This document shows, in pieces, positions 1-64,000 of a stretch of 64,000 bases of DNA (the stretch's first letter is position 1; every line of letters starts with the position of its first letter). The translations under genes were made by a program, and so were the position numbers. Origin of the DNA: Clostridia bacterium (GTDB lineage Bacteria; Bacillota; Clostridia; Oscillospirales; CAG-272); assembly GCA_017443595.1 (NCBI GenBank), contig JAFSYU010000016.1, forward strand, positions 1-64,000, given 5' to 3'. A model generated the notes under the pieces. That model did no database searches. It worked only from the letters and a program-made list of their open reading frames with translations, and was not told the origin of the DNA.

Positions 1-380
1 AGCTCTTTCCCATACCAAGGTTTCCCAGACTGGGGAGTAAGCTCCAAATAAACAGTTTTATTTTCGAGATAAAATGTCAAAACGGTATGTTGCTTTCCGC
101 TCAGCTTATCATGCAAGAGCCATATCTTGCTTGGAATATTACGCTTGTCAAGAATGTATCTCATCAGAACAACAGCATCATTACATGTACCTACTTTTGC
201 CTTCATGGTGTCTTTTGGATCCTGAATACAGTATTCGGTCAATAGGTGGTCAAAGAACTCTTTATCAAAATCTTTCGTCATATCAGGCTTATATGTTTTG
301 CCATTCAAATAGAAGCCGTATTCGTAACCATTGTCCAAAAGTTCTTGTTTCAACAGCTTGCATGTTTCTTTTATCAACAT
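1..380 (-). CDS. Transglutaminase-like domain protein (3' end off window)
   Basis: The frame opens at an ATG (complement 378-380) eight bases after a GGAGG ribosome binding site and stays open for 126 codons to the left window edge, so the C-terminus is missing. The protein has a Cys in GTCNDAV (about residue 66), a His in KQHTVL (about 98) and an acidic residue in YLELTP (about 113). This Cys-His-Asp/Glu order and spacing fits the papain-like transglutaminase superfamily. No signal peptide is visible, so a cytoplasmic protein is likely. The family assignment rests on these motifs only; substrate and role are unknown. It lies 29 bp downstream of rlmD on the same strand and could be cotranscribed with it. 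Confidence 0.7.
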   Translation of the reverse strand, partial: MLIKETCKLLKQELLDNGYEYGFYLNGKTYKPDMTKDFDKEFFDHLLTEYCIQDPKDTMKAKVGTCNDAVVLMRYILDKRNIPSKIWLLHDKLSGKQHTVLTFYLENKTVYLELTPQSGKPWYGKE

Positions 381-409
381 TGCTATTCCTCCGTCAAGCT
401 CCGATTTAC

Positions 410-1753
410 TCATTTCTTTGTCATCAATACCACCGTCTCCACATGCCCCGTTCTGGGAAACATATTGAAAGGATAAGCGCAGTCCGCGGTATAATTCGTA
501 AGCAGTTTCTGCAGGTCGCGCGCCAGAGTATTGGGATCGCACGATATGTAAAGCAGTTTTTCCGGCTTAATATCGATTATCGACTTTATGACGTCGTCAG
601 ATAAACCTTTGCGCGGCGGGTCTACTATCAGAGCGTCGACTTTTCCATTAACAACAGACTTAACTATTGAGCTGTCACCGCAGTAGAATTCAGCGTTGTC
701 AAAACCGTTTATTTTTGCGTTGCGCTTTGCGTTTTCTACCGCTTCCGGTATTATTTCGATCCCTATAAGCTTCTTTGCGTTTTTTGCGGCGCACATACCG
801 ACGGTACCGACGCCGCAGTAAAGATCGACAACGGTTTCAGTTCCTTTTATATCGAGCAGAGAAGCGGCTTTATTGTAAAGCGCCTCGCAGCAGTCGTGAT
901 TTACCTGGTAGAACGAAGCCGGTGCGATCTCAAATCTAAGCCCGCACAGCTCGTCCGTCAGCGTATTATCTCCGTATACGTTTATGAATTTATCACCGTA
1001 TATGACGTTAGTGTTTTCTTTATTTATATTCAGAAATACTCCGGTTATCTCGCGGTGAGCGGATACGACGTCTTTTATAAATTCGTTTTGCTTAGGCAAA
1101 GCACCCGCGTTTATTACGAGCGTCAGCATAACGCCGCTTATGCCGGATCTTATACAAATATGACGCAGGATGCCGCCGCCGCTTTCTTCCGAGTAAGCGC
1201 TGACGCCGTACTTGTCCGCCTTCTGACATACCGTTTTTGCTATTTCCGCAAATGCGGGCTTTGTTATGGAGCAGCTTTCGCAAAATATAACGTCGTGGCT
1301 TTTTTCAGCATAATAACCGAAGTTTAGTTTTCCGGACTTGTCGTATCCGACGGGAAACTGCGCTTTGTTTCTGTAATTATAAAAATCTCCGCTGAATGTA
1401 ACTTCACCGACGGGAAGAGAAACTCCGGCGCGCAGAAACGCCGCGGAAACGATATTCTTTTTTAATTCGTTTTCATATTCCGGGCTTATGTTCTGAAAAG
1501 CGCAGCCGCCGCATCTTTTATACTTGCATACCGGATCTATCCTGTACGGAGACGGCGTTATAAGCGTATCTATGGCGGCAACGGCGTACTTTTTTGCAAC
1601 TTTGATTATTTTTATTCTGCAAACGTCTCCGCAAACGCCGCCGATAACAAAAACAACAGCGCCGTTTATTTTGCAAACGCCGTTTCCGGAGTCGTTCATA
1701 TCCGTTATATTTACATTATAGAGATTATTTTTAGTGAACATATAATTATCCAT
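410..1753 (-). CDS. rlmD: 23S rRNA (uracil-C5)-methyltransferase, RlmD/RlmCD family
   Basis: SAM-dependent methyltransferase that makes 5-methyluridine in 23S rRNA. At 447 residues it has the usual family length. An N-terminal TRAM-like domain (about 1-65) is followed by an iron-sulfur cysteine cluster, C76, C81 and C84 in CKYKRCGGC plus C158/C161. The SAM-binding motif is VVDLYCGVGTVG, and the catalytic Cys is about residue 405 in YISCDPNTLARDL. Family members modify U747, U1939 or both, and the sequence alone does not say which. No Shine-Dalgarno precedes the ATG; instead a consensus promoter ends 6 bp upstream, so the mRNA is probably leaderless. Confidence 0.95.
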   Translation of the reverse strand: MDNYMFTKNNLYNVNITDMNDSGNGVCKINGAVVFVIGGVCGDVCRIKIIKVAKKYAVAAIDTLITPSPYRIDPVCKYKRCGGCAFQNISPEYENELKKNIVSAAFLRAGVSLPVGEVTFSGDFYNYRNKAQFPVGYDKSGKLNFGYYAEKSHDVIFCESCSITKPAFAEIAKTVCQKADKYGVSAYSEESGGGILRHICIRSGISGVMLTLVINAGALPKQNEFIKDVVSAHREITGVFLNINKENTNVIYGDKFINVYGDNTLTDELCGLRFEIAPASFYQVNHDCCEALYNKAASLLDIKGTETVVDLYCGVGTVGMCAAKNAKKLIGIEIIPEAVENAKRNAKINGFDNAEFYCGDSSIVKSVVNGKVDALIVDPPRKGLSDDVIKSIIDIKPEKLLYISCDPNTLARDLQKLLTNYTADCAYPFNMFPRTGHVETVVLMTKK

Positions 1754-1759
1754 AATGTT

Positions 1760-1788
1760 ATTATATAATTATTTTTTAAAAAAGTCAA
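1760..1788 (-). promoter_or_regulatory. Sigma-A promoter of rlmD, leaderless
   Basis: On the minus strand TTGACT (1783-1788) and a perfect TATAAT (1760-1765) are separated by 17 bp. The first base of the rlmD ATG (1753) is the seventh base after the -10 box, exactly where transcription should start. Confidence 0.8.
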
Positions 1789-1871
1789 GTGTTTGATCAA
1801 GGAAATAACGCAGCTTTGAAAAAAAGTTAAACAGGCAAGAAAACAAAATCCATTTTTTTATAAAAAACCAC

Positions 1872-1900
1872 TTGACAAAAGCAAATAATTATGATATAAT
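1872..1900 (+). promoter_or_regulatory. Promoter of the tRNA-Met/tRNA-Glu operon
   Basis: Perfect TTGACA (1872-1877), 17-bp spacer, perfect TATAAT (1895-1900). Transcription would begin around 1907, shortly before the first tRNA. Confidence 0.9.
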
Positions 1901-1930
1901 GCCGAAGCAGTCCGAAATTAACTGTGCTAT

Positions 1931-2004
1931 GGCGGAATAGCTCAGTTGGCTAGAGCAACCGGTTCATACCCGGTAGGTCGTGGGTTCAAGTCCAACTTCC
2001 GCTA
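1931..2004 (+). tRNA. tRNA-Met (CAT), elongator type
   Basis: A full 74-nt cloverleaf: acceptor GGCGGAA/TTCCGCT with a G-U first pair, D stem GCTC/GAGC, anticodon stem ACCGG/CCGGT around loop TTCATAC, T loop TTCAAGT, discriminator A. The anticodon is CAT; the non-initiator acceptor and anticodon stems point to elongator Met. The T stem GTGGG/CCAAC has one internal G-A mismatch (pair 51-63). The 3' CCA is not encoded (ACTA follows), so it must be added by nucleotidyltransferase. Confidence 0.93.
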
Positions 2005-2010
2005 CTATAC

Positions 2011-2085
2011 GGCCCGTTGGTCAAGTGGTTAAGACACGGCCCTTTCACGGCTGTAACAGCAGTTCGAGTCTGCTACGGGTCACCA
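2011..2085 (+). tRNA. tRNA-Glu (TTC)
   Basis: Acceptor GGCCCGT/ACGGGTC, 3-bp D stem GTC/GAC, anticodon stem CGGCC/GGCTG around loop CTTTCAC (anticodon TTC), T stem AGCAG/CTGCT with loop TTCGAGT. Unlike the tRNA six bases upstream, the 3' CCA is encoded. It shares the promoter of the upstream tRNA and is followed at once by a terminator. Confidence 0.95.
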
Positions 2086-2087
2086 AG

Positions 2088-2114
2088 AAAAAGCCGCCTT
2101 AAAGGCGGCTTTTT
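2088..2114 (+). terminator. Rho-independent terminator of the tRNA operon
   Basis: AAAAAGCCGCC and GGCGGCTTTTT form a GC-rich stem around a short TTAAA loop, followed by a T run. It begins 3 bases after tRNA-Glu. Confidence 0.93.
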
Positions 2115-2226
2115 CCAATAAACAAAATAATATTTTTAAAATAATATCGGCACGGAACGTATGCCGTAAAATATATATAATAGCACAATTTTCCCCTTAC
2201 TATCTTTTTAATAAGGAGCAGTCGCT

Positions 2227-4341
2227 ATGAACAATAAGCAAAAAATATCCGATATTCTGATGAAGGTCGAGAAGCTTGTGATCGTTCGCGCGGTGCGCGG
2301 CGGTCTTACTAATCTCATACCCGTTCTCACTATCGGCGCTTTTGCTCTGATTTTGAATACTTTCCCGGTCAAGCCGTATCAGGATTTTATAAACAGCTTT
2401 GCCGGAGGATTTCTGCCTTCGCTGTTCGAAATGGTGAATAAAGCCACGTTCGGCGTTTTATCTATTTATATGTCGTTTTCGATCAGCTACGCTTACGTCA
2501 AGCTGAAAGCGGATCCTGAGACGTCTTTCATAGGCGCGGCGTCCGCGTCAGTTGCTTCGTTTTTCATACTCGCCGGCGCGTATCTGCCGGATTTCAGCAC
2601 GGACAGGACCGGACCGAAATCGATGTTCCTTGCGATCCTTACCGGACTCGGCGCTTCGGCTCTTTATATGGTATTTGAGCGGCTTCTGCGAAAAACACGC
2701 AGACGTGTTCTGACTGCCGGGGCTGATAAAGAATTCAATAAGATCCTGTCAACTCTTTTGCCTATAGCAATAGTAGTAGTCATATTCGCTCTGTTCAACG
2801 CGTTTGTAACAAAGATTTTCAAAGTCGACTCGTTCCACGAGCTGCTCGGATCCGCGTTCGAGGCGATGTTCTCGATAGGCAGCGTAGGATATTTCAAAGG
2901 CTTCTGCTTTGTGCTTTTATCTTCTGTTTTGTGGTTCTTCGGTATACACGGAAGCGATACGCTTGAGGGCGTTATGCAGAAGTATTTTGCTCCGGGACTT
3001 GCCGTTAACCAGGTAGCTGTAGCGGCGGGAAACGAGCCTACGCAGATACTTACAAAAGAATTTTTTGACTGTTTCGTACTTATGGGCGGCTGCGGCTCCG
3101 CAATATGCCTTTTGATAGCAATACTTCTGTTTTCAAAAAACAGGGCGAGAAAAGGTCTCGGCATAACCGCGGCTTTCCCGATGATATTCAATATAAACGA
3201 GCTTATGGTGTTCGGACTGCCGATCATATTCAACCCCGTTATGCTCGTACCGTTCCTTTTGACGCCTCTCGCGTGCTATTCCGTTACGTATCTTGCGATG
3301 TCCGCCGGATGGGTACCGCTCATAACCTCGCAGGTTGAATGGACCACGCCTATACTTATAGGCGGATATCACGCCACGGGTTCCGTCGCAGGTCTTATAC
3401 TTCAGCTTGTTAACGTTATAATCGGCGTGCTTATATATCTGCCGTTTGTAAAGATACTTGATCAGCGTTCGCTTGAAAGCGCAAAAAGCAGATTTATTGA
3501 GTTTTCCGATTTCTTCCGTCAGCACGAGCAGGAGCTTATAACCACGCGTCTTACGGAAAGAAGCGATATGTACGGTGACCTTGCAAAGGAGCTTTGCGCG
3601 GAGATAAGGCATGAAATGGAGAGCAGGTTTGCGCTTGCGTATCAGCCGCAGTATTCATACGACGGAAAATGCGTGGGAGTTGAAGCGCTTTTGCGTTGGC
3701 GACATCCCGTTCACGGCGTTATATATCCGCCGCTTGTTGTTAAGCTGGCGGATGAAGGCGGATTTTTGCCTCAGCTTGAAGAGCTGGCGATCAAGCGCGC
3801 TATTGCAGAACGTCCCTACGTTCTTGAAAAATTCGGTCCGGACGTAAAGCTTTCCGTAAACGTGACCGGTATAACCATAATAACGCACCGTTTTGTCGAT
3901 TTCTGCGCTCAGCTGCAGAAAACGTACCCGATAGAAGATATGAATATATGTCTTGAGGTCACGGAACAGGCGGCGTTGCAGTTAAACAAAGAAGCCGGAA
4001 AAATGTTAAGATCTCTGCACGATATGGGATTCATGCTTGCGATAGACGATTTCTCCATGGGACAGACTTCCATCCATTATATGAAAGACAATATGTTTGA
4101 TATAATCAAGCTTGACGGGTCTTTGGTTCGCGGTCTGTTCGATCACACAAACACGCGTGAGATAATACTTTCCGTATCAAACCTTGCCGCCTCGCTCGGT
4201 ATGCAGATAATTGCGGAATACGTGGAAACGAAGGAGCAGAGAGAAGCTCTGCATGAACTCGGCTGCGAATGCTATCAGGGTTACCTGTATTCTCCGGCGG
4301 TGTTTCTTGAAGAGAAAACAGATATAAAAAAGAAGAATTAG
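2227..4341 (+). CDS. PTS EIIC (cellobiose-type) permease fused to EAL c-di-GMP phosphodiesterase
   Basis: A 704-residue fusion. Residues about 10-430 form a multi-spanning lactose/cellobiose-family EIIC membrane domain. It keeps the His in GIHG (H241) and the Glu in NINE (E325) that bind sugar in EIIC proteins. Residues about 455-690 form an EAL domain with the EALLR motif (E486), the LEVTE glutamate, DDF (D607/D608; the usual next Gly is Ser), the KLD lysine, the AEYVE glutamate (E664) and YQGY. The metal and catalytic residues are thus present, and the domain should hydrolyse c-di-GMP. A good AAGGAG site lies 7 bases before the ATG. No EIIA or EIIB gene is nearby, which favours a sugar sensor over a transporter. 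Fusions of this type are known in Firmicutes. Confidence 0.93.
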   Translation: MNNKQKISDILMKVEKLVIVRAVRGGLTNLIPVLTIGAFALILNTFPVKPYQDFINSFAGGFLPSLFEMVNKATFGVLSIYMSFSISYAYVKLKADPETSFIGAASASVASFFILAGAYLPDFSTDRTGPKSMFLAILTGLGASALYMVFERLLRKTRRRVLTAGADKEFNKILSTLLPIAIVVVIFALFNAFVTKIFKVDSFHELLGSAFEAMFSIGSVGYFKGFCFVLLSSVLWFFGIHGSDTLEGVMQKYFAPGLAVNQVAVAAGNEPTQILTKEFFDCFVLMGGCGSAICLLIAILLFSKNRARKGLGITAAFPMIFNINELMVFGLPIIFNPVMLVPFLLTPLACYSVTYLAMSAGWVPLITSQVEWTTPILIGGYHATGSVAGLILQLVNVIIGVLIYLPFVKILDQRSLESAKSRFIEFSDFFRQHEQELITTRLTERSDMYGDLAKELCAEIRHEMESRFALAYQPQYSYDGKCVGVEALLRWRHPVHGVIYPPLVVKLADEGGFLPQLEELAIKRAIAERPYVLEKFGPDVKLSVNVTGITIITHRFVDFCAQLQKTYPIEDMNICLEVTEQAALQLNKEAGKMLRSLHDMGFMLAIDDFSMGQTSIHYMKDNMFDIIKLDGSLVRGLFDHTNTREIILSVSNLAASLGMQIIAEYVETKEQREALHELGCECYQGYLYSPAVFLEEKTDIKKKN

Positions 4342-4353
4342 AAGAATTAAGTG

Positions 4354-4386
4354 AAAAAGACGGTGAAAAAACATCACCGTCTTTTT
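4354..4386 (+). terminator. Bidirectional terminator between EIIC-EAL and dinB
   Basis: AAAAAGACGGTGA (4354-4366) pairs with TCACCGTCTTTTT (4374-4386). It carries a T run on both strands and sits between convergent genes; the dinB stop codon lies in its edge. Confidence 0.92.
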
Positions 4387-5584
4387 ACGTTATCTCGTCT
4401 TTAGGAATAAATGACGTAAGAGATTTATCTATCATAGTTACGCCGTGGACGAGCGAGCGTCTGCCGAATTTTGAGTTTATTTTATCCGCCGCTCTTGCCG
4501 CCGCCTCGCGCTTCTGCTTTTTTTCGTTGTCGTAAAACGAAAGCTGCATTCCGATTTCCGGATACAAAGAGGAGGCGCGCACGCCTATTGAACGCAGTTT
4601 TATTTTATCTCCTCTGTTCTGTATATGAAGCTCCATGGCGGCGGAAAACAGTTCTTCCGCTGTATATACCGGCGACGGCAGCGTTTTTTGACGCGTAAAA
4701 ACGAACAGTTCGGAATTCCGTTCGTCTATCGCAACGGTCATACATTTCATTTTGTGCGCACGAAGCCGTTCTGACACGCATTCGCAAAGCTCCATAAACG
4801 TTACGCGCACGTCGTCGTCGGTTATCATATCTCTCATCGTTGTAGTTGAATTTCCTATGCTTTTAAGCGGCGGCGGAGCGCTTATATCCGACACTGCTGA
4901 GTTATCCTGCCCGTTTGCAAAGCGGTGAAGAAGCACGCCGCATTTTCCGAGCAGATGTTTGAGCAGAGAAGCGTCCGCGTTTGCAAGATCTCCTATCGTG
5001 TTTATTCCGTAAAGCTTCAGCTTTTGCTCTGTCGCGCGGCCTACGAACATCATATCAGACACGGGAAGTCCCCACAAAAGCGCTTTGTAATTGTCTTCGG
5101 TTATGACTGTCGTTGCGTCCGGCTTTTTGTAGTCGCTTCCCATTTTTGCAAATATCTTATTGTACGATACGCCTACGGACGCGGTTACGCCGAGTTCTTT
5201 TTTTATCCTTTCTCTTATTACGTCCGCCGTTTCCGGGCCGTCATCGTTTTTGTAAAGCTGCAGCCAGCATTCGTCTATGCCGAAGCTCTCCACCTTGTCG
5301 CTGTAGTCGTTGTAAATCATTTTCGCCTGCCTTGATATCTGCATATATCTTTCCATATGCGGCAGAACGCATACAAGACCGGGGCAAATGCGTTTTGCGT
5401 CGGCTATCGTATAACCCGTCTTTACGCCCGCCGCCTTTGCTATATAGTTTTTTGCAAGCACGATGCCGTGGCGCAGCTCTTTGTCGCCGCATACCGCGAC
5501 GGGTTTGTCGCGTATGGACGGATCGTCAAGACATTCAACGGAAGCGAAAAAGTTATTTAAATCAACGTGTAATATCGTTCTCAC
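4385..5584 (-). CDS. dinB: Y-family DNA polymerase IV (DinB)
   Basis: Error-prone translesion polymerase of 399 residues. The first catalytic Asp is in HVDLNNFFASVE (D7) and the second metal-binding pair in FGIDECWL (about 101-108), followed by thumb and little-finger domains. No obvious beta-clamp pentapeptide was identified at the C-terminus. The gene stands alone and is preceded by a consensus promoter with two LexA boxes, so it is very likely SOS-induced. Its stop overlaps the shared terminator. Confidence 0.93.
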   Translation of the reverse strand: MRTILHVDLNNFFASVECLDDPSIRDKPVAVCGDKELRHGIVLAKNYIAKAAGVKTGYTIADAKRICPGLVCVLPHMERYMQISRQAKMIYNDYSDKVESFGIDECWLQLYKNDDGPETADVIRERIKKELGVTASVGVSYNKIFAKMGSDYKKPDATTVITEDNYKALLWGLPVSDMMFVGRATEQKLKLYGINTIGDLANADASLLKHLLGKCGVLLHRFANGQDNSAVSDISAPPPLKSIGNSTTTMRDMITDDDVRVTFMELCECVSERLRAHKMKCMTVAIDERNSELFVFTRQKTLPSPVYTAEELFSAAMELHIQNRGDKIKLRSIGVRASSLYPEIGMQLSFYDNEKKQKREAAARAADKINSKFGRRSLVHGVTMIDKSLTSFIPKDEIT

Positions 5585-5597
5585 CGTCTTAACCTCA

Positions 5598-5611
5598 CGA
5601 ACAAATGTTCT
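5598..5611. promoter_or_regulatory. LexA (SOS) box 2, downstream of the dinB -10
   Basis: CGAACAAATGTTCT has the same GAAC-N4-GTTC core as box 1 and lies 29 bp (centre to centre) further downstream, within the dinB 5' untranslated region. Tandem boxes suggest tight repression. Confidence 0.85.
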
Positions 5612-5619
5612 TATTTTAC

Positions 5620-5648
5620 ATTATAGCGAACAAATGTTCGTTTGTCAA
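5620..5648 (-). promoter_or_regulatory. dinB promoter
   Basis: On the minus strand TTGACA (5643-5648), 17-bp spacer and TATAAT (5620-5625) match the sigma-A consensus exactly. The spacer is almost filled by a LexA box. Confidence 0.92.
5627..5640. promoter_or_regulatory. LexA (SOS) box 1, inside the dinB promoter spacer
   Basis: CGAACAAATGTTCG is a perfect palindrome of the Gram-positive SOS form GAAC-N4-GTTC. It lies between the -35 and -10 boxes, so LexA binding would block RNA polymerase. Confidence 0.92.
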
Positions 5649-5680
5649 GAGCAAAAAATAAAAAATTTAAATCTCCCTGT

Positions 5681-5785
5681 AAACTCCTTCCGTCACGACT
5701 GCGTCGTGCCACCTCCCTCAAAGAGGGAGGCAAATCAAGGCTCCCTCCGTGAGGGAGCTGTCAACGCATTTGACTGAGGGAGTTT
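5681..5785. repeat. Hairpin-rich interspersed repeat with terminal inverted repeats
   Basis: A 105-bp non-coding element in the 302-bp gap between dinB and the acetyltransferase gene. The ends AAACTCCTTCCGTCA and TGACTGAGGGAGTTT are inverted repeats matching at 13 of 15 positions. Inside are three perfect hairpins: CACGAC/GTCGTG, CCTCCCTC/GAGGGAGG and GCTCCCTC/GAGGGAGC. From memory, CTCCCTC-type elements are frequent between genes in gut Clostridia. I found no second copy here and no ORF in it. Confidence 0.7.
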
Positions 5786-5832
5786 CAAATTATTAAGAAA
5801 AATTAAGAATTATTAAATCGTCTTAATAAAAC

Positions 5833-5861
5833 TTGACTTGCTTTGATTTTTGAGTTATAAT
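5833..5861 (+). promoter_or_regulatory. Promoter of the GNAT acetyltransferase gene
   Basis: TTGACT (5833-5838), 17-bp spacer, TATAAT (5856-5861), 25 bp before the ATG at 5887. Confidence 0.88.
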
Positions 5862-5886
5862 AAAGAAAACCGGAAAGGTGTGAGAT

Positions 5887-6321
5887 ATGAACGGACTTGA
5901 ATTCAAACAAGCGCAGCCGGAAGACGTTGAGACAATTTTCCGGTTGTGCAAAGAAAATATAGATAAATACGAAGATATATCTTCAATTCCGTATGATGAA
6001 GTCATAGAATGGGTACAGCGGAAGATAAACAAATGCATATCCGAATATACGCGCATATATAAAGACGGCGCGCTTTGCGGATATTACCGGGTTCACTTGG
6101 ATGAAAACGAATACGAGCTTGACGACTTTTATCTGTTTGAAGAATACAGAAGGCAAGGCATAGGCTCCGCCGTGCTTGAAAAATGTATAAAGGAAGCGGA
6201 TAAACCCGTTTATCTGTACGTTTTCAAACGCAACGAAGGTGCGGTGAAGCTGTATAAAAAGTTCGGATTTGAAGTAAAGGAAGATTTGGGAACGCGATAT
6301 ATAATGGAAAAAAGAGTATAA
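5887..6321 (+). CDS. GNAT-family N-acetyltransferase
   Basis: A 144-residue single-domain acetyl-CoA-dependent acetyltransferase. The acetyl-CoA pyrophosphate loop motif A is visible as RRQGIGSAVLEKCI (about 96-109). It is preceded by the beta-strand ELDDFYLFEEY and followed by the typical C-terminal segment NEGAVKLYKKFGFEV (motif B). An AAAGGTG ribosome binding site precedes the ATG. It is a one-gene transcription unit with its own promoter and a hairpin after the stop. The acceptor substrate cannot be inferred. Confidence 0.9.
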   Translation: MNGLEFKQAQPEDVETIFRLCKENIDKYEDISSIPYDEVIEWVQRKINKCISEYTRIYKDGALCGYYRVHLDENEYELDDFYLFEEYRRQGIGSAVLEKCIKEADKPVYLYVFKRNEGAVKLYKKFGFEVKEDLGTRYIMEKRV

Positions 6322-6323
6322 CA

Positions 6324-6353
6324 AAACCGGCTCGCTTTACGGCGAGCCGGTTT
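6324..6353. terminator. Inverted-repeat terminator between convergent genes
   Basis: AAACCGGCTCGC (6324-6335) pairs perfectly with GCGAGCCGGTTT (6342-6353). The stem is strong but the T tracts are only 3-4 bases, so termination efficiency is uncertain. It lies between the acetyltransferase and P-loop genes. Confidence 0.7.
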
Positions 6354-6363
6354 GATGTTTAGT

Positions 6364-6780
6364 TTATTTCTCTATGTATTTCTTCATCACGTCCGTGACG
6401 CTTTCGACCGCTATGGAAGCCGTCATCACAAGGTCAAGCCCTTCGCGCTGGGCGGCGAGCTTTGCGCACTCGTCAAGGAAAACGTCAAACTCTTCTACGT
6501 TGTTCTTGCAGATTTTCAGTGCAGAATCGATAAAGAGGTGGGTTATATCATGGTCGCTCGCAAGTATGCCGGCAACAAAGCCGTACAGAGCCTGACCGTC
6601 TTCTATATAATACTCGCTCGTATCTATAAGTCTTACCTGATGCTTTACGTCGTATCTTAATTTATTTCCTTTTTCAAGACATACCACGCTGCCGTTTGAA
6701 GCGGCGAGAGCTTTGTTGGTAAGATCGATCAGATGCTTTGTTTTGCCTGTGCCTTTGACACCTACGATAAGTGATAACAT
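6364..6780 (-). CDS. Small P-loop NTPase-like protein, function unknown
   Basis: A 138-residue protein starting with a strand and the Walker A loop GVKGTGKTK (residues 7-15). A hydrophobic strand ending in Asp (THLFIDSA) follows near residue 85 and could be Walker B. Apart from the nucleotide-binding core no further domain is recognisable. It may be a stand-alone ATPase or a nucleotide-dependent regulator; I cannot name a function. A GGAGG site lies 8 bases before the ATG and a consensus promoter further upstream, so it is expressed as its own unit. Confidence 0.8.
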   Translation of the reverse strand: MLSLIVGVKGTGKTKHLIDLTNKALAASNGSVVCLEKGNKLRYDVKHQVRLIDTSEYYIEDGQALYGFVAGILASDHDITHLFIDSALKICKNNVEEFDVFLDECAKLAAQREGLDLVMTASIAVESVTDVMKKYIEK

Positions 6781-6810
6781 ATTGTAAACCTCCGTTTTGT
6801 TACTATTATC

Positions 6811-6839
6811 ATTATACAGTATTTTTTTGAAAAATGCAA
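6811..6839 (-). promoter_or_regulatory. Promoter of the P-loop protein gene
   Basis: Minus strand TTGCAT (6834-6839), 17-bp spacer, TATAAT (6811-6816). Confidence 0.8.
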
Positions 6840-6880
6840 GTGATTTTAATGATTTTTAAGTGGAATTTACCTAAAATTCA

Positions 6881-8221
6881 TCAGCCGTTTATACGTTTCT
6901 TCAGCTCTATGCCCATTTCCTCATAACCGGGTTTTCCGAGCAGAGCGTACATATTCTTTTTATACGCTTCAACGCCGGGCTGATCAAACGGATTTACGCC
7001 GAGGATATAACCGGATATGCCGCACGCGTATTCAAAGAAATAAACCGCGTAACCGAAGTTATAAGCGTCTTTTTTGTCTAACTCAAGAATGATATTCGGT
7101 ACGCCGCCGTCGTTATGAGCAAGGATAGTAGCCGCTTCGGCGTTTGCGTTTACTTCATACAGCGTTTTGCCGTATAAGAAATTCAGACCGTCCGCGTTTT
7201 CTTCGTCGTACGGGATCTTTATATCAACGTTCGGTTCATTGAATCTTATCACGGTCTCAAATATGTTTCTTAAACCCTGCTGGATATACTGACCGAGCGA
7301 ATGAAGGTCGGTGGAGAATATGACGGACGCCGGGAATATACCCTTATTGTCCTTGCCTTCGCTTTCGCCGTACAGCTGCTTCCACCATTCGTTCATCATG
7401 GCGTATCCGGCGTCGTAGCAAGCCATTATTTCAGTTGTCTTGCCGGATCTGTAAAGCAGATTTCTGTACGCGGCGTATTTCATGGCGTCGTTATTTTCAA
7501 ACGGCTCTTTTCTGAATTTCTCAGCCGCGTCGTACGCGCCTTTGAGCATAGCGTCCGTATCTATACCGGCAACGCATATCGGCAACAGACCCACGGCGGT
7601 AAGCACGGAATATCTGCCGCCTATATCGTCAGGCACAACGAACGTTTCGCAGCCTTCCGCATCGGCTAATTTCTTTAAAGCGCCGCGCGCTTTGTCGGTA
7701 GTGACGAAAATGCGCTCGTTTGCTTCTTTTTTGCCGTATTTCTTTATAAGAAGCTCACGGAAAATACGGAAAGCTATGGCGGGCTCCGTTGTAGTTCCGG
7801 ATTTGCTTATAACGTTTACGCATACGTCTTTGCCTTCGCATATCTGCAAAAGCTCGGACATAGCCGCCGGGCTTATGCTGTTGCCGGCAAAATATATATC
7901 GGGCGTGTCTTTTTTAAGTGTGTTGTAAAGCGGGCTCGTGCAGAATTCTATAGCGGCGCGCGCGCCGAGATATGAGCCGCCTATACCTATAACTATAAAT
8001 ACGTCGCAGCTCTTTTTTATCTTTTCTGCTGCAATTTTTATTCTTTTATATTCTTCCTTGTCGTAATCGTAGGGAAGACGCACCCAACCGGTAAAATCAG
8101 AACCGGCGCCGGTGCCGTTTTCAAGCGTAGCTTTTGCTTTTTCGGCTTCAGATGCAATAGTTTTCAGTTCACTATCAGCTATAAAGCCTTTGCAGTATTC
8201 ATTTTTTAATTTGACAGCCAT
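6881..8221 (-). CDS. pgi: Glucose-6-phosphate isomerase
   Basis: Interconverts glucose-6-phosphate and fructose-6-phosphate in glycolysis. The length of 446 residues matches the short Gram-positive form. Visible family motifs are [14 protein letters not shown] (phosphate-binding loop of the SIS fold), [27 protein letters not shown] and the signature region around [10 protein letters not shown], with the C-terminal helix ending at KKRING. An AGAGG site precedes the ATG, and a promoter (8250-8278) precedes that. It is a single-gene unit transcribed leftwards. Confidence 0.97.
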
Positions 8222-8249
8222 CTTCTTAAACCTCTGCGTTTTTTTCTTT

Positions 8250-8278
8250 ATTATATAACGCCTTAAATATATTTACAA
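8250..8278 (-). promoter_or_regulatory. pgi promoter
   Basis: Minus strand TTGTAA (8273-8278), 17-bp spacer, TATAAT (8250-8255). Confidence 0.7.
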
Positions 8279-8295
8279 GTCACATTTTTTAAATT

Positions 8296-9438
8296 TTATC
8301 TTATCATTAAAAATTTAGACAGTAATTTTATGAACATATCGCCGAATTTGATTTCAGGCGCGTCCTCGTCCGCGGTTATATCCGTTTGACCTATAGGTTT
8401 GCCGTTTGAGAAAAACTCTATTTTGCCTATAACGTCGCCTTTTTTTACGGGAGCGGAAACGTTTTCGGAAAGTTCCGTTTCGTACGTTACGGATCTTATC
8501 TCGGTCTGCGGCAGAAGTGCGGAAAAATCACCGTGGCGGATCTTAAGTTCTTTATTAACGCCGCCCGTCAGACGTATAGGTGATAATTCGTCGCTATTAA
8601 CGCTGTAGAGTCCGTAATTTGCAAATCCGAAGTCAAGCAGCCTTGACGCGGCGTTATTCCTTATATCGCGGCTCGGCGCGCCCATAATAACGGCGATAAG
8701 CTGCATATCGCCGCGTTTTGCCGCGGCTGAGACACAGAAGCCGGCTTTTTGCGTCATTCCCGTTTTTAAGCCGTTTGCGCCTTTATAAAACCGTATCAAT
8801 CTGTTTGTATTCGTTAAACCGAAAGCGCCGTTTCTTACGGTGTCCATCCAAATAGTCGTGTAATCAAAAATAAATTTGTGCTTTAAAAGCTCGGCAGACA
8901 TGATTGCTATATCCCGCGCGGACGTAACGTGATTTTTGACGGTATCGTCTAGGCCCGTAACGTTTTCAAAATTAGTGTTTTTCATTCCGAGTTCTTTCGC
9001 CCTCTCGTTCATCTGTACGACAAAGGATGCTTCGCTGCCGGATATATGCTCAGCCAGCGCTACGGCGCAGTCGTTTGCGCTTGCAACGGCTACGGACTTT
9101 ATCATATCCGACATACTCATCTGCTCACCGGCTTTCAGATAAACCTGCGATCCGCCCATTTTTGAAGCGTTGTCTGAAGCGGTCACGGTGTCGTTAAGCG
9201 ATGTTTTCCCGCTGTCTATCGCCTCGGCGACAAGCAAAAGCGTCATTATTTTAGTAACGGAAGCGGGCGGATACGAGGTATCGGCGTTTTTTTCGTATAA
9301 AACGTTCATGGTAGACGTTTCGATCAAAATAGCCGATCTGCAGTCGAGCTCATCCGTAAACTCCGCGGCGTTCGTATAACGGCAGAATACGCCGCAAAGC
9401 ATCAATACGGAAAGAAATAAAGAAAAAACCTTTTTCAT
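8296..9438 (-). CDS. dacF: Serine-type D-Ala-D-Ala carboxypeptidase (DacF-like)
   Basis: A penicillin-binding peptidase (family S11) that trims the terminal D-Ala from peptidoglycan stem peptides outside the membrane. The signal peptide KKVFSLFLSVLMLCGVF is followed by the active-site motifs SVTK (SxxK), SAND (SxN) and KTG in order, then a C-terminal beta domain and a short hydrophobic tail (KLLSKFLMIR). Two in-frame ATGs compete. AGGAG (9446-9450) lies only 1 base from the ATG at 9444 but 7 bases from the one at 9438, so I chose 9438 (MKKVF...). DacF is sporulation-associated in bacilli; the name here is by similarity. Confidence 0.92.
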   Translation of the reverse strand: MKKVFSLFLSVLMLCGVFCRYTNAAEFTDELDCRSAILIETSTMNVLYEKNADTSYPPASVTKIMTLLLVAEAIDSGKTSLNDTVTASDNASKMGGSQVYLKAGEQMSMSDMIKSVAVASANDCAVALAEHISGSEASFVVQMNERAKELGMKNTNFENVTGLDDTVKNHVTSARDIAIMSAELLKHKFIFDYTTIWMDTVRNGAFGLTNTNRLIRFYKGANGLKTGMTQKAGFCVSAAAKRGDMQLIAVIMGAPSRDIRNNAASRLLDFGFANYGLYSVNSDELSPIRLTGGVNKELKIRHGDFSALLPQTEIRSVTYETELSENVSAPVKKGDVIGKIEFFSNGKPIGQTDITADEDAPEIKFGDMFIKLLSKFLMIR

Positions 9439-9507
9439 TATCATACTCCTTTAAACAAAGTTTTGCTGTATAATATATGAAAAAGGTTTGCTTCAATATT
9501 CTTGTGC

Positions 9508-9735
9508 TCAGATTGAAAAACGCTGCAGCTCCTTTATCGCGGCGTCCGGATCGTCTCCGAACACTTCAAGGTTGAGGGGCTGTGTAAGATCGAGAGCGAA
9601 AATGCCCATTATGCTTTTTGCGTTTACTCTGTAACGTCCGCTTACTATGTCGATATCACCGGGATACGCGGTGACTGCTGAAACGAAATCATATACGTCC
9701 TTTATTTCTTTGAGTTTTATAACTGCCGTCTTCAT
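9508..9735 (-). CDS. HPr-like protein lacking the phosphorylatable histidine
   Basis: A 75-residue protein with the HPr fold pattern and the HPr regulatory-serine region VNAKSIMGIFAL (residues 37-48), corresponding to Ser46. The active-site motif GLHARPA of true HPr is absent; the equivalent N-terminal stretch reads KEIKDVYDFV and the protein contains no His at all. It therefore cannot carry PEP-derived phosphate in the PTS. It could act as a Crh-like regulator phosphorylated on Ser, or as a structural relative. A strong GGAGG site and a promoter at 9767-9795 precede it. A true HPr is not seen in the window. Confidence 0.85.
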   Translation of the reverse strand: MKTAVIKLKEIKDVYDFVSAVTAYPGDIDIVSGRYRVNAKSIMGIFALDLTQPLNLEVFGDDPDAAIKELQRFSI

Positions 9736-9766
9736 AAAAATACCTCCTAATTATTATTCTTACTAT

Positions 9767-9795
9767 ATTTTAGCTTATCGGATAATGAAAATCAA
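9767..9795 (-). promoter_or_regulatory. Promoter of the HPr-like gene
   Basis: Minus strand TTGATT (9790-9795), 17-bp spacer, TAAAAT (9767-9772), about 30 bp before the ATG. Confidence 0.7.
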
Positions 9796-9839
9796 CGTGT
9801 AATTTTCAAAGTTTGATTGATTTTTTATTAACTTGATCT

Positions 9840-11786
9840 TTAAGAAAGACTGAAAGTCTTAAGATACATTACGTCGCCTGCGTAACAGAAATCAAAATAA
9901 TCAAATCTTATCTGATGTATCTCGCCTGACCAGTAGGAATATTTTGAAAGATCGATCTGCAACGTATGGAATTCGCCGTCGCATATAAGCGTCTGTCTTA
10001 TGCGTTTGTTGCCGTCAGGATTCAGAGTATCACCGGCGCACAAAAACAGATCGCATGCGTACGACGACGCGGCGTTATCCGCCGGTATCATGTATTCTAT
10101 CGTAAGCGTGCCGTATTCGGCCGCGTCTGATACGTCTCCGGCGCTGTAGTCAAACGAAATATGCGGATCACAGTTATCGGATGCGGCGGTTATCTTTGCG
10201 GTGCCTGTTTCTAAGGAAAATTCGACCGACGTATTGTAAGGAGACGAGATCATCTGTATGTTATCGGCGCTGTTAAGTTCACCTTTTAAAAGCACGTCTG
10301 TTGAGCCGAAAACTCTGCCGGAAATATAATTGCAGTGAAGCGACGCGTTTTCCTCAAAGTCTTTATTTGTCTTGAAAACCGTTCTTATTTCATCAACGGA
10401 GCCGGTAGTTATAAGATAGCTGTATTCTATAGGCTGATATGATATCAGTTTGATCGTATTTACCGGAGCAACGTAGTTTGTTGCGTCGTCAGACGCTTTT
10501 TTTGAATTGTTGTAATTATATCTGCCGGCTTTGAAGACGTCTACGTTTGGAACGTAAAGACCTATGCCGAAATCAGACTGCGGCGAGACCCACGCGCACC
10601 ACGTTTCCGTGTTTCCGACTTTAAGCGGGAAGGTGCATTCGGAATCGTACGTTCCCCAGAATTTAAGATCGTCCTTGTATGAAAGCGTACCGTCCGTCCA
10701 CGGCTCCGTGCCGTCATACCACATAAAGCGTGACAGATAACTTACCGTGTAGAATGCGGGAAGCTCCTGACCGTGATAAGGATGCTCCCAACCGGAAAAA
10801 TCCGTAAATCTGTTGTCAACTTTTATATAGTCGTCAAATAAAGTATACGTATTTTCCATATAACTCGGCGTCAGCTGACCGTTAAGCGACCAGTCCTGAG
10901 GCTGAGCTTTTATGTATACGGAATTATCCGTAATTTTCAGATCAACAAGTCTGCTTGCGTTGCCGAACTGGTCGCCGCCCTGAACGGGGTTATACGTCCA
11001 TTTCGTATCAAACGACGTGCCGGGCTGATATTCGTCGTTTCCGGCCGTTCCGTAATACGACTGCTGAACAAGACGTCCCGTATCGTGACTGTTTATAAGA
11101 TTTGAAAGGTTTTTAACTTTACACGTTTTATCTTCAATATAATTTATACCGCCGCCCCAGCCGAGCTTTATACCGACTTTGAAACGGTCGTTTTCAAGAT
11201 AATACGTTGATTGATTTATAAGCTGATAATCTTCAACTTTTATATCATCGATCAAAAAGTCGGCTTCTTCACCCGTGCAAATATCGACTTTAAAAGATTT
11301 AAGCTCGGCTGCGTAACCTCCGTTAAGATATGAACTGATAAGACAGCTGAAAACGCCGTCCGGCGCCGCTTCAACGCAGTACATATCTGTCTTTTCTTTT
11401 GAGTCCTGTATATAAGTAACGTACAGCTTAAAATCTTCGCTCGCGGTGTAATGGAATAAGAGCCTGTTGAAATCACCTTTGATACTTTCGTCAAGTACGG
11501 CTTCAAATCCGGTTTTTATACGGAAGATCCCGCCGCCCGCGCTTTCATATCCCGCTGCGGTGTATGAAACACCTGACGGTAATTTAACGTTTGCTTTCCC
11601 GTCGGCTTCCGTTATAAGCGCATGATCAGGTTCTTCTTCGGTTTTCGCATCCGTCGTATCTGACTGTTGCGTATCGTTTGCCGTGTAGTCTGTTGCGGGC
11701 TCGGGATCGGACGGAGTACACGCGATAAGCTGAATAAGCAAAAAAGCGGCTAAAATAAATGCTATGATATTTATAAATTTTCTCAT
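9840..11786 (-). CDS. Large secreted lipoprotein, possibly carbohydrate-related
   Basis: A lipoprotein signal (RKFINIIAFILAAFLLIQLIAC) with lipobox Cys is followed by an acidic, Thr-rich linker. The rest of the ~650 residues looks all-beta: a jelly-roll-like segment (about 60-190), a central domain containing LGWGGGINYIEDK that resembles mutarotase-like beta-sandwiches, and a C-terminal beta domain of CBM type. Many surface aromatics support polysaccharide binding, but no catalytic motif was recognised. The longer frame to 11828 begins inside the promoter -10 region. GGAG (complement 11794-11797) is 7 bases from the ATG at 11786, so that start was chosen. Confidence 0.8.
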   Translation of the reverse strand: MRKFINIIAFILAAFLLIQLIACTPSDPEPATDYTANDTQQSDTTDAKTEEEPDHALITEADGKANVKLPSGVSYTAAGYESAGGGIFRIKTGFEAVLDESIKGDFNRLLFHYTASEDFKLYVTYIQDSKEKTDMYCVEAAPDGVFSCLISSYLNGGYAAELKSFKVDICTGEEADFLIDDIKVEDYQLINQSTYYLENDRFKVGIKLGWGGGINYIEDKTCKVKNLSNLINSHDTGRLVQQSYYGTAGNDEYQPGTSFDTKWTYNPVQGGDQFGNASRLVDLKITDNSVYIKAQPQDWSLNGQLTPSYMENTYTLFDDYIKVDNRFTDFSGWEHPYHGQELPAFYTVSYLSRFMWYDGTEPWTDGTLSYKDDLKFWGTYDSECTFPLKVGNTETWCAWVSPQSDFGIGLYVPNVDVFKAGRYNYNNSKKASDDATNYVAPVNTIKLISYQPIEYSYLITTGSVDEIRTVFKTNKDFEENASLHCNYISGRVFGSTDVLLKGELNSADNIQMISSPYNTSVEFSLETGTAKITAASDNCDPHISFDYSAGDVSDAAEYGTLTIEYMIPADNAASSYACDLFLCAGDTLNPDGNKRIRQTLICDGEFHTLQIDLSKYSYWSGEIHQIRFDYFDFCYAGDVMYLKTFSLS

Positions 11787-11818
11787 CATATATCTCCGTG
11801 GTTGATTATTATAAATAA

Positions 11819-11847
11819 AATCTATCATAAAACCGGAAGAATGTCAA
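11819..11847 (-). promoter_or_regulatory. Promoter of the large lipoprotein gene
   Basis: Minus strand TTGACA (11842-11847), 17-bp spacer, TAGATT (11819-11824). The -10 overlaps the upstream in-frame ATG at 11828, which argues against that start. Confidence 0.65.
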
Positions 11848-11880
11848 GAGAATAAAAGAAAAAACAGCAGTTTGCGTATA

Positions 11881-11898
11881 ATTCCGTAATACCGGAAT
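11881..11898. repeat. Inverted repeat upstream of spoIVA
   Basis: ATTCCG-TAATAC-CGGAAT is a perfect 6-bp inverted repeat with a 6-bp centre, about 37 bp before the spoIVA ATG. It could be an operator or a 5'-UTR hairpin; no regulator is known to match. Confidence 0.35.
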
Positions 11899-11934
11899 AT
11901 AAATGTATCAAAAAGGAAATAATGGAGGAATAAT

Positions 11935-13413
11935 ATGAACGGCAGCGATATTTACAAGGATATAGCCAAAAGAACGGACGGGCAGATATATATCGGAGTG
12001 GTAGGGCCTGTAAGAACGGGAAAATCCACGTTTATAAAACGGTTTATGGAAACGCTCGTTCTGCCTAATATCGAAGGAGAATATGAACGGCAGCGCGCAC
12101 GCGACGAGCTTCCGCAGAGCGCGCAGGGAAAAACGGTAATGACGACGGAGCCGAAATTCATACCGGAGAAAGCCGTGACCGTATCTCTTGACGAATCGTC
12201 CGGATTTGACGTGCGTATGATAGACTGCGTGGGATTTATAGTACCGGGTGCAGAGGGGACGGAAGAAAACGGTCAGCCGAGAATGGTGCACACTCCGTGG
12301 TCTGACGAGCCGATGTGTTTTGACGACGCAGCTGAGCTCGGTACACGAAAGGTCATATCGGAACACTGCACGATAGCAATGCTCGTAACGACGGACGGCT
12401 CTATAGGTGAGATACCGAGAGAGAACTACGTAAAAGCGGAAGAAAAAACGGCGTCAGAGCTTAAAGAAAGCGGCAAACCGTTTGTAATAATCGTAAACTG
12501 CGCGGACACGAGAGATCAGAAGAGTATAGATCTTGCGTATGAGCTTGAAGAAAAGTACGGCGCTCCGGCGGCACTCGTTAACTGTATGCAGCTTGACGGA
12601 GAAGATATAATCAAAATACTTGAACTTATACTTCTTGAATTTCCGGTAAAGGAAATCGATATAGATCTTCCGGAGTATCTCAAAGCTTTAGACGCGAATC
12701 ACGAAGTCAACAGATCCGTAACGGATACGGCGCTGTCACTTGCCGAAAAAGCGGAAAAAATAAAAGACGTAAAAGAAGTATTCGCACATATGACGGATAA
12801 CGAAAACATTATTGATTCAAGCGTTACGGATATAGATTTCGGCACGGGGAAAATAAAAATATCGGCGGTGCTCGATCCGGAGCTTTATTATGCTTCAATA
12901 TCAGAAATAACGGGATGCGAAATAAAAAACGACGCGCAGTTATTTGAAACGATGAGGAAAATGAAGGATAACGAAAAAGTGTACGGAAAATACGTAAAAG
13001 CAATAAACGAGACGGAAGAAAAGGGATACGGAGTTGTAACACCGCAGCTGTCCGATCTCAAGCTCGATATGCCGGAAATAGTAAAACAGGCGGGAGGCTA
13101 CGGCGTAAGGCTTAAAGTAGCAGCGCATATGACGCACATGATAGGTGTTGACGTTATGACGGAAATCAATCCCGTTGTAGGAACGGAGCAGCAGTCAAAC
13201 GATCTTGTAAAGTACCTCACAAACGAATTTGACAGGGATCCGGAAAACATATGGAATACAAATATGTTCGGTAAAACGCTGAAAGAATTGGCGGACGAGG
13301 GGCTGAAAGAGAAGGCTGAAAGACTGTCCGAAAAATCAAAGGCAAAGTTCGCCGAGACGCTGCAGAGAGTGATAAACGAAGGCAGCAACGGCATGATATG
13401 TATCATACTGTAA
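11935..13413 (+). CDS. spoIVA: Stage IV sporulation protein A (spore coat ATPase)
   Basis: A 492-residue TRAFAC-class ATPase that polymerises on the outer forespore membrane and forms the basement layer of the spore coat. The Walker A loop is GPVRTGKS at residues 24-31, the Walker B region RMIDCVGF, and the family segments MTTEPKFIPEKAV and HTPWSDEPM are intact. The C-terminus GSNGMICIIL is the membrane-targeting end of the family. A GGAGG site precedes the ATG. It shows that the organism belongs to a spore-forming lineage. The promoter should be sigma-E dependent, but no convincing sigma-E boxes were seen. Confidence 0.97.
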   Translation: MNGSDIYKDIAKRTDGQIYIGVVGPVRTGKSTFIKRFMETLVLPNIEGEYERQRARDELPQSAQGKTVMTTEPKFIPEKAVTVSLDESSGFDVRMIDCVGFIVPGAEGTEENGQPRMVHTPWSDEPMCFDDAAELGTRKVISEHCTIAMLVTTDGSIGEIPRENYVKAEEKTASELKESGKPFVIIVNCADTRDQKSIDLAYELEEKYGAPAALVNCMQLDGEDIIKILELILLEFPVKEIDIDLPEYLKALDANHEVNRSVTDTALSLAEKAEKIKDVKEVFAHMTDNENIIDSSVTDIDFGTGKIKISAVLDPELYYASISEITGCEIKNDAQLFETMRKMKDNEKVYGKYVKAINETEEKGYGVVTPQLSDLKLDMPEIVKQAGGYGVRLKVAAHMTHMIGVDVMTEINPVVGTEQQSNDLVKYLTNEFDRDPENIWNTNMFGKTLKELADEGLKEKAERLSEKSKAKFAETLQRVINEGSNGMICIIL

Positions 13414-13510
13414 TTCGCAAATTGCGAACGGCGTAAAAAGTTTTATACACAATAACGAAGTGCGTGAATAAACATACGGCCCATACACTTAAAATATTTA
13501 AATAAATATA

Positions 13511-13539
13511 TTGAAATCGGCATTTATTTGTAGTATTAT
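13511..13539 (+). promoter_or_regulatory. Promoter of murB-whiA-dnaE
   Basis: TTGAAA (13511-13516), 17-bp spacer, TATTAT (13534-13539), about 40 bp before murB. Confidence 0.75.
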
Positions 13540-13579
13540 ATTTACAGGTATATGCCGATAATTTTATGCGGAGAGGGCA

Positions 13580-14473
13580 ATGGACAGATTAAAAAGGTTT
13601 CTTTCTGACAATAACGTATATTACAATGAAAACAAAAAAGCGTCCGAATTTACTACTTTCAGGATAGGCGGAGAGTGTTTTGCCGTTTATCCGAAAGATG
13701 AAGCTGAACTTATAAAAACCGTATCGTTCTGCAAAGAATTCGGCATAAAATATATCGTTTTAGGCTGCGGATCAAACGTACTGTTTTCCGATAAAGGCTA
13801 TAACGGCGCGGTCATTATGACGCAGTCGCTTAACGCTGTTGAAGTAAACGACGGCGTTATAAAAGCCGGCTGCGGAGCAACGCTTATATCCGTGTGCAAA
13901 GCCGCGCTTGATAACGGCCTTTCCGGTATTGAATTCGCGTACGGGATCCCCGGTTCCGTCGGCGGCGCCGTTTTTATGAACGCCGGAGCGTACGGCGGCG
14001 AGATGAAAGACATCGTCATTAAAGTAAAAGCATATTCCGCGTCTGACGGCAAAATTGTTGAATTTAACACAGAAAAATGCGGATTCGGCTATAGAGAAAG
14101 CGTATTTTCGGGCGGCGGATATATCATATTGTCCGCGGAAATGAAGCTTACAAGAGTTGAAAAAACGGAAATTAAAGCCGTTATGGACGATCTGCTGGGC
14201 AGAAGAAAAAGCAAACAGCCGCTCAATTATCCGAGCGCCGGTTCAGTATTCAAGCGTTATCCCGGCAGATATACGGGACAAATGATAGAAGAAGCCGGAC
14301 TTAAAGGATATACGATAGGCGGCGCGCAGGTGTCTGAAAAACACGCCGGTTTTATTATAAACGTCGGCGGCGCAACGGCTGACGACGTTATAAAACTGAT
14401 AGATCATATAAAAGAAGTCATAAAAGATCGCGAAGGCATAGATATAGAAACTGAGGTAAGGGTGATAGAATAA
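13580..14473 (+). CDS. murB: UDP-N-acetylenolpyruvoylglucosamine reductase
   Basis: An FAD enzyme that reduces UDP-GlcNAc-enolpyruvate to UDP-MurNAc in peptidoglycan synthesis. At 297 residues it fits the shorter Gram-positive MurB form. The FAD-binding segments VLGCGSNVLFSD and GIEFAYGIPGSVGGAVFMNA, the Arg in FGYRESVF and the catalytic Ser region PSAGSVFKR are all present. The ATG is preceded by AGAGGG. Its stop codon shares one base with the whiA start (TAATG), so it is cotranscribed with whiA and dnaE. Confidence 0.97.
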   Translation: MDRLKRFLSDNNVYYNENKKASEFTTFRIGGECFAVYPKDEAELIKTVSFCKEFGIKYIVLGCGSNVLFSDKGYNGAVIMTQSLNAVEVNDGVIKAGCGATLISVCKAALDNGLSGIEFAYGIPGSVGGAVFMNAGAYGGEMKDIVIKVKAYSASDGKIVEFNTEKCGFGYRESVFSGGGYIILSAEMKLTRVEKTEIKAVMDDLLGRRKSKQPLNYPSAGSVFKRYPGRYTGQMIEEAGLKGYTIGGAQVSEKHAGFIINVGGATADDVIKLIDHIKEVIKDREGIDIETEVRVIE

Positions 14474-15423
14474 TGTCTTTTTCAAGCATGGCAAAATGCT
14501 CGCTTCTTGAAGAGGTGCCGACCAGAAGCTGCTGTAAAAAAGCGCTTTTGATGGGCCTTTTGACATATTCTTCGGTTTTCAGCCGCGAAAAGATCAAGCT
14601 TGTAACCGAAATAAAGCCGGCGTCTGATACCGTTATATCTTTGCTTGAAGAGCTTTATAAGATCAAAAGCAATCTCTACGTTACGGAAAGAAAAAACAGC
14701 AGGGAAGATTCCGATGCAAAAGAAGCCGTAAACAGCTATAAAGTAACGGTAGCAGGTAAAAAAGAAATAAGCAAAATGAGCGCGGATCTTAAGAAAAACA
14801 GCATATCGCTTTACCGCGTAAACAGAGAGATATTTGATAAAAAATGCGGAAGATGCGCTTCGTATTATCTGCGCGGCGCGTTTATCGCCTCCGGCACGGT
14901 GAGCCGTCCGCAAAGCTCGTTTCACCTTGAGATATCAACGCCGTTTAAAAATCTGGCGTCAGACACGGCGGAACTTTGCAGAGAATCCGGTTTTTCGCCC
15001 CGTATCGCTCTGCGCGGATCAAACAACGTTATATATTTCAAAAAATGCGACGATATCGCTGATTTTCTTGCGTTCATCGGCGCTAATACCGCGAGCTTCG
15101 ACTACATAAACGAATCTATCGTAAGAGAAAGCAGAGGACTTGCAAACAGAGCCGTAAACTGCGACACGGCAAACATAAAAAAGACCGTAAACGCCGCAAA
15201 CGAGGCTATGACGGCGATAAAATACTTAAAGGAAAAAGGTCTTTTGAACAAACTACCGGAAGATCTGAAAAAAACGGCGCAGTTAAGATACGAAAATCCG
15301 CAGGCGTCACTTATTGAACTTGCGGAAATGTCGTCGCCGGCGCTGACAAAATCCGGCGTTAATCACAGATTGAAAAAGATAATCGAAATATATGAAAAAT
15401 ATAAACGGGAGAAATCGGATTGA
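14473..15423 (+). CDS. whiA: DNA-binding protein WhiA
   Basis: A 316-residue protein combining a LAGLIDADG-homing-endonuclease-like fold (about 20-215) without nuclease function and a C-terminal helix-turn-helix (about 235-310; segments LPEDLKKTAQLRYENP and TKSGVNHRLKKI match the family). It is linked to sporulation gene control in actinobacteria and to cell division and chromosome segregation in Firmicutes. Many clostridial genomes place rapZ and yvcK between murB and whiA; here both are missing and the genes overlap directly. Its TGA overlaps the TTG start of dnaE. Confidence 0.95.
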   Translation: MSFSSMAKCSLLEEVPTRSCCKKALLMGLLTYSSVFSREKIKLVTEIKPASDTVISLLEELYKIKSNLYVTERKNSREDSDAKEAVNSYKVTVAGKKEISKMSADLKKNSISLYRVNREIFDKKCGRCASYYLRGAFIASGTVSRPQSSFHLEISTPFKNLASDTAELCRESGFSPRIALRGSNNVIYFKKCDDIADFLAFIGANTASFDYINESIVRESRGLANRAVNCDTANIKKTVNAANEAMTAIKYLKEKGLLNKLPEDLKKTAQLRYENPQASLIELAEMSSPALTKSGVNHRLKKIIEIYEKYKREKSD

Positions 15424-18400
15424 GTTTTGTTCATCTTCACGTCCACAGTGAGTACAGTCTTCTTGACGGAGCCTGCCGTATAAAAGATATTGCAAAAACG
15501 GTAAAAGCTTTAGGTCAGGATTCCGTCGCCATAACGGACCACGGCGCAATGTTCGGCGCCGCGGAGTTTTACCTCGCCTGTAAAGAAGAAGGAATAAAGC
15601 CGATAATAGGCTGTGAAGTGTACGTTGCTCCCGAAACGCGTTTTGACAAAAAGCGCGACAACGCTTATAACCATATGATCCTTTTGTGCAAAAATGAAAC
15701 GGGATATAAAAATCTGATATACCTCGTTTCAAAAGCGTATACGGAGGGATTTTACGTTAAACCGAGGATAGACAACGAACTTTTGTCGGATCACGCGGAA
15801 GGTCTTATATGTTTGTCCGGATGTATTGCGGGATATATACCGCAAATGCTTGTTAAAGGCAATTATGAGCGTGCAAAAGAATACGCGCTGTGGCTGAACA
15901 AAATATTCGGAAAAGACAACTTTTATCTTGAACTTCAGGATCACGGCTCAGAAGAGGAAGAACTTGCGCTGAAAGAACTTGTAAAACTGTCTGAAGATAC
16001 CGGCATACCGACAGTCGCCACAAATGACGCGCATTATATAGCGAAACGCGACGCAGACAAGCAGGCAATACTTTTATGCATACAGACAAAAAGCGTTATA
16101 TCGGACGGAAGACCGATAGGTTTTGACACGGATGAGTTTTATTTAAAATCGGAATCGGAAATGCAGCGCGTTTTCGGCAAAAATTCAGAAGCAATAGAAA
16201 ACTCGCAGAAAATCGCCGATATGTGCAGCTTTGAATTTGACTTTTCAAAGCTTTACTTGCCGAAATATAAAACAGATAACGGCAAGCCTGCAAAAGAATA
16301 TCTGCGTGATCTTACTTATAACGGTATAAAACGCAGGCTTGGCGACAAAACGCTTGAATATACGGATCAGTTTACGGAAAATGAATATCTGCAGCGCGTT
16401 GAATACGAGCTTTCCGTTATAGATAAAATGGGCTTCAACGAGTATTATCTCATAGTTGAAGATTACGTAGGTTACGCAAAAACGCACGGTATAACCACGG
16501 GTCCCGGCAGAGGCTCGGGCGCCGGCAGCATAGTTGCCTTTCTGATAGGTATCACCGACGTTGACTCGATCCGCTACGGACTTATGTTTGAGCGTTTTTT
16601 AAATCCGGAAAGAAAAGGAATGCCGGACTTTGACGTTGACTTTTCCGACGTTGAAAGACACAGGGTAATTGAATATATAACGGAAAAATACGGTCGTGAA
16701 AGGGTAAGCCAGATAGTAACGTTCGGCACGCTTGCCGCAAGAGCCGCGGTGCGCGACGTCGGACGCGCAATGGGAATGCCGGTATCCGACGTTGATTCCG
16801 TTGCAAAGCTTATCCCGTCGCGCGTCAAAAGGATCACGGAAAACGAAGACGGAGAAACGGAAGAGAATTTCGTAAAAGTGGAATCCGTGGCGGACGTGCT
16901 TGAAGCGCCGGAGGGAGCGGAGCTCAAAACAAGATACGATAACGAGCCGAAAGTCAGAGTACTGCTTGACAATTCCATGTCCGTTGAAGGCATACCGAGA
17001 AATATATCAACTCACGCGGCAGGCGTTATTATAACCGAAAAACCTGTGTGGGAATACGTGCCGCTTGCAATGAGCGGAGACGTTACGGTAACTCAGTACG
17101 ACAAGGATATGTCCGAAAAAGTCGGGCTTGTCAAATTTGATATTCTGGGCATAAGCTATCTGTCGATAATCGAGGAAACCGAAAAACAGATACGCGAATA
17201 CGACCCGGAATTTGACATATCAAAAGCTCCGCTTGACGATAAAGCAACGTACGATCTTATAAGCATAGGCGACACGGGCGGCGTTTTCCAGCTTGAAAAA
17301 GCAGGTATGCGCAGAGTTCTTACACAGCTGAAACCGAGCTGTTTTGACGATATCATAGCCGTTATAGCGCTGTACCGTCCCGGACCTATGAAAAATATTC
17401 CGACGTTTATTGAAAACCGCCACGACACATCAAAAATTAAATACCTGTCAGATAAATTAAAACCGATCCTTGACGTAACGTACGGCGTTATCGTATATCA
17501 GGAGCAAGTTCTTCAGATATTCCGTGATCTTGCCGGATATTCTTTCGGCCGCGCGGACGTCGTGCGCCGCCTGATGAAAAAATCAGACGCGGAAAAAATG
17601 AAGCAGCAGCGCGACATCTTCATAAACGGCGAGGAGGAAGACGGTAAACTTACCGTACCCGGCGCCGTCCGTCTCGGAATGGACGCAAAAGACGCGGACG
17701 AGCTGTTTTCACAGATGGAATCGTTCTCCGGCTATGCGTATAATAAATCTCACGCGGCGTCGTACGCTTTTCTAACGTACAGGACAGCGTATCTGAAATG
17801 CCATTATTTTGCGGAATATATGTCGGCGCTTCTGACAAGCGTACTCGGCAAAAGCCTCGATAAAACAGCCGAGTATATAAACGAATGCAGCAAGCACGGC
17901 GTAAAAGTGCTTCCGCCGGATATAAACGAAAGCGGAGTTTATTATCATGTAGTCAACAAAGACGGGGCAAAAAATATCCGTTTCGGTCTTCTCGCGGTCA
18001 AAAACGTGGGCGGAAATTTCGTGCCGCTGATAATCAAAGAACGTGAGAACAGAAAGTTCAGATCGCTGTCTGACTTTATACGCAGAATGGCGCCGTACGA
18101 CTGCAACAGAAAACAGATCGAAGCGCTTATAAAGAGCGGCGCGTTCGACTGCTTCGGCGTTTACAGGAGCAAAATGCTTGCCGTGTACGGTGAAATAATA
18201 GACAGAGAACAGGCGGCGGCAAGAAAGAGCGTCACCGGGCAGATGGATATGTTTTCAATGTCCGGCGGCGAAGATATATCGGGCGAGCCGGAATATCCGG
18301 ATATTGAAGAATTCTCGTTTAAAGATATACTTGCGCTTGAAAAAGAATCCACGGGTTACTATTTTTCCGGTCATATTCTTGACGGATACAAAAAGCACAG

Positions 18401-19025
18401 CAACGATCTGAATCCGGTCGAGATAGCGGAAATAACATCTTCATTCAACGCGGAAGGCGAAGAAGACGAAGAGCCGAATTCCGCGTATGAAAACAAAAAA
18501 GTAACTGTTTGCGGTATGCTCACGCGATTTACGGTCAAAACTACCAAAAAAGGAGACGATATGGCGTTTATGACCGTTGAAGACAGATTCGGTGAAATTG
18601 AAGTGATACTTTTCCCGGCGATCTATGAAAAATACCGCGCGTATATATCTTCGACTGAACCTATGTACGTTATCGGTACCGTCAGCAAGCGCGTTGAAGA
18701 AGACGCAAAACTGTTATGCGACGCGGTGTATCCGCTTATACCGGACGACAGATATACAAAACCGGAAAAGCCAACCGAAAACAAAGCTGTTAACAAAAAT
18801 AAAAAAATCTACGTCAGAGTACCTTCTAAAGATAAAGAGATATATCCGGAAATAGAACGCGTTCTCGCGCTGGCGGAGATATATAACAGCGAGACGGCGA
18901 AAGACAGGCTGATCATATACGCGGAAGATACAAAAACGTATTACGATCCGGTTTCGGTCGATATGACAGCAGGTCTGAAGGACGCGCTTATTAAGCTGTG
19001 CGGCGAACAGAACGTGCGGCCCTAA
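15420..19025 (+). CDS. dnaE: DNA polymerase III subunit alpha (DnaE)
   Basis: A C-family replicative polymerase of 1201 residues. An N-terminal PHP domain (about 4-290; HVHSEYSLLDG, TDHGAM) is followed by the polymerase core with catalytic aspartates in PDFDVDF (D405/D407), the signature GPGRGSGAGS, a helix-hairpin-helix region and a C-terminal OB fold (VTVCGMLTRF). It lacks the exonuclease insert found in PolC, which is also encoded here, so it probably extends primers during lagging-strand synthesis. The start is TTG at 15420, overlapping the whiA stop and preceded by GGGAG with an 8-base gap. Confidence 0.97.
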   Translation: MSFVHLHVHSEYSLLDGACRIKDIAKTVKALGQDSVAITDHGAMFGAAEFYLACKEEGIKPIIGCEVYVAPETRFDKKRDNAYNHMILLCKNETGYKNLIYLVSKAYTEGFYVKPRIDNELLSDHAEGLICLSGCIAGYIPQMLVKGNYERAKEYALWLNKIFGKDNFYLELQDHGSEEEELALKELVKLSEDTGIPTVATNDAHYIAKRDADKQAILLCIQTKSVISDGRPIGFDTDEFYLKSESEMQRVFGKNSEAIENSQKIADMCSFEFDFSKLYLPKYKTDNGKPAKEYLRDLTYNGIKRRLGDKTLEYTDQFTENEYLQRVEYELSVIDKMGFNEYYLIVEDYVGYAKTHGITTGPGRGSGAGSIVAFLIGITDVDSIRYGLMFERFLNPERKGMPDFDVDFSDVERHRVIEYITEKYGRERVSQIVTFGTLAARAAVRDVGRAMGMPVSDVDSVAKLIPSRVKRITENEDGETEENFVKVESVADVLEAPEGAELKTRYDNEPKVRVLLDNSMSVEGIPRNISTHAAGVIITEKPVWEYVPLAMSGDVTVTQYDKDMSEKVGLVKFDILGISYLSIIEETEKQIREYDPEFDISKAPLDDKATYDLISIGDTGGVFQLEKAGMRRVLTQLKPSCFDDIIAVIALYRPGPMKNIPTFIENRHDTSKIKYLSDKLKPILDVTYGVIVYQEQVLQIFRDLAGYSFGRADVVRRLMKKSDAEKMKQQRDIFINGEEEDGKLTVPGAVRLGMDAKDADELFSQMESFSGYAYNKSHAASYAFLTYRTAYLKCHYFAEYMSALLTSVLGKSLDKTAEYINECSKHGVKVLPPDINESGVYYHVVNKDGAKNIRFGLLAVKNVGGNFVPLIIKERENRKFRSLSDFIRRMAPYDCNRKQIEALIKSGAFDCFGVYRSKMLAVYGEIIDREQAAARKSVTGQMDMFSMSGGEDISGEPEYPDIEEFSFKDILALEKESTGYYFSGHILDGYKKHSNDLNPVEIAEITSSFNAEGEEDEEPNSAYENKKVTVCGMLTRFTVKTTKKGDDMAFMTVEDRFGEIEVILFPAIYEKYRAYISSTEPMYVIGTVSKRVEEDAKLLCDAVYPLIPDDRYTKPEKPTENKAVNKNKKIYVRVPSKDKEIYPEIERVLALAEIYNSETAKDRLIIYAEDTKTYYDPVSVDMTAGLKDALIKLCGEQNVRP

Positions 19026-19118
19026 TTCATATAAAATTTAAAATAGACAGTAGAAAACTGCAACGCAGGGTGCTATAATTTATATAATTATTTTATCTGC
19101 CTTTTTGGAGGTGATAGT

Positions 19119-21767
19119 ATAAATAAGTTTTTTGAGGCTTTGAAAAAAGCGATAATCGCCGTTATCACGTTTTTTACAAACGTTTCGGATAAATTAAAAG
19201 CGACAAGGAAAAGCGCAAAAGAAAAGCGCGCCAAACGCGACGAGAAAAGAGGCTACCACATTTACTGGGGCAAGGCTTTCAGACGTGTTTTGTCTCTGTC
19301 TTTGCATTTTCTTATACGCATTATTTCATATATATTCAATATTCTGATAACCGTCATAATAATTGCTATGATCACCGCGGTAATTGTCGGAATAGTATTC
19401 GCGTTTTATTTAAAAAACAACATAGATCCAACGCTTGACGTTGATTATCTGCGTACGGAGCAGGACGGCACTACGAGGTTTTACATTTACGACGAAAAAG
19501 GCGAAGAGGTGGAACTTGAAGAAGAACGCATCCACGGCGGTGAAAACAGGATATGGGTGCCGATAAAGGAAGTACCGGATCACGTTATAGACGCGTTCAT
19601 TGCTATAGAAGACCACAGATTCTGGGATCATCAGGGCGTTGACTGGTACAGGACGCTCGGCGCCGTGCAGAATTTTCTGATCCCTTCCGGATCGACGTTC
19701 GGCGGCTCGACGATCACACAGCAGCTCGTCAAGAACGTCACCGGCGACGACGAGTATTCCATACAGAGAAAAATACAGGAAATATTCAGAGCTTTATACG
19801 TAGAGCAGAAGCTGAACAAAAAAGAAATACTTGAATATTATCTTAACACCATATATCTGTCGCAGGGCTGTTACGGAATAAAAACGGCGGCAAAAACGTA
19901 CTTCGGAAAAGAAGTCTCGGATCTGTCGCTTGCGGAGGGAGCGGCTCTCGCTTCCATTGTAAAATATCCGACAAAATACGACCCTAAGCAGAACCCGGAA
20001 TACAATCAGGAGCGTCGCAATACGGTCCTGAAAACGATGTACAACTACGGAAAGATAACGAAAGAAGAGTTTGAGGACGCCTGGGACGAGCCGCTGAAGC
20101 TCTACAACCCGCCTAAAAACAGCAGTGAAGAGGCGGAGACGGGAGCGCACGTATCGTCCGACTACGTTGACGCGGTAATTGAAGACCTTATAGAAGATAT
20201 AATGGAGCTTAAAAACGTATCGCGCGAAATAGCTTCAAACCTTATATTCTCAAGCGGTTACCGCGTGTATCTGTGCATGGATACGAAAGTGCAGTCCATA
20301 CTTGAAAAATGCTATCTTGACGATAAAAATTTCCCGGATGAATCAGGCTTTTATATAATCCCGCCGCAGTCGGCGATGGTCGTATGCGACCCGGAGACGG
20401 GTGACTGTCTCGGCCTTATAGGCAGAAGATGGGCAAAAACGCAGAGCAGGATATTCAACGGCGCAACGCAGGCGAGAAGATCTCCGGGTTCGTCAATAAA
20501 ACCGCTTTCAACGTACGGACCGGCAATAGAACTCGGACTTGTAACGTGGGGCACGGTAGTAGACGATACGCCGGTAACGGTCGATCTTGATACCGGCAAA
20601 CAGTGGCCGCAGAACGTCCTCAAGGAATATAACGGACTTGTAAACGTAAGATACGCGGTTCAGGAATCGCTTAATACCATAGCGGTCAAAGTGCTCCAAA
20701 AAGTCACGGTCGAAAGATCGTACGAATATCTTAAAAAACTCGGTATAAGAAACCTTGTTGAATCATATACGAATTCAAACGGACAGACGATGTCCGACCT
20801 TGAGATAGCGCCTCTCGCGCTCGGCGCCACCACTCTCGGTCTTACCGTGCGTGAAATGGCAAGCGCGTATACCACGTTTACAAACGGCGGTATCCACAAC
20901 AAGTGCAGGACTTATACGAAAGTGCTTGACTCTCAGGGCAACGTCGTGATAGACAACAAGCCGGAAAGTACGACGGTTTTCAGCGCCGACACCTGCACTA
21001 TAATGACGATGCTTATGGAAAACGTTGTCAACACAAAAGCAGGTTATCTCAAGATCGACGATATGACGGCGGCAGCCGGCAAGACCGGTACGTCGATGTT
21101 CGAGTACGACAGATGGTTCTGCGGATTCACGCCGTATTACGTTGCGGCGGTCTGGTACGGTTTCTACGATAATACGCCGCTTCATAAATACAACGTAAAC
21201 CCCGGTATGTATATCTTTGATAAAGTTATGGTACAGCTTCACCAGGAGATGTACGATAAAGCAAAGGCAAATGGAACGGAGCTTATTCAGGAGTTCCCGA
21301 CGGTAGGCGATATCGTTGAAGTTACTGTATGCAAGGATTCGGGAATGCTTTATAATCCCGAGACCTGCGGCAGAGACGAAAGAGGCGGCAGAGCGGAAAA
21401 GGCGTACTATATAAACGGCACGCAGCCTACGACTTACTGCACGCGCCATATGGTCGTAAACTACTGTAAGGAATCGGGCGCCGTAGCGAACTTCTACTGC
21501 CCGGAGACAACCGAAAAAGTCCTTGTACTTGAAACGGAACGCGACTTCCCGTCGTACGTATATATCGCTGACCGTTCATACGTGTATCATCCGGATCCGG
21601 CAAAGGTATGCACGATCCATACGCAATTTTGGCAGGAAGAAACGACAGATACAGAAGAGATCACAGAAACCGACGTGATAACGGAAACGGATGAACTGAC
21701 GGAAACGGAAGCGCCGCCGAACGCGGACGACGCGCCGGATGACGAAAATAATATAAACCCGGAATAA
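19119..21767 (+). CDS. Class A penicillin-binding protein (PBP1A family), probable ATA start
   Basis: A bifunctional peptidoglycan glycosyltransferase and transpeptidase. A basic cytoplasmic tail and one membrane helix (about 60-95) precede a GT51 domain with the catalytic Glu in AIEDHRFWDHQG and the GSTITQQLVKN motif. The transpeptidase has SSIK (SxxK), SLN and KTGT. A Cys-rich segment after about 720 and a Thr/Glu-rich tail are unusual. There is no ATG or GTG at the N-terminus. The first standard start is TTG at 19140, 28 bases past the only good SD. GGAGG (19107-19111) is 7 bases from an in-frame ATA at 19119 (ATA AAT AAG TTT...). I chose this rare start; with TTG the protein is 875 residues. 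Confidence 0.9.
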   Translation: MNKFFEALKKAIIAVITFFTNVSDKLKATRKSAKEKRAKRDEKRGYHIYWGKAFRRVLSLSLHFLIRIISYIFNILITVIIIAMITAVIVGIVFAFYLKNNIDPTLDVDYLRTEQDGTTRFYIYDEKGEEVELEEERIHGGENRIWVPIKEVPDHVIDAFIAIEDHRFWDHQGVDWYRTLGAVQNFLIPSGSTFGGSTITQQLVKNVTGDDEYSIQRKIQEIFRALYVEQKLNKKEILEYYLNTIYLSQGCYGIKTAAKTYFGKEVSDLSLAEGAALASIVKYPTKYDPKQNPEYNQERRNTVLKTMYNYGKITKEEFEDAWDEPLKLYNPPKNSSEEAETGAHVSSDYVDAVIEDLIEDIMELKNVSREIASNLIFSSGYRVYLCMDTKVQSILEKCYLDDKNFPDESGFYIIPPQSAMVVCDPETGDCLGLIGRRWAKTQSRIFNGATQARRSPGSSIKPLSTYGPAIELGLVTWGTVVDDTPVTVDLDTGKQWPQNVLKEYNGLVNVRYAVQESLNTIAVKVLQKVTVERSYEYLKKLGIRNLVESYTNSNGQTMSDLEIAPLALGATTLGLTVREMASAYTTFTNGGIHNKCRTYTKVLDSQGNVVIDNKPESTTVFSADTCTIMTMLMENVVNTKAGYLKIDDMTAAAGKTGTSMFEYDRWFCGFTPYYVAAVWYGFYDNTPLHKYNVNPGMYIFDKVMVQLHQEMYDKAKANGTELIQEFPTVGDIVEVTVCKDSGMLYNPETCGRDERGGRAEKAYYINGTQPTTYCTRHMVVNYCKESGAVANFYCPETTEKVLVLETERDFPSYVYIADRSYVYHPDPAKVCTIHTQFWQEETTDTEEITETDVITETDELTETEAPPNADDAPDDENNINPE

Positions 21768-21782
21768 ATAATAAATTATTAC

Positions 21783-21811
21783 TTGACTTTTTCTTTAAAT
21801 TGTTGTATAAT
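21783..21811 (+). promoter_or_regulatory. Promoter of the lipoprotein gene at 21.8 kb
   Basis: TTGACT (21783-21788), 17-bp spacer, TATAAT (21806-21811). Transcription should begin at 21817-21818. Confidence 0.85.
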
Positions 21812-21858
21812 TATTTATGAATTACAGTTTTCTTAATATCAGGAGGAACATTTCCCGT

Positions 21859-22773
21859 ATGAAAATCAAAAGAACAATAGCGCTTGCGCTTGCTTTGCTT
21901 ACTTTACTTGTTTTCGCCGCGTGTAACGTCGCCGGCAGCCTTTACAGCGAAAAAAACGCGTACGTTTCCGTATACGTTTACGGTGAAAACGGAAAGACTC
22001 TGCTTTCAACCGACGCGATAAGAGTTGCACCGCTTGAAGAAGAGACGACGGCTGAAGAAACGACCGAAGGCGGACTTCTTACCGAGGAAGCGGCGCGTCA
22101 GCGTTACCGCACTACGCCCACGGGTATGTATGCGCTTGAGCTTTGCATAACAAACAAAGATAAAAACGCGGAGCTGCCGACCGTAATCGTTTCGCAGTTC
22201 CAGGGTGAAATCGAATATTCGCTTGACAGCGTTTTAGGCTGCACGGCGGGAAAAGCTTCCGGCTCAAACGATATTTATGAATGGGAATGCAAGGTCAACG
22301 ATGTAGTAGTGGACCCGTTCAAAACCAAGCTTGAAAACTACGATAAAGTCGTATTCTCGTTTGTTGAAAGAACGTACCGCACGTTTACCGCGACGTTTGA
22401 AATAAACAACGGTGCCGAAACGCTTATATCCGAGACTAAATTCAACGTCAATGGCGAAAAAGCCGATATGAACATCGCAAACTACTTAAACAGCGATTAT
22501 CTTGACGATAAGACCGGCGAACCGGTACAGCCCGTTAAAACCAAACTCGGCATAACTCTTTCAGAGGACGGAAAACGCGTTGTCAAGATAGGAGATCTTG
22601 AAAATGATGAAACTCATCACTGGATCTGCTACATAGGCGATATTGAAGACGGCACCGTTTCCGATCTGTCCGATACAAGAATAAGTGAAAGACTTACGAT
22701 CAGCTTTGAGTACCGTGATCTGAACGCTGAAGAGACCGAAGGACAGGAAGACGACGAAGAAACTGACGAATAA
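21859..22773 (+). CDS. Lipoprotein with duplicated DUF4430-like domain
   Basis: A secreted lipoprotein (lipobox LLVFAAC) with an acidic Thr/Glu-rich linker. Two related halves follow: the segment around YEWECKVNDVVVDP and that around HHWICYIGDIEDG, each ending in a VVFSF or LTISF strand. This resembles a repeated small beta domain of the DUF4430/transcobalamin-C type, but the match is by eye. The tail is acidic. An upstream in-frame ATG at 21817 coincides with the transcription start. AGGAGG (21841-21846) lies 12 bases before the ATG at 21859, which also puts the signal peptide at the N-terminus, so I chose that one. Function unknown. Confidence 0.75.
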   Translation: MKIKRTIALALALLTLLVFAACNVAGSLYSEKNAYVSVYVYGENGKTLLSTDAIRVAPLEEETTAEETTEGGLLTEEAARQRYRTTPTGMYALELCITNKDKNAELPTVIVSQFQGEIEYSLDSVLGCTAGKASGSNDIYEWECKVNDVVVDPFKTKLENYDKVVFSFVERTYRTFTATFEINNGAETLISETKFNVNGEKADMNIANYLNSDYLDDKTGEPVQPVKTKLGITLSEDGKRVVKIGDLENDETHHWICYIGDIEDGTVSDLSDTRISERLTISFEYRDLNAEETEGQEDDEETDE

Positions 22774-22789
22774 GGTTTAAACAAAGAAT

Positions 22790-22829
22790 AACAAGCTCGG
22801 ATTCGTTTGACCGGCCGGGCTTGTTTTGA
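22790..22829 (+). terminator. Terminator after the lipoprotein gene
   Basis: AACAAGCTCGG (22790-22800) pairs with CCGGGCTTGTT (22815-22825), followed by TTTTG. It lies between the lipoprotein gene and nusB. Confidence 0.75.
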
Positions 22830-22864
22830 GTTAAAATATAAACGTTTATCAAGGACGGATAAAT

Positions 22865-23299
22865 ATGACAGAGAAAAATAACAGCGGTTTTTCAAGGACC
22901 AAACTGCGCGAGCAGGCGTTCTGCCTTTTATTCGGCTACTCGCTATGCAAGCCGACTGAAGAAGAACTGAGCGAATATTACGAAAACGCGGTCAGAATAA
23001 ACGGATACGGAGATACTCCGTATCTGCAAAGCGTATTTTACGGCGTTGTAAAAGAAGCGGATCAGCTTGATCAGATAATAGAAAAGTACGCTGTAGGCTG
23101 GAAAAAGAACCGTATTTCACCTGTATCGCTCAATCTTATGCGTTTGTGCATATATGAAAGCAAGTACATAGAAGACGTTCCTGCTGCTGTCGCAATGAAC
23201 GAGGCGGTGGAGCTTGCCAAAAAGTACGATACGGAGCAGGCGCCGGCGTTTATAAACGGCATCCTGAACGCCGCCGTAAAAGGCGAAGGGCTTTTATAA
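22865..23299 (+). CDS. nusB: Transcription antitermination factor NusB
   Basis: A 144-residue all-helical RNA-binding protein of the antitermination complex that acts on rRNA operons with NusE (S10). Family features are the N-terminal RTKLREQAFCLLFGYSL, the central LMRLCIYESKYIEDVPAAVAMNEAVELAKKY (positions about 97-127) and the closing FINGILNAAV. It is the first gene of the nusB-xseA-xseB-ispA run and abuts the next gene. A possible -10 (TAAAAT near 22833) lies before it without a clear -35. Confidence 0.93.
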   Translation: MTEKNNSGFSRTKLREQAFCLLFGYSLCKPTEEELSEYYENAVRINGYGDTPYLQSVFYGVVKEADQLDQIIEKYAVGWKKNRISPVSLNLMRLCIYESKYIEDVPAAVAMNEAVELAKKYDTEQAPAFINGILNAAVKGEGLL

Positions 23300-24228
23300 T
23301 GAGCGTCACCGTTTTAGGCATAGACACAAGCAATTACACAACTTCTTTATCCGTCTGCGAAGACGGAGAAATAATAAGAAACGTCAAATTACCGCTTGCG
23401 GTAAAGAGCGGAGAAGTAGGCGTCAGACAAAACGACGCGGTGTTTTTGCATACGCTCAATCTTCCAAAAGCGTTTGATATGCTTGATTTTGATATAAAGA
23501 ATATTTCTGCCGTAGGATACAGTGACAGACCGCGTAACGCGGAAGGGTCTTATATGCCGTGTTTTATGTGCGGGCAGAGCGCCGCGAGCATTGTTTCAGA
23601 TACTCTCGGCGTTCCGTTGTATAAAAACTCGCATCAGGAAGGGCATATAAAAGCCGCGTTATATTCTTCAAAAATGCCGGAGTATGAAAAGTTTTACGCG
23701 TATCATTTGTCCGGCGGCACGCTTGAACTTCTTTCGGTAAAGTACGACGGCATAACGTATAATTGTGAAATATCCGGCAAAACGCTTGACGTTACGGCGG
23801 GACAGATGATAGACAGGATAGGCGTCATGCTCGGGCTTGATTTTCCGTGCGGCAAAGCTATGCAGGAGCTTGCCTGCGATAATAAAGAAGTACTGCCTAA
23901 AATAAACGTATCCGTTACAGGCGCAAACTGCAATCTTTCCGGTTTACAGAACAAAGCGGAAGACATGATAAAAAAAGGCGCGGCAAAATCTTATATCGCG
24001 TCGTACGTTATAGAATTCATCAAAAAAACGATAGAGAAAATGACGGACAACGCGATAAACAATGAAAAACTGCCGTTTTTGTTTTCCGGCGGCGTTTCTT
24101 CAAACAGACAGATAAAAGAATACTTTACAAATAAATACGGCGCATATTTCGCCGCACCGGAATTTTCCGCGGACAATGCGGCGGGAACTGCGCTTCTTAC
24201 TTATCAAAGGTTTGTTTATGGAAAATAA
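23299..24228 (+). CDS. TsaD/Kae1-like paralogue (M22 family) of the nusB-xseA locus
   Basis: A 309-residue ASKHA-fold protein related to TsaD, the enzyme that transfers threonylcarbamoyl to tRNA A37. It starts with VLGIDTSNYTTSLSV and keeps the metal-binding HQEGH motif, with LFSGGVSSNR and DNAAGTA near the C-terminus. Proteins of this type between nusB and xseA are common in Clostridia and distinct from the canonical tsaD gene, so I do not assign tsaD. They may be an alternative TsaD or a paralogue of unknown role. The gene overlaps xseA by 11 bases and is probably translationally coupled to it. Confidence 0.85.
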   Translation: MSVTVLGIDTSNYTTSLSVCEDGEIIRNVKLPLAVKSGEVGVRQNDAVFLHTLNLPKAFDMLDFDIKNISAVGYSDRPRNAEGSYMPCFMCGQSAASIVSDTLGVPLYKNSHQEGHIKAALYSSKMPEYEKFYAYHLSGGTLELLSVKYDGITYNCEISGKTLDVTAGQMIDRIGVMLGLDFPCGKAMQELACDNKEVLPKINVSVTGANCNLSGLQNKAEDMIKKGAAKSYIASYVIEFIKKTIEKMTDNAINNEKLPFLFSGGVSSNRQIKEYFTNKYGAYFAAPEFSADNAAGTALLTYQRFVYGK

Positions 24229-25432
24229 CGCTTTGACCGTAACTCAGCTTACGGAGATAATAAAAATGACGATAGACGGCGCTCCTTATTTGAACCGCGT
24301 CGCCGTATCAGGTGAAATATCAAATTTTAATCATCATTTTGCAAGCGGACATATGTATTTTACTTTAAAGGACGAAGGCGCGCAGCTCAAATGCGTTATG
24401 TTCCGCTCTCAGAATATAAATCTTCGCATAAAGCCGGAAAACGGTATGAAAGTGCTTTGCACCGGCAGAATAAGCGTCTATCCGCAGGACGGCAGATATC
24501 AGTTATACGTTAACGATATTATCGAAGACGGAATAGGAGCTCTGTATATAGAAGCTGAAAGAGTCAGAAAAAAGCTTGAAGCAGAAGGCGTATTTTCCGA
24601 AAAACTGAAAAGACCGCTTCCGCAGTTTCCGAAAAAAATAGGCGTGATCACATCGCAGACCGGGGCGGCGGTAAGAGATATAATCAATATCGCTGCAAGC
24701 AGATATCCCGCGTGTGAAATAATAGTTTACCCGGCTATCGTGCAAGGCGAATACGCGGTAAAAACGTTGATTGACGGATTGGCGTATTTTAATAAAGCCG
24801 AGAAAGTTGATACTATAATAATCGGAAGAGGCGGCGGATCGATAGAAGATCTGCAGCCGTTCAATACGGAGGATGTCGCATACGCGGTAAGAGCGTCTGA
24901 GATCCCCGTTATTTCCGCCGTTGGACACGAAACAGACTTTACCGTATGTGATTTTGCCGCGGACGTGCGCGCTTCAACGCCGTCTCACGCCGCGGAGCTC
25001 GCCGTGCCGGACAGCAAGGCGCTGCGCGACGCGCTTGATTCGGATCTTTATAAACTGAAGAGGATCATTGAAAAAATTATATCCGACGGAAAAGCATCAG
25101 TTGAAAAAGCCGCTTCATCACGCGCGTTTACTTCACTTGAAAGTCAGATAACGGACAGAAGACAAATGCTTGATACGATAAGCGGCAGCATGGCGGATAA
25201 GCTGAATATAATTTTATTAAAGAGAAGAAAAGAATTTGAAACGGCGGCGGCAAGACTTGATTCAACAAGCCCTCTAAAAGTTCTGTCACGCGGATATTCT
25301 TTTGTAGAAAAAGACGGCGTGCCTGTATCTGACGCAAGTAAGATAAAGACAGGCGATAATATAAACGTAACGATGAATAACGGCGTGGCAGCCGCGACCG
25401 TTTATGAGGTGAAATTAAATGGAAAACAATGA
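24218..25432 (+). CDS. xseA: Exodeoxyribonuclease VII large subunit
   Basis: Catalytic subunit of exonuclease VII, which degrades single-stranded DNA to oligonucleotides. An N-terminal OB fold (LTVTQLTEIIK, RVAVSGEISNFNHH) is followed by the nuclease domain with IGVITSQTGAAVRDI, IIIGRGGGSIEDLQPF and ISAVGHETDFTVCDFAADVRASTP, then a coiled-coil region. An earlier in-frame start exists at 24176, but AAAGG with a 7-base gap points to the ATG at 24218 (MENNALTV), giving 404 residues. It overlaps both neighbours. Confidence 0.95.
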   Translation: MENNALTVTQLTEIIKMTIDGAPYLNRVAVSGEISNFNHHFASGHMYFTLKDEGAQLKCVMFRSQNINLRIKPENGMKVLCTGRISVYPQDGRYQLYVNDIIEDGIGALYIEAERVRKKLEAEGVFSEKLKRPLPQFPKKIGVITSQTGAAVRDIINIAASRYPACEIIVYPAIVQGEYAVKTLIDGLAYFNKAEKVDTIIIGRGGGSIEDLQPFNTEDVAYAVRASEIPVISAVGHETDFTVCDFAADVRASTPSHAAELAVPDSKALRDALDSDLYKLKRIIEKIISDGKASVEKAASSRAFTSLESQITDRRQMLDTISGSMADKLNIILLKRRKEFETAAARLDSTSPLKVLSRGYSFVEKDGVPVSDASKIKTGDNINVTMNNGVAAATVYEVKLNGKQ

Positions 25433-25619
25433 AATGTCATTTGAACAGATAATAAAAAGAGTAAACGAGATATTATCCGCGCTTGAAAATAAGGAAACTC
25501 CGCTCGATCAGTCGCTTTCTTTATTTGAAGAAGGCGTTGCGCTTATTAAAAGAGCCGACTTTATACTTGATGAAGCGCAGAAAAAAATCAAAATGCTTAC
25601 CGAGGACGAAGTGAAATGA
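25419..25619 (+). CDS. xseB: Exodeoxyribonuclease VII small subunit
   Basis: A 66-residue helical partner of XseA. The family pattern SFEQIIKRVNEILSALEN followed by LDQSLSLFEEGV is clear. It overlaps the xseA end by 14 bases and the ispA start by 4 (ATGA), consistent with translational coupling and fixed subunit stoichiometry. Confidence 0.93.
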   Translation: MENNEMSFEQIIKRVNEILSALENKETPLDQSLSLFEEGVALIKRADFILDEAQKKIKMLTEDEVK

Positions 25620-26503
25620 ATATTATAGAAGATTTAAAAGCATATAATACCGTAATAAACGGGGAGCTTGATAGCCTGTTATCCGGAAAAGACGACGATC
25701 TTAATTTGATAGCGGACTCAATGAGATACAGCGTGCAGAACGGCGGAAAGCGCATACGTCCGTATCTTGTACTTAAATTCTCGGAACTCGGCGGACTTGA
25801 CAGTTTTAACAAAGGCGCGCTTGCATTTGCCTGCGCACTTGAGATGATACATACGTATTCGCTCATTCACGACGATCTGCCGTGCATGGATAACGACGAT
25901 CTGCGCCGAGGCAAGCCCACGAATCACAAGGTTTTCGGTGAAGCGACGGCGACCCTTGCCGGCGACGCACTGCTTACGCTTGCGTTTGAAGTCGTATCCG
26001 CCGCGGAAACTACGGATAAAGCAAAGATAAAAGCCGTAAACGCACTGTCTGAGCTTGCCGGATGGAAAGGCATGGTCGGCGGTCAGATAATGGACCTTGA
26101 AGGAGAGAAAAGGAAGCTTACCGACAGAGAGTTTACCAAGATGAACGCGCTTAAGACCGGTGCGCTTTTGCGCTGTACGGCGCGACTCGGACTTGCGGCA
26201 GCCGTCTGTGACGATGAACAAACGTGCAAAGACGCTGACGAATACTGCGCGTGTATAGGCAGAGCGTTCCAGATACGCGACGATATACTTGACGTTACGG
26301 CGAACCAGGCTGAGCTCGGAAAGCCTGTAGGATCCGACGCAAAAAACGGAAAAACCACCGTTTTGTCTTATATGTCGCTTGATAAGGCGCAGGCTCTTGC
26401 CGCGGAACTTACCGAAAAAGCCGCAGCAGCCATTGAAAAATACGGAAAAACGGGAAAAGAACTTTCTGAATTTGCAGTATTTCTGCTTAACAGACGCAAA
26501 TAA
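25616..26503 (+). CDS. ispA: Polyprenyl (farnesyl/geranyl) diphosphate synthase
   Basis: Condenses IPP with allylic diphosphates to give the C15 precursor of undecaprenyl phosphate and other isoprenoids. The first Asp-rich motif is DDLPCMDNDD and the second RDDILD; GGKRIRP at the N-terminus binds diphosphate. At 295 residues it has the usual length. It works with Dxr and IspG of the MEP pathway and UppS, all encoded later in the window. The dxs gene that often follows ispA in this gene order is absent. The gene lies immediately before the OLE RNA promoter. Confidence 0.95.
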   Translation: MNIIEDLKAYNTVINGELDSLLSGKDDDLNLIADSMRYSVQNGGKRIRPYLVLKFSELGGLDSFNKGALAFACALEMIHTYSLIHDDLPCMDNDDLRRGKPTNHKVFGEATATLAGDALLTLAFEVVSAAETTDKAKIKAVNALSELAGWKGMVGGQIMDLEGEKRKLTDREFTKMNALKTGALLRCTARLGLAAAVCDDEQTCKDADEYCACIGRAFQIRDDILDVTANQAELGKPVGSDAKNGKTTVLSYMSLDKAQALAAELTEKAAAAIEKYGKTGKELSEFAVFLLNRRK

Positions 26504-26548
26504 CTGCATAAAATTTGAAAAAATATTCGTTATTTTTGTATTTTCATC

Positions 26549-26576
26549 TTGAAATTACAAAAAATTATGGTAAAAT
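26549..26576 (+). promoter_or_regulatory. Promoter of OLE RNA
   Basis: TTGAAA (26549-26554), 16-bp spacer, TAAAAT (26571-26576). Transcription would start near 26583, the first base of the closing stem of the RNA. Confidence 0.7.
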
Positions 26577-26582
26577 ATAAAT

Positions 26583-27180
26583 GACGGTGCAGTATCCTAG
26601 TTTGAGAGAAGCCGTTTGAGGACGGGCCTAAAAATCCGTCAAAGGGCATATCGATGAAGCTCCTTGTGCTTGCTTCTTACGCCCAGTTTGGGGTGGGTGC
26701 TGGGAGATAGGTCTGAGGGCGTGCCGTAACGGCATACGGTTTTCGACCCTCTTACCGTGGAGGCCTTTGCTTGTGGTATTGACGTACCAGCGAAAACGTA
26801 TTACGGGCAGAGGATTAAACCTATCGCGCGGGGCATTTGTCGCTGTGGATAGTGTAGCCTGCCTTGAGTGGTTCCGGCGAATTCGGGATCAAAGCGGCGG
26901 CGCCCGGCCAGGCGCCGTAAGCTATCGCCTGATGAAACCGTCGCTGCAAAAGAGGCTAAAACGACCAAGCTCTTGATCGGGGAAATCCCCTAGGCTGTTT
27001 ATTTTTACAGTAAGGCAGACTGCGGATTGCAGTGCGGGAGACATAAGGCAATCGAGTCTCCGCTGCGGCGACGCGCGGACTTCTCCCGTAAAGGGAAACC
27101 GCCGATCGGTAACGAAAGGTGGGAGACGCGGAAATCGTACTCGACCTAATACCGCAAGGTTTACGCAGTCTGTTACCGTC
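26583..27180 (+). ncRNA. ole: OLE RNA (ornate large extremophilic RNA)
   Basis: About 600 nt without a credible coding frame, more GC-rich than the flanking intergenic DNA and dense in potential hairpins. The ends pair (GACGGT 26583-26588 with ACCGTC 27175-27180, extended by CAG/CTG). Internal helices include GAGGG 26715/CCCTC 26747 enclosing TGCCGT/ACGGCA, GGGG/CCCC around AAAT near 26980, and GGAGAC/GTCTCC near 27040-27060. The size (~600 nt), the position after ispA among nusB-xse-ispA-tlyA-recN genes and the following OapA-like gene are the known hallmarks of OLE RNA. In Bacillus halodurans OLE forms a membrane ribonucleoprotein with OapA and is linked to stress tolerance. Assignment is by context and structure, not by a covariance search. 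Confidence 0.85.
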
Positions 27181-27202
27181 TTTGATTTGAAAGGAAAAAG
27201 CA

Positions 27203-27850
27203 TTGGACAAACATGAAGACACCCCTCCCCGAAGTATAGATACCGCCGAGGAGAAAAACGTTTCAGAAAAGAAACAGCAAAAAAAGAAAAAGAATAAAAC
27301 AAAAGGCGCGCTTAACTGGAAATGGGCGCTGAAAGCGGCGCTTATAAGTATATTTATTTCTGTCTTACTTACGCTTTTGTCGACAGAGGTTCTTGAAAAA
27401 CTCAATCTTGTCGCCGCCTTTGTGATACTTATAATTTTTATTTTAATAAATATTTTTTTCGATATTTTAGCTATTTCAATAGCAACGGCGGATATAAAAC
27501 CGTTTTTGTCAATGTCCGCGCGCAGGCTAAAAGTCGGATATACCGGAGTTTATCTTATAAACAACGCGGAAAAAATGAATAACATTTTTGCGGACGTTAT
27601 AGGCGATATAGCAGGCGTCGTATCCGGCGCCACGGGTACAGCGATAATAATAAAGCTGTTTACGTCGCCGGACTCTGAATTCACCGCAAATCTGATAATT
27701 ACGTCGCTCATAGCCGGCCTCACAGTCGGCGGCAAGGCTTTGGGCAAATCCATCGGAATGAAATACAGTTATAATTTCGTTTACGGCGCGGCAAAGGTAT
27801 TCAGCATATTCTCACGCCGCAAAACAAACGATAAAAAGGAAATAAAATGA
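27203..27850 (+). CDS. oapA: OLE-associated membrane protein OapA
   Basis: A 215-residue membrane protein with a very basic N-terminus (run of Lys about 24-34), a hydrophobic pair (about 42-90) and further hydrophobic segments (about 130-180). The central NNAEKMNNIFADVIGDIAG and SGATGTA fit the OapA family, which has weak similarity to CorC/CNNM-type (DUF21) magnesium transporter domains. In studied species OapA binds OLE RNA as a dimer and brings it to the membrane; the basic tail suits RNA contact. The start is TTG at 27203 with AAGGA 7 bases before, only 22 bases after the closing stem of the RNA, so RNA and mRNA share a transcript. It overlaps tlyA by 4 bases. Confidence 0.85.
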   Translation: MDKHEDTPPRSIDTAEEKNVSEKKQQKKKKNKTKGALNWKWALKAALISIFISVLLTLLSTEVLEKLNLVAAFVILIIFILINIFFDILAISIATADIKPFLSMSARRLKVGYTGVYLINNAEKMNNIFADVIGDIAGVVSGATGTAIIIKLFTSPDSEFTANLIITSLIAGLTVGGKALGKSIGMKYSYNFVYGAAKVFSIFSRRKTNDKKEIK

Positions 27851-28569
27851 CGGAAAGAGCTGACAAGCTCCTTTACAAAAAAGGTCTGTGCAAAAGCAGG
27901 AGTGCCGCTCAGACGCTTATAGATGAGGGAAAAGTTCTCTGTAACGGCAGAACGGTTTTAAAGCCGTCTGAATTGCTTGAAGAAGACTGTGAGCTGACCG
28001 TAACGGAAGAGTTGAAATACGTCAGCCGCGGCGGATATAAGCTTGAATACGCGCTCAAAAGATTCAATATTGACGTTACGGACGACGTATGCATAGATAT
28101 CGGCGCTTCCACCGGCGGTTTTACGGATTGTCTGCTGCAGCACGGGGCGGCAAAGGTCTACGCGATAGAAGGCGGTCACGGTCAGCTTGATAAAACTCTT
28201 CAAAACGACGACCGCGTTATAAGCATTGAAAATTTCAACGCGCGCGAGCTTAGTTTGGATTCGATCGGCGAATATTGCAAAACCGCCGTTATGGACGTTT
28301 CATTCATATCTCAGACTCTGCTGCACAAAAACGTTTATTCCGTATTAGAGAAAAAAGGTAAGTTCATTACGCTTATAAAACCGCAGTTTGAAGCCGGAAA
28401 AGAAAATATAAAAAAACACGGCATAGCTTCAAAAGAATCTTATGACGCGGTAATATCAAAAGTAATATCAAGCGCCGAAGCGTGCGGATTCAAACTTATG
28501 TGTACTGACACGTCTGTAATAAAAGGCGGCGACGGGAATACGGAATTTATAGCGTATTTTGTTAAATAA
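27847..28569 (+). CDS. tlyA: TlyA-family rRNA (cytidine-2'-O)-methyltransferase
   Basis: A 240-residue protein with an N-terminal S4 RNA-binding domain (about 2-60; ERADKLLYKKGLCKSR) and an FtsJ/RrmJ-like SAM methyltransferase domain (IDIGASTGGFTDCLL). It ends at GGDGNTEFIAYF. Relatives make 2'-O-methylcytidine in 16S and 23S rRNA and are often mislabelled hemolysin. The start overlaps the oapA end (ATGA), so it belongs to the same operon. Confidence 0.92.
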   Translation: MTERADKLLYKKGLCKSRSAAQTLIDEGKVLCNGRTVLKPSELLEEDCELTVTEELKYVSRGGYKLEYALKRFNIDVTDDVCIDIGASTGGFTDCLLQHGAAKVYAIEGGHGQLDKTLQNDDRVISIENFNARELSLDSIGEYCKTAVMDVSFISQTLLHKNVYSVLEKKGKFITLIKPQFEAGKENIKKHGIASKESYDAVISKVISSAEACGFKLMCTDTSVIKGGDGNTEFIAYFVK

Positions 28570-28583
28570 AAACGGAGGGAATA

Positions 28584-29381
28584 ATGAAAAAATTTGCAGT
28601 TATCCCCAATATTTATAAAGATCCGGATCGTAAAATTACGGATAAAATAACGGAAATGCTTAACAAAAACGGCATTGACGCGCAAACCCTGTCCGACAAG
28701 TGCGACGGCAAGGAGCTGTCGGAATACGACTGCATAGTCGTTTTAGGCGGAGACGGAACGATACTTGATATTGCAAAAAAAGCCGCCGAATATGACGTAG
28801 CCGTTGCCGGAGTAAATCTCGGAAAAATAGGTTATCTTGCCTCGTTTGAGCCGGATGAAACGGAAAAACTGCTATTGATAAACGAAAATACAATTACAGA
28901 AAAGCGCATGATGCTCACGCTTGAATACCGCGGGCAAAAGTTCAATGCGTTAAACGACTTTGTGATATCCGGCAAAAGAGCGTCAAAAATGATATCCGTT
29001 TCAGTATCCGCAGACGGCGAGCCTTCGTCAGATTACAACAGCACGGCGCTTATATTTTCAACGCCTACGGGCAGCAGCGGCTATAACGTATCAGCCGGCG
29101 GTCCCGTTATTGATCCTACGCTTGACTGTATCGCCGTAACGCCGGTATGCCCTCACACAGGCACGGTCAGATGTTGTATTTACGGCAAAGACGCGGTATT
29201 CACCGTAAAAAACATCTCGTCCGCCGATAAAGAAGTGACGATATCCGTTGACGGCGGATCGGAGCTGCCGTTAGAGCGGGATGAAACCATTAAAATAATG
29301 CGCTGCACAAAATACGTAAGCCTTATAAAAACAGATAAAGAGCCCTTTACCAAAACGATGGTAAGAAAAATGAAAATATGA
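28584..29381 (+). CDS. nadK: NAD kinase
   Basis: Phosphorylates NAD to NADP with ATP or polyphosphate. The diagnostic GGDGT loop (VVLGGDGTILDIAKKA, about 53-68), NLGKIGYLA, the NDFVISG segment and STPTGSSGYNVSAGGPVI are all present in 265 residues. The ATG follows GGAGGG. Its last bases overlap the first possible argR start. Confidence 0.95.
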   Translation: MKKFAVIPNIYKDPDRKITDKITEMLNKNGIDAQTLSDKCDGKELSEYDCIVVLGGDGTILDIAKKAAEYDVAVAGVNLGKIGYLASFEPDETEKLLLINENTITEKRMMLTLEYRGQKFNALNDFVISGKRASKMISVSVSADGEPSSDYNSTALIFSTPTGSSGYNVSAGGPVIDPTLDCIAVTPVCPHTGTVRCCIYGKDAVFTVKNISSADKEVTISVDGGSELPLERDETIKIMRCTKYVSLIKTDKEPFTKTMVRKMKI

Positions 29382-29395
29382 AAGGGAATAAAAAA

Positions 29396-29869
29396 GTGAC
29401 AAACGCAACAAACAAGATCAAGAAGATCAGGCAGGCTAAGATCCTTGACATAATCGAAACAAAGCATATCACCACCCAGGAAGAGCTCACAAAGTATTTA
29501 AAAGAAGAGGGTTTTGACGCTACGCAGGCTACGGTATCGCGTGATATAAGAGAGCTGCGTCTTACAAAATCGTCAGACAAAAACGGCGCGTATAAGTATA
29601 CCGTAAAGGAAAGCGGCTCCGATCACCCCGCCAACAAGTACGCAAAAATACTTATAGAAGCGACAGTCAGCCGCACTGTAGCGTCAAATCTGCTTATTAT
29701 CAAGACGTATTCCGGTATGGCAAACGCCGCTTGCGCGGCGATAGACCGCCTCGGCTGGACAGAGATAGCCGGTTCCATAGCCGGAGACGATACTATCTTT
29801 ATAGCCTGCTACGATAATGAAAACGCGGCTGCCGTAAACGAAAAACTGGACAAGATCCTAAAAGCATAA
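29396..29869 (+). CDS. argR: Arginine repressor ArgR
   Basis: An arginine-responsive regulator that represses biosynthesis and activates catabolism of arginine. The N-terminal winged helix (about 10-75) includes TTQEELTKYL and ATQATVSRDIRELRL; the C-terminal oligomerisation and arginine-binding domain has IAGDDTIFIA. A longer frame starts at ATG 29378, but AAAGGG (29381-29386) lies inside it and is 9 bases from a GTG at 29396, which I take as the start (157 residues). ArgR between nadK and recN is the standard Firmicute order. Confidence 0.93.
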   Translation: MTNATNKIKKIRQAKILDIIETKHITTQEELTKYLKEEGFDATQATVSRDIRELRLTKSSDKNGAYKYTVKESGSDHPANKYAKILIEATVSRTVASNLLIIKTYSGMANAACAAIDRLGWTEIAGSIAGDDTIFIACYDNENAAAVNEKLDKILKA

Positions 29870-29881
29870 ACGGAGGAGCGT

Positions 29882-31570
29882 ATGCTCGTTTCACTTCATA
29901 TTGAGAACGTAGCGACGATAAAAACGGTCGATATTGATTTCGACCGCGGTTTTACCGTTCTCTCGGGAGAAACGGGCGCCGGCAAATCCATAATAATCGA
30001 TTCCGTAAATCTGCTGTTAGGCGATAAATCAAACAGGGAACTTATAAGGACCGGCGAGGATTCCGCAAGCGTGCGCGCCATATTCACGGCGCTGTCCGAC
30101 AAAAAGATAAACGATATAAAAGAATGCGGGATAGATTGTGACGGAGAGCTTGAAGTATACCGTGAAATAAGCGCAAACGGCAGAAATATTATCAAATGCA
30201 ACGGCAGAGCCGTACCGACGTATACGTTAAGGCAAATAATGAAAAACCTTGTCAGCATACACGGGCAGAACTCGTCTCTTGCGTTGCTTGACGAGGATAC
30301 GCATATACGGTATCTTGACTCATACGCGGAAAATGAAGCTTTGCGTCTTGATTACGAAAAATGCTTCAATGAGCTGAACAACGCCGTAAACGAGCAGAGA
30401 GAACTTATTATAGACGAACGCGAGAAAGCGAGGCTTACGGAAGATCTTAACAGGCAGATAAAAGAGATAGAGAGCGCAAAGCTCAAGGATAACGAAGAGG
30501 ACGAGCTGTTAGCCGCAAGAACAAGAATTAAAAATATTGAACAGACGTCAAAATACGTAAAATCGGTTTATAAAAATCTGTATCAGAACGATAAAGCGCC
30601 GTCTGCTTCCGAACGTATAGACGCCGCTATAAAAGCGTTGGAAGCTTTAAACGAAACAGAGCAAAGTGATAAAATAGCGGAAAATATAAACAGGCTGACA
30701 GGCTTTAAGTACGAGATAGACGATATAGCAATAGAAATAAAAAGCATTATAGAAGATATTGGAGAAGATCCGGCGGAAGCGCTTGACAGTATTGAAAACA
30801 GACTTGCTCTTATATCAAGGATAAAACGTAAATACGGCTCGGATATAAAAGAAGTAAACGCATACTGCGAAGAGCAGAAAAAACGTCTTGACGAGATAAA
30901 AAAAGCGGACAAGAGAATAGCCGAGTTAAGCGAGATCATAAAAAAAGCAAAAGCGGAAGCAATGCAAAAAGCGGCGGCGCTTACAAGATCAAGAAAAGAC
31001 GCGTCAAAAAAGCTGTCCGAAGCGGTGCTGTCGGAGCTTAAATATCTTGATTTAAAAAAAGTGCGTTTTGAGATAGCAGTAGAGCTGAAAAAGCAGTTAT
31101 CTTCGGACGGCGCGGACAACGTTACGTTTCTTATCGCAGCTAACACCGGAGATGAGCTGAAACCGCTTGATAAAACTGCGTCCGGCGGCGAACTGTCAAG
31201 AATAATGCTCGCAATAAAGAGCGTATTTGCCGGCAAAGACGATATAGATACGGTCATATACGATGAGGTTGATACCGGAATATCGGGAGCGACGTCGGAG
31301 CGTATCGGTAACAGACTGCATATGACCGCAAAGGGCTGTCAGGTAATTGCCGTTACGCACTCTGCGCAGGTCGCTTCAAACGCGGATCAGCATATACTTA
31401 TATACAAAACGGACGTTGACGATAAAACGCAGACGTTTTGCAAAACACTTAATAAAGAAGAAAGAATAAAAGAACTTTCCAGAATAATAGGCGGAATAGA
31501 CGTTACGCAGAACGCCGTAGCAACTGCCGCGGAAATGCTTGAAAAAAATACCGAAAGGACAAACATATAA
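29882..31570 (+). CDS. recN: DNA repair protein RecN
   Basis: An SMC-like ATPase of 562 residues that acts early in double-strand-break repair. Walker A is GETGAGKS (about 32-39) after the LHIENVATI start. Long coiled-coil arms (about 160-370) follow. The signature TASGGELSRIMLAIKSVF and Walker B DTVIYDEVDTGISG are near the C-terminus. The N-terminal domain also has FVSIHGQNS-like text (NLVSIHGQNSS). A GGAG site precedes the ATG. No LexA box was seen, as the gene is inside an operon. Confidence 0.95.
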   Translation: MLVSLHIENVATIKTVDIDFDRGFTVLSGETGAGKSIIIDSVNLLLGDKSNRELIRTGEDSASVRAIFTALSDKKINDIKECGIDCDGELEVYREISANGRNIIKCNGRAVPTYTLRQIMKNLVSIHGQNSSLALLDEDTHIRYLDSYAENEALRLDYEKCFNELNNAVNEQRELIIDEREKARLTEDLNRQIKEIESAKLKDNEEDELLAARTRIKNIEQTSKYVKSVYKNLYQNDKAPSASERIDAAIKALEALNETEQSDKIAENINRLTGFKYEIDDIAIEIKSIIEDIGEDPAEALDSIENRLALISRIKRKYGSDIKEVNAYCEEQKKRLDEIKKADKRIAELSEIIKKAKAEAMQKAAALTRSRKDASKKLSEAVLSELKYLDLKKVRFEIAVELKKQLSSDGADNVTFLIAANTGDELKPLDKTASGGELSRIMLAIKSVFAGKDDIDTVIYDEVDTGISGATSERIGNRLHMTAKGCQVIAVTHSAQVASNADQHILIYKTDVDDKTQTFCKTLNKEERIKELSRIIGGIDVTQNAVATAAEMLEKNTERTNI

Positions 31571-31571
31571 A

Positions 31572-32789
31572 ATGCAATTATACGAAGAACTCGTTGCCAG
31601 AGGACTTATTGCACAGGTAACGAACGAAGAAGAGATCAAAAATATGATCAACGATGGTAAAGCGACGTTTTACATCGGCTTTGACTGCACGGCGGACAGC
31701 CTTACGGCAGGTCATTTTATGGCGCTGACCCTTATGAAAAGACTGCAGCAGCACGGCAATAAGCCGATAGCGCTCATAGGCGGAGGCACCACGATGATAG
31801 GCGACCCGTCCGGCAGAACGGATATGCGTAAAATGCTGACGAGAGAAGATATTGACTACAACGCAAAACGCTTTAAAGAACAGATGGAGCGCTTTATAGA
31901 ATTCGGTGAAGGCAAGGCCGTAATGGTCAACAACGCGGACTGGCTGCTCGATCTTAACTACGTGGAGCTCCTGCGCGAGGTAGGCGCGTGCTTCTCGGTA
32001 AACAATATGCTCCGCGCGGAATGCTACAAGCAGAGAATGGAGCGCGGCCTGAGCTTCTTTGAATTCAACTACATGATAATGCAGTCGTACGACTTCTACT
32101 ATCTGTTCAAAAACTACAACTGCAATATGCAGTTCGGCGGCGACGACCAGTGGAGCAATATGTTAGGCGGCACAGAGCTTATAAGAAAGAAGCTCGGCAA
32201 AGACGCGCACTGCATGACGATAACGCTATTGACCGACTCCCAGGGCAAAAAAATGGGCAAGACCGCCGGAAACGCCGTATGGCTCGATCCCGAAAAAACG
32301 TCTCCTTACGATTTCTTCCAGTACTGGAGAAACGTAGACGACGGCGACGTTATTAAGTGCATGAAGATGCTTACGTTCATACCGCTTGAACAAATCGCGG
32401 AATATGAAAAATGCGAGGGCAGCGAGCTTAACAGAGTCAAAGAGATACTCGCGCATCATCTTACGGAAATGGTCCACGGTAAAGAAGAAGCGGACAAAGC
32501 GCTTGAAGCGGCAAGATCCGTATTTACCGGCGGCGCGGCGGCAGATATGCCTACGACGGAGCTGTCCGATGCTGATTTCACAGACGGCAGCATAACCGTT
32601 ATAGACATGCTCGTCAAAGCCGGTCTCGCACCGTCAAAGGGCGAGGCAAGACGCCTTATCCAGCAGGGCGGCATAATGATAGGCGAGGATAAAGTTACCG
32701 ACGTATACGCGTCTGTTTCAAAAGAAGATATTGCCGCGGGCATTATACTGAAAAAAGGCAAAAAGGTATTCCATAAGTTTACAGTTTAA
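31572..32789 (+). CDS. tyrS: Tyrosyl-tRNA synthetase
   Basis: A class I synthetase charging tRNA-Tyr. The HIGH-like motif is in TAGHFMAL, the tyrosine-binding segment is MQSYDFYYLF with GGDDQWSN, and the KMSKS equivalent is KKMGKTAG. A C-terminal S4-like RNA-binding domain (about 340-400) contains PSKGEARRLIQQGGI. The in-frame start at 31539 lies inside recN; AAAGGA (31554-31559) favours the ATG at 31572 (MQLYEEL), 405 residues. No T-box leader precedes it, so it relies on operon expression from upstream. Confidence 0.95.
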   Translation: MQLYEELVARGLIAQVTNEEEIKNMINDGKATFYIGFDCTADSLTAGHFMALTLMKRLQQHGNKPIALIGGGTTMIGDPSGRTDMRKMLTREDIDYNAKRFKEQMERFIEFGEGKAVMVNNADWLLDLNYVELLREVGACFSVNNMLRAECYKQRMERGLSFFEFNYMIMQSYDFYYLFKNYNCNMQFGGDDQWSNMLGGTELIRKKLGKDAHCMTITLLTDSQGKKMGKTAGNAVWLDPEKTSPYDFFQYWRNVDDGDVIKCMKMLTFIPLEQIAEYEKCEGSELNRVKEILAHHLTEMVHGKEEADKALEAARSVFTGGAAADMPTTELSDADFTDGSITVIDMLVKAGLAPSKGEARRLIQQGGIMIGEDKVTDVYASVSKEDIAAGIILKKGKKVFHKFTV

Positions 32790-32849
32790 CGGGTTATAAA
32801 AGAAATCGTTCCGGCATAGTATTTACCGATAAATCATCGGGAGGGTATT

Positions 32850-33137
32850 ATGCCGGATCTTATTACGTTTGAATCGTTGAAGGACAGAGAAGTGATAAAC
32901 GTTATTGACGGCAGGCGTCTGGGTAACGTATGCGACGTCCAGTTCGATCTGTGTTCGGGTATGCTTACTGCTGTGATAGTGCCGGGTGAGTGCAATTTTT
33001 TAGGCATATCAAAAGGCGACGATATACTTATACCGTGGCATTGTATAGAGCGTATAGGCGACGATATTATTCTCGTAAAGTGCGAAGGCGAGTATATCAA
33101 GGTCCCCAAGAGGAAAAAACGGTTTTTTAAAATGTAA
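32850..33137 (+). CDS. YlmC/YmxH-family PRC-barrel protein
   Basis: A 95-residue PRC-barrel-fold protein (GRRLGNVCDVQFD, SKGDDILIPWHCIERIGDDIIL) with a basic C-terminus (KRKKRFFKM). The YlmC/YmxH family is found in spore-forming Firmicutes; in bacilli related genes are expressed around sporulation, but a molecular function is not established. A strong GGGAGGG ribosome binding site precedes the ATG. A short inverted repeat CCGAT-AAATC-ATCGG overlaps the region just upstream. Confidence 0.85.
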   Translation: MPDLITFESLKDREVINVIDGRRLGNVCDVQFDLCSGMLTAVIVPGECNFLGISKGDDILIPWHCIERIGDDIILVKCEGEYIKVPKRKKRFFKM

Positions 33138-33174
33138 AATTTTTGTAAATCCATAAAAATATTTTAAAAAGCTA

Positions 33175-33203
33175 TTGAAAATAAATAAAAGTTGTGGTAT
33201 ACT
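33175..33203 (+). promoter_or_regulatory. Promoter of rpsB-tsf
   Basis: TTGAAA (33175-33180), 17-bp spacer, TATACT (33198-33203). Predicted start about 33209, giving a leader of about 120 nt. Confidence 0.8.
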
Positions 33204-33210
33204 GCAACGG

Positions 33211-33331
33211 ATTGAGCAAAAACTGCAGTTGCTCAATTTAATAATAAACCGCACGCGGATATAAACTTGCCGGCAGGTGCAATTTGTCACGGTAAGCACC
33301 GCGGAGGAAAAACCTGAGGAGGAATAAAAAA
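33211..33331 (+). promoter_or_regulatory. Structured 5' leader of rpsB
   Basis: The leader begins with a 9-bp perfect hairpin (ATTGAGCAA 33211-33219 with TTGCTCAAT 33229-33237) followed by an A/T stretch. A second helix GGTGC/GCACC follows (near 33276-33300). Two purine-rich SD-like GGAGG sequences lie downstream, and only the second is correctly spaced from the ATG. This layout suits autoregulation by S2, as with other ribosomal protein leaders, but no specific family could be confirmed. Confidence 0.45.
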
Positions 33332-34111
33332 ATGGCAGTAGTAACGATCAAGCAGCTGCTTGAAGCAGGCGTCCACTTCGGACATCAGACAAGAAGATGG
33401 AACCCCAAAATGAAGGAATACATCTTCACTGAAAGAAACGGTATTTACATCATTGACCTTGCAAAAACCGTTAAGAAATTTGAGGAAGCTTATATGTTCG
33501 TCAGAGAGCTTTCCGAAAATGAAGGCACACTTCTTTTCGTCGGTACAAAGAAACAGGCTGCCGACGCCATCAAGGAAGAAGCCGTAAGATGCGGCATGTA
33601 CTACGTCAACGTACGTTGGCCGGGCGGCATGCTCACCAACTACAAGACGATAAAGAAGAGCATAGCACGTCTTGAAAAGCTTGAAAAAATGCAGGCTGAC
33701 GGCACTATCAATCTCCTTCCCAAGAAGGAAGCCGCAAAGATCAACAAAGAAATAGACGAGCTTCAGAAGAACTACGGCGGCATCAAAGCCATGTCCGAGC
33801 TTCCGTCCGCTATATTCATAGTTGACCCGAAGAAAGAAAGAAACGCCGTTCTTGAAGCAAAGAAACTCGGTATCCCGGTTATCGCTATAATAGACACCAA
33901 CTGCGACCCGGACGACGCTGATTACGTTATTCCCGGCAATGACGACGCTATAAGAGCCATCAAGCTCATAAGCTCCGTTCTTGCAGACGCCGTTATAGAA
34001 GGCAGACAGGGCGAACAGAACGCTCCCGCGACTGAAGAATCCGAAGAAGAAGCGGTCATGCCCGCTGACGTTGAAGCTGCTCCCGCTGAAGAAGCTGCTT
34101 CCGAAGAGTAA
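33332..34111 (+). CDS. rpsB: 30S ribosomal protein S2
   Basis: 259 residues with the S2 core [46 protein letters not shown] and [19 protein letters not shown]. The C-terminus carries an acidic Ala/Glu-rich extension of about 30 residues. A GAGGAGG site precedes the ATG. It is followed after 18 bases by tsf, the conserved bacterial pair. Confidence 0.97.
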
Positions 34112-34129
34112 GAAAGGCAGGAATTTAAA

Positions 34130-35056
34130 ATGGCTAATTTTACGGCAAAAGACGTTGCAGATCTCCGCGCAAAAACAGGCTGCGGTATGATGGACTGCAA
34201 AAAAGCACTTGTTGACGCTGACGGAAATTTTGACGAAGCTATAAAGATCCTTCGTGAAAAGGGACTTGCAGCGGCGGTTAAAAAGGCTGACAGAATAGCG
34301 GCTGAAGGCGTTGTCGATATACTCGTATCCGACGACAAAAAGACTGCTGTTATGATAGAAGTCAACTCCGAGACGGACTTCGTTGCAAAGAACGCTTCTT
34401 TCCGCGATTTCGTTAAAGATATTGAAAAAACAATACTTGCTCACAGACCTGCTTCCGTTGAAGAACTTCTCAAGCTCCCGCTTGCAGATTCCGAATTCAC
34501 GGTAGAGGCTACTCTGAAAGACAAGATCTATACGATAGGCGAAAACATGAATATCCGCCGTTTCGTTATAGTTGACGGCAACGTTTGCACTTATATCCAC
34601 GGCAGCGGCGTTACCGGCGTTATAGTGACCATGGAATGCGAAGACGACGCCGATTACGCGGAAGCCGGCAAAAACGTATGTCTGCAGGTCGCTTCAATGA
34701 ATCCGCTTTATCTTGATAAGGCTGACGTTCCCGCTTCCGTTATCGAAAACGAGACCGAAATAATAGTCGCTCAGATAAAGAACGATCCGAAGAACGCAAA
34801 CAAGCCCGAGAACATCATAAGAGAAAAGATGATCCCCGGCAGAATAGAAAAGTATTACGATACCAACTGTCTGCTTCTCCAGTCCTACGTAAAGGACGAC
34901 GACAAGACCGTCGCTCAGTACGTTGAGTCTGTTGCTAAAGAACAGGGCAAAGCAATGAAGGTTGCAAGCTTTGTCAAATACGACAAGGGCGAAGGCCTCC
35001 AGAAGAGAGAAGACGACTTTGCGGCTGAGATCGAAAAGCTCGTAAAGAAAGACTGA
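34130..35056 (+). CDS. tsf: Translation elongation factor Ts
   Basis: Nucleotide-exchange factor for EF-Tu. The N-terminal domain has KDVADLRAKTGCGMMDCKKAL and the exchange motif NSETDFVAKN (about 81-90). Two core subdomains and the coiled-coil follow in 308 residues. It is cotranscribed with rpsB, and a terminator follows 13 bases after the stop. Confidence 0.97.
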   Translation: MANFTAKDVADLRAKTGCGMMDCKKALVDADGNFDEAIKILREKGLAAAVKKADRIAAEGVVDILVSDDKKTAVMIEVNSETDFVAKNASFRDFVKDIEKTILAHRPASVEELLKLPLADSEFTVEATLKDKIYTIGENMNIRRFVIVDGNVCTYIHGSGVTGVIVTMECEDDADYAEAGKNVCLQVASMNPLYLDKADVPASVIENETEIIVAQIKNDPKNANKPENIIREKMIPGRIEKYYDTNCLLLQSYVKDDDKTVAQYVESVAKEQGKAMKVASFVKYDKGEGLQKREDDFAAEIEKLVKKD

Positions 35057-35069
35057 CAAATATATAAAC

Positions 35070-35101
35070 ATCCCGTTTGCATACGCAGGCGGGATATTTT
35101 T
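35070..35101 (+). terminator. Terminator of rpsB-tsf
   Basis: ATCCCGTTTGC and GCAGGCGGGAT form an 11-bp stem (with G-T pairs) around ATAC, followed by ATTTTT. Confidence 0.9.
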
Positions 35102-35195
35102 ATATATATATTTATAGATTTACAGTATGGTATTTACTAATTCATAAAATTGGTTTAAAATGTATATCGTAGTACTATGTTGACGGAGTAAAACT

Positions 35196-35921
35196 ATGAA
35201 ATATAAATATAAAAGGATACTGCTTAAGCTGTCCGGTGAGGCGATGGCCGAAAAACAGGACGGAGCGATCGTAAACCCGTTTGACGTACCGTTTCTTTGC
35301 GATCTGGCAAAGGTAATAGGAGAACTTGTAAAAGGCGGCGTACAGGTAGGTATCGTTACCGGAGGCGGCAACGTTTTCAGAGGAGCCGCTGCAAAAGACT
35401 TTACAAGAGCAAGAGCGGACGATATGGGAATGCTCGTGACCGTGTTAAACAGCCTTGCCGTAGAAAATCAGCTGAACAAAGCGGGCGTTCCCGCAGTAAC
35501 GCTTTCTGCCGTTGAAATGAACAAAGTAGCGCAGCTTTTTACAAAAGAGCGCGCTGAAGAATATTTTGCAAAAGGATACGTCGTTATATTTGCCGGCGGC
35601 ACCGGAAATCCGTACTTTTCAACGGATACGGCGGCCGTACTGCGCGGCTGCGAGATAAACGCGGACGCTGTGTTCATGGCAAAGAATATTGACGCGATAT
35701 ATTCGGCAGACCCGAAGAAAAACCCTGATGCAAAAAGATATACAAGTATCAGCTGCCATCAGGTAGTTGACGATATGTTAGGCGCTATTGACCTTACGGC
35801 TTCCATGATAGCTTTAAACGCAAAAATGCCAATGGAGCTTTTCTCCCTGAAAGACTTAAACAACATATTAAAAGCCGCCCGCGGGGAAAATGCGGGCACT
35901 ACCATAACAGTAACCGATTAA
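35196..35921 (+). CDS. pyrH: UMP kinase
   Basis: A hexameric amino-acid-kinase-fold enzyme that phosphorylates UMP to UDP. 241 residues with KRILLKLSGEAMA, VTGGGNVFRG and IFAGGTGNPYFSTDTAAVLR, plus the C-terminal Thr/Asp-rich end. It opens the pyrH-frr-uppS-cdsA-dxr-rseP-ispG-polC run. A weak promoter (TTGGTT, 17 bp, TACTAT near 35151-35179) may lie just upstream. The ATG is preceded by ACGGAG. Confidence 0.96.
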   Translation: MKYKYKRILLKLSGEAMAEKQDGAIVNPFDVPFLCDLAKVIGELVKGGVQVGIVTGGGNVFRGAAAKDFTRARADDMGMLVTVLNSLAVENQLNKAGVPAVTLSAVEMNKVAQLFTKERAEEYFAKGYVVIFAGGTGNPYFSTDTAAVLRGCEINADAVFMAKNIDAIYSADPKKNPDAKRYTSISCHQVVDDMLGAIDLTASMIALNAKMPMELFSLKDLNNILKAARGENAGTTITVTD

Positions 35922-35934
35922 GGAGGATGAAAAA

Positions 35935-36489
35935 ATGAAACTTGACACCAAACCGTATGAAGAAAAAATGGGTAAGACATTATCTCAGCTTTCGTATGAA
36001 TTGTCTACTATAAGAGCCGGCAGAGCAAATCCCGCCGTTCTTGATAAGATAACGGTAGATTACTACGGCGCGCCTACAAAGCTTTCGCAGATAGCCACGA
36101 TAACCGTCGCTGACGCACGCACGATAGTTATCGCTCCGTGGGACGGATCTATGCTCAAAAAGGTAGAAAAAGCTATTCAGACCTCTGACGTCGGCATAAA
36201 CCCGGCAAACGACGGTAAAGTTCTGCGCCTTATATTCCCGCAGGTGACCGAGGAAGTAAGAAAACAGCTCACAAAGCAGGTAACCAAAATGGGCGAGGAT
36301 TCTAAAGTAGCGATAAGAAACATAAGACGCGACGCCAACGACAAGAGCAAAGCGATGAAAAAGAATTCCGAGATGACTGAAGACGAACAGAAACAGTCCG
36401 ATAAGATCATCCAGGATCTTACGGATAAGTATATCAAGGATATCGACGCGGTAGTCGCAAAGCGCAACGCGGAGATAATGGAGGTCTGA
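35935..36489 (+). CDS. frr: Ribosome recycling factor
   Basis: A 184-residue tRNA-mimicking protein that splits the post-termination ribosome with EF-G. The signatures LSTIRAGRANPAVLDKITV, PAND(G)KVLRLIFPQVTEE and RNIRRDANDKSK are intact. A GGAGG site precedes the ATG 14 bases after pyrH. The stop codon TGA overlaps the uppS start (ATGA-type junction). Confidence 0.96.
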   Translation: MKLDTKPYEEKMGKTLSQLSYELSTIRAGRANPAVLDKITVDYYGAPTKLSQIATITVADARTIVIAPWDGSMLKKVEKAIQTSDVGINPANDGKVLRLIFPQVTEEVRKQLTKQVTKMGEDSKVAIRNIRRDANDKSKAMKKNSEMTEDEQKQSDKIIQDLTDKYIKDIDAVVAKRNAEIMEV

Positions 36490-37175
36490 TGCCCGATTGT
36501 CCGCTCAAGCACATAGCTTTTATAATGGACGGAAACGGCAGATGGGCAAAAAAACGCCATTTGCCGCGTGAACTCGGTCATAAAGCCGGCGCTGAAGTCT
36601 TTGATAAAATAGTAAATTACTGTTATGACATTGGCATTAGCGCCGTTACGGTCTACGCGTTTTCAACCGAAAACTGGAAAAGACCGCAAAAAGAAATAGA
36701 CGCTATTTTCAATCTGTTTTCTTATTATATCGACCATTACGTTGAAAAAATGAGAAACAAAAAAGTCAGATTCGTTTTCATAGGCGACAGAACTCCGTTT
36801 TCCGACAGCTTGAAAAAACGTATGTCTGATATTGAAAAAGCAACTGAACCAAACAGTCAGATGATCCTGTTCGTCGGGATCAACTACGGCGGCAGAAATG
36901 AAATATGCCACGCGGTAAACGAGCTGATAGCACAGGGAAAAACGAATATAACGGAAGAAGATATATCAAATAACGTTTATACGCATGTTTACTCCGACCC
37001 GGATCTTATCGTAAGAACGGGCGGAGAATACAGATTATCAAATTTCCTTATATGGCAGTCCGCGTATTCTGAGCTTTATTTTACCGATACTCTGTGGCCT
37101 GATATGACCGGTGCCGACGTTGATCTTGCGATAGAAGAATTTAAAAAGAGAGACAGGCGGTACGGGGGAGTCTGA
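36489..37175 (+). CDS. uppS: Undecaprenyl diphosphate synthase
   Basis: A cis-prenyltransferase making the C55 carrier lipid for cell-wall and exopolysaccharide synthesis. The catalytic Asp is D14 in MDGNGRWAKKR; the next motifs are YAFSTENWKRP, VGINYGGRNEI and RTGGEYRLSNFLIWQSAYSELYF. 228 residues. It starts on the frr stop codon and is followed by cdsA. Confidence 0.96.
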   Translation: MPDCPLKHIAFIMDGNGRWAKKRHLPRELGHKAGAEVFDKIVNYCYDIGISAVTVYAFSTENWKRPQKEIDAIFNLFSYYIDHYVEKMRNKKVRFVFIGDRTPFSDSLKKRMSDIEKATEPNSQMILFVGINYGGRNEICHAVNELIAQGKTNITEEDISNNVYTHVYSDPDLIVRTGGEYRLSNFLIWQSAYSELYFTDTLWPDMTGADVDLAIEEFKKRDRRYGGV

Positions 37176-37198
37176 TCCTTTACCGCTATACGAAAACA

Positions 37199-38059
37199 TT
37201 GAAAAACGAACGTGTAAAAAGAACTTTAAGCGGTCTTATAATAATTGCAGTAACGTTTCCGATACTGTTTTTTACCGATACGCTCGTTATAACGGGTTAT
37301 ATGACGTTTGTTGCGTCGGTCGGTACTTTTGAGCTGTTGCGCTGCTGCAATCTGAATAAATGGTATATTGTAATTCCCGCGGAAATAATAGTTATAGTAT
37401 CACATTTCATATGCAGGCTGCGCCTTTTCGGATTAAAGGATCTTACGGCGGATAAACTGCTTGTGATATACGCTTTTATGGCGGCTCTGTTTATTTTATA
37501 TATGTTTACTCTTTCCGTTTTCATACCCGGAAAGTTCAATATTGAAACAAACGGTTTTGCGTCTTTGATGTTTTTGTACGTGCTTGCGGGAACTTTGGCG
37601 CCCGTCATGCTTTCCGAGCTTCCTAACGGAGCTTTTGATTTTCCGCTTATATTCATATCCGCATGGATGACAGACTGGTTTGCATACATGATCGGAAGCA
37701 AACTCGGCAAGCATAAACTTTGTCCCACTATATCTCCGAAAAAATCAATAGAGGGCGCTGTCGGCGGGATAATAGGCAACGTTGTTGGGTTTGCGATATA
37801 CGCCGTAGTTCTTGCGATATTCTTCCCGCAAATCAAACCAAACTACATACCGCTGTTTATTGCAGCGATCGTGCTGTCAGTCGTATCGCAGTTGGGAGAT
37901 CTGTTTATGTCGCTTGTGAAACGCAGATTCAACATAAAGGACTTCGGAAAGATGATCCCGGGCCACGGCGGCATACTTGACAGATTTGACAGTATAACGG
38001 CTGTTTCAATCGTAATATTTATTTTCTATTCAGCTTTTAAATTCAGCAGAGGTTTTTAA
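37199..38059 (+). CDS. cdsA: Phosphatidate cytidylyltransferase
   Basis: An integral membrane enzyme that makes CDP-diacylglycerol from phosphatidate and CTP. About eight hydrophobic helices are visible, and the C-terminal signature is SQLGDLFMSLVKRRFNIKDFGKMIPGHGGILDRFDS (about 224-259), with metal-binding acidic residues. The only standard start is TTG at 37199, with no Shine-Dalgarno at normal distance. GGGGGAG lies at 37164-37170, nearly 30 bases upstream, with only CTG, ATC or CTT codons near it. Start assignment is therefore uncertain; coupling to uppS is possible. Confidence 0.93.
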   Translation: MKNERVKRTLSGLIIIAVTFPILFFTDTLVITGYMTFVASVGTFELLRCCNLNKWYIVIPAEIIVIVSHFICRLRLFGLKDLTADKLLVIYAFMAALFILYMFTLSVFIPGKFNIETNGFASLMFLYVLAGTLAPVMLSELPNGAFDFPLIFISAWMTDWFAYMIGSKLGKHKLCPTISPKKSIEGAVGGIIGNVVGFAIYAVVLAIFFPQIKPNYIPLFIAAIVLSVVSQLGDLFMSLVKRRFNIKDFGKMIPGHGGILDRFDSITAVSIVIFIFYSAFKFSRGF

Positions 38060-39219
38060 TGATAAAAAAGAGAGTTGCGGTGTTAGGCTCAACAGGCTCC
38101 GTAGGTACGCAGGTTTGTGACGTTTGCGAAAAACTCGGCGCCCCCGTTGCGTTTATCGCCGCACATTCAAATATTGGCATACTTGAAGAACAAGTTAGAA
38201 AATTCAAACCGCAGATCTGCGCCGTAGGCGACGAAAAAAAAGCGGAAGAGCTTAAGATCGCGGTCAAAGATACTGATACTAAGATCATATCCGGTTACGA
38301 CGGTATGTGTGAGGCGATCAAAGAATTTGACTGTGATATCGTCTATAACGCCGTGTCCGGTAAAAACGGCCTTTTGCCGACTCTTTCCGTTTTGCAGTCC
38401 GGTAAAACGCTTGCGCTTGCAAATAAGGAAAGTATGGTGCTTGCGGGGCATATAGTTAATAAGACCGCAAAAGAACATAACGTACAAATACTTCCCGTTG
38501 ACAGCGAACACTGCGCAATATTCCAGTGCCTTAAAAACGGCAAACAAAGCGAAGTGAAGAGAATACTTCTTACTTGCTCCGGCGGTCCTTTCTTCGGTTA
38601 TTCGTTTGAGCAGCTTGAAAACGTAAAGCTTAACGCGACGCTTGATCATCCGACGTGGAACATGGGCAAAAAAATCACGGTAGACAGCGCTACGCTTGCA
38701 AACAAAGGTCTTGAAATAATTGAGGCGATGCACCTGTTTCACGTTCCGTTTGAAAAAATAAAAGTGCTTATACACAGACAAAGCATAGTTCATTCCATGG
38801 TCGAGTTTGCGGACAATTCTGTAATAGCGCAACTGTCCGTACCGGATATGCGTCTGCCGGGACAGTACGCGCTTACGTATCCGGACAGATGCGAAGGCGT
38901 TATACCGGAGCTTGATCTGACTAAAACACCGCTTACGTTTGACGAACCGGACTTATCCGCGTTCAGAATGCTTTCCGTCGCGCAGTACTGTGCAAAACAG
39001 ACCGGCGTCATGCCGTGCGTTTACAACGCCGCAAACGAAGCCGCCGCGGATCTTTACTTACACGAGAAAATAGGTTTTAACGATATTTACAGAATTACGG
39101 AATACGTAGTTTCACACACAAATAACGTCATAGACCCGTCGCTTGACGATATACTGTGCCGTGACGCGGAAGCCCGCGCGCTTGCGTATTCATATAAGGA
39201 GAAACTCTATACCAAATGA
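38059..39219 (+). CDS. dxr: 1-deoxy-D-xylulose 5-phosphate reductoisomerase
   Basis: Makes MEP from DXP with NADPH, the committed step of the MEP isoprenoid pathway. The NADPH loop is VAVLGSTGSVGTQ; LANKESMVLAG, the metal-binding VDSEHCAIFQCL, the flexible loop after TCSGGPFF and DHPTWNMGKKITVDSATL follow. The C-terminal helical domain includes NAANEAA. 386 residues. Starts on the last base of cdsA (TAATG). Confidence 0.97.
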   Translation: MIKKRVAVLGSTGSVGTQVCDVCEKLGAPVAFIAAHSNIGILEEQVRKFKPQICAVGDEKKAEELKIAVKDTDTKIISGYDGMCEAIKEFDCDIVYNAVSGKNGLLPTLSVLQSGKTLALANKESMVLAGHIVNKTAKEHNVQILPVDSEHCAIFQCLKNGKQSEVKRILLTCSGGPFFGYSFEQLENVKLNATLDHPTWNMGKKITVDSATLANKGLEIIEAMHLFHVPFEKIKVLIHRQSIVHSMVEFADNSVIAQLSVPDMRLPGQYALTYPDRCEGVIPELDLTKTPLTFDEPDLSAFRMLSVAQYCAKQTGVMPCVYNAANEAAADLYLHEKIGFNDIYRITEYVVSHTNNVIDPSLDDILCRDAEARALAYSYKEKLYTK

Positions 39220-40289
39220 TGAATCTGACACTCAGCGCATCAAGTACTATAACAAACATTTTATATATACTTTTGGCAATATTTATTTTCGGCTTGCTGA
39301 TACTCGTACACGAGTTAGGTCATTTTATAACGGCAAGGCTCTTTAAAGTTACGGTAAAAGAGTTTTCTATCGGCATGGGGCCGAAAATAGTATCGCACGT
39401 AAGTAAAAAAAGCGGTATCAGATATTCGCTGCGCATTTTTCCGATAGGCGGATTTGTCAGTATGGCGGGGGAAGATGAAGAATCCGATGATCCGCACGCC
39501 ATAAGCAAACAAAAGCCGTGGAAACGCTTAATAATCATGAGCGCCGGCGCGCTTACGAATATCACGTTAGGCGTGCTTGCAATGACGATACTTGTCGCCA
39601 CACCGTCTTTTACAATAGGCGGCACTACCGTTGCAGAGATAGATCCGGAATACGTGCAGGTACAGTCCGACGAGCTTTTGGTAGGCGACAGAATTGTAAA
39701 AGTAGGCAGAACAAGCGTTCATTATTATCAGGAGCTTTCGTACGAGATAATGAATAAAGGCTATGAGCCAACCGATCTTACCGTTATAAGAAACGGTGAG
39801 AAGGTAGTTTTAAGTTCCGTTGTGTTTCCTACCACGGAAGAAAGCGGTGCGACTTTCGGCGATATGTTTTTTAAAGTCAGCGCGCTTAAAAAGAACTTCG
39901 GCAACGTTATAGCGTATTCGTTTTATTCATCGTTTTCTACGATCAAAATGATATGGGATTCGTTCATATCACTGATAACCGGACGCTTCGGCTTCAGCAG
40001 TTTATCGGGACCCGTCGGCGTAACCAAAACCGTTGCTGAAAGTGCGAAAGCCGGCGTATCGAGCCTTGTTTATATGTGTATATTCATTACAATGAACCTG
40101 GGCGTATTCAATCTGCTTCCGATCCCGGCGCTTGACGGATCAAGAGTATTATTTGTTTTGATAGAAATGATAATAAGAAAGCCTATACCGCAAAAATATG
40201 AGGGCTATATACATTTTGCGGGTATCATAGTTCTGATAATATTGATGGTAGCGGTAACGTTTAAAGATATTATTTCACTGATAGCATGA
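39216..40289 (+). CDS. rseP: RIP-type zinc metalloprotease RseP
   Basis: A site-2 protease that cuts transmembrane segments of regulators inside the membrane. HELGH in LVHELGHFITARL (about 31-35) supplies the zinc histidines, and the third ligand lies in NLLPIPALDGSR. A PDZ domain (about 125-205) includes VGDRIVKVG. 357 residues with four membrane segments. The start overlaps the dxr stop. AAGGAG is 14 bases away, so coupling or use of the second ATG (39219) is possible. Confidence 0.95.
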   Translation: MMNLTLSASSTITNILYILLAIFIFGLLILVHELGHFITARLFKVTVKEFSIGMGPKIVSHVSKKSGIRYSLRIFPIGGFVSMAGEDEESDDPHAISKQKPWKRLIIMSAGALTNITLGVLAMTILVATPSFTIGGTTVAEIDPEYVQVQSDELLVGDRIVKVGRTSVHYYQELSYEIMNKGYEPTDLTVIRNGEKVVLSSVVFPTTEESGATFGDMFFKVSALKKNFGNVIAYSFYSSFSTIKMIWDSFISLITGRFGFSSLSGPVGVTKTVAESAKAGVSSLVYMCIFITMNLGVFNLLPIPALDGSRVLFVLIEMIIRKPIPQKYEGYIHFAGIIVLIILMVAVTFKDIISLIA

Positions 40290-41341
40290 GAAGAAAAACA
40301 AAAGAAGTTAAGATCAACAACTGTATCATTGGCGGAGATCATCCCGTTGCGATACAGTCAATGCTGAACACAATAACAACGGATACAGAGGCAAGCTGCC
40401 GGCAGATAGACGAACTTTTGTCTGCCGGCTGTGATATAATACGCTTTGCCGTTCCGGATATAAAGAGCGCGGAGGCGGTATATGAATATAAAAACCGTTT
40501 TCCGCTTGTTCCGTTTGTTGCCGATATACATTTTGATCACAGGATAGCGCTTAAATGTATTGAGGCCGGAATAGATAAAATACGTATAAACCCCGGAAAC
40601 ATAGGTTCCGAAGAAGGCGTTGCGGCAGTCGCAGCGGCGGCTAAAAGTAAAAACGTACCGATACGCATAGGCGTAAACGGCGGATCGCTTGAAAAGCATA
40701 TTTTGGATAAATACGGCTCTCCCACCGCGGAAGCTCTTGCTGAAAGCGCTTTTTATCACGCTTCTTTACTTAATAAATATGATTTTGACAATATTGTGAT
40801 ATCCGTAAAATCTTCAGATATAAAAACAATGATACAGGCAAACCGTATTATCTCGGAAAAATGCGAGTATCCTTTGCATTTAGGCGTTACGGAGGCGGGT
40901 ACAAGAAGTCAGGGGACTGTAAAAAACGCTGTCGGCATAGGTTCGCTGTTATGCGACGGTATAGGCGACACGATAAGAGTTTCTTTGACAGACGATCCGG
41001 TAAATGAAGTAAAAGCTGCGAAAGAGCTGCTTGAAGCACTTGATATGTCCGATGAACTTATATCGGTCGTTTCATGTCCGACGTGCGGAAGGACGCAAAT
41101 AGATCTTATAAAACTGTGTGATGAGTTTGAGAAGATAAAAGCAAATCTTCACCCGTCACGCAAAATCAGAGTCGCTCTTATGGGCTGTGTCGTAAACGGT
41201 CCCGGTGAGGCACGCGGCTGCGATATAGGCATTGCCGGCGGTAAGAACGAGGCTCTGCTTTTTAAAAACGGAGAACCTTTATATAAAGTTCAATACGATA
41301 AAATACTGCAAACGCTGAAAGAAGAGATAAATAAACTGTAA
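40286..41341 (+). CDS. ispG: 4-hydroxy-3-methylbut-2-enyl diphosphate synthase (IspG)
   Basis: An iron-sulfur enzyme of the MEP pathway that reduces MEcPP to HMBPP. An N-terminal TIM barrel (VAIQSMLNT, VADIHFDHRIAL, RINPGNIG) is joined to the C-terminal 4Fe-4S domain with cysteines in SCPTCGRTQIDL and GCVVNGPGEARGCDIGI. 351 residues. Overlaps rseP by 4 bases (ATGA) and touches polC (TAATG). Confidence 0.96.
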   Translation: MRRKTKEVKINNCIIGGDHPVAIQSMLNTITTDTEASCRQIDELLSAGCDIIRFAVPDIKSAEAVYEYKNRFPLVPFVADIHFDHRIALKCIEAGIDKIRINPGNIGSEEGVAAVAAAAKSKNVPIRIGVNGGSLEKHILDKYGSPTAEALAESAFYHASLLNKYDFDNIVISVKSSDIKTMIQANRIISEKCEYPLHLGVTEAGTRSQGTVKNAVGIGSLLCDGIGDTIRVSLTDDPVNEVKAAKELLEALDMSDELISVVSCPTCGRTQIDLIKLCDEFEKIKANLHPSRKIRVALMGCVVNGPGEARGCDIGIAGGKNEALLFKNGEPLYKVQYDKILQTLKEEINKL

Positions 41342-44300
41342 TGGGTAAAAAGCTGTCTGATATCTTTAAAAAATATATTCCGGAAAACAACACGGAAGAA
41401 ATGCTTTTAAACGACGGAGAAGTCGTAAAAAGCATGATGGGAGAGGATAAAAAGAGCTTCGTCGCCGAGACGAGGTTTTCCCGTCTTTTCAGTAAAAAGC
41501 AGCTTTATAAGACAGAAGAAAACTTAAGGGTTTTCTATAAAATGACGTTTATACGTATCTCGCCTAAATACGATATAAGCCTTTTGAATGATGAGTATTT
41601 CAGTGAGATATTCATAGAATGCAGCATAAGAAAAGCCATGACCCGCGGCATGATACGCTCGTACACGGCTGATTTTGACGGCGATACGATAACTTTGAAC
41701 GTCAGGCAGTCTGATTCCGGCATGAGCCTGATAAACAGCGCAAATTCCGCATCCGTCATATCCGACGTAATATTTGATGAATTCGGCGTAAGAAAGAATA
41801 TCGTTTTAAACAAGCTTGAAAGCGACGGCGACGATTACGCCATGATAGAGCGTGAAGCGGAAGCCGCCGAAAAAGAAGCTATGGAAAAAGCTCTTCTGCA
41901 GCTAAAAAGCTACAGGACTGCCGAAAGGGAAGACGACAGACCGGACAGAGAGCAGATACAAAGAGAAATAAAAGAAAAATTGAGCTCTTTGAACACAGAC
42001 GACCCGTGGGACGACGTTTCCGATCCATCGCGCATATCAATAGGCAGACTTTATTTTGATATAACCGGAGCATCCGTTATATACGGAGAAGAATTTGAAA
42101 TAGACCCGGTACCCATAAGAACGATAAACGGTCAGATATCAAACGTTTGTATAGTCGGCGAGACTTTCGGCTTTGAATCAAAGGAAATACGCGGTAAGGA
42201 CAGAACGTCCGTATACTTTTACGTTACGGACGGAGACTCCACGCTCAAAGTAAAATTCACCATTACGTCGGAAGAAGCAAACAGTTTTTCCGTAAAAGAC
42301 GGGTCAGCCGTCGCCATAAAAGGCAATATAAAAATAGACACGTATGACAAAGACTATCAGCTCGTACCGCATTCAATTTCAAAAATAAAGCGCTTATACA
42401 GGCAGGATAACGCAACAGAGAAAAGAGTTGAGCTTCATCTGCACACGCAGATGTCGTCGCTTGAATCAACCATTCCGCCGGAAACAGCTGTAAATATCGC
42501 CGCGTCATGGGGTCATAAGGCAATAGCCATAACCGACAGCGGCAATGCGCAGGGATTCCCCAAAGCAATGCTGACGTCCGAGTCGCTTGCTAAAAACGGT
42601 GTGAACATAAAAGTCATATACGGTATTGACGGATATTTTATTGACGACACGCAGAAAGCTGCGTACGGCAGCGGACTAGGAATGCTTGACGATGAATTTG
42701 TCGTATTCGATACGGAAACAACGGGTCTGTCAGCCCTCTCAAACCGTCTTATTGAAATAGGCGCCGTTCTTGTAAAGAGCGGTGAGGTAATAGATAAGTT
42801 TGAAACTTTTGTAGATCCGGAGACTGAAATACCGGAGCAGATAACGGAGCTTACCGGTATATCAAACGACATGGTAGCCGGACAGCCGCGCGAGGAAGAA
42901 GCGGTAAAAGCGTTTTTGGAATTCGCGGGCAACAGAACTCTTGTTGCTCACAACGCTCCGTTCGATATAAACTTTATATCCGTTGCGGCAAAGCGAAATA
43001 ATATACATTTTGACCCTAAATACATAGACACGGTCCCGCTTTCCAGATTTTTAAATCCGGAACTTAAACGTCACAAGCTTGATATCGTTGCAAATCACTA
43101 CGGTTTAGGCGATTTTGAACATCACAGAGCGTCCGCCGACGCGGAGATGCTTGCAATGATATTCTTTAAAATGTGCAATAAGCTGCGCGACGACGGCATA
43201 GATTCAATAGACGAACTGAACTCCGCAATGGCGGGCGGTACTGATTTTATAAAGCAGAAAAACAGAAGAATAGTTTTGCTTGTAAAAAACAAAGCGGGTT
43301 TAAAGAATCTTTATAAGCTCATTTCATACTCAAACCTAAAATATTTTTACAGAAATCCGCTTATCCCGAAGTCCGTTTTATCGGAGTACAGAGACGGACT
43401 TATAATAGGATCAGGCTCGTATAAAGGCGAGCTGTTCCAGGCTATTCTTGACGGTAAATCAGACGACGAACTAAACGATATAATAGAATACTATGATTAT
43501 CTTGAAGTTCAGCCCGTTGTATGCAGCTCGGATCTGATAAAAAGATCTACCGTATCCGGTCCGGAACAGATAAAAAATATAAATAAAAGGATTATAGAGC
43601 TCGGAAAAAAGAACAATAAACCCGTTTGCGCCACATCCGGCTGTAACGTTCTTGAAAAAAGCGATGAGATAGGCAAACATCTTTTATACCACGGCAAAAA
43701 GATAAAAATTGACGACGATGACGTGGCGGTACATTTTTTCAATACCGAAGAAATGTTGGAAGAGTTTTCTTATCTTGACGAGCAGAGCAGATATGACGTT
43801 GTTATCAGATATCCTAACGAAGTTGCGGATATGATAGAAGACGTGCGTCCGATACCCAAAGGAAATTATCCTCCGAGTATTGAAGGCGCCGACGACGAGC
43901 TGAAAGATATATGTTATAAAAATATGCACCGTCTGTACGGAGACGATCCGCCAAAGCTCGTCAAAGACAGACTTGAGAGGGAACTTACGCCAATTATCAA
44001 CTTCGGATTCGGCGTTTTGTACGTTATTGCCAAAAAACTTGTTGAAAACAGCGAATCCAAAGGATATCAGGTAGGCTCCCGCGGATCCGTCGGCTCTTCG
44101 TTTGTCGCTACGATGTCCAATATAACGGAAGTCAACCCGCTGCCGCCGCACTACAGATGCCCTAAGTGCAAAAATTCCGAGTTTATAACCGACGGCTCCG
44201 TCGGCTCCGGTTTTGACTTGCCTGAAAAAAACTGTCCTAAATGCGGCACAACGTACGTGCGTGACGGACACGATATACCGTTTGAAACGTTTCTTGGCTT

Positions 44301-45801
44301 CAACGGCGATAAATCTCCCGATATAGACTTAAACTTCTCGGGCGACGTTCAGGCAGACGCGCACAAATACACTGAAGTTCTTTTCGGTGCGGAAAACGTT
44401 TTCAGAGCCGGAACGATAGGCGGTATAAAACCGAAAACGGCGTACGGTCTGCACGTCATAAAATATATCGAGGACAACGGTATAAATCTCAGAAACGCGG
44501 AGATCCAGCACCTTGTCAATATGCTCGTAGGCTGCAAGCGCACGACAGGTCAGCATCCCGGCGGTATCATAGTCGTCCCGAGAGAGTATGAAGTATACGA
44601 TTTCACGCCTGTTCAACATCCGGCGGACGACCCTAAATCCGATATTATAACAACACACTTTGCGTTTGAATATCTGCACGATACGATACTTAAACTCGAC
44701 ATACTCGGTCACGATGTACCTACAAAATACAAAATGATCGAAAAATATACGGGCACGAACATTCTTGACACGCCTCTTACGGATCCACAGGTTTATAAAC
44801 TGTTCACGTCTACAGAGCCGCTCGGCATAACGCCGCGTGATATTGACGAGACTAATTCGGACAAACCTTTGTCAAGCGGCACGTTCGGTTTGCCTGAGCT
44901 CGGCACTAAATTCGTACGTCAGATGCTTGAAGACGCACAGCCGAAAAACTTTTCGGATATGCTTCAGATATCCGGTCTGTCGCACGGCACGGGAGTGTGG
45001 CTCGATAACGCGCAGTCGCTTATTAAAGACGGAGTGTGCGATATTTCCCAGGTAATAGGAACGCGTGACAGTATAATGGTATATTTGCTCCATAAAGGCC
45101 TTGAGCCGAGTATGGCATTCAAGATAATGGAGATAGTCAGAAAAGGCAACAAGCCGCCGAAAGTCCTGACGGAGGAGCATTTTAAGGCGATGAGAGAGCA
45201 TGACGTGCCGGAATGGTACATAGAATCCTGCCTTAAAATAAAATACATGTTCCCGAAAGCTCACGCGGCGGCGTACGTTATATCCGCAATACGTCTCGGA
45301 TATCATAAGATATATAACCCGCTTGAGTTTTACGCCGCGTTCTTTTCTGCAGCTCCGGACGGATTTGACGCGTCTCTCGTTATGAAAGGGAAGAGCGCCG
45401 TTAAAGAATGGATGCTTGAATACGGTAGAAATAACGATACAACCGCAAGAGACGACGATATTTATACAACGTGTCAGTTAGTGCTTGAAGCAATGTGCCG
45501 CGGTATAAAGTTTTTGCCCGTTGCGTTAAACAAGTCTGACAGCAAAGCTTTCTTGCCTGAAAACGGCATGATCAGACTGCCTTACGCAAGCTTAGGCGGA
45601 CTTGGCGAGAACGCAGCCGAAAACATAGCGGAAGCCTGCAGAAAATATCAAATAAATTCCGTACAGGATCTTAAACAGTACGCAAAGCTTTCTAACAGTG
45701 TTATAGAGCTTTTGCGTAAAGAAGGAATACTGAAAAACTTAGACGAGACTAATCAGATAACAATGTTTTCTATGCTTAATAATTATTCAGGAGATGAATA
45801 A
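41341..45801 (+). CDS. polC: DNA polymerase III PolC-type alpha subunit
   Basis: The main replicative polymerase of Firmicutes, with built-in proofreading. 1486 residues: N-terminal domain, OB fold (about 245-345), PHP domain split by a DEDD exonuclease (D457/E459 in VFDTETTG), a zinc module (C940, C943, C965, C968), the catalytic aspartates D994/D996 in PDIDLNF, and the polymerase fingers plus C-terminal helix-hairpin-helix. DnaE is also encoded here, matching the two-polymerase replisome. Its stop is followed after one base by the accessory glycyl radical enzyme, which is unusual. Confidence 0.98.
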   Translation: MGKKLSDIFKKYIPENNTEEMLLNDGEVVKSMMGEDKKSFVAETRFSRLFSKKQLYKTEENLRVFYKMTFIRISPKYDISLLNDEYFSEIFIECSIRKAMTRGMIRSYTADFDGDTITLNVRQSDSGMSLINSANSASVISDVIFDEFGVRKNIVLNKLESDGDDYAMIEREAEAAEKEAMEKALLQLKSYRTAEREDDRPDREQIQREIKEKLSSLNTDDPWDDVSDPSRISIGRLYFDITGASVIYGEEFEIDPVPIRTINGQISNVCIVGETFGFESKEIRGKDRTSVYFYVTDGDSTLKVKFTITSEEANSFSVKDGSAVAIKGNIKIDTYDKDYQLVPHSISKIKRLYRQDNATEKRVELHLHTQMSSLESTIPPETAVNIAASWGHKAIAITDSGNAQGFPKAMLTSESLAKNGVNIKVIYGIDGYFIDDTQKAAYGSGLGMLDDEFVVFDTETTGLSALSNRLIEIGAVLVKSGEVIDKFETFVDPETEIPEQITELTGISNDMVAGQPREEEAVKAFLEFAGNRTLVAHNAPFDINFISVAAKRNNIHFDPKYIDTVPLSRFLNPELKRHKLDIVANHYGLGDFEHHRASADAEMLAMIFFKMCNKLRDDGIDSIDELNSAMAGGTDFIKQKNRRIVLLVKNKAGLKNLYKLISYSNLKYFYRNPLIPKSVLSEYRDGLIIGSGSYKGELFQAILDGKSDDELNDIIEYYDYLEVQPVVCSSDLIKRSTVSGPEQIKNINKRIIELGKKNNKPVCATSGCNVLEKSDEIGKHLLYHGKKIKIDDDDVAVHFFNTEEMLEEFSYLDEQSRYDVVIRYPNEVADMIEDVRPIPKGNYPPSIEGADDELKDICYKNMHRLYGDDPPKLVKDRLERELTPIINFGFGVLYVIAKKLVENSESKGYQVGSRGSVGSSFVATMSNITEVNPLPPHYRCPKCKNSEFITDGSVGSGFDLPEKNCPKCGTTYVRDGHDIPFETFLGFNGDKSPDIDLNFSGDVQADAHKYTEVLFGAENVFRAGTIGGIKPKTAYGLHVIKYIEDNGINLRNAEIQHLVNMLVGCKRTTGQHPGGIIVVPREYEVYDFTPVQHPADDPKSDIITTHFAFEYLHDTILKLDILGHDVPTKYKMIEKYTGTNILDTPLTDPQVYKLFTSTEPLGITPRDIDETNSDKPLSSGTFGLPELGTKFVRQMLEDAQPKNFSDMLQISGLSHGTGVWLDNAQSLIKDGVCDISQVIGTRDSIMVYLLHKGLEPSMAFKIMEIVRKGNKPPKVLTEEHFKAMREHDVPEWYIESCLKIKYMFPKAHAAAYVISAIRLGYHKIYNPLEFYAAFFSAAPDGFDASLVMKGKSAVKEWMLEYGRNNDTTARDDDIYTTCQLVLEAMCRGIKFLPVALNKSDSKAFLPENGMIRLPYASLGGLGENAAENIAEACRKYQINSVQDLKQYAKLSNSVIELLRKEGILKNLDETNQITMFSMLNNYSGDE

Positions 45802-45802
45802 T

Positions 45803-47902
45803 ATGAGTATTCTTAAAGATCTGCAAAAAGAAATGGAAAATAAGCCGTCGGGCGTATTCTGTCCAGATTTTTACAGATGTAAAGGCTACGAAAAATCAAA
45901 AAGCAAATCACCGTCCATGATGCGGGCGGACGGTATATACGCGCTGTTTACGGAACCGGAGCCTTACATTTATAAAAACGATCTTATAGTCGGCAGCATA
46001 AAGCCTTATTTCGTTTCTTTAAATGAAGATGAAACAGAGAATATAAAAAGCTTTATGAGCAAGTATCCGGAGCGCGGATTTTTTCAAAACGGAGATCATT
46101 TCGCACCCGATTATTTTACCGCGGTGGAGAAGGGAATACCCGGACTTTTAAAATCAATTGATGAATCTGTTATATCTCATTCAGACGATAATAAAAAAAT
46201 TGATTTTTTAAAGTCAATGCAAAAAACTCTCATCGCTTTATCAGATAAACTCAAATCCTATGCTGAAAAAGCCGAAGCGCTTCGTGAAACGGAAGGATAT
46301 GATAACAAAAGACTTTTAAAGATCAAAAACAACTGCCTTTCGCTTATAAATTCCGTTCCGCAGACGTTTGAAGAGGCTTTGCAGCTTGTATGGATGATAC
46401 ATATATGCTTCGTATCGGAAGGCAGATACGCTATGGCGCTCGGCAGGATAGACAAATATCTGTATCCGTTATACAAGCACGATATCGATAACGGGATAAT
46501 TGATGAAGCATATGCTGAAGAGCTGTTATCAAACGTATTTGCGAAAATATGCGAGCGCAGATATACGGGCGGAGACGACGTGGTGAATATCTGTATAGGC
46601 GGTGTTGATGAAGAAGGGAACTGTTCTGTAAACGAATTATCTTACCGCGTTCTTCACGCCGTAAGAGACGTTAATATGCCGGGTCCCAATCTTTCCGCCA
46701 GAATAACGCACGACTGCCCGGATACGTTTCTTGACGAGTGTCTGAAAGTTATAGGCACAGGTCTCGGATATCCCGCGCTTATGAACGATGAAGTCAATAT
46801 GGAAGCCTTGTCGCGCAAAGGATATGATATAAAAGACGTAAGAAACTACTGTATGGTCGGTTGTATAGAGAACTTTATCGCCGGCAAGCAGCCGCCGTGG
46901 GTAGACGGCCGTTTTGATCCGATACGTTATCTGCTTGATATTTTTAACGATAACGACGGTATAAAACTTGACAGTATTTCATCAATGGATGAATTTATCT
47001 CAATATACAAAAATAACCTTTCCGCAGGCGCTGAAGATTACGTTAAAAGAACAAGAGCTGCTTCATACGTCTCAGATCCTCAAAACCGCACGTCGCCGTT
47101 TTTATCGTGCTTCTGTGATTGCTGTATTGAAAGAGGGCTTGATATTAACATGGGCGGCAGCAAATATCCGTCCGTTCACGGCGCGGTGCTTATGGGTATA
47201 GGTACGGTCAGCGACTGTCTTTCGGCTATTGAAAAGTGCGTATTTGTTGAAAAAAGCACGACTTTGTCGTATATAAAACAAGCAATAAAAAAGAATTTTG
47301 AAGGCTGCGAAGAATTAAGACAAACTCTTATATCAGCTCCGAAATACGGAAATAACGATTATTTTGCGGATAAATACGGCGTATGGTACACAAATACTTT
47401 ATCCGATATGTTTGATCAATATAAGACAAACGACGGCGGTGCGTATTATACCGCAATGGCGGCAAATATATCAAATATAGACGCGGGAAAATCTCTTTCC
47501 GCAACGCCTGACGGCAGGCTTGCCGGAAAACCGTTGTCCGACGCCGCGTCGCCTACGTACGGCTGCGATACAAGAGGCGTCACGTCAACGCTGTTAAGTT
47601 TGTCAAAACCGGATTATACGAGATGCGCCTGCGGTACGGTCGTAAATCAAAAGTTCTCGCCGGACGCTTTCAAAGACGGCAAACGTGATAAACTATTGCA
47701 GCTTATACGCGTATATTTCAGCCGCGGCGGGCAGGAAATACAAATAAATTCAACGTCACGACAGGTACTTAAAGACGCAATGGAGAATCCGGAAAAATAT
47801 CCGTCGCTCGTCGTCAGAGTTTCGGGTTTTTCAGCCATATACGTAACGTTATCTAAAGACGTACAGGAAGATATATTAAGCAGGACACAGCAAACGATAT
47901 GA
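45803..47902 (+). CDS. Short glycyl radical enzyme, substrate unknown
   Basis: A 699-residue PFL/diol-dehydratase-superfamily enzyme. The C-terminal glycyl radical motif RVSGFSA puts the radical on G675, 24 residues from the end. The active-site motif is GCIE (C354/E356). A Cys-X-Glu triad is typical of dehydratase or lyase types rather than formate lyases, which use adjacent cysteines. RGGQEIQIN and LKDAMENPEKYPSLVVRVSG also match the family. It is 80-150 residues shorter than characterised dehydratases, and the substrate cannot be named. AGGAG is 9 bases before the ATG at 45803; the ATG at 45794 is too close. Its activase overlaps downstream. It requires anaerobic conditions. Confidence 0.92.
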   Translation: MSILKDLQKEMENKPSGVFCPDFYRCKGYEKSKSKSPSMMRADGIYALFTEPEPYIYKNDLIVGSIKPYFVSLNEDETENIKSFMSKYPERGFFQNGDHFAPDYFTAVEKGIPGLLKSIDESVISHSDDNKKIDFLKSMQKTLIALSDKLKSYAEKAEALRETEGYDNKRLLKIKNNCLSLINSVPQTFEEALQLVWMIHICFVSEGRYAMALGRIDKYLYPLYKHDIDNGIIDEAYAEELLSNVFAKICERRYTGGDDVVNICIGGVDEEGNCSVNELSYRVLHAVRDVNMPGPNLSARITHDCPDTFLDECLKVIGTGLGYPALMNDEVNMEALSRKGYDIKDVRNYCMVGCIENFIAGKQPPWVDGRFDPIRYLLDIFNDNDGIKLDSISSMDEFISIYKNNLSAGAEDYVKRTRAASYVSDPQNRTSPFLSCFCDCCIERGLDINMGGSKYPSVHGAVLMGIGTVSDCLSAIEKCVFVEKSTTLSYIKQAIKKNFEGCEELRQTLISAPKYGNNDYFADKYGVWYTNTLSDMFDQYKTNDGGAYYTAMAANISNIDAGKSLSATPDGRLAGKPLSDAASPTYGCDTRGVTSTLLSLSKPDYTRCACGTVVNQKFSPDAFKDGKRDKLLQLIRVYFSRGGQEIQINSTSRQVLKDAMENPEKYPSLVVRVSGFSAIYVTLSKDVQEDILSRTQQTI

Positions 47903-48669
47903 GTGATTTAAACGTTTCATGTATACAGCGCTTTTCCACCGGAGACGGACCGGGGATTAGAACTACCGTATTTTTAAAAGGCTGTAATTTAAAATGTCCG
48001 TGGTGTCATAACCCGGAAAATATCTCGCCGATACCGCAGATGCTTGAATACAAATACGCAAACAAGATCGTTTCGTACGGCAAAATAATGTCAACTGAAC
48101 AGATCGTATCCGATATTATGGAGGATATTGAATTTTACCGCGCCGGAAACGGCGGCGTAACTATAAGCGGCGGAGAACCTATGCTGCAGTACGAAGGCGT
48201 GGCGGAGCTTTCAAAACAGCTTCACAATAACGGCGTATCCGTTATTATAGATACTGCCGGATCAGTTCCTTGGGATAATTTTGCAGCCGTTTTTGATCAT
48301 ACGGATATATTCTATTACGATTATAAAACAGCAAGTGAAAATGACTGCAAAAACGTATGCGGCGGCGATAAATCGCTTATTTTATCAAATCTGAACAAAC
48401 TTATCATAAAAGGCAAAAACGTCCACGTTCGCATACCGCTTATCCCCGGATTCAATATGGGTGAAACGGACTGTGAAAATATTAGTGACGATCTGTTATC
48501 CGCAAAGGTAAAATACGTTGATCTGTTGCCGTTTCACCGTCTGGGAAGCGCAAAGTATGAAGCGCTCAACCTTGAATACGCTTATAAAAACACACCGCCG
48601 TCGAACGTTGATACGGTAACGTATATAAAAAGGATATACAGCAAATATTTTATCGTAAACGTAGAATAG
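47899..48669 (+). CDS. Glycyl-radical enzyme activating protein (radical SAM)
   Basis: Installs the glycyl radical on the enzyme encoded just upstream. The radical SAM cluster cysteines are C8-independent C29, C33 and C36 in KGCNLKCPWCHN (CX3CX2C), preceded by STGDGPGIRTTVF and followed by the SAM-binding TISGGEPMLQ. At 256 residues it lacks the extra ferredoxin-like cysteine insert that most dehydratase-type activases carry, and so resembles pyruvate formate-lyase activase in build. The start overlaps the enzyme's stop by 4 bases (ATGA) with only a weak SD, so translation is probably coupled. Confidence 0.93.
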   Translation: MSDLNVSCIQRFSTGDGPGIRTTVFLKGCNLKCPWCHNPENISPIPQMLEYKYANKIVSYGKIMSTEQIVSDIMEDIEFYRAGNGGVTISGGEPMLQYEGVAELSKQLHNNGVSVIIDTAGSVPWDNFAAVFDHTDIFYYDYKTASENDCKNVCGGDKSLILSNLNKLIIKGKNVHVRIPLIPGFNMGETDCENISDDLLSAKVKYVDLLPFHRLGSAKYEALNLEYAYKNTPPSNVDTVTYIKRIYSKYFIVNVE

Positions 48670-48678
48670 GAGCAGAAT

Positions 48679-49773
48679 ATGAAAGCAAAAGCAGCCGTTT
48701 TCACAAAAGCTTTAAAGCCGTTTGACGTAAGAGAATTTGATATAACAAAAACGCCGTCAGGCTACGGCAGAAGCGAGCTTATCGCATCCGGCGTATGCGG
48801 TACAGACCTGCATTTTTATAACGGAAAACTGTTTATACAGACGCCTACGGTAATAGGCCATGAATTTGTAGGCAAACTCGTTGACTGTGATGATAACGAG
48901 GCAGAGAAGTACGGATTGAAAATCGGCGATAACGTTATTGCGGATATTGCCGTTCCGTGCGGAAAATGCCTTTTATGCAAAAACGGCGACGATGCAAACT
49001 GTGTAAATATGAAAGTTACAAACGGCGGCAGCATTGACGAGCCTCCGTATCTCTACGGCGGTTATGCTGAGGTCAATTATACACCGCTGTCAAATCTTAT
49101 AAAAATACCGGACGAACTTGACCCGAAATCAGTTGCCGTTTTCGCTTGTCCCGGTCCTACTGTGTTCCATTCGTTCAGACTTGCAAAAAAAGCCGGCGTA
49201 AAAACGGATAAAGATACAACAGCAGTAGTGCAGGGACTCGGTCCTGTCGGTTTTTTTACAGTGATATATCTGAAATCCACTGGCGTTAAAAAGATATACG
49301 TTATAGCTAACAAGGAAAACGAAAAGAGAACTGCGCTTGCAAAAGAGCTTGGAGCCGATGAAGTGTTCAGTCTGCAAAAAGACGGTACAGAGAATATCAA
49401 AAAGAAACTCCAAAGCGAGAACGGCGGACTTGGAGTTGATCTTTGCTTCGAAGCGTCCGGCGCTCCGTCAGCCGTTCCGTTTGCAATGAATATTTTAAGA
49501 AACCGCGGCGCATATCTCATACCGGGACAGTACAGCAACCGCGGCGGCATTGAGATACAGCCTCAGATGATAACTTTTAAAGCAATTCAGATAATAGGCT
49601 CGTCTCAGTATTCCGTATGTGACGTAAAAGACTATCTGAAATTCTTAGCGGATAATAAGTACTTAGAAAAAACTATTCTGAAACTCGGTACGTATTATCA
49701 TATAAGTGACGTGAATACCGCGTTTGAAGACGCCGGCAGCGGTAAAAACATAAAGACTCTACTGGTAAAATAA
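48679..49773 (+). CDS. Zinc-dependent medium-chain alcohol/polyol dehydrogenase
   Basis: A 364-residue MDR-family oxidoreductase, NAD(P)-dependent. Catalytic zinc ligands are the Cys in GVCGTDLHF and GHE in VIGHEFVG. The structural zinc is held by four cysteines in CGKCLLCKNGDDANC. The Rossmann motif is QGLGPVGFF. It is closest in type to threonine/sorbitol dehydrogenases. In the cassette it may oxidise the glycyl radical enzyme's substrate precursor or reduce an aldehyde product; the direction is not deducible. AGGAG precedes the ATG 9 bases after the activase. Confidence 0.9.
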   Translation: MKAKAAVFTKALKPFDVREFDITKTPSGYGRSELIASGVCGTDLHFYNGKLFIQTPTVIGHEFVGKLVDCDDNEAEKYGLKIGDNVIADIAVPCGKCLLCKNGDDANCVNMKVTNGGSIDEPPYLYGGYAEVNYTPLSNLIKIPDELDPKSVAVFACPGPTVFHSFRLAKKAGVKTDKDTTAVVQGLGPVGFFTVIYLKSTGVKKIYVIANKENEKRTALAKELGADEVFSLQKDGTENIKKKLQSENGGLGVDLCFEASGAPSAVPFAMNILRNRGAYLIPGQYSNRGGIEIQPQMITFKAIQIIGSSQYSVCDVKDYLKFLADNKYLEKTILKLGTYYHISDVNTAFEDAGSGKNIKTLLVK

Positions 49774-49774
49774 C

Positions 49775-50557
49775 ATGACGGATATCATAGTTTTCAGCGG
49801 TCAGAGCAATATGGAAGGTCAGACGGAAAAGTTGATAGACGCGTCCGTTGTTTCCGGCGCTTATGAATATAAATACGCAAACGACAGTCTTGTCCCGCTG
49901 CACGATCCTTTCGGCGAGAATTTAAGATTTGACGGAACGGCAGGCGAAGATTATCAAGACTACATGGGCATGACATGGCATGAAAAACACGTTTTCGGTG
50001 CATCTGCTTACGGCAATACGTCGCTGATCCCGGAATTCTGCCGCGTTTATACAAAAACGTCGGGAAGAGAAGTGATAGCCGTCGGAGCCGCAAAAGGCGC
50101 CGCTGAAATAGATTATTTTATGCCCGGATATGCCGGTTATGAAATGCTAACAAAGAAAACTAAAGCGGCGATAAATAAAGCGCATGATTTTTCCGGGAAT
50201 ATATACTTAATCTGGCTTCAGGGCGAAAGCGACGCTATCGCAAGTAAAGATACGCAAACGTATGTAAAACAGATAAAAATATTGGCTCACGCGTTATATA
50301 ACGATATAGGACTGACCGGATTTGGAATAATTCGCGTAGGCAGATTCACAAACGATCACAGAGACGATGCGATAATCGAAGCGCAGAGCAGAGTCTGTAA
50401 AGAAGACAGTCTGTTTTTGATGCTGACGGAAGAAGCGGCTGAGATGAGTAAGATACCGAAATATATGAATCCGTACGTTGGCGGGCATTTCAGCGCGGAA
50501 GGGCTTGTAAAGCTCGGACATGACGCAGCAAACACTTTGATCAAATCCATAATATAA
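49775..50557 (+). CDS. SASA/SGNH-type carbohydrate O-acetylesterase
   Basis: A 260-residue cytoplasmic esterase-like protein without signal peptide. The nucleophile Ser is in VFSGQSNMEGQ (S11), the oxyanion segment in WLQGESDA and the catalytic His in GGHFSAEG near the C-terminus. This is the sialate O-acetylesterase/CE6 pattern (SASA domain). It probably removes acetyl or another acyl group from a sugar-like compound. Being the last gene of the cassette, it suggests the substrate is an acylated sugar or polyol taken up by the cell. It starts one base after the dehydrogenase stop. Confidence 0.85.
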   Translation: MTDIIVFSGQSNMEGQTEKLIDASVVSGAYEYKYANDSLVPLHDPFGENLRFDGTAGEDYQDYMGMTWHEKHVFGASAYGNTSLIPEFCRVYTKTSGREVIAVGAAKGAAEIDYFMPGYAGYEMLTKKTKAAINKAHDFSGNIYLIWLQGESDAIASKDTQTYVKQIKILAHALYNDIGLTGFGIIRVGRFTNDHRDDAIIEAQSRVCKEDSLFLMLTEEAAEMSKIPKYMNPYVGGHFSAEGLVKLGHDAANTLIKSII

Positions 50558-50584
50558 AAAGAGCCGCAAAAACGGCTCTTTTTT
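50556..50584. terminator. Bidirectional terminator after the glycyl radical cassette
   Basis: AAAAAGAGCCG (50556-50566) pairs with CGGCTCTTTTT (50573-50583) around CAAAAA, with A and T runs on both sides. It separates the cassette from the convergent TM2-like gene. Confidence 0.93.
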
Positions 50585-50603
50585 ATGATTTAAAAGGTTA
50601 TGA

Positions 50604-50849
50604 TCATTCTTTCGGAATACCGCTGAACAAAGTGCCCTTTTTCTCCTGGTATTCTTCATCTGACATCTGTAATATCTTGATGCCGAGAATTATACCTTTA
50701 ACGACGTTGATAATACCTATAACGCCGAAGGTAATGCATCCGAATACTATACGGAGAATACCGGCTTTGACTTTACCTGCCATAAAGCAGGGTACGCCGT
50801 ATGAATTGAAGATTATAGTCATGACGCCGAATAATGTTTTGTTATCCAT
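50604..50849 (-). CDS. Small TM2-like membrane protein
   Basis: An 81-residue protein with two hydrophobic helices (about 6-24 and 30-58) in an arrangement like the TM2 domain (KTLFGVMTII, FMAGKVKAGILRIVFG, GIINVVKGIILG). Function unknown. The open frame continues to 50894, but GGAGG with an 8-base gap marks the ATG at 50849 (MDNKTLFG) as the start. A consensus promoter precedes it, and it is a single-gene unit. Confidence 0.75.
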   Translation of the reverse strand: MDNKTLFGVMTIIFNSYGVPCFMAGKVKAGILRIVFGCITFGVIGIINVVKGIILGIKILQMSDEEYQEKKGTLFSGIPKE

Positions 50850-50873
50850 AATATGATCCTCCTTTTTTTCTTT

Positions 50874-50902
50874 ATTATATACTTTATTTGACAAAATGTC
50901 AA
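50874..50902 (-). promoter_or_regulatory. Promoter of the TM2-like gene with palindromic -35
   Basis: Minus strand TTGACA (50897-50902), 17-bp spacer, TATAAT (50874-50879). The -35 is part of a perfect palindrome TTGACA-AAA-TGTCAA at 50888-50902, a possible operator. Confidence 0.85.
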
Positions 50903-50956
50903 TATAAAATACAATTTTTATGATAAATAATTCAAATGTTTCCGTTATTTACAAAT

Positions 50957-52654
50957 CTATACCTTCTTTTTCTTTGACGCGGCAATAAGAGCCAGAACTA
51001 AAAGAATAAATAATACTAAAGCGGCGACAATAATAATTATAACCGTTATAAATACTTTCTTAATTGCGGCAGTGGCGTTGTTATCTGTTTTTTCGGTATC
51101 TGTATTCCCGGCTTGTTGTGTGTCCGTATTATCTGTTTCTGTCGTTATCTCTTCTGTTTCTGTAAAACTTATTTCAGACAGAGAAGTGCCTTCATATTCC
51201 GTTTCTTTATCTGTCTCTGTTACAGATAAAGTATCCGTTTCTATTGCAGCTTCCGTGTCTGTAACGGGTTCTTCGGTGTCGGAATAAGCGGTTTCTTCAG
51301 TTACTGTTATTATCTCGGTTTCTGTTTCAGTTTCAGTTTCGGTAACCGTTTCCGTCTCGGTCTGCTGCGGTTCTTTATGTTCGGTTTTGCCTATAACGGT
51401 TCCTATGTAGTTTCCTTTCGGCTCACGCAGCTCGCCGCCGACGTAAGTGTAACTTTGTCCCGGTATACTTACCGTAACCGACAACTCAAAATCAGGATCT
51501 GCGTATTCTGAGTAGACGTAGTAAGATTTACCGGACTTAACAAGATATAAAACCGTAACGGTGTCGTTTTCTTTTACGTCTATCTGTCTGTTTAGATCAA
51601 GTGTGTAATAACCCTCGCAGTATGCCGTTCCGCTTGCAGCCGCGTCCGGCGACGCGGAGGAAATTTTTGATATATCAGATAAGTTTTTATAAACTCTTAC
51701 GCATATTTCCGACGACGGTTTATCTGTATATATACCCGCTTTGCATATCGTCATTTTTTCATCAATTTCAAAGACGTTTACAGCGCCGGATTCGCTTTTT
51801 GACGCATCATAACTGTTGCCGGAAGCGTATATCGTCTCCGTATGTGTAAGTACGCGGGTATCTTCATCAACAACAACGTTTGCGGCGTAAAAGTTCCTTC
51901 CAAACTCGGAATTGTAGGATATCCATGCATAGCCGTTATCGCCCCAGCTTTCGCCCCACGTATTTTTCATCAAAAACGCGCCTGTACCCGTATCGGTATA
52001 TTTAGTATCATCCCAGCCAACAAGGAGTATTACGTGCGAGGCTTTTGAATTATCGTACGTAAGGATACGCGCTACGGACGTGACTTTATTGTAATCGCCT
52101 ACAAATACGTCAGCATTGACTGAACCGTATTCGATTATAAGTCTTTTTACAGCCTCTGTGCGCTCCTTTCTGCTCATATCCGTTGTTTCCAAAATCCTTA
52201 TATCGTCAACGTAAGCGTTGCCGGAATAAAGAGCTGACTCAGGAGCGTTTAAAGCATCATCGACAGTGGGATAGTCTGAATTATATAAAAGTCCTTTTCC
52301 GGATATTGCCGCCATAAGAGCATAATCGTTTCCGCCGTAGCATCTGTACCAGGCGCTGCCGCGGCTGTGTCTGTGCTCGGTTCCGTCAAACTCCGCGCGC
52401 GCCATCATAGGAGCGGAGAACACGGTTTTACCGTTTTCGGCATATCCGTTTTTGACAGCGTTTATATTCAGCTGATCCGAGCATGAATACGCCCAGCAAA
52501 GCGGATCGTTCTTTTGATCAAGGACCGGCGTTTTAATATCCGTTACATATTTTGCCGGTAATTCATCAGCCGATACGTTTATCACAGCAAATGCGGAAGT
52601 CAGAATTACTGCCAGGAGAAATACCGCGGTAATTTTTTTAAAACATATTTTCAT
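50957..52654 (-). CDS. Membrane-anchored C1A (papain-family) cysteine protease
   Basis: A 565-residue surface protease. It has a signal peptide (about 1-28) and a papain-type domain with Q47, C53 in PLCWAYS, H207 in SHVILLVGWD and N231 in MKNTWGESWG, i.e. the full catalytic set. A beta-rich domain follows (about 265-420), then a Thr/Glu-rich linker built on TE/ET repeats (about 425-525), a membrane helix (about 532-558) and a KKKK tail. The predicted layout is extracellular catalytic domains on a flexible stalk anchored at the C-terminus. No prodomain is obvious before the active Cys. GAGG is 7 bases before the ATG. It could process surface proteins or degrade host or dietary protein. Confidence 0.92.
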   Translation of the reverse strand: MKICFKKITAVFLLAVILTSAFAVINVSADELPAKYVTDIKTPVLDQKNDPLCWAYSCSDQLNINAVKNGYAENGKTVFSAPMMARAEFDGTEHRHSRGSAWYRCYGGNDYALMAAISGKGLLYNSDYPTVDDALNAPESALYSGNAYVDDIRILETTDMSRKERTEAVKRLIIEYGSVNADVFVGDYNKVTSVARILTYDNSKASHVILLVGWDDTKYTDTGTGAFLMKNTWGESWGDNGYAWISYNSEFGRNFYAANVVVDEDTRVLTHTETIYASGNSYDASKSESGAVNVFEIDEKMTICKAGIYTDKPSSEICVRVYKNLSDISKISSASPDAAASGTAYCEGYYTLDLNRQIDVKENDTVTVLYLVKSGKSYYVYSEYADPDFELSVTVSIPGQSYTYVGGELREPKGNYIGTVIGKTEHKEPQQTETETVTETETETETEIITVTEETAYSDTEEPVTDTEAAIETDTLSVTETDKETEYEGTSLSEISFTETEEITTETDNTDTQQAGNTDTEKTDNNATAAIKKVFITVIIIIVAALVLFILLVLALIAASKKKKV

Positions 52655-52727
52655 ACGTTATCCTCGTTTTGATCGTTATATATAATTGCGCAAATTTATT
52701 TATCTGCAGAGAAGAAAGCATAATAAT

Positions 52728-52751
52728 TATACAAAATACAAATTTTGTATA
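52728..52751. repeat. Perfect AT-rich inverted repeat upstream of the protease gene
   Basis: TATACAAAAT (52728-52737) and ATTTTGTATA (52742-52751) are perfect inverted repeats around ACAA, in the 191-bp gap between the polysaccharide operon and the protease gene. It may be an operator for the protease gene or a weak terminator of the operon; no G/C-rich terminator exists in this gap. Confidence 0.5.
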
Positions 52752-52845
52752 TTATATTAGTCAAATTAAGCCAAATAACGTACTTCCTGCAATTTTCCCG
52801 GTTTTTGCGCTTTATTAAAGTTAAATATCATATATTTCCTTATTA

Positions 52846-54975
52846 TCATCTGTAAGCGTCGTTTATTTCTTTAAATACGTCGCTTACTTTATTATAAGAT
52901 GATTTAAGACGCTCCTTATATTCTATTTTATCTAATCCGTCAAATCCGCTGTCGTACAGTTTTATCAAACCTTCTGTACCGCATCCTATAAGTATTCTGT
53001 CAAACTCCCGATATTCAAGTTTAGAATCCGTTGGCTTTATACAGATCTTTAATTTCGGATTTTTTATTCCCAACAGATACCACGCGATCCTTAATTCAAG
53101 CCTGCCGTCGCTCGCTATATAAAAATCGGCTAACGTATCTTCTTCAGCGTTGCCGTATTTCAGCAAGCCTGATTCACGGTACTGCGGCTGCAGCGTTTTA
53201 TCAAGCGTCGGTATATAAGTCTCATTTGAGTTATATTCATATATCCTATTGAAAATACCGCTGTTATTTTTATACAAAATTCTATTTTCTTTGCCGAAGA
53301 CATTCTTATAGACAGAATATTTATAGTAAAACACGTCTGAATTGGCGTCTGTAAGCATTCTTGTGTTATCCTTGCCACTTATTATTAACATATAGTCAAC
53401 ATATTCTTCAAATATTAGCTCATATTCTGTACAGTTATTGCTTCCGGCGCCTGAAACTGATATGGGAACGTACAGTTTATCATGATAAAAATCAAAGCCG
53501 TCCGGCAAGTCAATTACAAGATGCAGATATTCCGCGTCGAATAACGTCCCAATCTTGGTATTTTCAATATAAGTCGTATAATTCCATTCATCAGAATTGC
53601 CGTCCGGGCAGGCTTTTGACGCATCAAACGCAAGTAAACCGTAACCCTGCTCAGCGGACGACAGTTCATGCGTTCTGTCATTCGGATCAGCCGGCGTATA
53701 TACTTCCGTATTCCACGTACGCTTGAACCATTCATCCTGCCAGCTGAATATCAACCCGCCGCAGCAGCCGGCCTGAGCGATATCACGGCTCATTTGTGTA
53801 AGCAGTGTTCCCTGCTCATTTTCCGTCATATTTCCCTGCTTATATCCGTTGATCCCGTTATGCGCCATTCCGCGCGTTGTGGATAAACCGTATTCCGCTA
53901 TTAGAAGCGGCACGGTATGAACGGCTTTCAGTTCGTCTAAATACGCTTTATAATTGTCTTCAAATTCCGTATAATCATAACTCATAAAATCCGGATAATA
54001 CGGATATACGTCGTACGCGGCAAACAAACCGGGATAATAATTTTCTTTACTTATAATATTTTCCGTATTGACAGATACAGAATCGTTTTCTTCTTTGAAC
54101 GGCTCGGACGGGTGATCAAGTGTATCAAGCGGCTGCCAGTTAAGAAATGAAACGGGAGTCTGATGATCATAATATTCAGTCTCGTATTTTATAAGATGAT
54201 CTCCCACTTCACATAAAAACGCTTCAAACGGTTTTGAGTCTTCTTTTGTTTTGATGTAATCACCGTCCGATCCATTTATGTTGTTGTGATATCTGTTTGT
54301 ATCCGCCACGAATTCCGACGGATATTCAAGCCCTAAAATATAACCTATAACGTATTTTGAAATATCTTTATCGTACACGGCTTTTTTTATTCTGCCGTAT
54401 GAAGTATAATCGCTGTTTCCGTGGACTATATCTATCGTTTCCTTTGCAGCGCGTTTGAATGATGAAAGTATTTCGTCGTCGTATGCGTCGCCTATATCAT
54501 ACATGAGTTCTTCGTTGAACCATACGCCGTGCATAAGATAAAGAGTATTATCCGGATCATTTTTATTGTGATCGTACAGCGCTTTATAAAAATCCGGATT
54601 CATAACGGAAAATACGCGCACAGTATTTGCGTTCATTTGGCTGATATAAGAAAACCAGCGCATATAAGTATCGTACGATATATCCGGGCTTGACAGATCC
54701 GTTCCGGGCTCCGTAAAGCCTATGTCAACGCCGGTTATATATATCAGTTTTCCTTTATTATCGCCTGTGTTTTTATAAAAATAGCCGTTATTTGACGCAA
54801 AAAACGGAACGGAAACAAAACCCGTATCCGGCAGATCTATTATAAGATCCGGCGTCGGATACTCAATTTTTAAGTCTTTATTACACGATACTGAAGATGT
54901 AAGAATAAAAAGCGATAAGACCGATATGACTATCGGTTTTATCGCTTTTTTTGCTTCTGTAATAAACTGTATCAT
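52846..54975 (-). CDS. Lipoprotein with TIM-barrel glycoside-hydrolase-like domain (copy B)
   Basis: 709 residues. Lipobox Cys31 (TSSVSC) anchors it outside the membrane. The core (about 60-430) looks like a clan GH-A barrel: ITGVDIGFTEPG, MNANTVRVFS, a first Glu E217 in GYILGLEYPS (acid/base position) and a second E361 in LLIAEYGLSTTRG (nucleophile position), then GLIFSWQDEWFKRTW. A C-terminal beta domain (about 470-690) follows. It is a close relative of the next gene upstream and shares the whole domain order. The gene is last in the leftward operon and touches its neighbour. The GH family and sugar specificity are not known; processing of the operon's polysaccharide is the likeliest role. 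Confidence 0.85.
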   Translation of the reverse strand: MIQFITEAKKAIKPIVISVLSLFILTSSVSCNKDLKIEYPTPDLIIDLPDTGFVSVPFFASNNGYFYKNTGDNKGKLIYITGVDIGFTEPGTDLSSPDISYDTYMRWFSYISQMNANTVRVFSVMNPDFYKALYDHNKNDPDNTLYLMHGVWFNEELMYDIGDAYDDEILSSFKRAAKETIDIVHGNSDYTSYGRIKKAVYDKDISKYVIGYILGLEYPSEFVADTNRYHNNINGSDGDYIKTKEDSKPFEAFLCEVGDHLIKYETEYYDHQTPVSFLNWQPLDTLDHPSEPFKEENDSVSVNTENIISKENYYPGLFAAYDVYPYYPDFMSYDYTEFEDNYKAYLDELKAVHTVPLLIAEYGLSTTRGMAHNGINGYKQGNMTENEQGTLLTQMSRDIAQAGCCGGLIFSWQDEWFKRTWNTEVYTPADPNDRTHELSSAEQGYGLLAFDASKACPDGNSDEWNYTTYIENTKIGTLFDAEYLHLVIDLPDGFDFYHDKLYVPISVSGAGSNNCTEYELIFEEYVDYMLIISGKDNTRMLTDANSDVFYYKYSVYKNVFGKENRILYKNNSGIFNRIYEYNSNETYIPTLDKTLQPQYRESGLLKYGNAEEDTLADFYIASDGRLELRIAWYLLGIKNPKLKICIKPTDSKLEYREFDRILIGCGTEGLIKLYDSGFDGLDKIEYKERLKSSYNKVSDVFKEINDAYR

Positions 54976-57188
54976 TATTCGCCCGTTCTGTACTGTGCCA
55001 GATATTTTTGCAGTACGTAGTACGAAGGCTTCAGTCTTTCATGCCACGCAGGATATGACCAGCCTTTCTGAATATAACTTCCGTTAATTTCTATTTCTGC
55101 TTTTTCACCGGTTTTTGTTATGCCGAAACCGAATGAAAAACTGTCGTACGAAACGGTTGAAAACATCTGATCAGCGTAAAAGTCACCTATCTGCTGTTTT
55201 GTAGAAGGATCCATAACGTTTAACAGCTGCCACGGTATACGTATCTCAACACAGCCGGAGCCGTAGCAGAAATCCGCTAAGGATTCATACTTTTCAGACG
55301 AGGGATTTCCGTTGCCGTACTTCAGTTTTCCCGTCTCGTATACTTTGTCCTTTACCGTTTCGCCCGTGCCTTTAACGGTAAGATTGTATCCGTAGCACAT
55401 AAGCATATCGTCAAAATATCCGCTGTCTTTTTTACCTGAGTTTTCTTTCGGCAACACGTCTACAAGCATTTTGGATTCAACAAAATAATAACGGAACGCG
55501 TCGTAATATCTGTCAACAAGTATATGAGAATCGTTTGCGCCGTGTATCTTTATAAGGAAATCCGCGTAATCGTTAAAAGTAAGTCCGTAATCGCGCGCTC
55601 TTGCATTTCCCTGCCCTTCTATCGTGTTGATCGGGATAAACAGCGTATCGTTGTTGAAATCGTAATTTTCCGCTTTAACGCAAATATATAGGTATCTTTC
55701 ATCATTCTGAACGTATATCGCGCCATGATCCGTTGTTGCGACGGCAGAAACGCCCTCCCAGTCGGAATATTCGCCGTCTATATAGCAAACGCAATGACGC
55801 GATCCGGGATCGAACGCCAAAAGACCGAAGCTCTGTTCACTTGTCTGTATATTGCTCCAGTAAGCGCGATGGTCGGCTAAATCGAACATTACGTTGTTCC
55901 AAGTGCGTTTGAACCACTCATCCTGCCAGGTAAATACAAGACCGCCGGCGTATCCCGTCTCATAGATAGAATCGAACATATCGGTAAGCATTTCGCCCTG
56001 TTTTGTCTCGTCAACGCCGCCCTGATTATAGCCCATTATGCTCTCGTGCCCCATTCCGCGCGACGTCGGAATACCGAATTCCGCAACGAGTATGGGCAGA
56101 TTGTGGACAAGTTTGAGGTCTTTAAGATACGCCTCATACGGATTTACTTTGTTTTTTTCGTCTCTGTAACTTATATAGTCTTCCTGATAGTTAAGGCTGT
56201 CCGGATAATAAGGATAAATATGATAAGACGCAAACATACCCGCGGCAAATTTACGCGATTTGATACTTTCCGAGTTTACAACGGCTTTGTCTTCATCCTG
56301 ATACGGCTCGTTAGGATGTATCAGCGGGTCCGTTGTTATCCAGTTTGTGACCGCGAACGGAGACTGAAAATTATAAGTTTCGCTCTGTTTTTTAATAACG
56401 GCGTCGCCTACGCGGCATAAAAAAGCTTCAAACGGCGTTGACGACTGAGTATATAAATATTCTCCGTCATATTCACGTTTGTCGGGATGCTGTGAGTTTG
56501 TATTAAGAACAAGGTTGGGATCCCATTCTATACCGATTATCCAGCCGGCAAGCCAGCGTGATACGTCCGTGCGGTACGTTCCCGACGCTTCGCCGGGACT
56601 CGGTGCGACTACGGCGTTACCGTGGATTATGTCTACAAGCGTCAGCGCGTCTTCCATAAATCCGTTCAATATCTTTTCGTTTTCGGCGTAAACGTCGTTT
56701 AATCTGTCAATATCCTCCTCGTTTACCCAAACGCCCTGGTACAGATAAAGCGGATTGTCAGCGGTCTTGTTATAATCGTTCAACGCGAGATAAAACTGCG
56801 GTCCCATAGCAGTATAAACGCGGATACAGTTGCAGTTCATTGCGGAAATATATCCAAACCACCTGTAATAAGTCTCATACGAGATGCTCAGATCTCCCGG
56901 GAATAGTCCCGGTTCCGTAGCGCCTATATTTACGCCGGTCATAAACAGTTTACGCCATTCGCCCTCACGGAATACGTAAAAATTCTGACCGTCCGCTTTG
57001 AATCTGTAATGGATATCCGTTTCAATATCCGTAAATTCATCCGCGTTCTTTACAAGGTCCGTGCTTTCCTGTTCTTTTTTTCTGAAAATGGATAACTGGT
57101 GGATACCGAAAGGAGCTAAAAGGCCCGTCTGAGCCAGTATAAAAAGGCATACGAGCGTTACTGCAACGGTAATAATGACTTTTTTCAC
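54975..57188 (-). CDS. Membrane-anchored TIM-barrel glycoside-hydrolase-like protein (copy A)
   Basis: 737 residues with an N-terminal membrane helix (about 3-22) instead of a lipobox. The barrel domain has MTGVNIGATEPG, MNCNCIRVYT, E221 in WIIGIEWDP and E370 in ILVAEFGIPTSRG, then GLVFTWQDEWFKRTW. The C-terminal beta domain includes YLYICVKAENYDF and VEIRIPWQLLNV. Both putative catalytic Glu are present, about 149 residues apart as in GH-A enzymes. The end and start codons overlap with both neighbouring genes, the glycosyltransferase upstream by 4 bases. It is a paralogue of copy B. It may trim, transfer or release the polymer made by the glycosyltransferase. Confidence 0.87.
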   Translation of the reverse strand: MKKVIITVAVTLVCLFILAQTGLLAPFGIHQLSIFRKKEQESTDLVKNADEFTDIETDIHYRFKADGQNFYVFREGEWRKLFMTGVNIGATEPGLFPGDLSISYETYYRWFGYISAMNCNCIRVYTAMGPQFYLALNDYNKTADNPLYLYQGVWVNEEDIDRLNDVYAENEKILNGFMEDALTLVDIIHGNAVVAPSPGEASGTYRTDVSRWLAGWIIGIEWDPNLVLNTNSQHPDKREYDGEYLYTQSSTPFEAFLCRVGDAVIKKQSETYNFQSPFAVTNWITTDPLIHPNEPYQDEDKAVVNSESIKSRKFAAGMFASYHIYPYYPDSLNYQEDYISYRDEKNKVNPYEAYLKDLKLVHNLPILVAEFGIPTSRGMGHESIMGYNQGGVDETKQGEMLTDMFDSIYETGYAGGLVFTWQDEWFKRTWNNVMFDLADHRAYWSNIQTSEQSFGLLAFDPGSRHCVCYIDGEYSDWEGVSAVATTDHGAIYVQNDERYLYICVKAENYDFNNDTLFIPINTIEGQGNARARDYGLTFNDYADFLIKIHGANDSHILVDRYYDAFRYYFVESKMLVDVLPKENSGKKDSGYFDDMLMCYGYNLTVKGTGETVKDKVYETGKLKYGNGNPSSEKYESLADFCYGSGCVEIRIPWQLLNVMDPSTKQQIGDFYADQMFSTVSYDSFSFGFGITKTGEKAEIEINGSYIQKGWSYPAWHERLKPSYYVLQKYLAQYRTGE

Positions 57189-58597
57189 TGTTCAAACTCC
57201 TTTCTCTTGATCTTTCCCCAGCTTCTGCGGAGCTTTCTGTATTTGATTATACCTTCAACTCTGAAAAGCGATATAAGCTGTCTGTAACCGAAATTTTCAA
57301 GCAGCGAGTAAAGCGATATCATAATGCTCTGCTTTACGGACATTGTTGTCTTATGCGTTAGCTGTTCAAGAACCAGACTGCCTTCTGAGAGTATAACGCC
57401 CAAAAGCACCGCCAAAAGGAAATACGTTACAAAGAAGAATATGTTAAGCTCTCCCATAAGAAGCGAAAACGGTATAAGAAAATATCCAATAGTTTCGATA
57501 AGCGCACCGAACAGCTCGAATATCCAGTTATAAGGTATTGAAAACAGTCCGACAAATCCGTAACGAGGATTTAAAAACATGGTGCGGTGTCTTATGAGCG
57601 TGTCCATAAGACCGACCTGCCAGCGGCGGCGCTGACTGCGAAGGTCATGGAGCGACATAGGGCCCTGCGTCCAGCAGACAGCTTCTTCATTGAATATTAT
57701 CCTGTATTTCTGCTTGTGCTTTTTCATATAGTGATGGATGTTCACTATAATTTCCATATCTTCGCCGATAGTATCCGTCTTGTATCCGCCAACGTCTATA
57801 ACGGTTTGTTTTCTGAAAAGTCCGAATGCGCCGGAAACTATAAGTATGGAGTTTGCGGCGGACCAGAACACACGTCCGGACAAAAACGAGCGGTAATATT
57901 CAACTATCTGGAATCTTTCAACGAGATGCTCCGGAACTGAAAATCCTTTGAATTCTCCGTCAACAATTTTTGATCCGTTTGCTATGCGAACAATTCCGCC
58001 GGCGCAAACGGTCCTTGAATCTTTGATGAAGTCAAGCGACAGTTTAAGCAAAGCGTCTTTTTCTATACGCGAGTCCGCGTCAAGACACGTGAACAGCGGA
58101 TATGAAGAAGCGTTTATACCGGCGTTGAGCGCGTCGGATTTACCTCCGTTTTCCTTATCCACAAAAAGTAAATTAGGATAATTGCGGCTGTAATAAACGC
58201 CGTTTACTTTTTTTGTCTGTATTATCATACGGGCTGATGATTCGATCGGATGCATATTGAAAGCGTCTATAATAAGCTGCCTCGTTTTATCCGTAGATCC
58301 GTCGTTTACGACTATTATCTCGAAATGCGGATAATTGATCTTCATCAGCGACTTGACGTTCTGTACGATATTCTCCTGTTCGTTATACGCCGGTATTATA
58401 AGCGATATGGGAAGCAGGTTTTCGCTTTCCGTATAGCGTTTGAAATCGTTTGAATACTGCTTGTTGTGATCTTTTCTTACTCTTGCAAAAGATACAAAAA
58501 GCTGAATAATATATATAATACTGAGTACGATCGTAAACGTCATACAGAAATAGTTGAATATAACTATAAAATGTCTTACAACGGTAAAAAAACTCAT
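57185..58597 (-). CDS. Processive family-2 glycosyltransferase (membrane polysaccharide synthase)
   Basis: A 470-residue BcsA/PgaC/HAS-type synthase. An N-terminal membrane helix (about 12-38) precedes the GT-A domain: IPAYNEQENI and VVNDGSTDKT, DADSR (173-177), GED (278-280) and QRRRW (322-326). The last is the mark of processive synthases that polymerise and extrude the chain. Several C-terminal membrane helices (about 345-430) would form the channel. No PilZ domain is present, so any c-di-GMP control must act through another protein. Cellulose, PNAG and hyaluronan-like products are all possible; none can be chosen from sequence. Confidence 0.93.
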   Translation of the reverse strand: MSFFTVVRHFIVIFNYFCMTFTIVLSIIYIIQLFVSFARVRKDHNKQYSNDFKRYTESENLLPISLIIPAYNEQENIVQNVKSLMKINYPHFEIIVVNDGSTDKTRQLIIDAFNMHPIESSARMIIQTKKVNGVYYSRNYPNLLFVDKENGGKSDALNAGINASSYPLFTCLDADSRIEKDALLKLSLDFIKDSRTVCAGGIVRIANGSKIVDGEFKGFSVPEHLVERFQIVEYYRSFLSGRVFWSAANSILIVSGAFGLFRKQTVIDVGGYKTDTIGEDMEIIVNIHHYMKKHKQKYRIIFNEEAVCWTQGPMSLHDLRSQRRRWQVGLMDTLIRHRTMFLNPRYGFVGLFSIPYNWIFELFGALIETIGYFLIPFSLLMGELNIFFFVTYFLLAVLLGVILSEGSLVLEQLTHKTTMSVKQSIMISLYSLLENFGYRQLISLFRVEGIIKYRKLRRSWGKIKRKEFEQ

Positions 58598-58613
58598 CTG
58601 TAAAGCTCCAAAA

Positions 58614-59690
58614 TCATAATTCTATCTCTTTATACAGAACGCTCTTGAGCGCGTCTGCGGCAAATCTGTCGTAACCGGATAATATCTCTTCAATGTCTTT
58701 GGGAGACACGTTCATGCTTACAAGTGCTTTTGCAGCCGTCTGGCGTACCCACCATTCTTTATCGTACAGTCCGCTTTTTACTACACGTAACGCCGACGGC
58801 GAGTTTATGTGCGCAAGTCCCTGCAGCGCCGCGCTTCTTATTACCCAGTCGTTATTCTGCGCGGCTATACAGAACGTCTGCTCGTCCTCCGGATCGCCGA
58901 AAGGCGCAAGCGCTTTGATACACGCTATTTGAAGTTGTTTGTCGTTTTCCGTAAAACCGAGCTGATACATTTGTTTGAATTCTTTCAGCTTGAACGGAGC
59001 CATTGCTTTTATAACAGTACATTTCATATAATGATTGCAGTCTGACAACAACAGTTTTGAAAGCTCGGCCCTGTCACCTTTGAATTCATCATAAAATTCA
59101 TTTATCATTCTTGCGGAATAAGTTTTGTCTCCCTGTATCTGTTTTATGTAATTGCAGACGCTTTGCGCGTCGCCTAACGTACACAGCGCCATTGCGGCGT
59201 TATACGACAGATCTCTGTCTGCCGCTTCCGTAAGTTTAACAAAAGTTTCTTTATACTGTACCGCTCCCATATCGGCAAGACGTCTGCAGGCGTAGCCCTT
59301 ATGATAAACGTCGCCGTTTGCAAGCATTTCAGCATATATCTCAACAGGTTTTACTTTTTCGTCAACAAGCGCGATTATCCTGTCTATCTGCTCTATATCA
59401 TCGTCTTTGTGATTTTCTTTCGCGCGTTTAAAACATTCAAGAGCAAGCTCGTAAGATTCCGCACATCCGCCTATCTTTTCCGCAAGCGTGCATATCTGTT
59501 GATCAAGCGCGTTATCCGTTGGAGCGTAAATAGTGCTTTCTATCAGTACGGTAAGCTGCTTTTCTAAATATTCGGTTGTATTTTTTTCGTTTTCGTGTCG
59601 CTGCGCAAGTCTGAAATGTATTATATATTCAATCACTGTAACGATGATGCAAAATATAATACCGGCAACGCCCCATAGCTCATATTTCAA
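58614..59690 (-). CDS. Membrane-anchored HEAT-repeat protein
   Basis: 358 residues: one N-terminal membrane helix (about 5-28), a helical region, then a series of HEAT-like repeats from about 125 to the end (for example YACRRLADMGA, YNAAMALCTLGD, IACIKALAPFGD, IRSAALQGLAHI, VRQTAAKALVSM). Such solenoids bind partner proteins. It sits between the pseudohydrolase and the glycosyltransferase genes with 13-16 base gaps. A scaffold or regulatory subunit of the membrane synthase is a reasonable inference, in the way TPR proteins serve in other secretion systems. No catalytic motif. Confidence 0.85.
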   Translation of the reverse strand: MKYELWGVAGIIFCIIVTVIEYIIHFRLAQRHENEKNTTEYLEKQLTVLIESTIYAPTDNALDQQICTLAEKIGGCAESYELALECFKRAKENHKDDDIEQIDRIIALVDEKVKPVEIYAEMLANGDVYHKGYACRRLADMGAVQYKETFVKLTEAADRDLSYNAAMALCTLGDAQSVCNYIKQIQGDKTYSARMINEFYDEFKGDRAELSKLLLSDCNHYMKCTVIKAMAPFKLKEFKQMYQLGFTENDKQLQIACIKALAPFGDPEDEQTFCIAAQNNDWVIRSAALQGLAHINSPSALRVVKSGLYDKEWWVRQTAAKALVSMNVSPKDIEEILSGYDRFAADALKSVLYKEIEL

Positions 59691-59703
59691 AATAGATCAC
59701 CTG

Positions 59704-62700
59704 TTATTTACCGGAAAAGTATTTTTTTATCGCCGTGTAGCTTTCCTTTTCTCTTAATACGTACTGTTTTACTTCTTTTAATTCCCATTTGAACGTCTTA
59801 TATCCCGGATCTGATTTGGCGCGCGGAAACGCGTAAAGCATATCGCCGCTGCCGCGTTCGCCTATCATAAGCGATATAAGCATACCGTTTGTCATAACGG
59901 TGTGAGCCTGTTCTCTGCCCTCAAGATCTTTGTCGTTTATAACGAGCATTGCGTTAGGGTCGGTAACGTTTAGCCACGTCCACGGCAGGCGGATGTAAAT
60001 CGTCGTACCGGTCTGGTAAAACTGATTGTCGCCGCTTGAAAATCCACCGTATGTAAGCTTTGTTACCTTATCGAATTTTCCGTCGTACATCTCCTTTGTA
60101 TATGCCGTGCCGCCGTCTCTGTTATACGTCGGTATAACGTATAATACCGCGTTTTGCTTGCTGTCAAACCTTAATACGTATTCCATGCCGGATAGCGAGT
60201 TATGCGTGAATTCGGAAGAATAGTAATATTCACCGTCGTTGCGCTGATACGTGTCAAGTCCAATGAACAGCGCCTCGTTTTTGTAATCTATATCATCCGA
60301 TAACTGTACGGTTATATACAGATATTCTTCGTTTGCTGACATGAGGATATGCTGCAGCCTGTCGTCGTCTGACAGCATCAATCCGACGCTTTCCGGTGCT
60401 GCGGCCTCAGTTGCGATAAGTCCGGCAGACTGGCTTTCATCGCATTTGTTATGCCAGTTTGCGTTATCCGAAAGCGGAACGGTGTAAACGGACATTTTAT
60501 CGTCCACCGGTGTCCAGTCGTCGTTAAGATCGAATATTACGGGTCCTAAAAGATTTGCGCTGTTTACCGCGTTAAGAACGGTTATTATGCGCTCGCCCTG
60601 CTCCGCTTCCGTCACCGCGCTTTGACCTAATACTGCGTTTACGTTTGAATACCTGATACCGCTTACGATAACGTTATCATACGCTTTCGCGGTTTCACGG
60701 AAAAGCTTCTCATAACCGGATGCGGTGCTCTTCTCTTCCTTTGCGTATTCGTTTAAAAGCGATTTGTCTAAATTAACGTCAATAAATTCATAGCGTTTGT
60801 TTTCATCACCGAAAACCGCATGCGCGTTTATCGCGCCGTTTTCTGTTTTGAATTTTGTACCGTCAAACGCGCGCATATCCGAATGAAGCGCAACGGGGCT
60901 GAAATAACCGTATTCTTTTGCGTGGAACTTGAAAACACAGTCAACGAGATAAGAACAGAAACCTTCTGTTGCCGAAGCGCTTTTTGAGTACGTGGCTTTA
61001 TATGAATACGTATCGCTGACTTTCAGGTCCGTAACGTCTATCGAATATCCGAGGATATAAGCGGATACGTCCGTGAAATACGCGGAATCTGATATTAACT
61101 CATCCGATAACGAATCACCGTGAAGCGCTCTAATCACGCTTTCGGTCTTTTTGACGCAGTTTTCTTCATTTACCTCATCCGGCAGATTTATCGTCTGAAT
61201 TATATATACGTTTTTGTCGCCGGACGATTTGTTGTACTTATACAAAGCCGAGTAAAACTCCGGCGGGAGCAGATCTTTTACGTAAATGCAGTTTGCGCCG
61301 AGATCCACGGCGTAGTAGATCAGCTTTTCATAATACGTAAGATCGCGTATATAATCGCTTCCGCCCGGCTCATGCGCGGTTATGCTGACGGATCTGAGCG
61401 GAAAATCAGCCCAGCTGTCGTTTACGTAGATCTGGAAAGTACCGCCGCTGATACGCGCGACGTCCGCGTGTTCCGTTTTATTTTCTTCAATATAATTTGA
61501 CTGCTGCGTATCTTTTAAAATATGACGTATCAGCGGATCGTAGAAGCGCCAGAAGAAATGCGTTATATCGCCCTGCGTATCATAGGAGATCAATTTAAAG
61601 AATTGATTTGCAAACAGGAATTTGTTGTATCTTGACCCTGACGTATAGTCGTCAAAATCTCCTGAAAAATAATATACAGGAGCGTGATTGGCGGCGGTTT
61701 TACGCGTTATTGCCGTAAATCTCGGATATTTGGACACTTCTTTAAAGCGTTCCATTCCGTTTGTATTCAAGTCAAATTCAAACGTAGCTATTGATTCAGA
61801 ACCGTAATTAGCTTCAACGAGTTCAAACCAGTTGTAGAAGTTACAGCCGCTAACGCCGGAAAATTCGCTTTTATACTCATCGTTTACGTAAATTTTAAGT
61901 AAGTTGGAAGAGTTGAAATCCTCGTTCTGCTGAAAAACAAGTATCTTTCCGTTTTCCGAGCATAAGAGTATGCCGGGGCCGCTGAATCTCCATTCTATAC
62001 CTTCCTGCTGTTCATACATAGGCTTTGCCCAGTCCGGCAGGTCGTTGAAATTCTGCAGATCCTGTATAAATCTTCCCACCCAGCCCGTCGGCGTCACTCC
62101 TAACAGATCCGTCAACTGTGATCTGACGGACTGCGTCATGGGTGTGTTGAATATAGTCATTTCCCCTATTATTGCGGAGCCGTTTTCGTAAGCGTGCGAA
62201 ATAACAGACATATCGTCCACCGTTATGCCGTCAGTCAAAGGATCGCCTCCGTCGTAATATCCGAAATTGTCGTTGCTTATGCCGTACGCGTCGGTTATAT
62301 AGAGCAGATCCGGCATTGCTTTTATGTTCTTTATCTGTTTATTACCGTTCAGTTTTCCTTCTTCATTAAGGATCGGTCCGTAATAATCGTTTTTATAATC
62401 GTAATATGTGCCGTCGCGTTTTACGTATTTCTGCTGATTCAGTATCCAGTAAAAGCCGTAATGCTTGCGATACATATTGCTCTTATCTGATTTGTTTTCT
62501 CCGGAATACGGTAAAACGGTTTTGTCTATAACGGCTACGTCAAGCGTTTTTTTAGGTATGAAAAACCAGCCTACGAATACAACTAACAACGCCAAAAGGA
62601 GAATCAAAGGTATTATGTAATACCATTTGACTTTTTTTCTTTTTACGACGTTTTTTAACGCAATATCAGTAAATTCCTTTTGTTTTGCGTCTTTTTCTGT

Positions 62701-62712
62701 ATTAGTGTCCAT
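59704..62712 (-). CDS. Large membrane protein with inactive glycoside-hydrolase-like module (copy C)
   Basis: 1002 residues. A cytoplasmic tail and one membrane helix (about 30-52) are followed by a roughly 350-residue alpha/beta region (strands LDVAVIDKTV, PDLLYITDAYG, GSAIIGEMTIF; possibly Rossmann-like). Residues about 420-960 align with copies A and B: TEAEQG with TENEQG, GPVIFDLNDDW with GGLIFSWQDEW, YLYITVQLSDDIDY with YLYICVKAENYDF, and IYIRLPWTWLNV with VEIRIPWQLLNV. At both catalytic positions Glu is replaced (S557 in YILGYSID; G685 in VIVSGIRY). I infer a non-catalytic, polymer-binding or scaffold subunit. The start is coupled to the HD-GYP gene 4 bases upstream. Confidence 0.82.
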   Translation of the reverse strand: MDTNTEKDAKQKEFTDIALKNVVKRKKVKWYYIIPLILLLALLVVFVGWFFIPKKTLDVAVIDKTVLPYSGENKSDKSNMYRKHYGFYWILNQQKYVKRDGTYYDYKNDYYGPILNEEGKLNGNKQIKNIKAMPDLLYITDAYGISNDNFGYYDGGDPLTDGITVDDMSVISHAYENGSAIIGEMTIFNTPMTQSVRSQLTDLLGVTPTGWVGRFIQDLQNFNDLPDWAKPMYEQQEGIEWRFSGPGILLCSENGKILVFQQNEDFNSSNLLKIYVNDEYKSEFSGVSGCNFYNWFELVEANYGSESIATFEFDLNTNGMERFKEVSKYPRFTAITRKTAANHAPVYYFSGDFDDYTSGSRYNKFLFANQFFKLISYDTQGDITHFFWRFYDPLIRHILKDTQQSNYIEENKTEHADVARISGGTFQIYVNDSWADFPLRSVSITAHEPGGSDYIRDLTYYEKLIYYAVDLGANCIYVKDLLPPEFYSALYKYNKSSGDKNVYIIQTINLPDEVNEENCVKKTESVIRALHGDSLSDELISDSAYFTDVSAYILGYSIDVTDLKVSDTYSYKATYSKSASATEGFCSYLVDCVFKFHAKEYGYFSPVALHSDMRAFDGTKFKTENGAINAHAVFGDENKRYEFIDVNLDKSLLNEYAKEEKSTASGYEKLFRETAKAYDNVIVSGIRYSNVNAVLGQSAVTEAEQGERIITVLNAVNSANLLGPVIFDLNDDWTPVDDKMSVYTVPLSDNANWHNKCDESQSAGLIATEAAAPESVGLMLSDDDRLQHILMSANEEYLYITVQLSDDIDYKNEALFIGLDTYQRNDGEYYYSSEFTHNSLSGMEYVLRFDSKQNAVLYVIPTYNRDGGTAYTKEMYDGKFDKVTKLTYGGFSSGDNQFYQTGTTIYIRLPWTWLNVTDPNAMLVINDKDLEGREQAHTVMTNGMLISLMIGERGSGDMLYAFPRAKSDPGYKTFKWELKEVKQYVLREKESYTAIKKYFSGK

Positions 62713-62716
62713 TATA

Positions 62717-64000
62717 TCACACCGTTTCTTTCTTTATATAAGGTCTGCTTACGCAGCGGACGAATGCTTCCGCCGCTGATTTGTCAAACGAAGTACCTTT
62801 ATTTTCGTTTATGAAGCTGATTGCGTCTTTTGTTGTCCATCTCTTTTTATAAGGTCTGTCAGATACAAGCGCGTCGTAAACGTCGCATACCGAAACTATC
62901 CTTGCTGACAGAGGTATATCCTCTCCCTTCAAGCCGTAGTAACCGCCGCCGTTATATTTTTCATGATGATAATTTGCTATATCCGCAGACGTTTTTATAA
63001 TTTCGTTTTTGTCAAACGCGGATATCATTTTGCCGCCGAATTCGGCGTGTTCCATCATAGTTATATATTCGTATTCGTTAAGTCTGCCGTCTTTTACGAA
63101 AAGGTCGCTTGATACCGCGTTTTTGCCTATATCATGCAGGTACGCGGCGCGCGCGGTCACTTCCGCTACTTCTTTTTTCATGTGCAGTTCTATGCACAGC
63201 TCGTACGTAAGATCGTGAACGCTCTTTAAGTGTTCCTCACTCTCGTTTGCTTCGGACGCGTAGTCGTACAGCAGCGCAAACGCGCTGTCTTTGTTTAAAA
63301 ATACTTTATCATACGAAGCCTGCAGACCGCAGTACAGATATCTCATCATTTTTGTAAAGAAAGCGTTCAATCCGTCGTCAATGCCTTCAAAGTACATAAC
63401 GGCGCAAACGGCGTTTTCATTTTTTATAATGAATGAAACGTAGGTCTGTGATATCAAGCAGTTTTTGCTGTTGAACGCGCCGTTATTTACGATCATATCG
63501 TATCTGCAGTTTTTTACGCCGCTGTTTATGATCTCATCGTATCCGCCGTCTTCGCATACGGCAACACCGCAGCAAACTTGTCTGTTATCAAAATACGCGC
63601 TTATGACTTCACCTATTTTATCAGACGTATACTTGAAATAATTACTGTTGTTTGTATTTTCCAAAATATCTTTTACGCAGTCGCAAACTTTACTTAGATA
63701 TTCACCGCAGAATTTGTTTATATCTACCTGTATTTTGTTCAGCTTCATTGCTTTGTTGTCAAAATAAGACGCAAAGAACAAAACCGCGGATACGGAAACG
63801 GAAGACAAAGACATAACAAACATATACATCCTGTCCGCGCGCAAAATTATCAGCACGCCGCACAGTACGGCGTTCAAAAACTGTATCATTGATGCGATCA
63901 CGACGGGCGTCGTTATCTGCGCTCTGTTCTGAACGTTCCTTACTGAAAAGCTGAAAGTAATAAAGCTTGAGATTACAGACAGTATGACCGCAATAATGCT
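62717..64000 (-). CDS. Membrane HD-GYP-type phosphodiesterase (5' end off window)
   Basis: The frame stays open to the right window edge, so the N-terminus is missing; a GTG at 63901 is only an internal possibility. The visible part has three or more membrane helices, a GAF-like region (about 75-215 counted from 63901) and a C-terminal HD-GYP domain. The metal-binding HD is in YLHDIGK, followed by EHAEFGGKMI and the signature YHHEKYNGGGYYGLKGEDIP. The usual GYP reads GYY here. Downstream residues (ARIVSVCDVYDAL, SDRPYKK) are normal. HD-GYP domains hydrolyse c-di-GMP. Its place at the head of the polysaccharide genes suggests local control of polymer synthesis. Confidence 0.9.
   Translation of the reverse strand, partial: SIIAVILSVISSFITFSFSVRNVQNRAQITTPVVIASMIQFLNAVLCGVLIILRADRMYMFVMSLSSVSVSAVLFFASYFDNKAMKLNKIQVDINKFCGEYLSKVCDCVKDILENTNNSNYFKYTSDKIGEVISAYFDNRQVCCGVAVCEDGGYDEIINSGVKNCRYDMIVNNGAFNSKNCLISQTYVSFIIKNENAVCAVMYFEGIDDGLNAFFTKMMRYLYCGLQASYDKVFLNKDSAFALLYDYASEANESEEHLKSVHDLTYELCIELHMKKEVAEVTARAAYLHDIGKNAVSSDLFVKDGRLNEYEYITMMEHAEFGGKMISAFDKNEIIKTSADIANYHHEKYNGGGYYGLKGEDIPLSARIVSVCDVYDALVSDRPYKKRWTTKDAISFINENKGTSFDKSAAEAFVRCVSRPYIKKETV

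Follow-up and report, generated by a model that had tools for sequence, protein, structure and literature searches.

A conserved GH-HEAT-GT2 gene cluster of Clostridia as a probable synthase-dependent exopolysaccharide system with links to c-di-GMP

The right end of the window, by which the whole stretch of 64,000 nucleotides analysed here is meant, carries six tightly packed open reading frames that run leftward, and the gaps of -4 to +16 bases given for them in a first-pass annotation were verified (Table 1). Pfam matches were obtained for the glycosyltransferase GT2 (PF00535, 3.7e-24), the HEAT protein (HEAT_2, 3.8e-18) and the HD protein (HD_5, 4.1e-25). No Pfam family was matched by GHa, GHb and PH, which were found to be homologous to one another, as expected of the three hydrolase-like paralogues proposed earlier. 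A domain scan of the operon proteins revealed no VTC, DUF4956 or CotH. The right edge is that of the window only, since the contig runs to 72,183 bp, and the suspicion that the operon continues past it proved correct: extension of the contig revealed the rest of the HD gene, an ORF of 58 aa and a lipoprotein gene. The HD gene starts with GTG at L002:4909 (window coordinate 64909, 909 bp past the window edge), a start that is preferred because the mechanical ORF start overlaps the 58-aa ORF and because orthologues are mostly of 729-755 aa. The 58-aa ORF begins directly after the stop codon of the lipoprotein gene, and since 27 related records have a lipoprotein homologue at the corresponding place, ahead of the HD gene, an operon of eight genes is the best reading. 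No promoter was detected in a scan of the region upstream of the HD gene. A gene for a beta-helix protein lies 43 bp farther upstream of the lipoprotein gene.

Table 1. Genes of the operon, with positions in the window or, past its right edge, on L002
Feature	Position	Strand	Description
GHa	52846-54975	minus	709 aa; second of the glycosidase paralogues, may be a lipoprotein (SVSC); retains both catalytic Glu
GHb	54975-57188	minus	737 aa; glycosidase of clan GH-A, anchored in the membrane; its C-terminal domain is a beta-sandwich
GT2	57185-58597	minus	470 aa; processive-type synthase without PilZ
HEAT	58614-59690	minus	358 aa; single TM helix at the N-terminus, followed by HEAT repeats that are predicted to be cytoplasmic
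PH	59704-62712	minus	1002 aa; membrane-anchored unique domain of ~400 aa, pseudo-glycosidase (clan GH-A fold) and beta-rich C-terminal part
HD protein	62717-64000 in the window, running on to 64909 (L002:2717-4909)	minus	730 aa; ectodomain, TM bundle and GYP-less HD_5 phosphodiesterase domain
58-aa coiled-coil ORF	L002:4914-5090		Beyond the window edge, upstream of the HD gene
229-aa lipoprotein	L002:5092-5781		Beyond the window edge, upstream of the 58-aa ORF

The operon shows features of synthase-dependent exopolysaccharide systems, namely a membrane GT2 with D, D, D and QxxRW and, in the same operon, a predicted extracytoplasmic hydrolase; the processive motifs NDGS, DADS, GED and QRRRW are present in 32/32 copies of GT2. 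The best curated NCBIfam model for this protein is that of PgaC/IcaA (TIGR03937), which it matches with 140 bits where the cut-off is 422. It scored 43 bits with the CelA/BcsA model TIGR03030 (cut-off 699) and 124 bits with the model TIGR03111 of the XrtG-associated glycosyltransferase (cut-off 364), and the latter score speaks against assignment to the XrtG-associated set. PilZ, reported as missing in the first-pass annotation, was found neither in the operon proteins nor in the whole genome; this absence and the TIGR03030 score led to the rejection of membership in the Bcs/Ccs cellulose systems. Membership in the Pga/Ica (PNAG) systems was rejected on the TIGR03937 score and the lack of a deacetylase (PgaB/IcaB) domain in the operon proteins scanned, and that in the Pel systems on the lack of PelD, PelE, PelA, PelF and PelG in the operon proteins searched with Pfam and NCBIfam. 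With curated scores below the cut-offs and defining parts missing, the cluster corresponds to none of the named Bcs, Pga and Pel sets, as had been stated; the lack of an outer-membrane module, also listed as a point of difference, is expected in a Gram-positive and was dropped as such. The HEAT protein possesses one N-terminal TM helix, and its repeats are predicted to be cytoplasmic because positive charge is greater after this helix in 70 of 84 copies. In one locus (L055) HEAT is fused ahead of the N-terminus of GT2, which argues for a contact between the two proteins. The earlier remark on HEAT instead of TPR, taken as a substitute for the periplasmic TPR subunits of other systems, is rejected on this predicted topology and on the fusion.

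The model of GHb (pLDDT 88.6) consists of a barrel and a beta-rich C-terminal domain. It agrees with clan GH-A in having a Glu after strand 4 (Glu221; strand 213-218) and another at the end of strand 7 (Glu370; strand 366-371), both of which are kept, and the residue that precedes Glu221 is not the usual Asn. Both catalytic Glu are retained in 14/14 GHa and in 14/14 GHb sequences, and an N-terminal TM or lipobox-like signal was predicted for the two proteins, which from their sequences look like active extracytoplasmic glycosidases of the operon. GHb matched no PDB sequence at E<=1, and its nearest solved fold is that of the GH157 endo-beta-1,3-glucanase 9g4n (Z 32.8, rmsd 2.3, 316 aligned residues), at an identity of 14%, at which this fold was rejected as proof of the identity of the polymer. 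In the PH clade the nucleophile is lost in 14/14 members examined, and in the PH of the operon a unique domain of ~400 aa is fused to the part of clan GH-A fold, in agreement with the pseudohydrolase fusion described in the first-pass annotation. This N-terminal domain matched neither Pfam nor PDB sequences and occurs in Acetobacterium as a stand-alone protein of 373 aa; the matches listed in the fold search with whole PH were taken up by the glycosidase domain. In the tree, GHa and GHb each form one clade, the PH of the operon is sister to the PH-type proteins of Paenibacillus and Peribacillus, and GHb is sister to the GH of these genera; this variant therefore looks like the four-gene set of Paenibacillus to which HD and GHa have been joined.

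The gene order HD-PH-HEAT-GT2-GHb-GHa was found intact in 31 other fetched records from rumen and gut Oscillospirales-type MAGs, and for this reason the six-gene arrangement is not due to chance; the grouping put forward earlier passed this strict check of co-occurrence. These records correspond to 30 distinct loci, L038 and L077 being one locus on the same contig, and the six-gene junctions in them mostly overlap or are shorter than 100 bp. A search of 98 genomes of the same family revealed no close six-gene relative, and weak matches in three other genomes only. GH was present in 27 of 391 sampled genomes of the class, 22 of 295 of the order and 23 of 398 of the phylum, and the GH-HEAT-GT2 core in many families of the class. 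A scan of named genomes confirmed 562 GH relatives among its candidates, the best 80 of which were retained. Layouts were assigned by HMM labelling of 105 loci, and GT2 and HEAT were constant neighbours across most of them: GH-PH-HEAT-GT2 in Paenibacillus and Peribacillus, GH-HEAT-GT2 in Clostridium, Oscillibacter and Treponema, GH with a stand-alone PH N-terminal domain and HEAT-GT2 in Acetobacterium, HEAT-GT2-PH in Neobacillus and Lysinibacillus, and, in many Clostridia, VTC-DUF4956-CotH-GH-HEAT-GT2, frequently with a GGDEF/EAL gene after it. Two plasmid loci had been annotated independently, that of Planococcus maritimus as polyphosphate polymerase, DUF4956, CotH, hypothetical, HEAT and glycosyltransferase, and that of Deinococcus radiophilus as TPR-GH, HEAT and glycosyltransferase, and in both the core was confirmed by HMM. 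The core of a clan-A glycosidase, a membrane-anchored HEAT protein and a processive GT2 is thus widespread in Bacillota and occurs also in Deinococcus and Treponema; this is a real, conserved and widespread type of polysaccharide synthase.

Control by c-di-GMP is well supported for the family. With Rfam, six VTC-type loci were found to have a c-di-GMP-I riboswitch at 30-61 bp before the VTC gene, and eight other loci of this type gave none. A riboswitch model derived from eight of those detected gave 38 matches in ~2 Mb scanned. Of these, 23 lie on the coding strand and no more than 1.3 kb before the first labelled gene, where ~1.2 would be expected by position. The resulting p of 1.5e-25 overstates the case because the loci are related and some of them served to build the model; the pattern stands without this value. 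Several of these loci, those on which Rfam's own model was run, were confirmed by it. In the six-gene type the riboswitch precedes a lipoprotein-type gene in L065, L083, L084, L089, L090, L091 and L093, and other short genes in L039 and L127; in Paenibacillus and L114 it precedes the gene for a secreted protein of 298-299 aa, which in turn precedes GH. Among 48 non-redundant loci that are not of the six-gene type, 10 have a gene for a c-di-GMP enzyme in the operon, a mild enrichment (OR 2.7, p 0.015). The window operon yielded no riboswitch with our model run unfiltered (top score 14.6 bits, within a coding gene), with Rfam at a lax threshold or by motif, and none was found in most rumen copies. 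The operon proteins contain no known c-di-GMP receptor domain; the host genome encodes 14 GGDEF and 6 EAL domains, together with 2 c-di-GMP-I riboswitches. The c-di-GMP control claimed in the first-pass annotation thus stands at the level of the family, with a riboswitch upstream of 23 operons, and in the window copy the link is through the HD protein only. This protein, which matches PF13487 with 87-89 bits, had been called an HD-GYP membrane protein, and half of this name is retained: the metal ligands (HD, H, HH, D) are conserved across 32 aligned orthologues, and the GYP motif is absent from 32/32, being GYY in the window copy and GYI, GYM, GNN, GTN and others elsewhere, with the proline in 0/32.

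The gene set, the conservation of its order, the motifs, the riboswitches of relatives and the catalytic residues lost or kept can be read directly from sequence. The operon very probably produces a secreted sugar polymer and trims it. We consider it likely that it is a synthase-dependent exopolysaccharide system controlled by c-di-GMP, with a HEAT partner and surface glycosidases. GT2 would polymerise sugar from a nucleotide-sugar donor and presumably extrude the polymer via its own TM helices. The TM-anchored HEAT protein, its repeats in the cytoplasm beside the glycosyltransferase domain, would be the constant partner of GT2 and may serve to gate the synthase or to assemble it. On the outer side of the membrane, GHb and GHa would act on the growing polymer by cleavage or transfer, in the manner of PslG, BcsZ and CcsZ in their own systems. 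PH, which combines an inactive glycosidase with an additional surface domain, may bind the chain or guide it. In many relatives c-di-GMP would act through the riboswitch, and in this variant the membrane HD phosphodiesterase of the operon may lower c-di-GMP near the synthase on an outside signal.

An unlikely competitor is that the product is a wall-attached glycopolymer, or a decoration of a surface protein or spore layer, and that the CotH kinase of related loci phosphorylates the product or its carrier. CotH neighbours in many relatives, the Gram-positive host and a gene set predicted to be membrane- or surface-anchored throughout are in line with this reading, but the window operon lacks CotH, ligase and lipid-carrier enzymes, and processive QRRRW synthases need no carrier. 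Riboswitch control by c-di-GMP, as found in relatives, is moreover typical of matrix and adhesion genes. We give still less weight to a Pga/Ica-type (PNAG) or Bcs/Ccs-type (cellulose) system that has diverged and in which the accessory subunits have been replaced: PgaC/IcaA is the best curated model for GT2 and BcsA structures are also among its matches, but the scores are far under the cut-offs, PilZ is absent, and the operon contains no deacetylase, MBOAT, DHHW or CBM11 protein. That the two glycosidases instead digest a host or plant glycan, with GT2 incidental, is highly improbable; two active-looking glycosidases, relatives that live in the rumen and a nearest fold that is an endo-beta-1,3-glucanase would suit such a role, but GT2 and HEAT accompany GH across most layouts, the operon has no transporter or sugar-uptake gene, and a c-di-GMP riboswitch heads many copies.

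If the exopolysaccharide reading is true, a whole type of Gram-positive biofilm-matrix synthase has escaped notice, because no Pfam family covers its hydrolase and annotation gives its parts as 'hypothetical', 'HEAT repeat' or 'CotH'; it would also suggest that rumen bacteria make a matrix polymer and raise the question of the c-di-GMP sensor of a synthase system without PilZ. The GH-HEAT-GT2 core of the window operon is homologous by sequence to the VTC-type loci and the Planococcus plasmid, and in a comparison of gene tables it matches the core of NELoc-2 of C. perfringens (Lepp 2010, PMC2879425 Table 4). That table lists VTC (232 and 230 aa), a 226/222-aa membrane protein, CotH (497), a conserved hypothetical protein (685), HEAT (377) and a glycosyltransferase (466), a series like VTC-DUF4956-CotH-GH-HEAT-GT2 of L044-L062 and the Planococcus plasmid, matched by the published table rather than by sequence; unlike the window operon, it includes neither PH nor HD nor a second GH. 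In the original paper the 226-aa protein was interpreted as tubulin/FtsZ and the glycosyltransferase as a chitin synthase, the gene list is repeated in PMC11677781, and two NELoc-2 genes were down in vivo (PMC4983038). If true, our reading offers a testable function for NELoc-2, which belongs to the three loci associated with the strains of C. perfringens that cause necrotic enteritis, a disease of chickens. Tentatively, and with considerable doubt, one may go further and see here an unnamed major class, GH-HEAT-GT2, controlled by c-di-GMP and spread over Bacillota, Deinococcota, Spirochaetota and Mycoplasmatota-like bacteria, in which cytoplasmic HEAT would be the activity switch in place of PilZ, a dead glycosidase would guide the polymer of this variant, and NELoc-2 would find its explanation.

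The term 'undescribed' used in the first-pass annotation has to be narrowed, since the NELoc-2 table holds the same gene series and the CotH/VTC/DUF4956 cassette is known beside pel; it stands in that neither was read as such a synthase. The literature searched, with most subscription titles outside its reach, contained no paper that describes GH-HEAT-GT2 as an exopolysaccharide system or joins these pieces. The kind, a synthase-dependent exopolysaccharide system, is known, and this variant appears to be unnamed. PgaC/IcaA, the closest curated family, shares a GT2 without PilZ, whereas the PgaB/IcaB deacetylase and PgaD are absent here. We know of no HEAT or glycosidase set in the NfrB-type system. 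The exopolysaccharide synthase of this type in E. coli (PMC8669469) likewise lies outside the classical sets and is under local c-di-GMP control, but it is Gram-negative and has other partners. The clostridial cellulose synthase ccsZABHI (PMC7710045) has a similar Gram-positive synthase-dependent layout of a GT2 and a surface clan-A hydrolase, the GH5 CcsZ, but every accessory part differs: CcsA with PilZ, the CBM11-like CcsB and the O-acetylation pair CcsH/CcsI are all absent here. The Gram-positive Pel system pelDEADAFG (PMC7112168) is also a c-di-GMP-linked exopolysaccharide system; its Pel proteins have no recognised counterpart here, where the synthase is a GT2 with a HEAT partner, and yet the CotH, polyphosphate polymerase and DUF4956 accessories described beside it, for which a regulatory role was proposed, are, like DGC-PDE genes, common to pel loci and to the GH-HEAT-GT2 core of relatives.

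The operon, a candidate exopolysaccharide synthase system read leftward, is directly followed by a protease gene, and beyond the window edge the beta-helix protein gene may share one transcript with the lipoprotein gene. The 704-residue EAL-domain reading frame is a second c-di-GMP enzyme in the window, in addition to the GYP-less HD phosphodiesterase of the operon.

Among the related loci, the extra riboswitches lie downstream of six-gene operons, 12-16 kb from the operon head. In Paenibacillus and one Clostridiaceae MAG, a secreted protein, possibly another glycosidase, is encoded between the riboswitch and the gene for GH, the clan GH-A glycosidase of the core.

Features in the window and in related loci (L-numbers; L002, contig across the right window edge)
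Feature	Location	Strand	Remarks
Papain-family protease	window 50957-52654	-	lectin-like domain; Thr/Glu-rich tail with TM helix at end
Beta-helix surface protein, 803 aa	L002:5825-8236	-	gene end 43 bp upstream of lipoprotein
OLE RNA, complete	window 26568-27195	+	RF01071, 433 bits
704-aa ORF	window 2227-4341	+	EAL domain at C60:3607-4296
Extra c-di-GMP-I riboswitches	L073:14592; L065:15868, 17817; L083:15561; L084:14830; L093:15534		
Fluoride riboswitch	L039:15457-15529	-	near L039 operon
Secreted protein, 298-299 aa	L094:8785-9681; L114:8741-9640		conserved H-LDVEPY motif
Deinococcus GH	L174:8626-11052		N-terminal TPR domain; same family as operon GH proteins

In NELoc-2 of Clostridium perfringens, CP4_0461 and CP4_0464 were named tubulin/FtsZ (PMC2879425 Table 4); in that listing, their length and place in the locus are as for DUF4956 membrane proteins.
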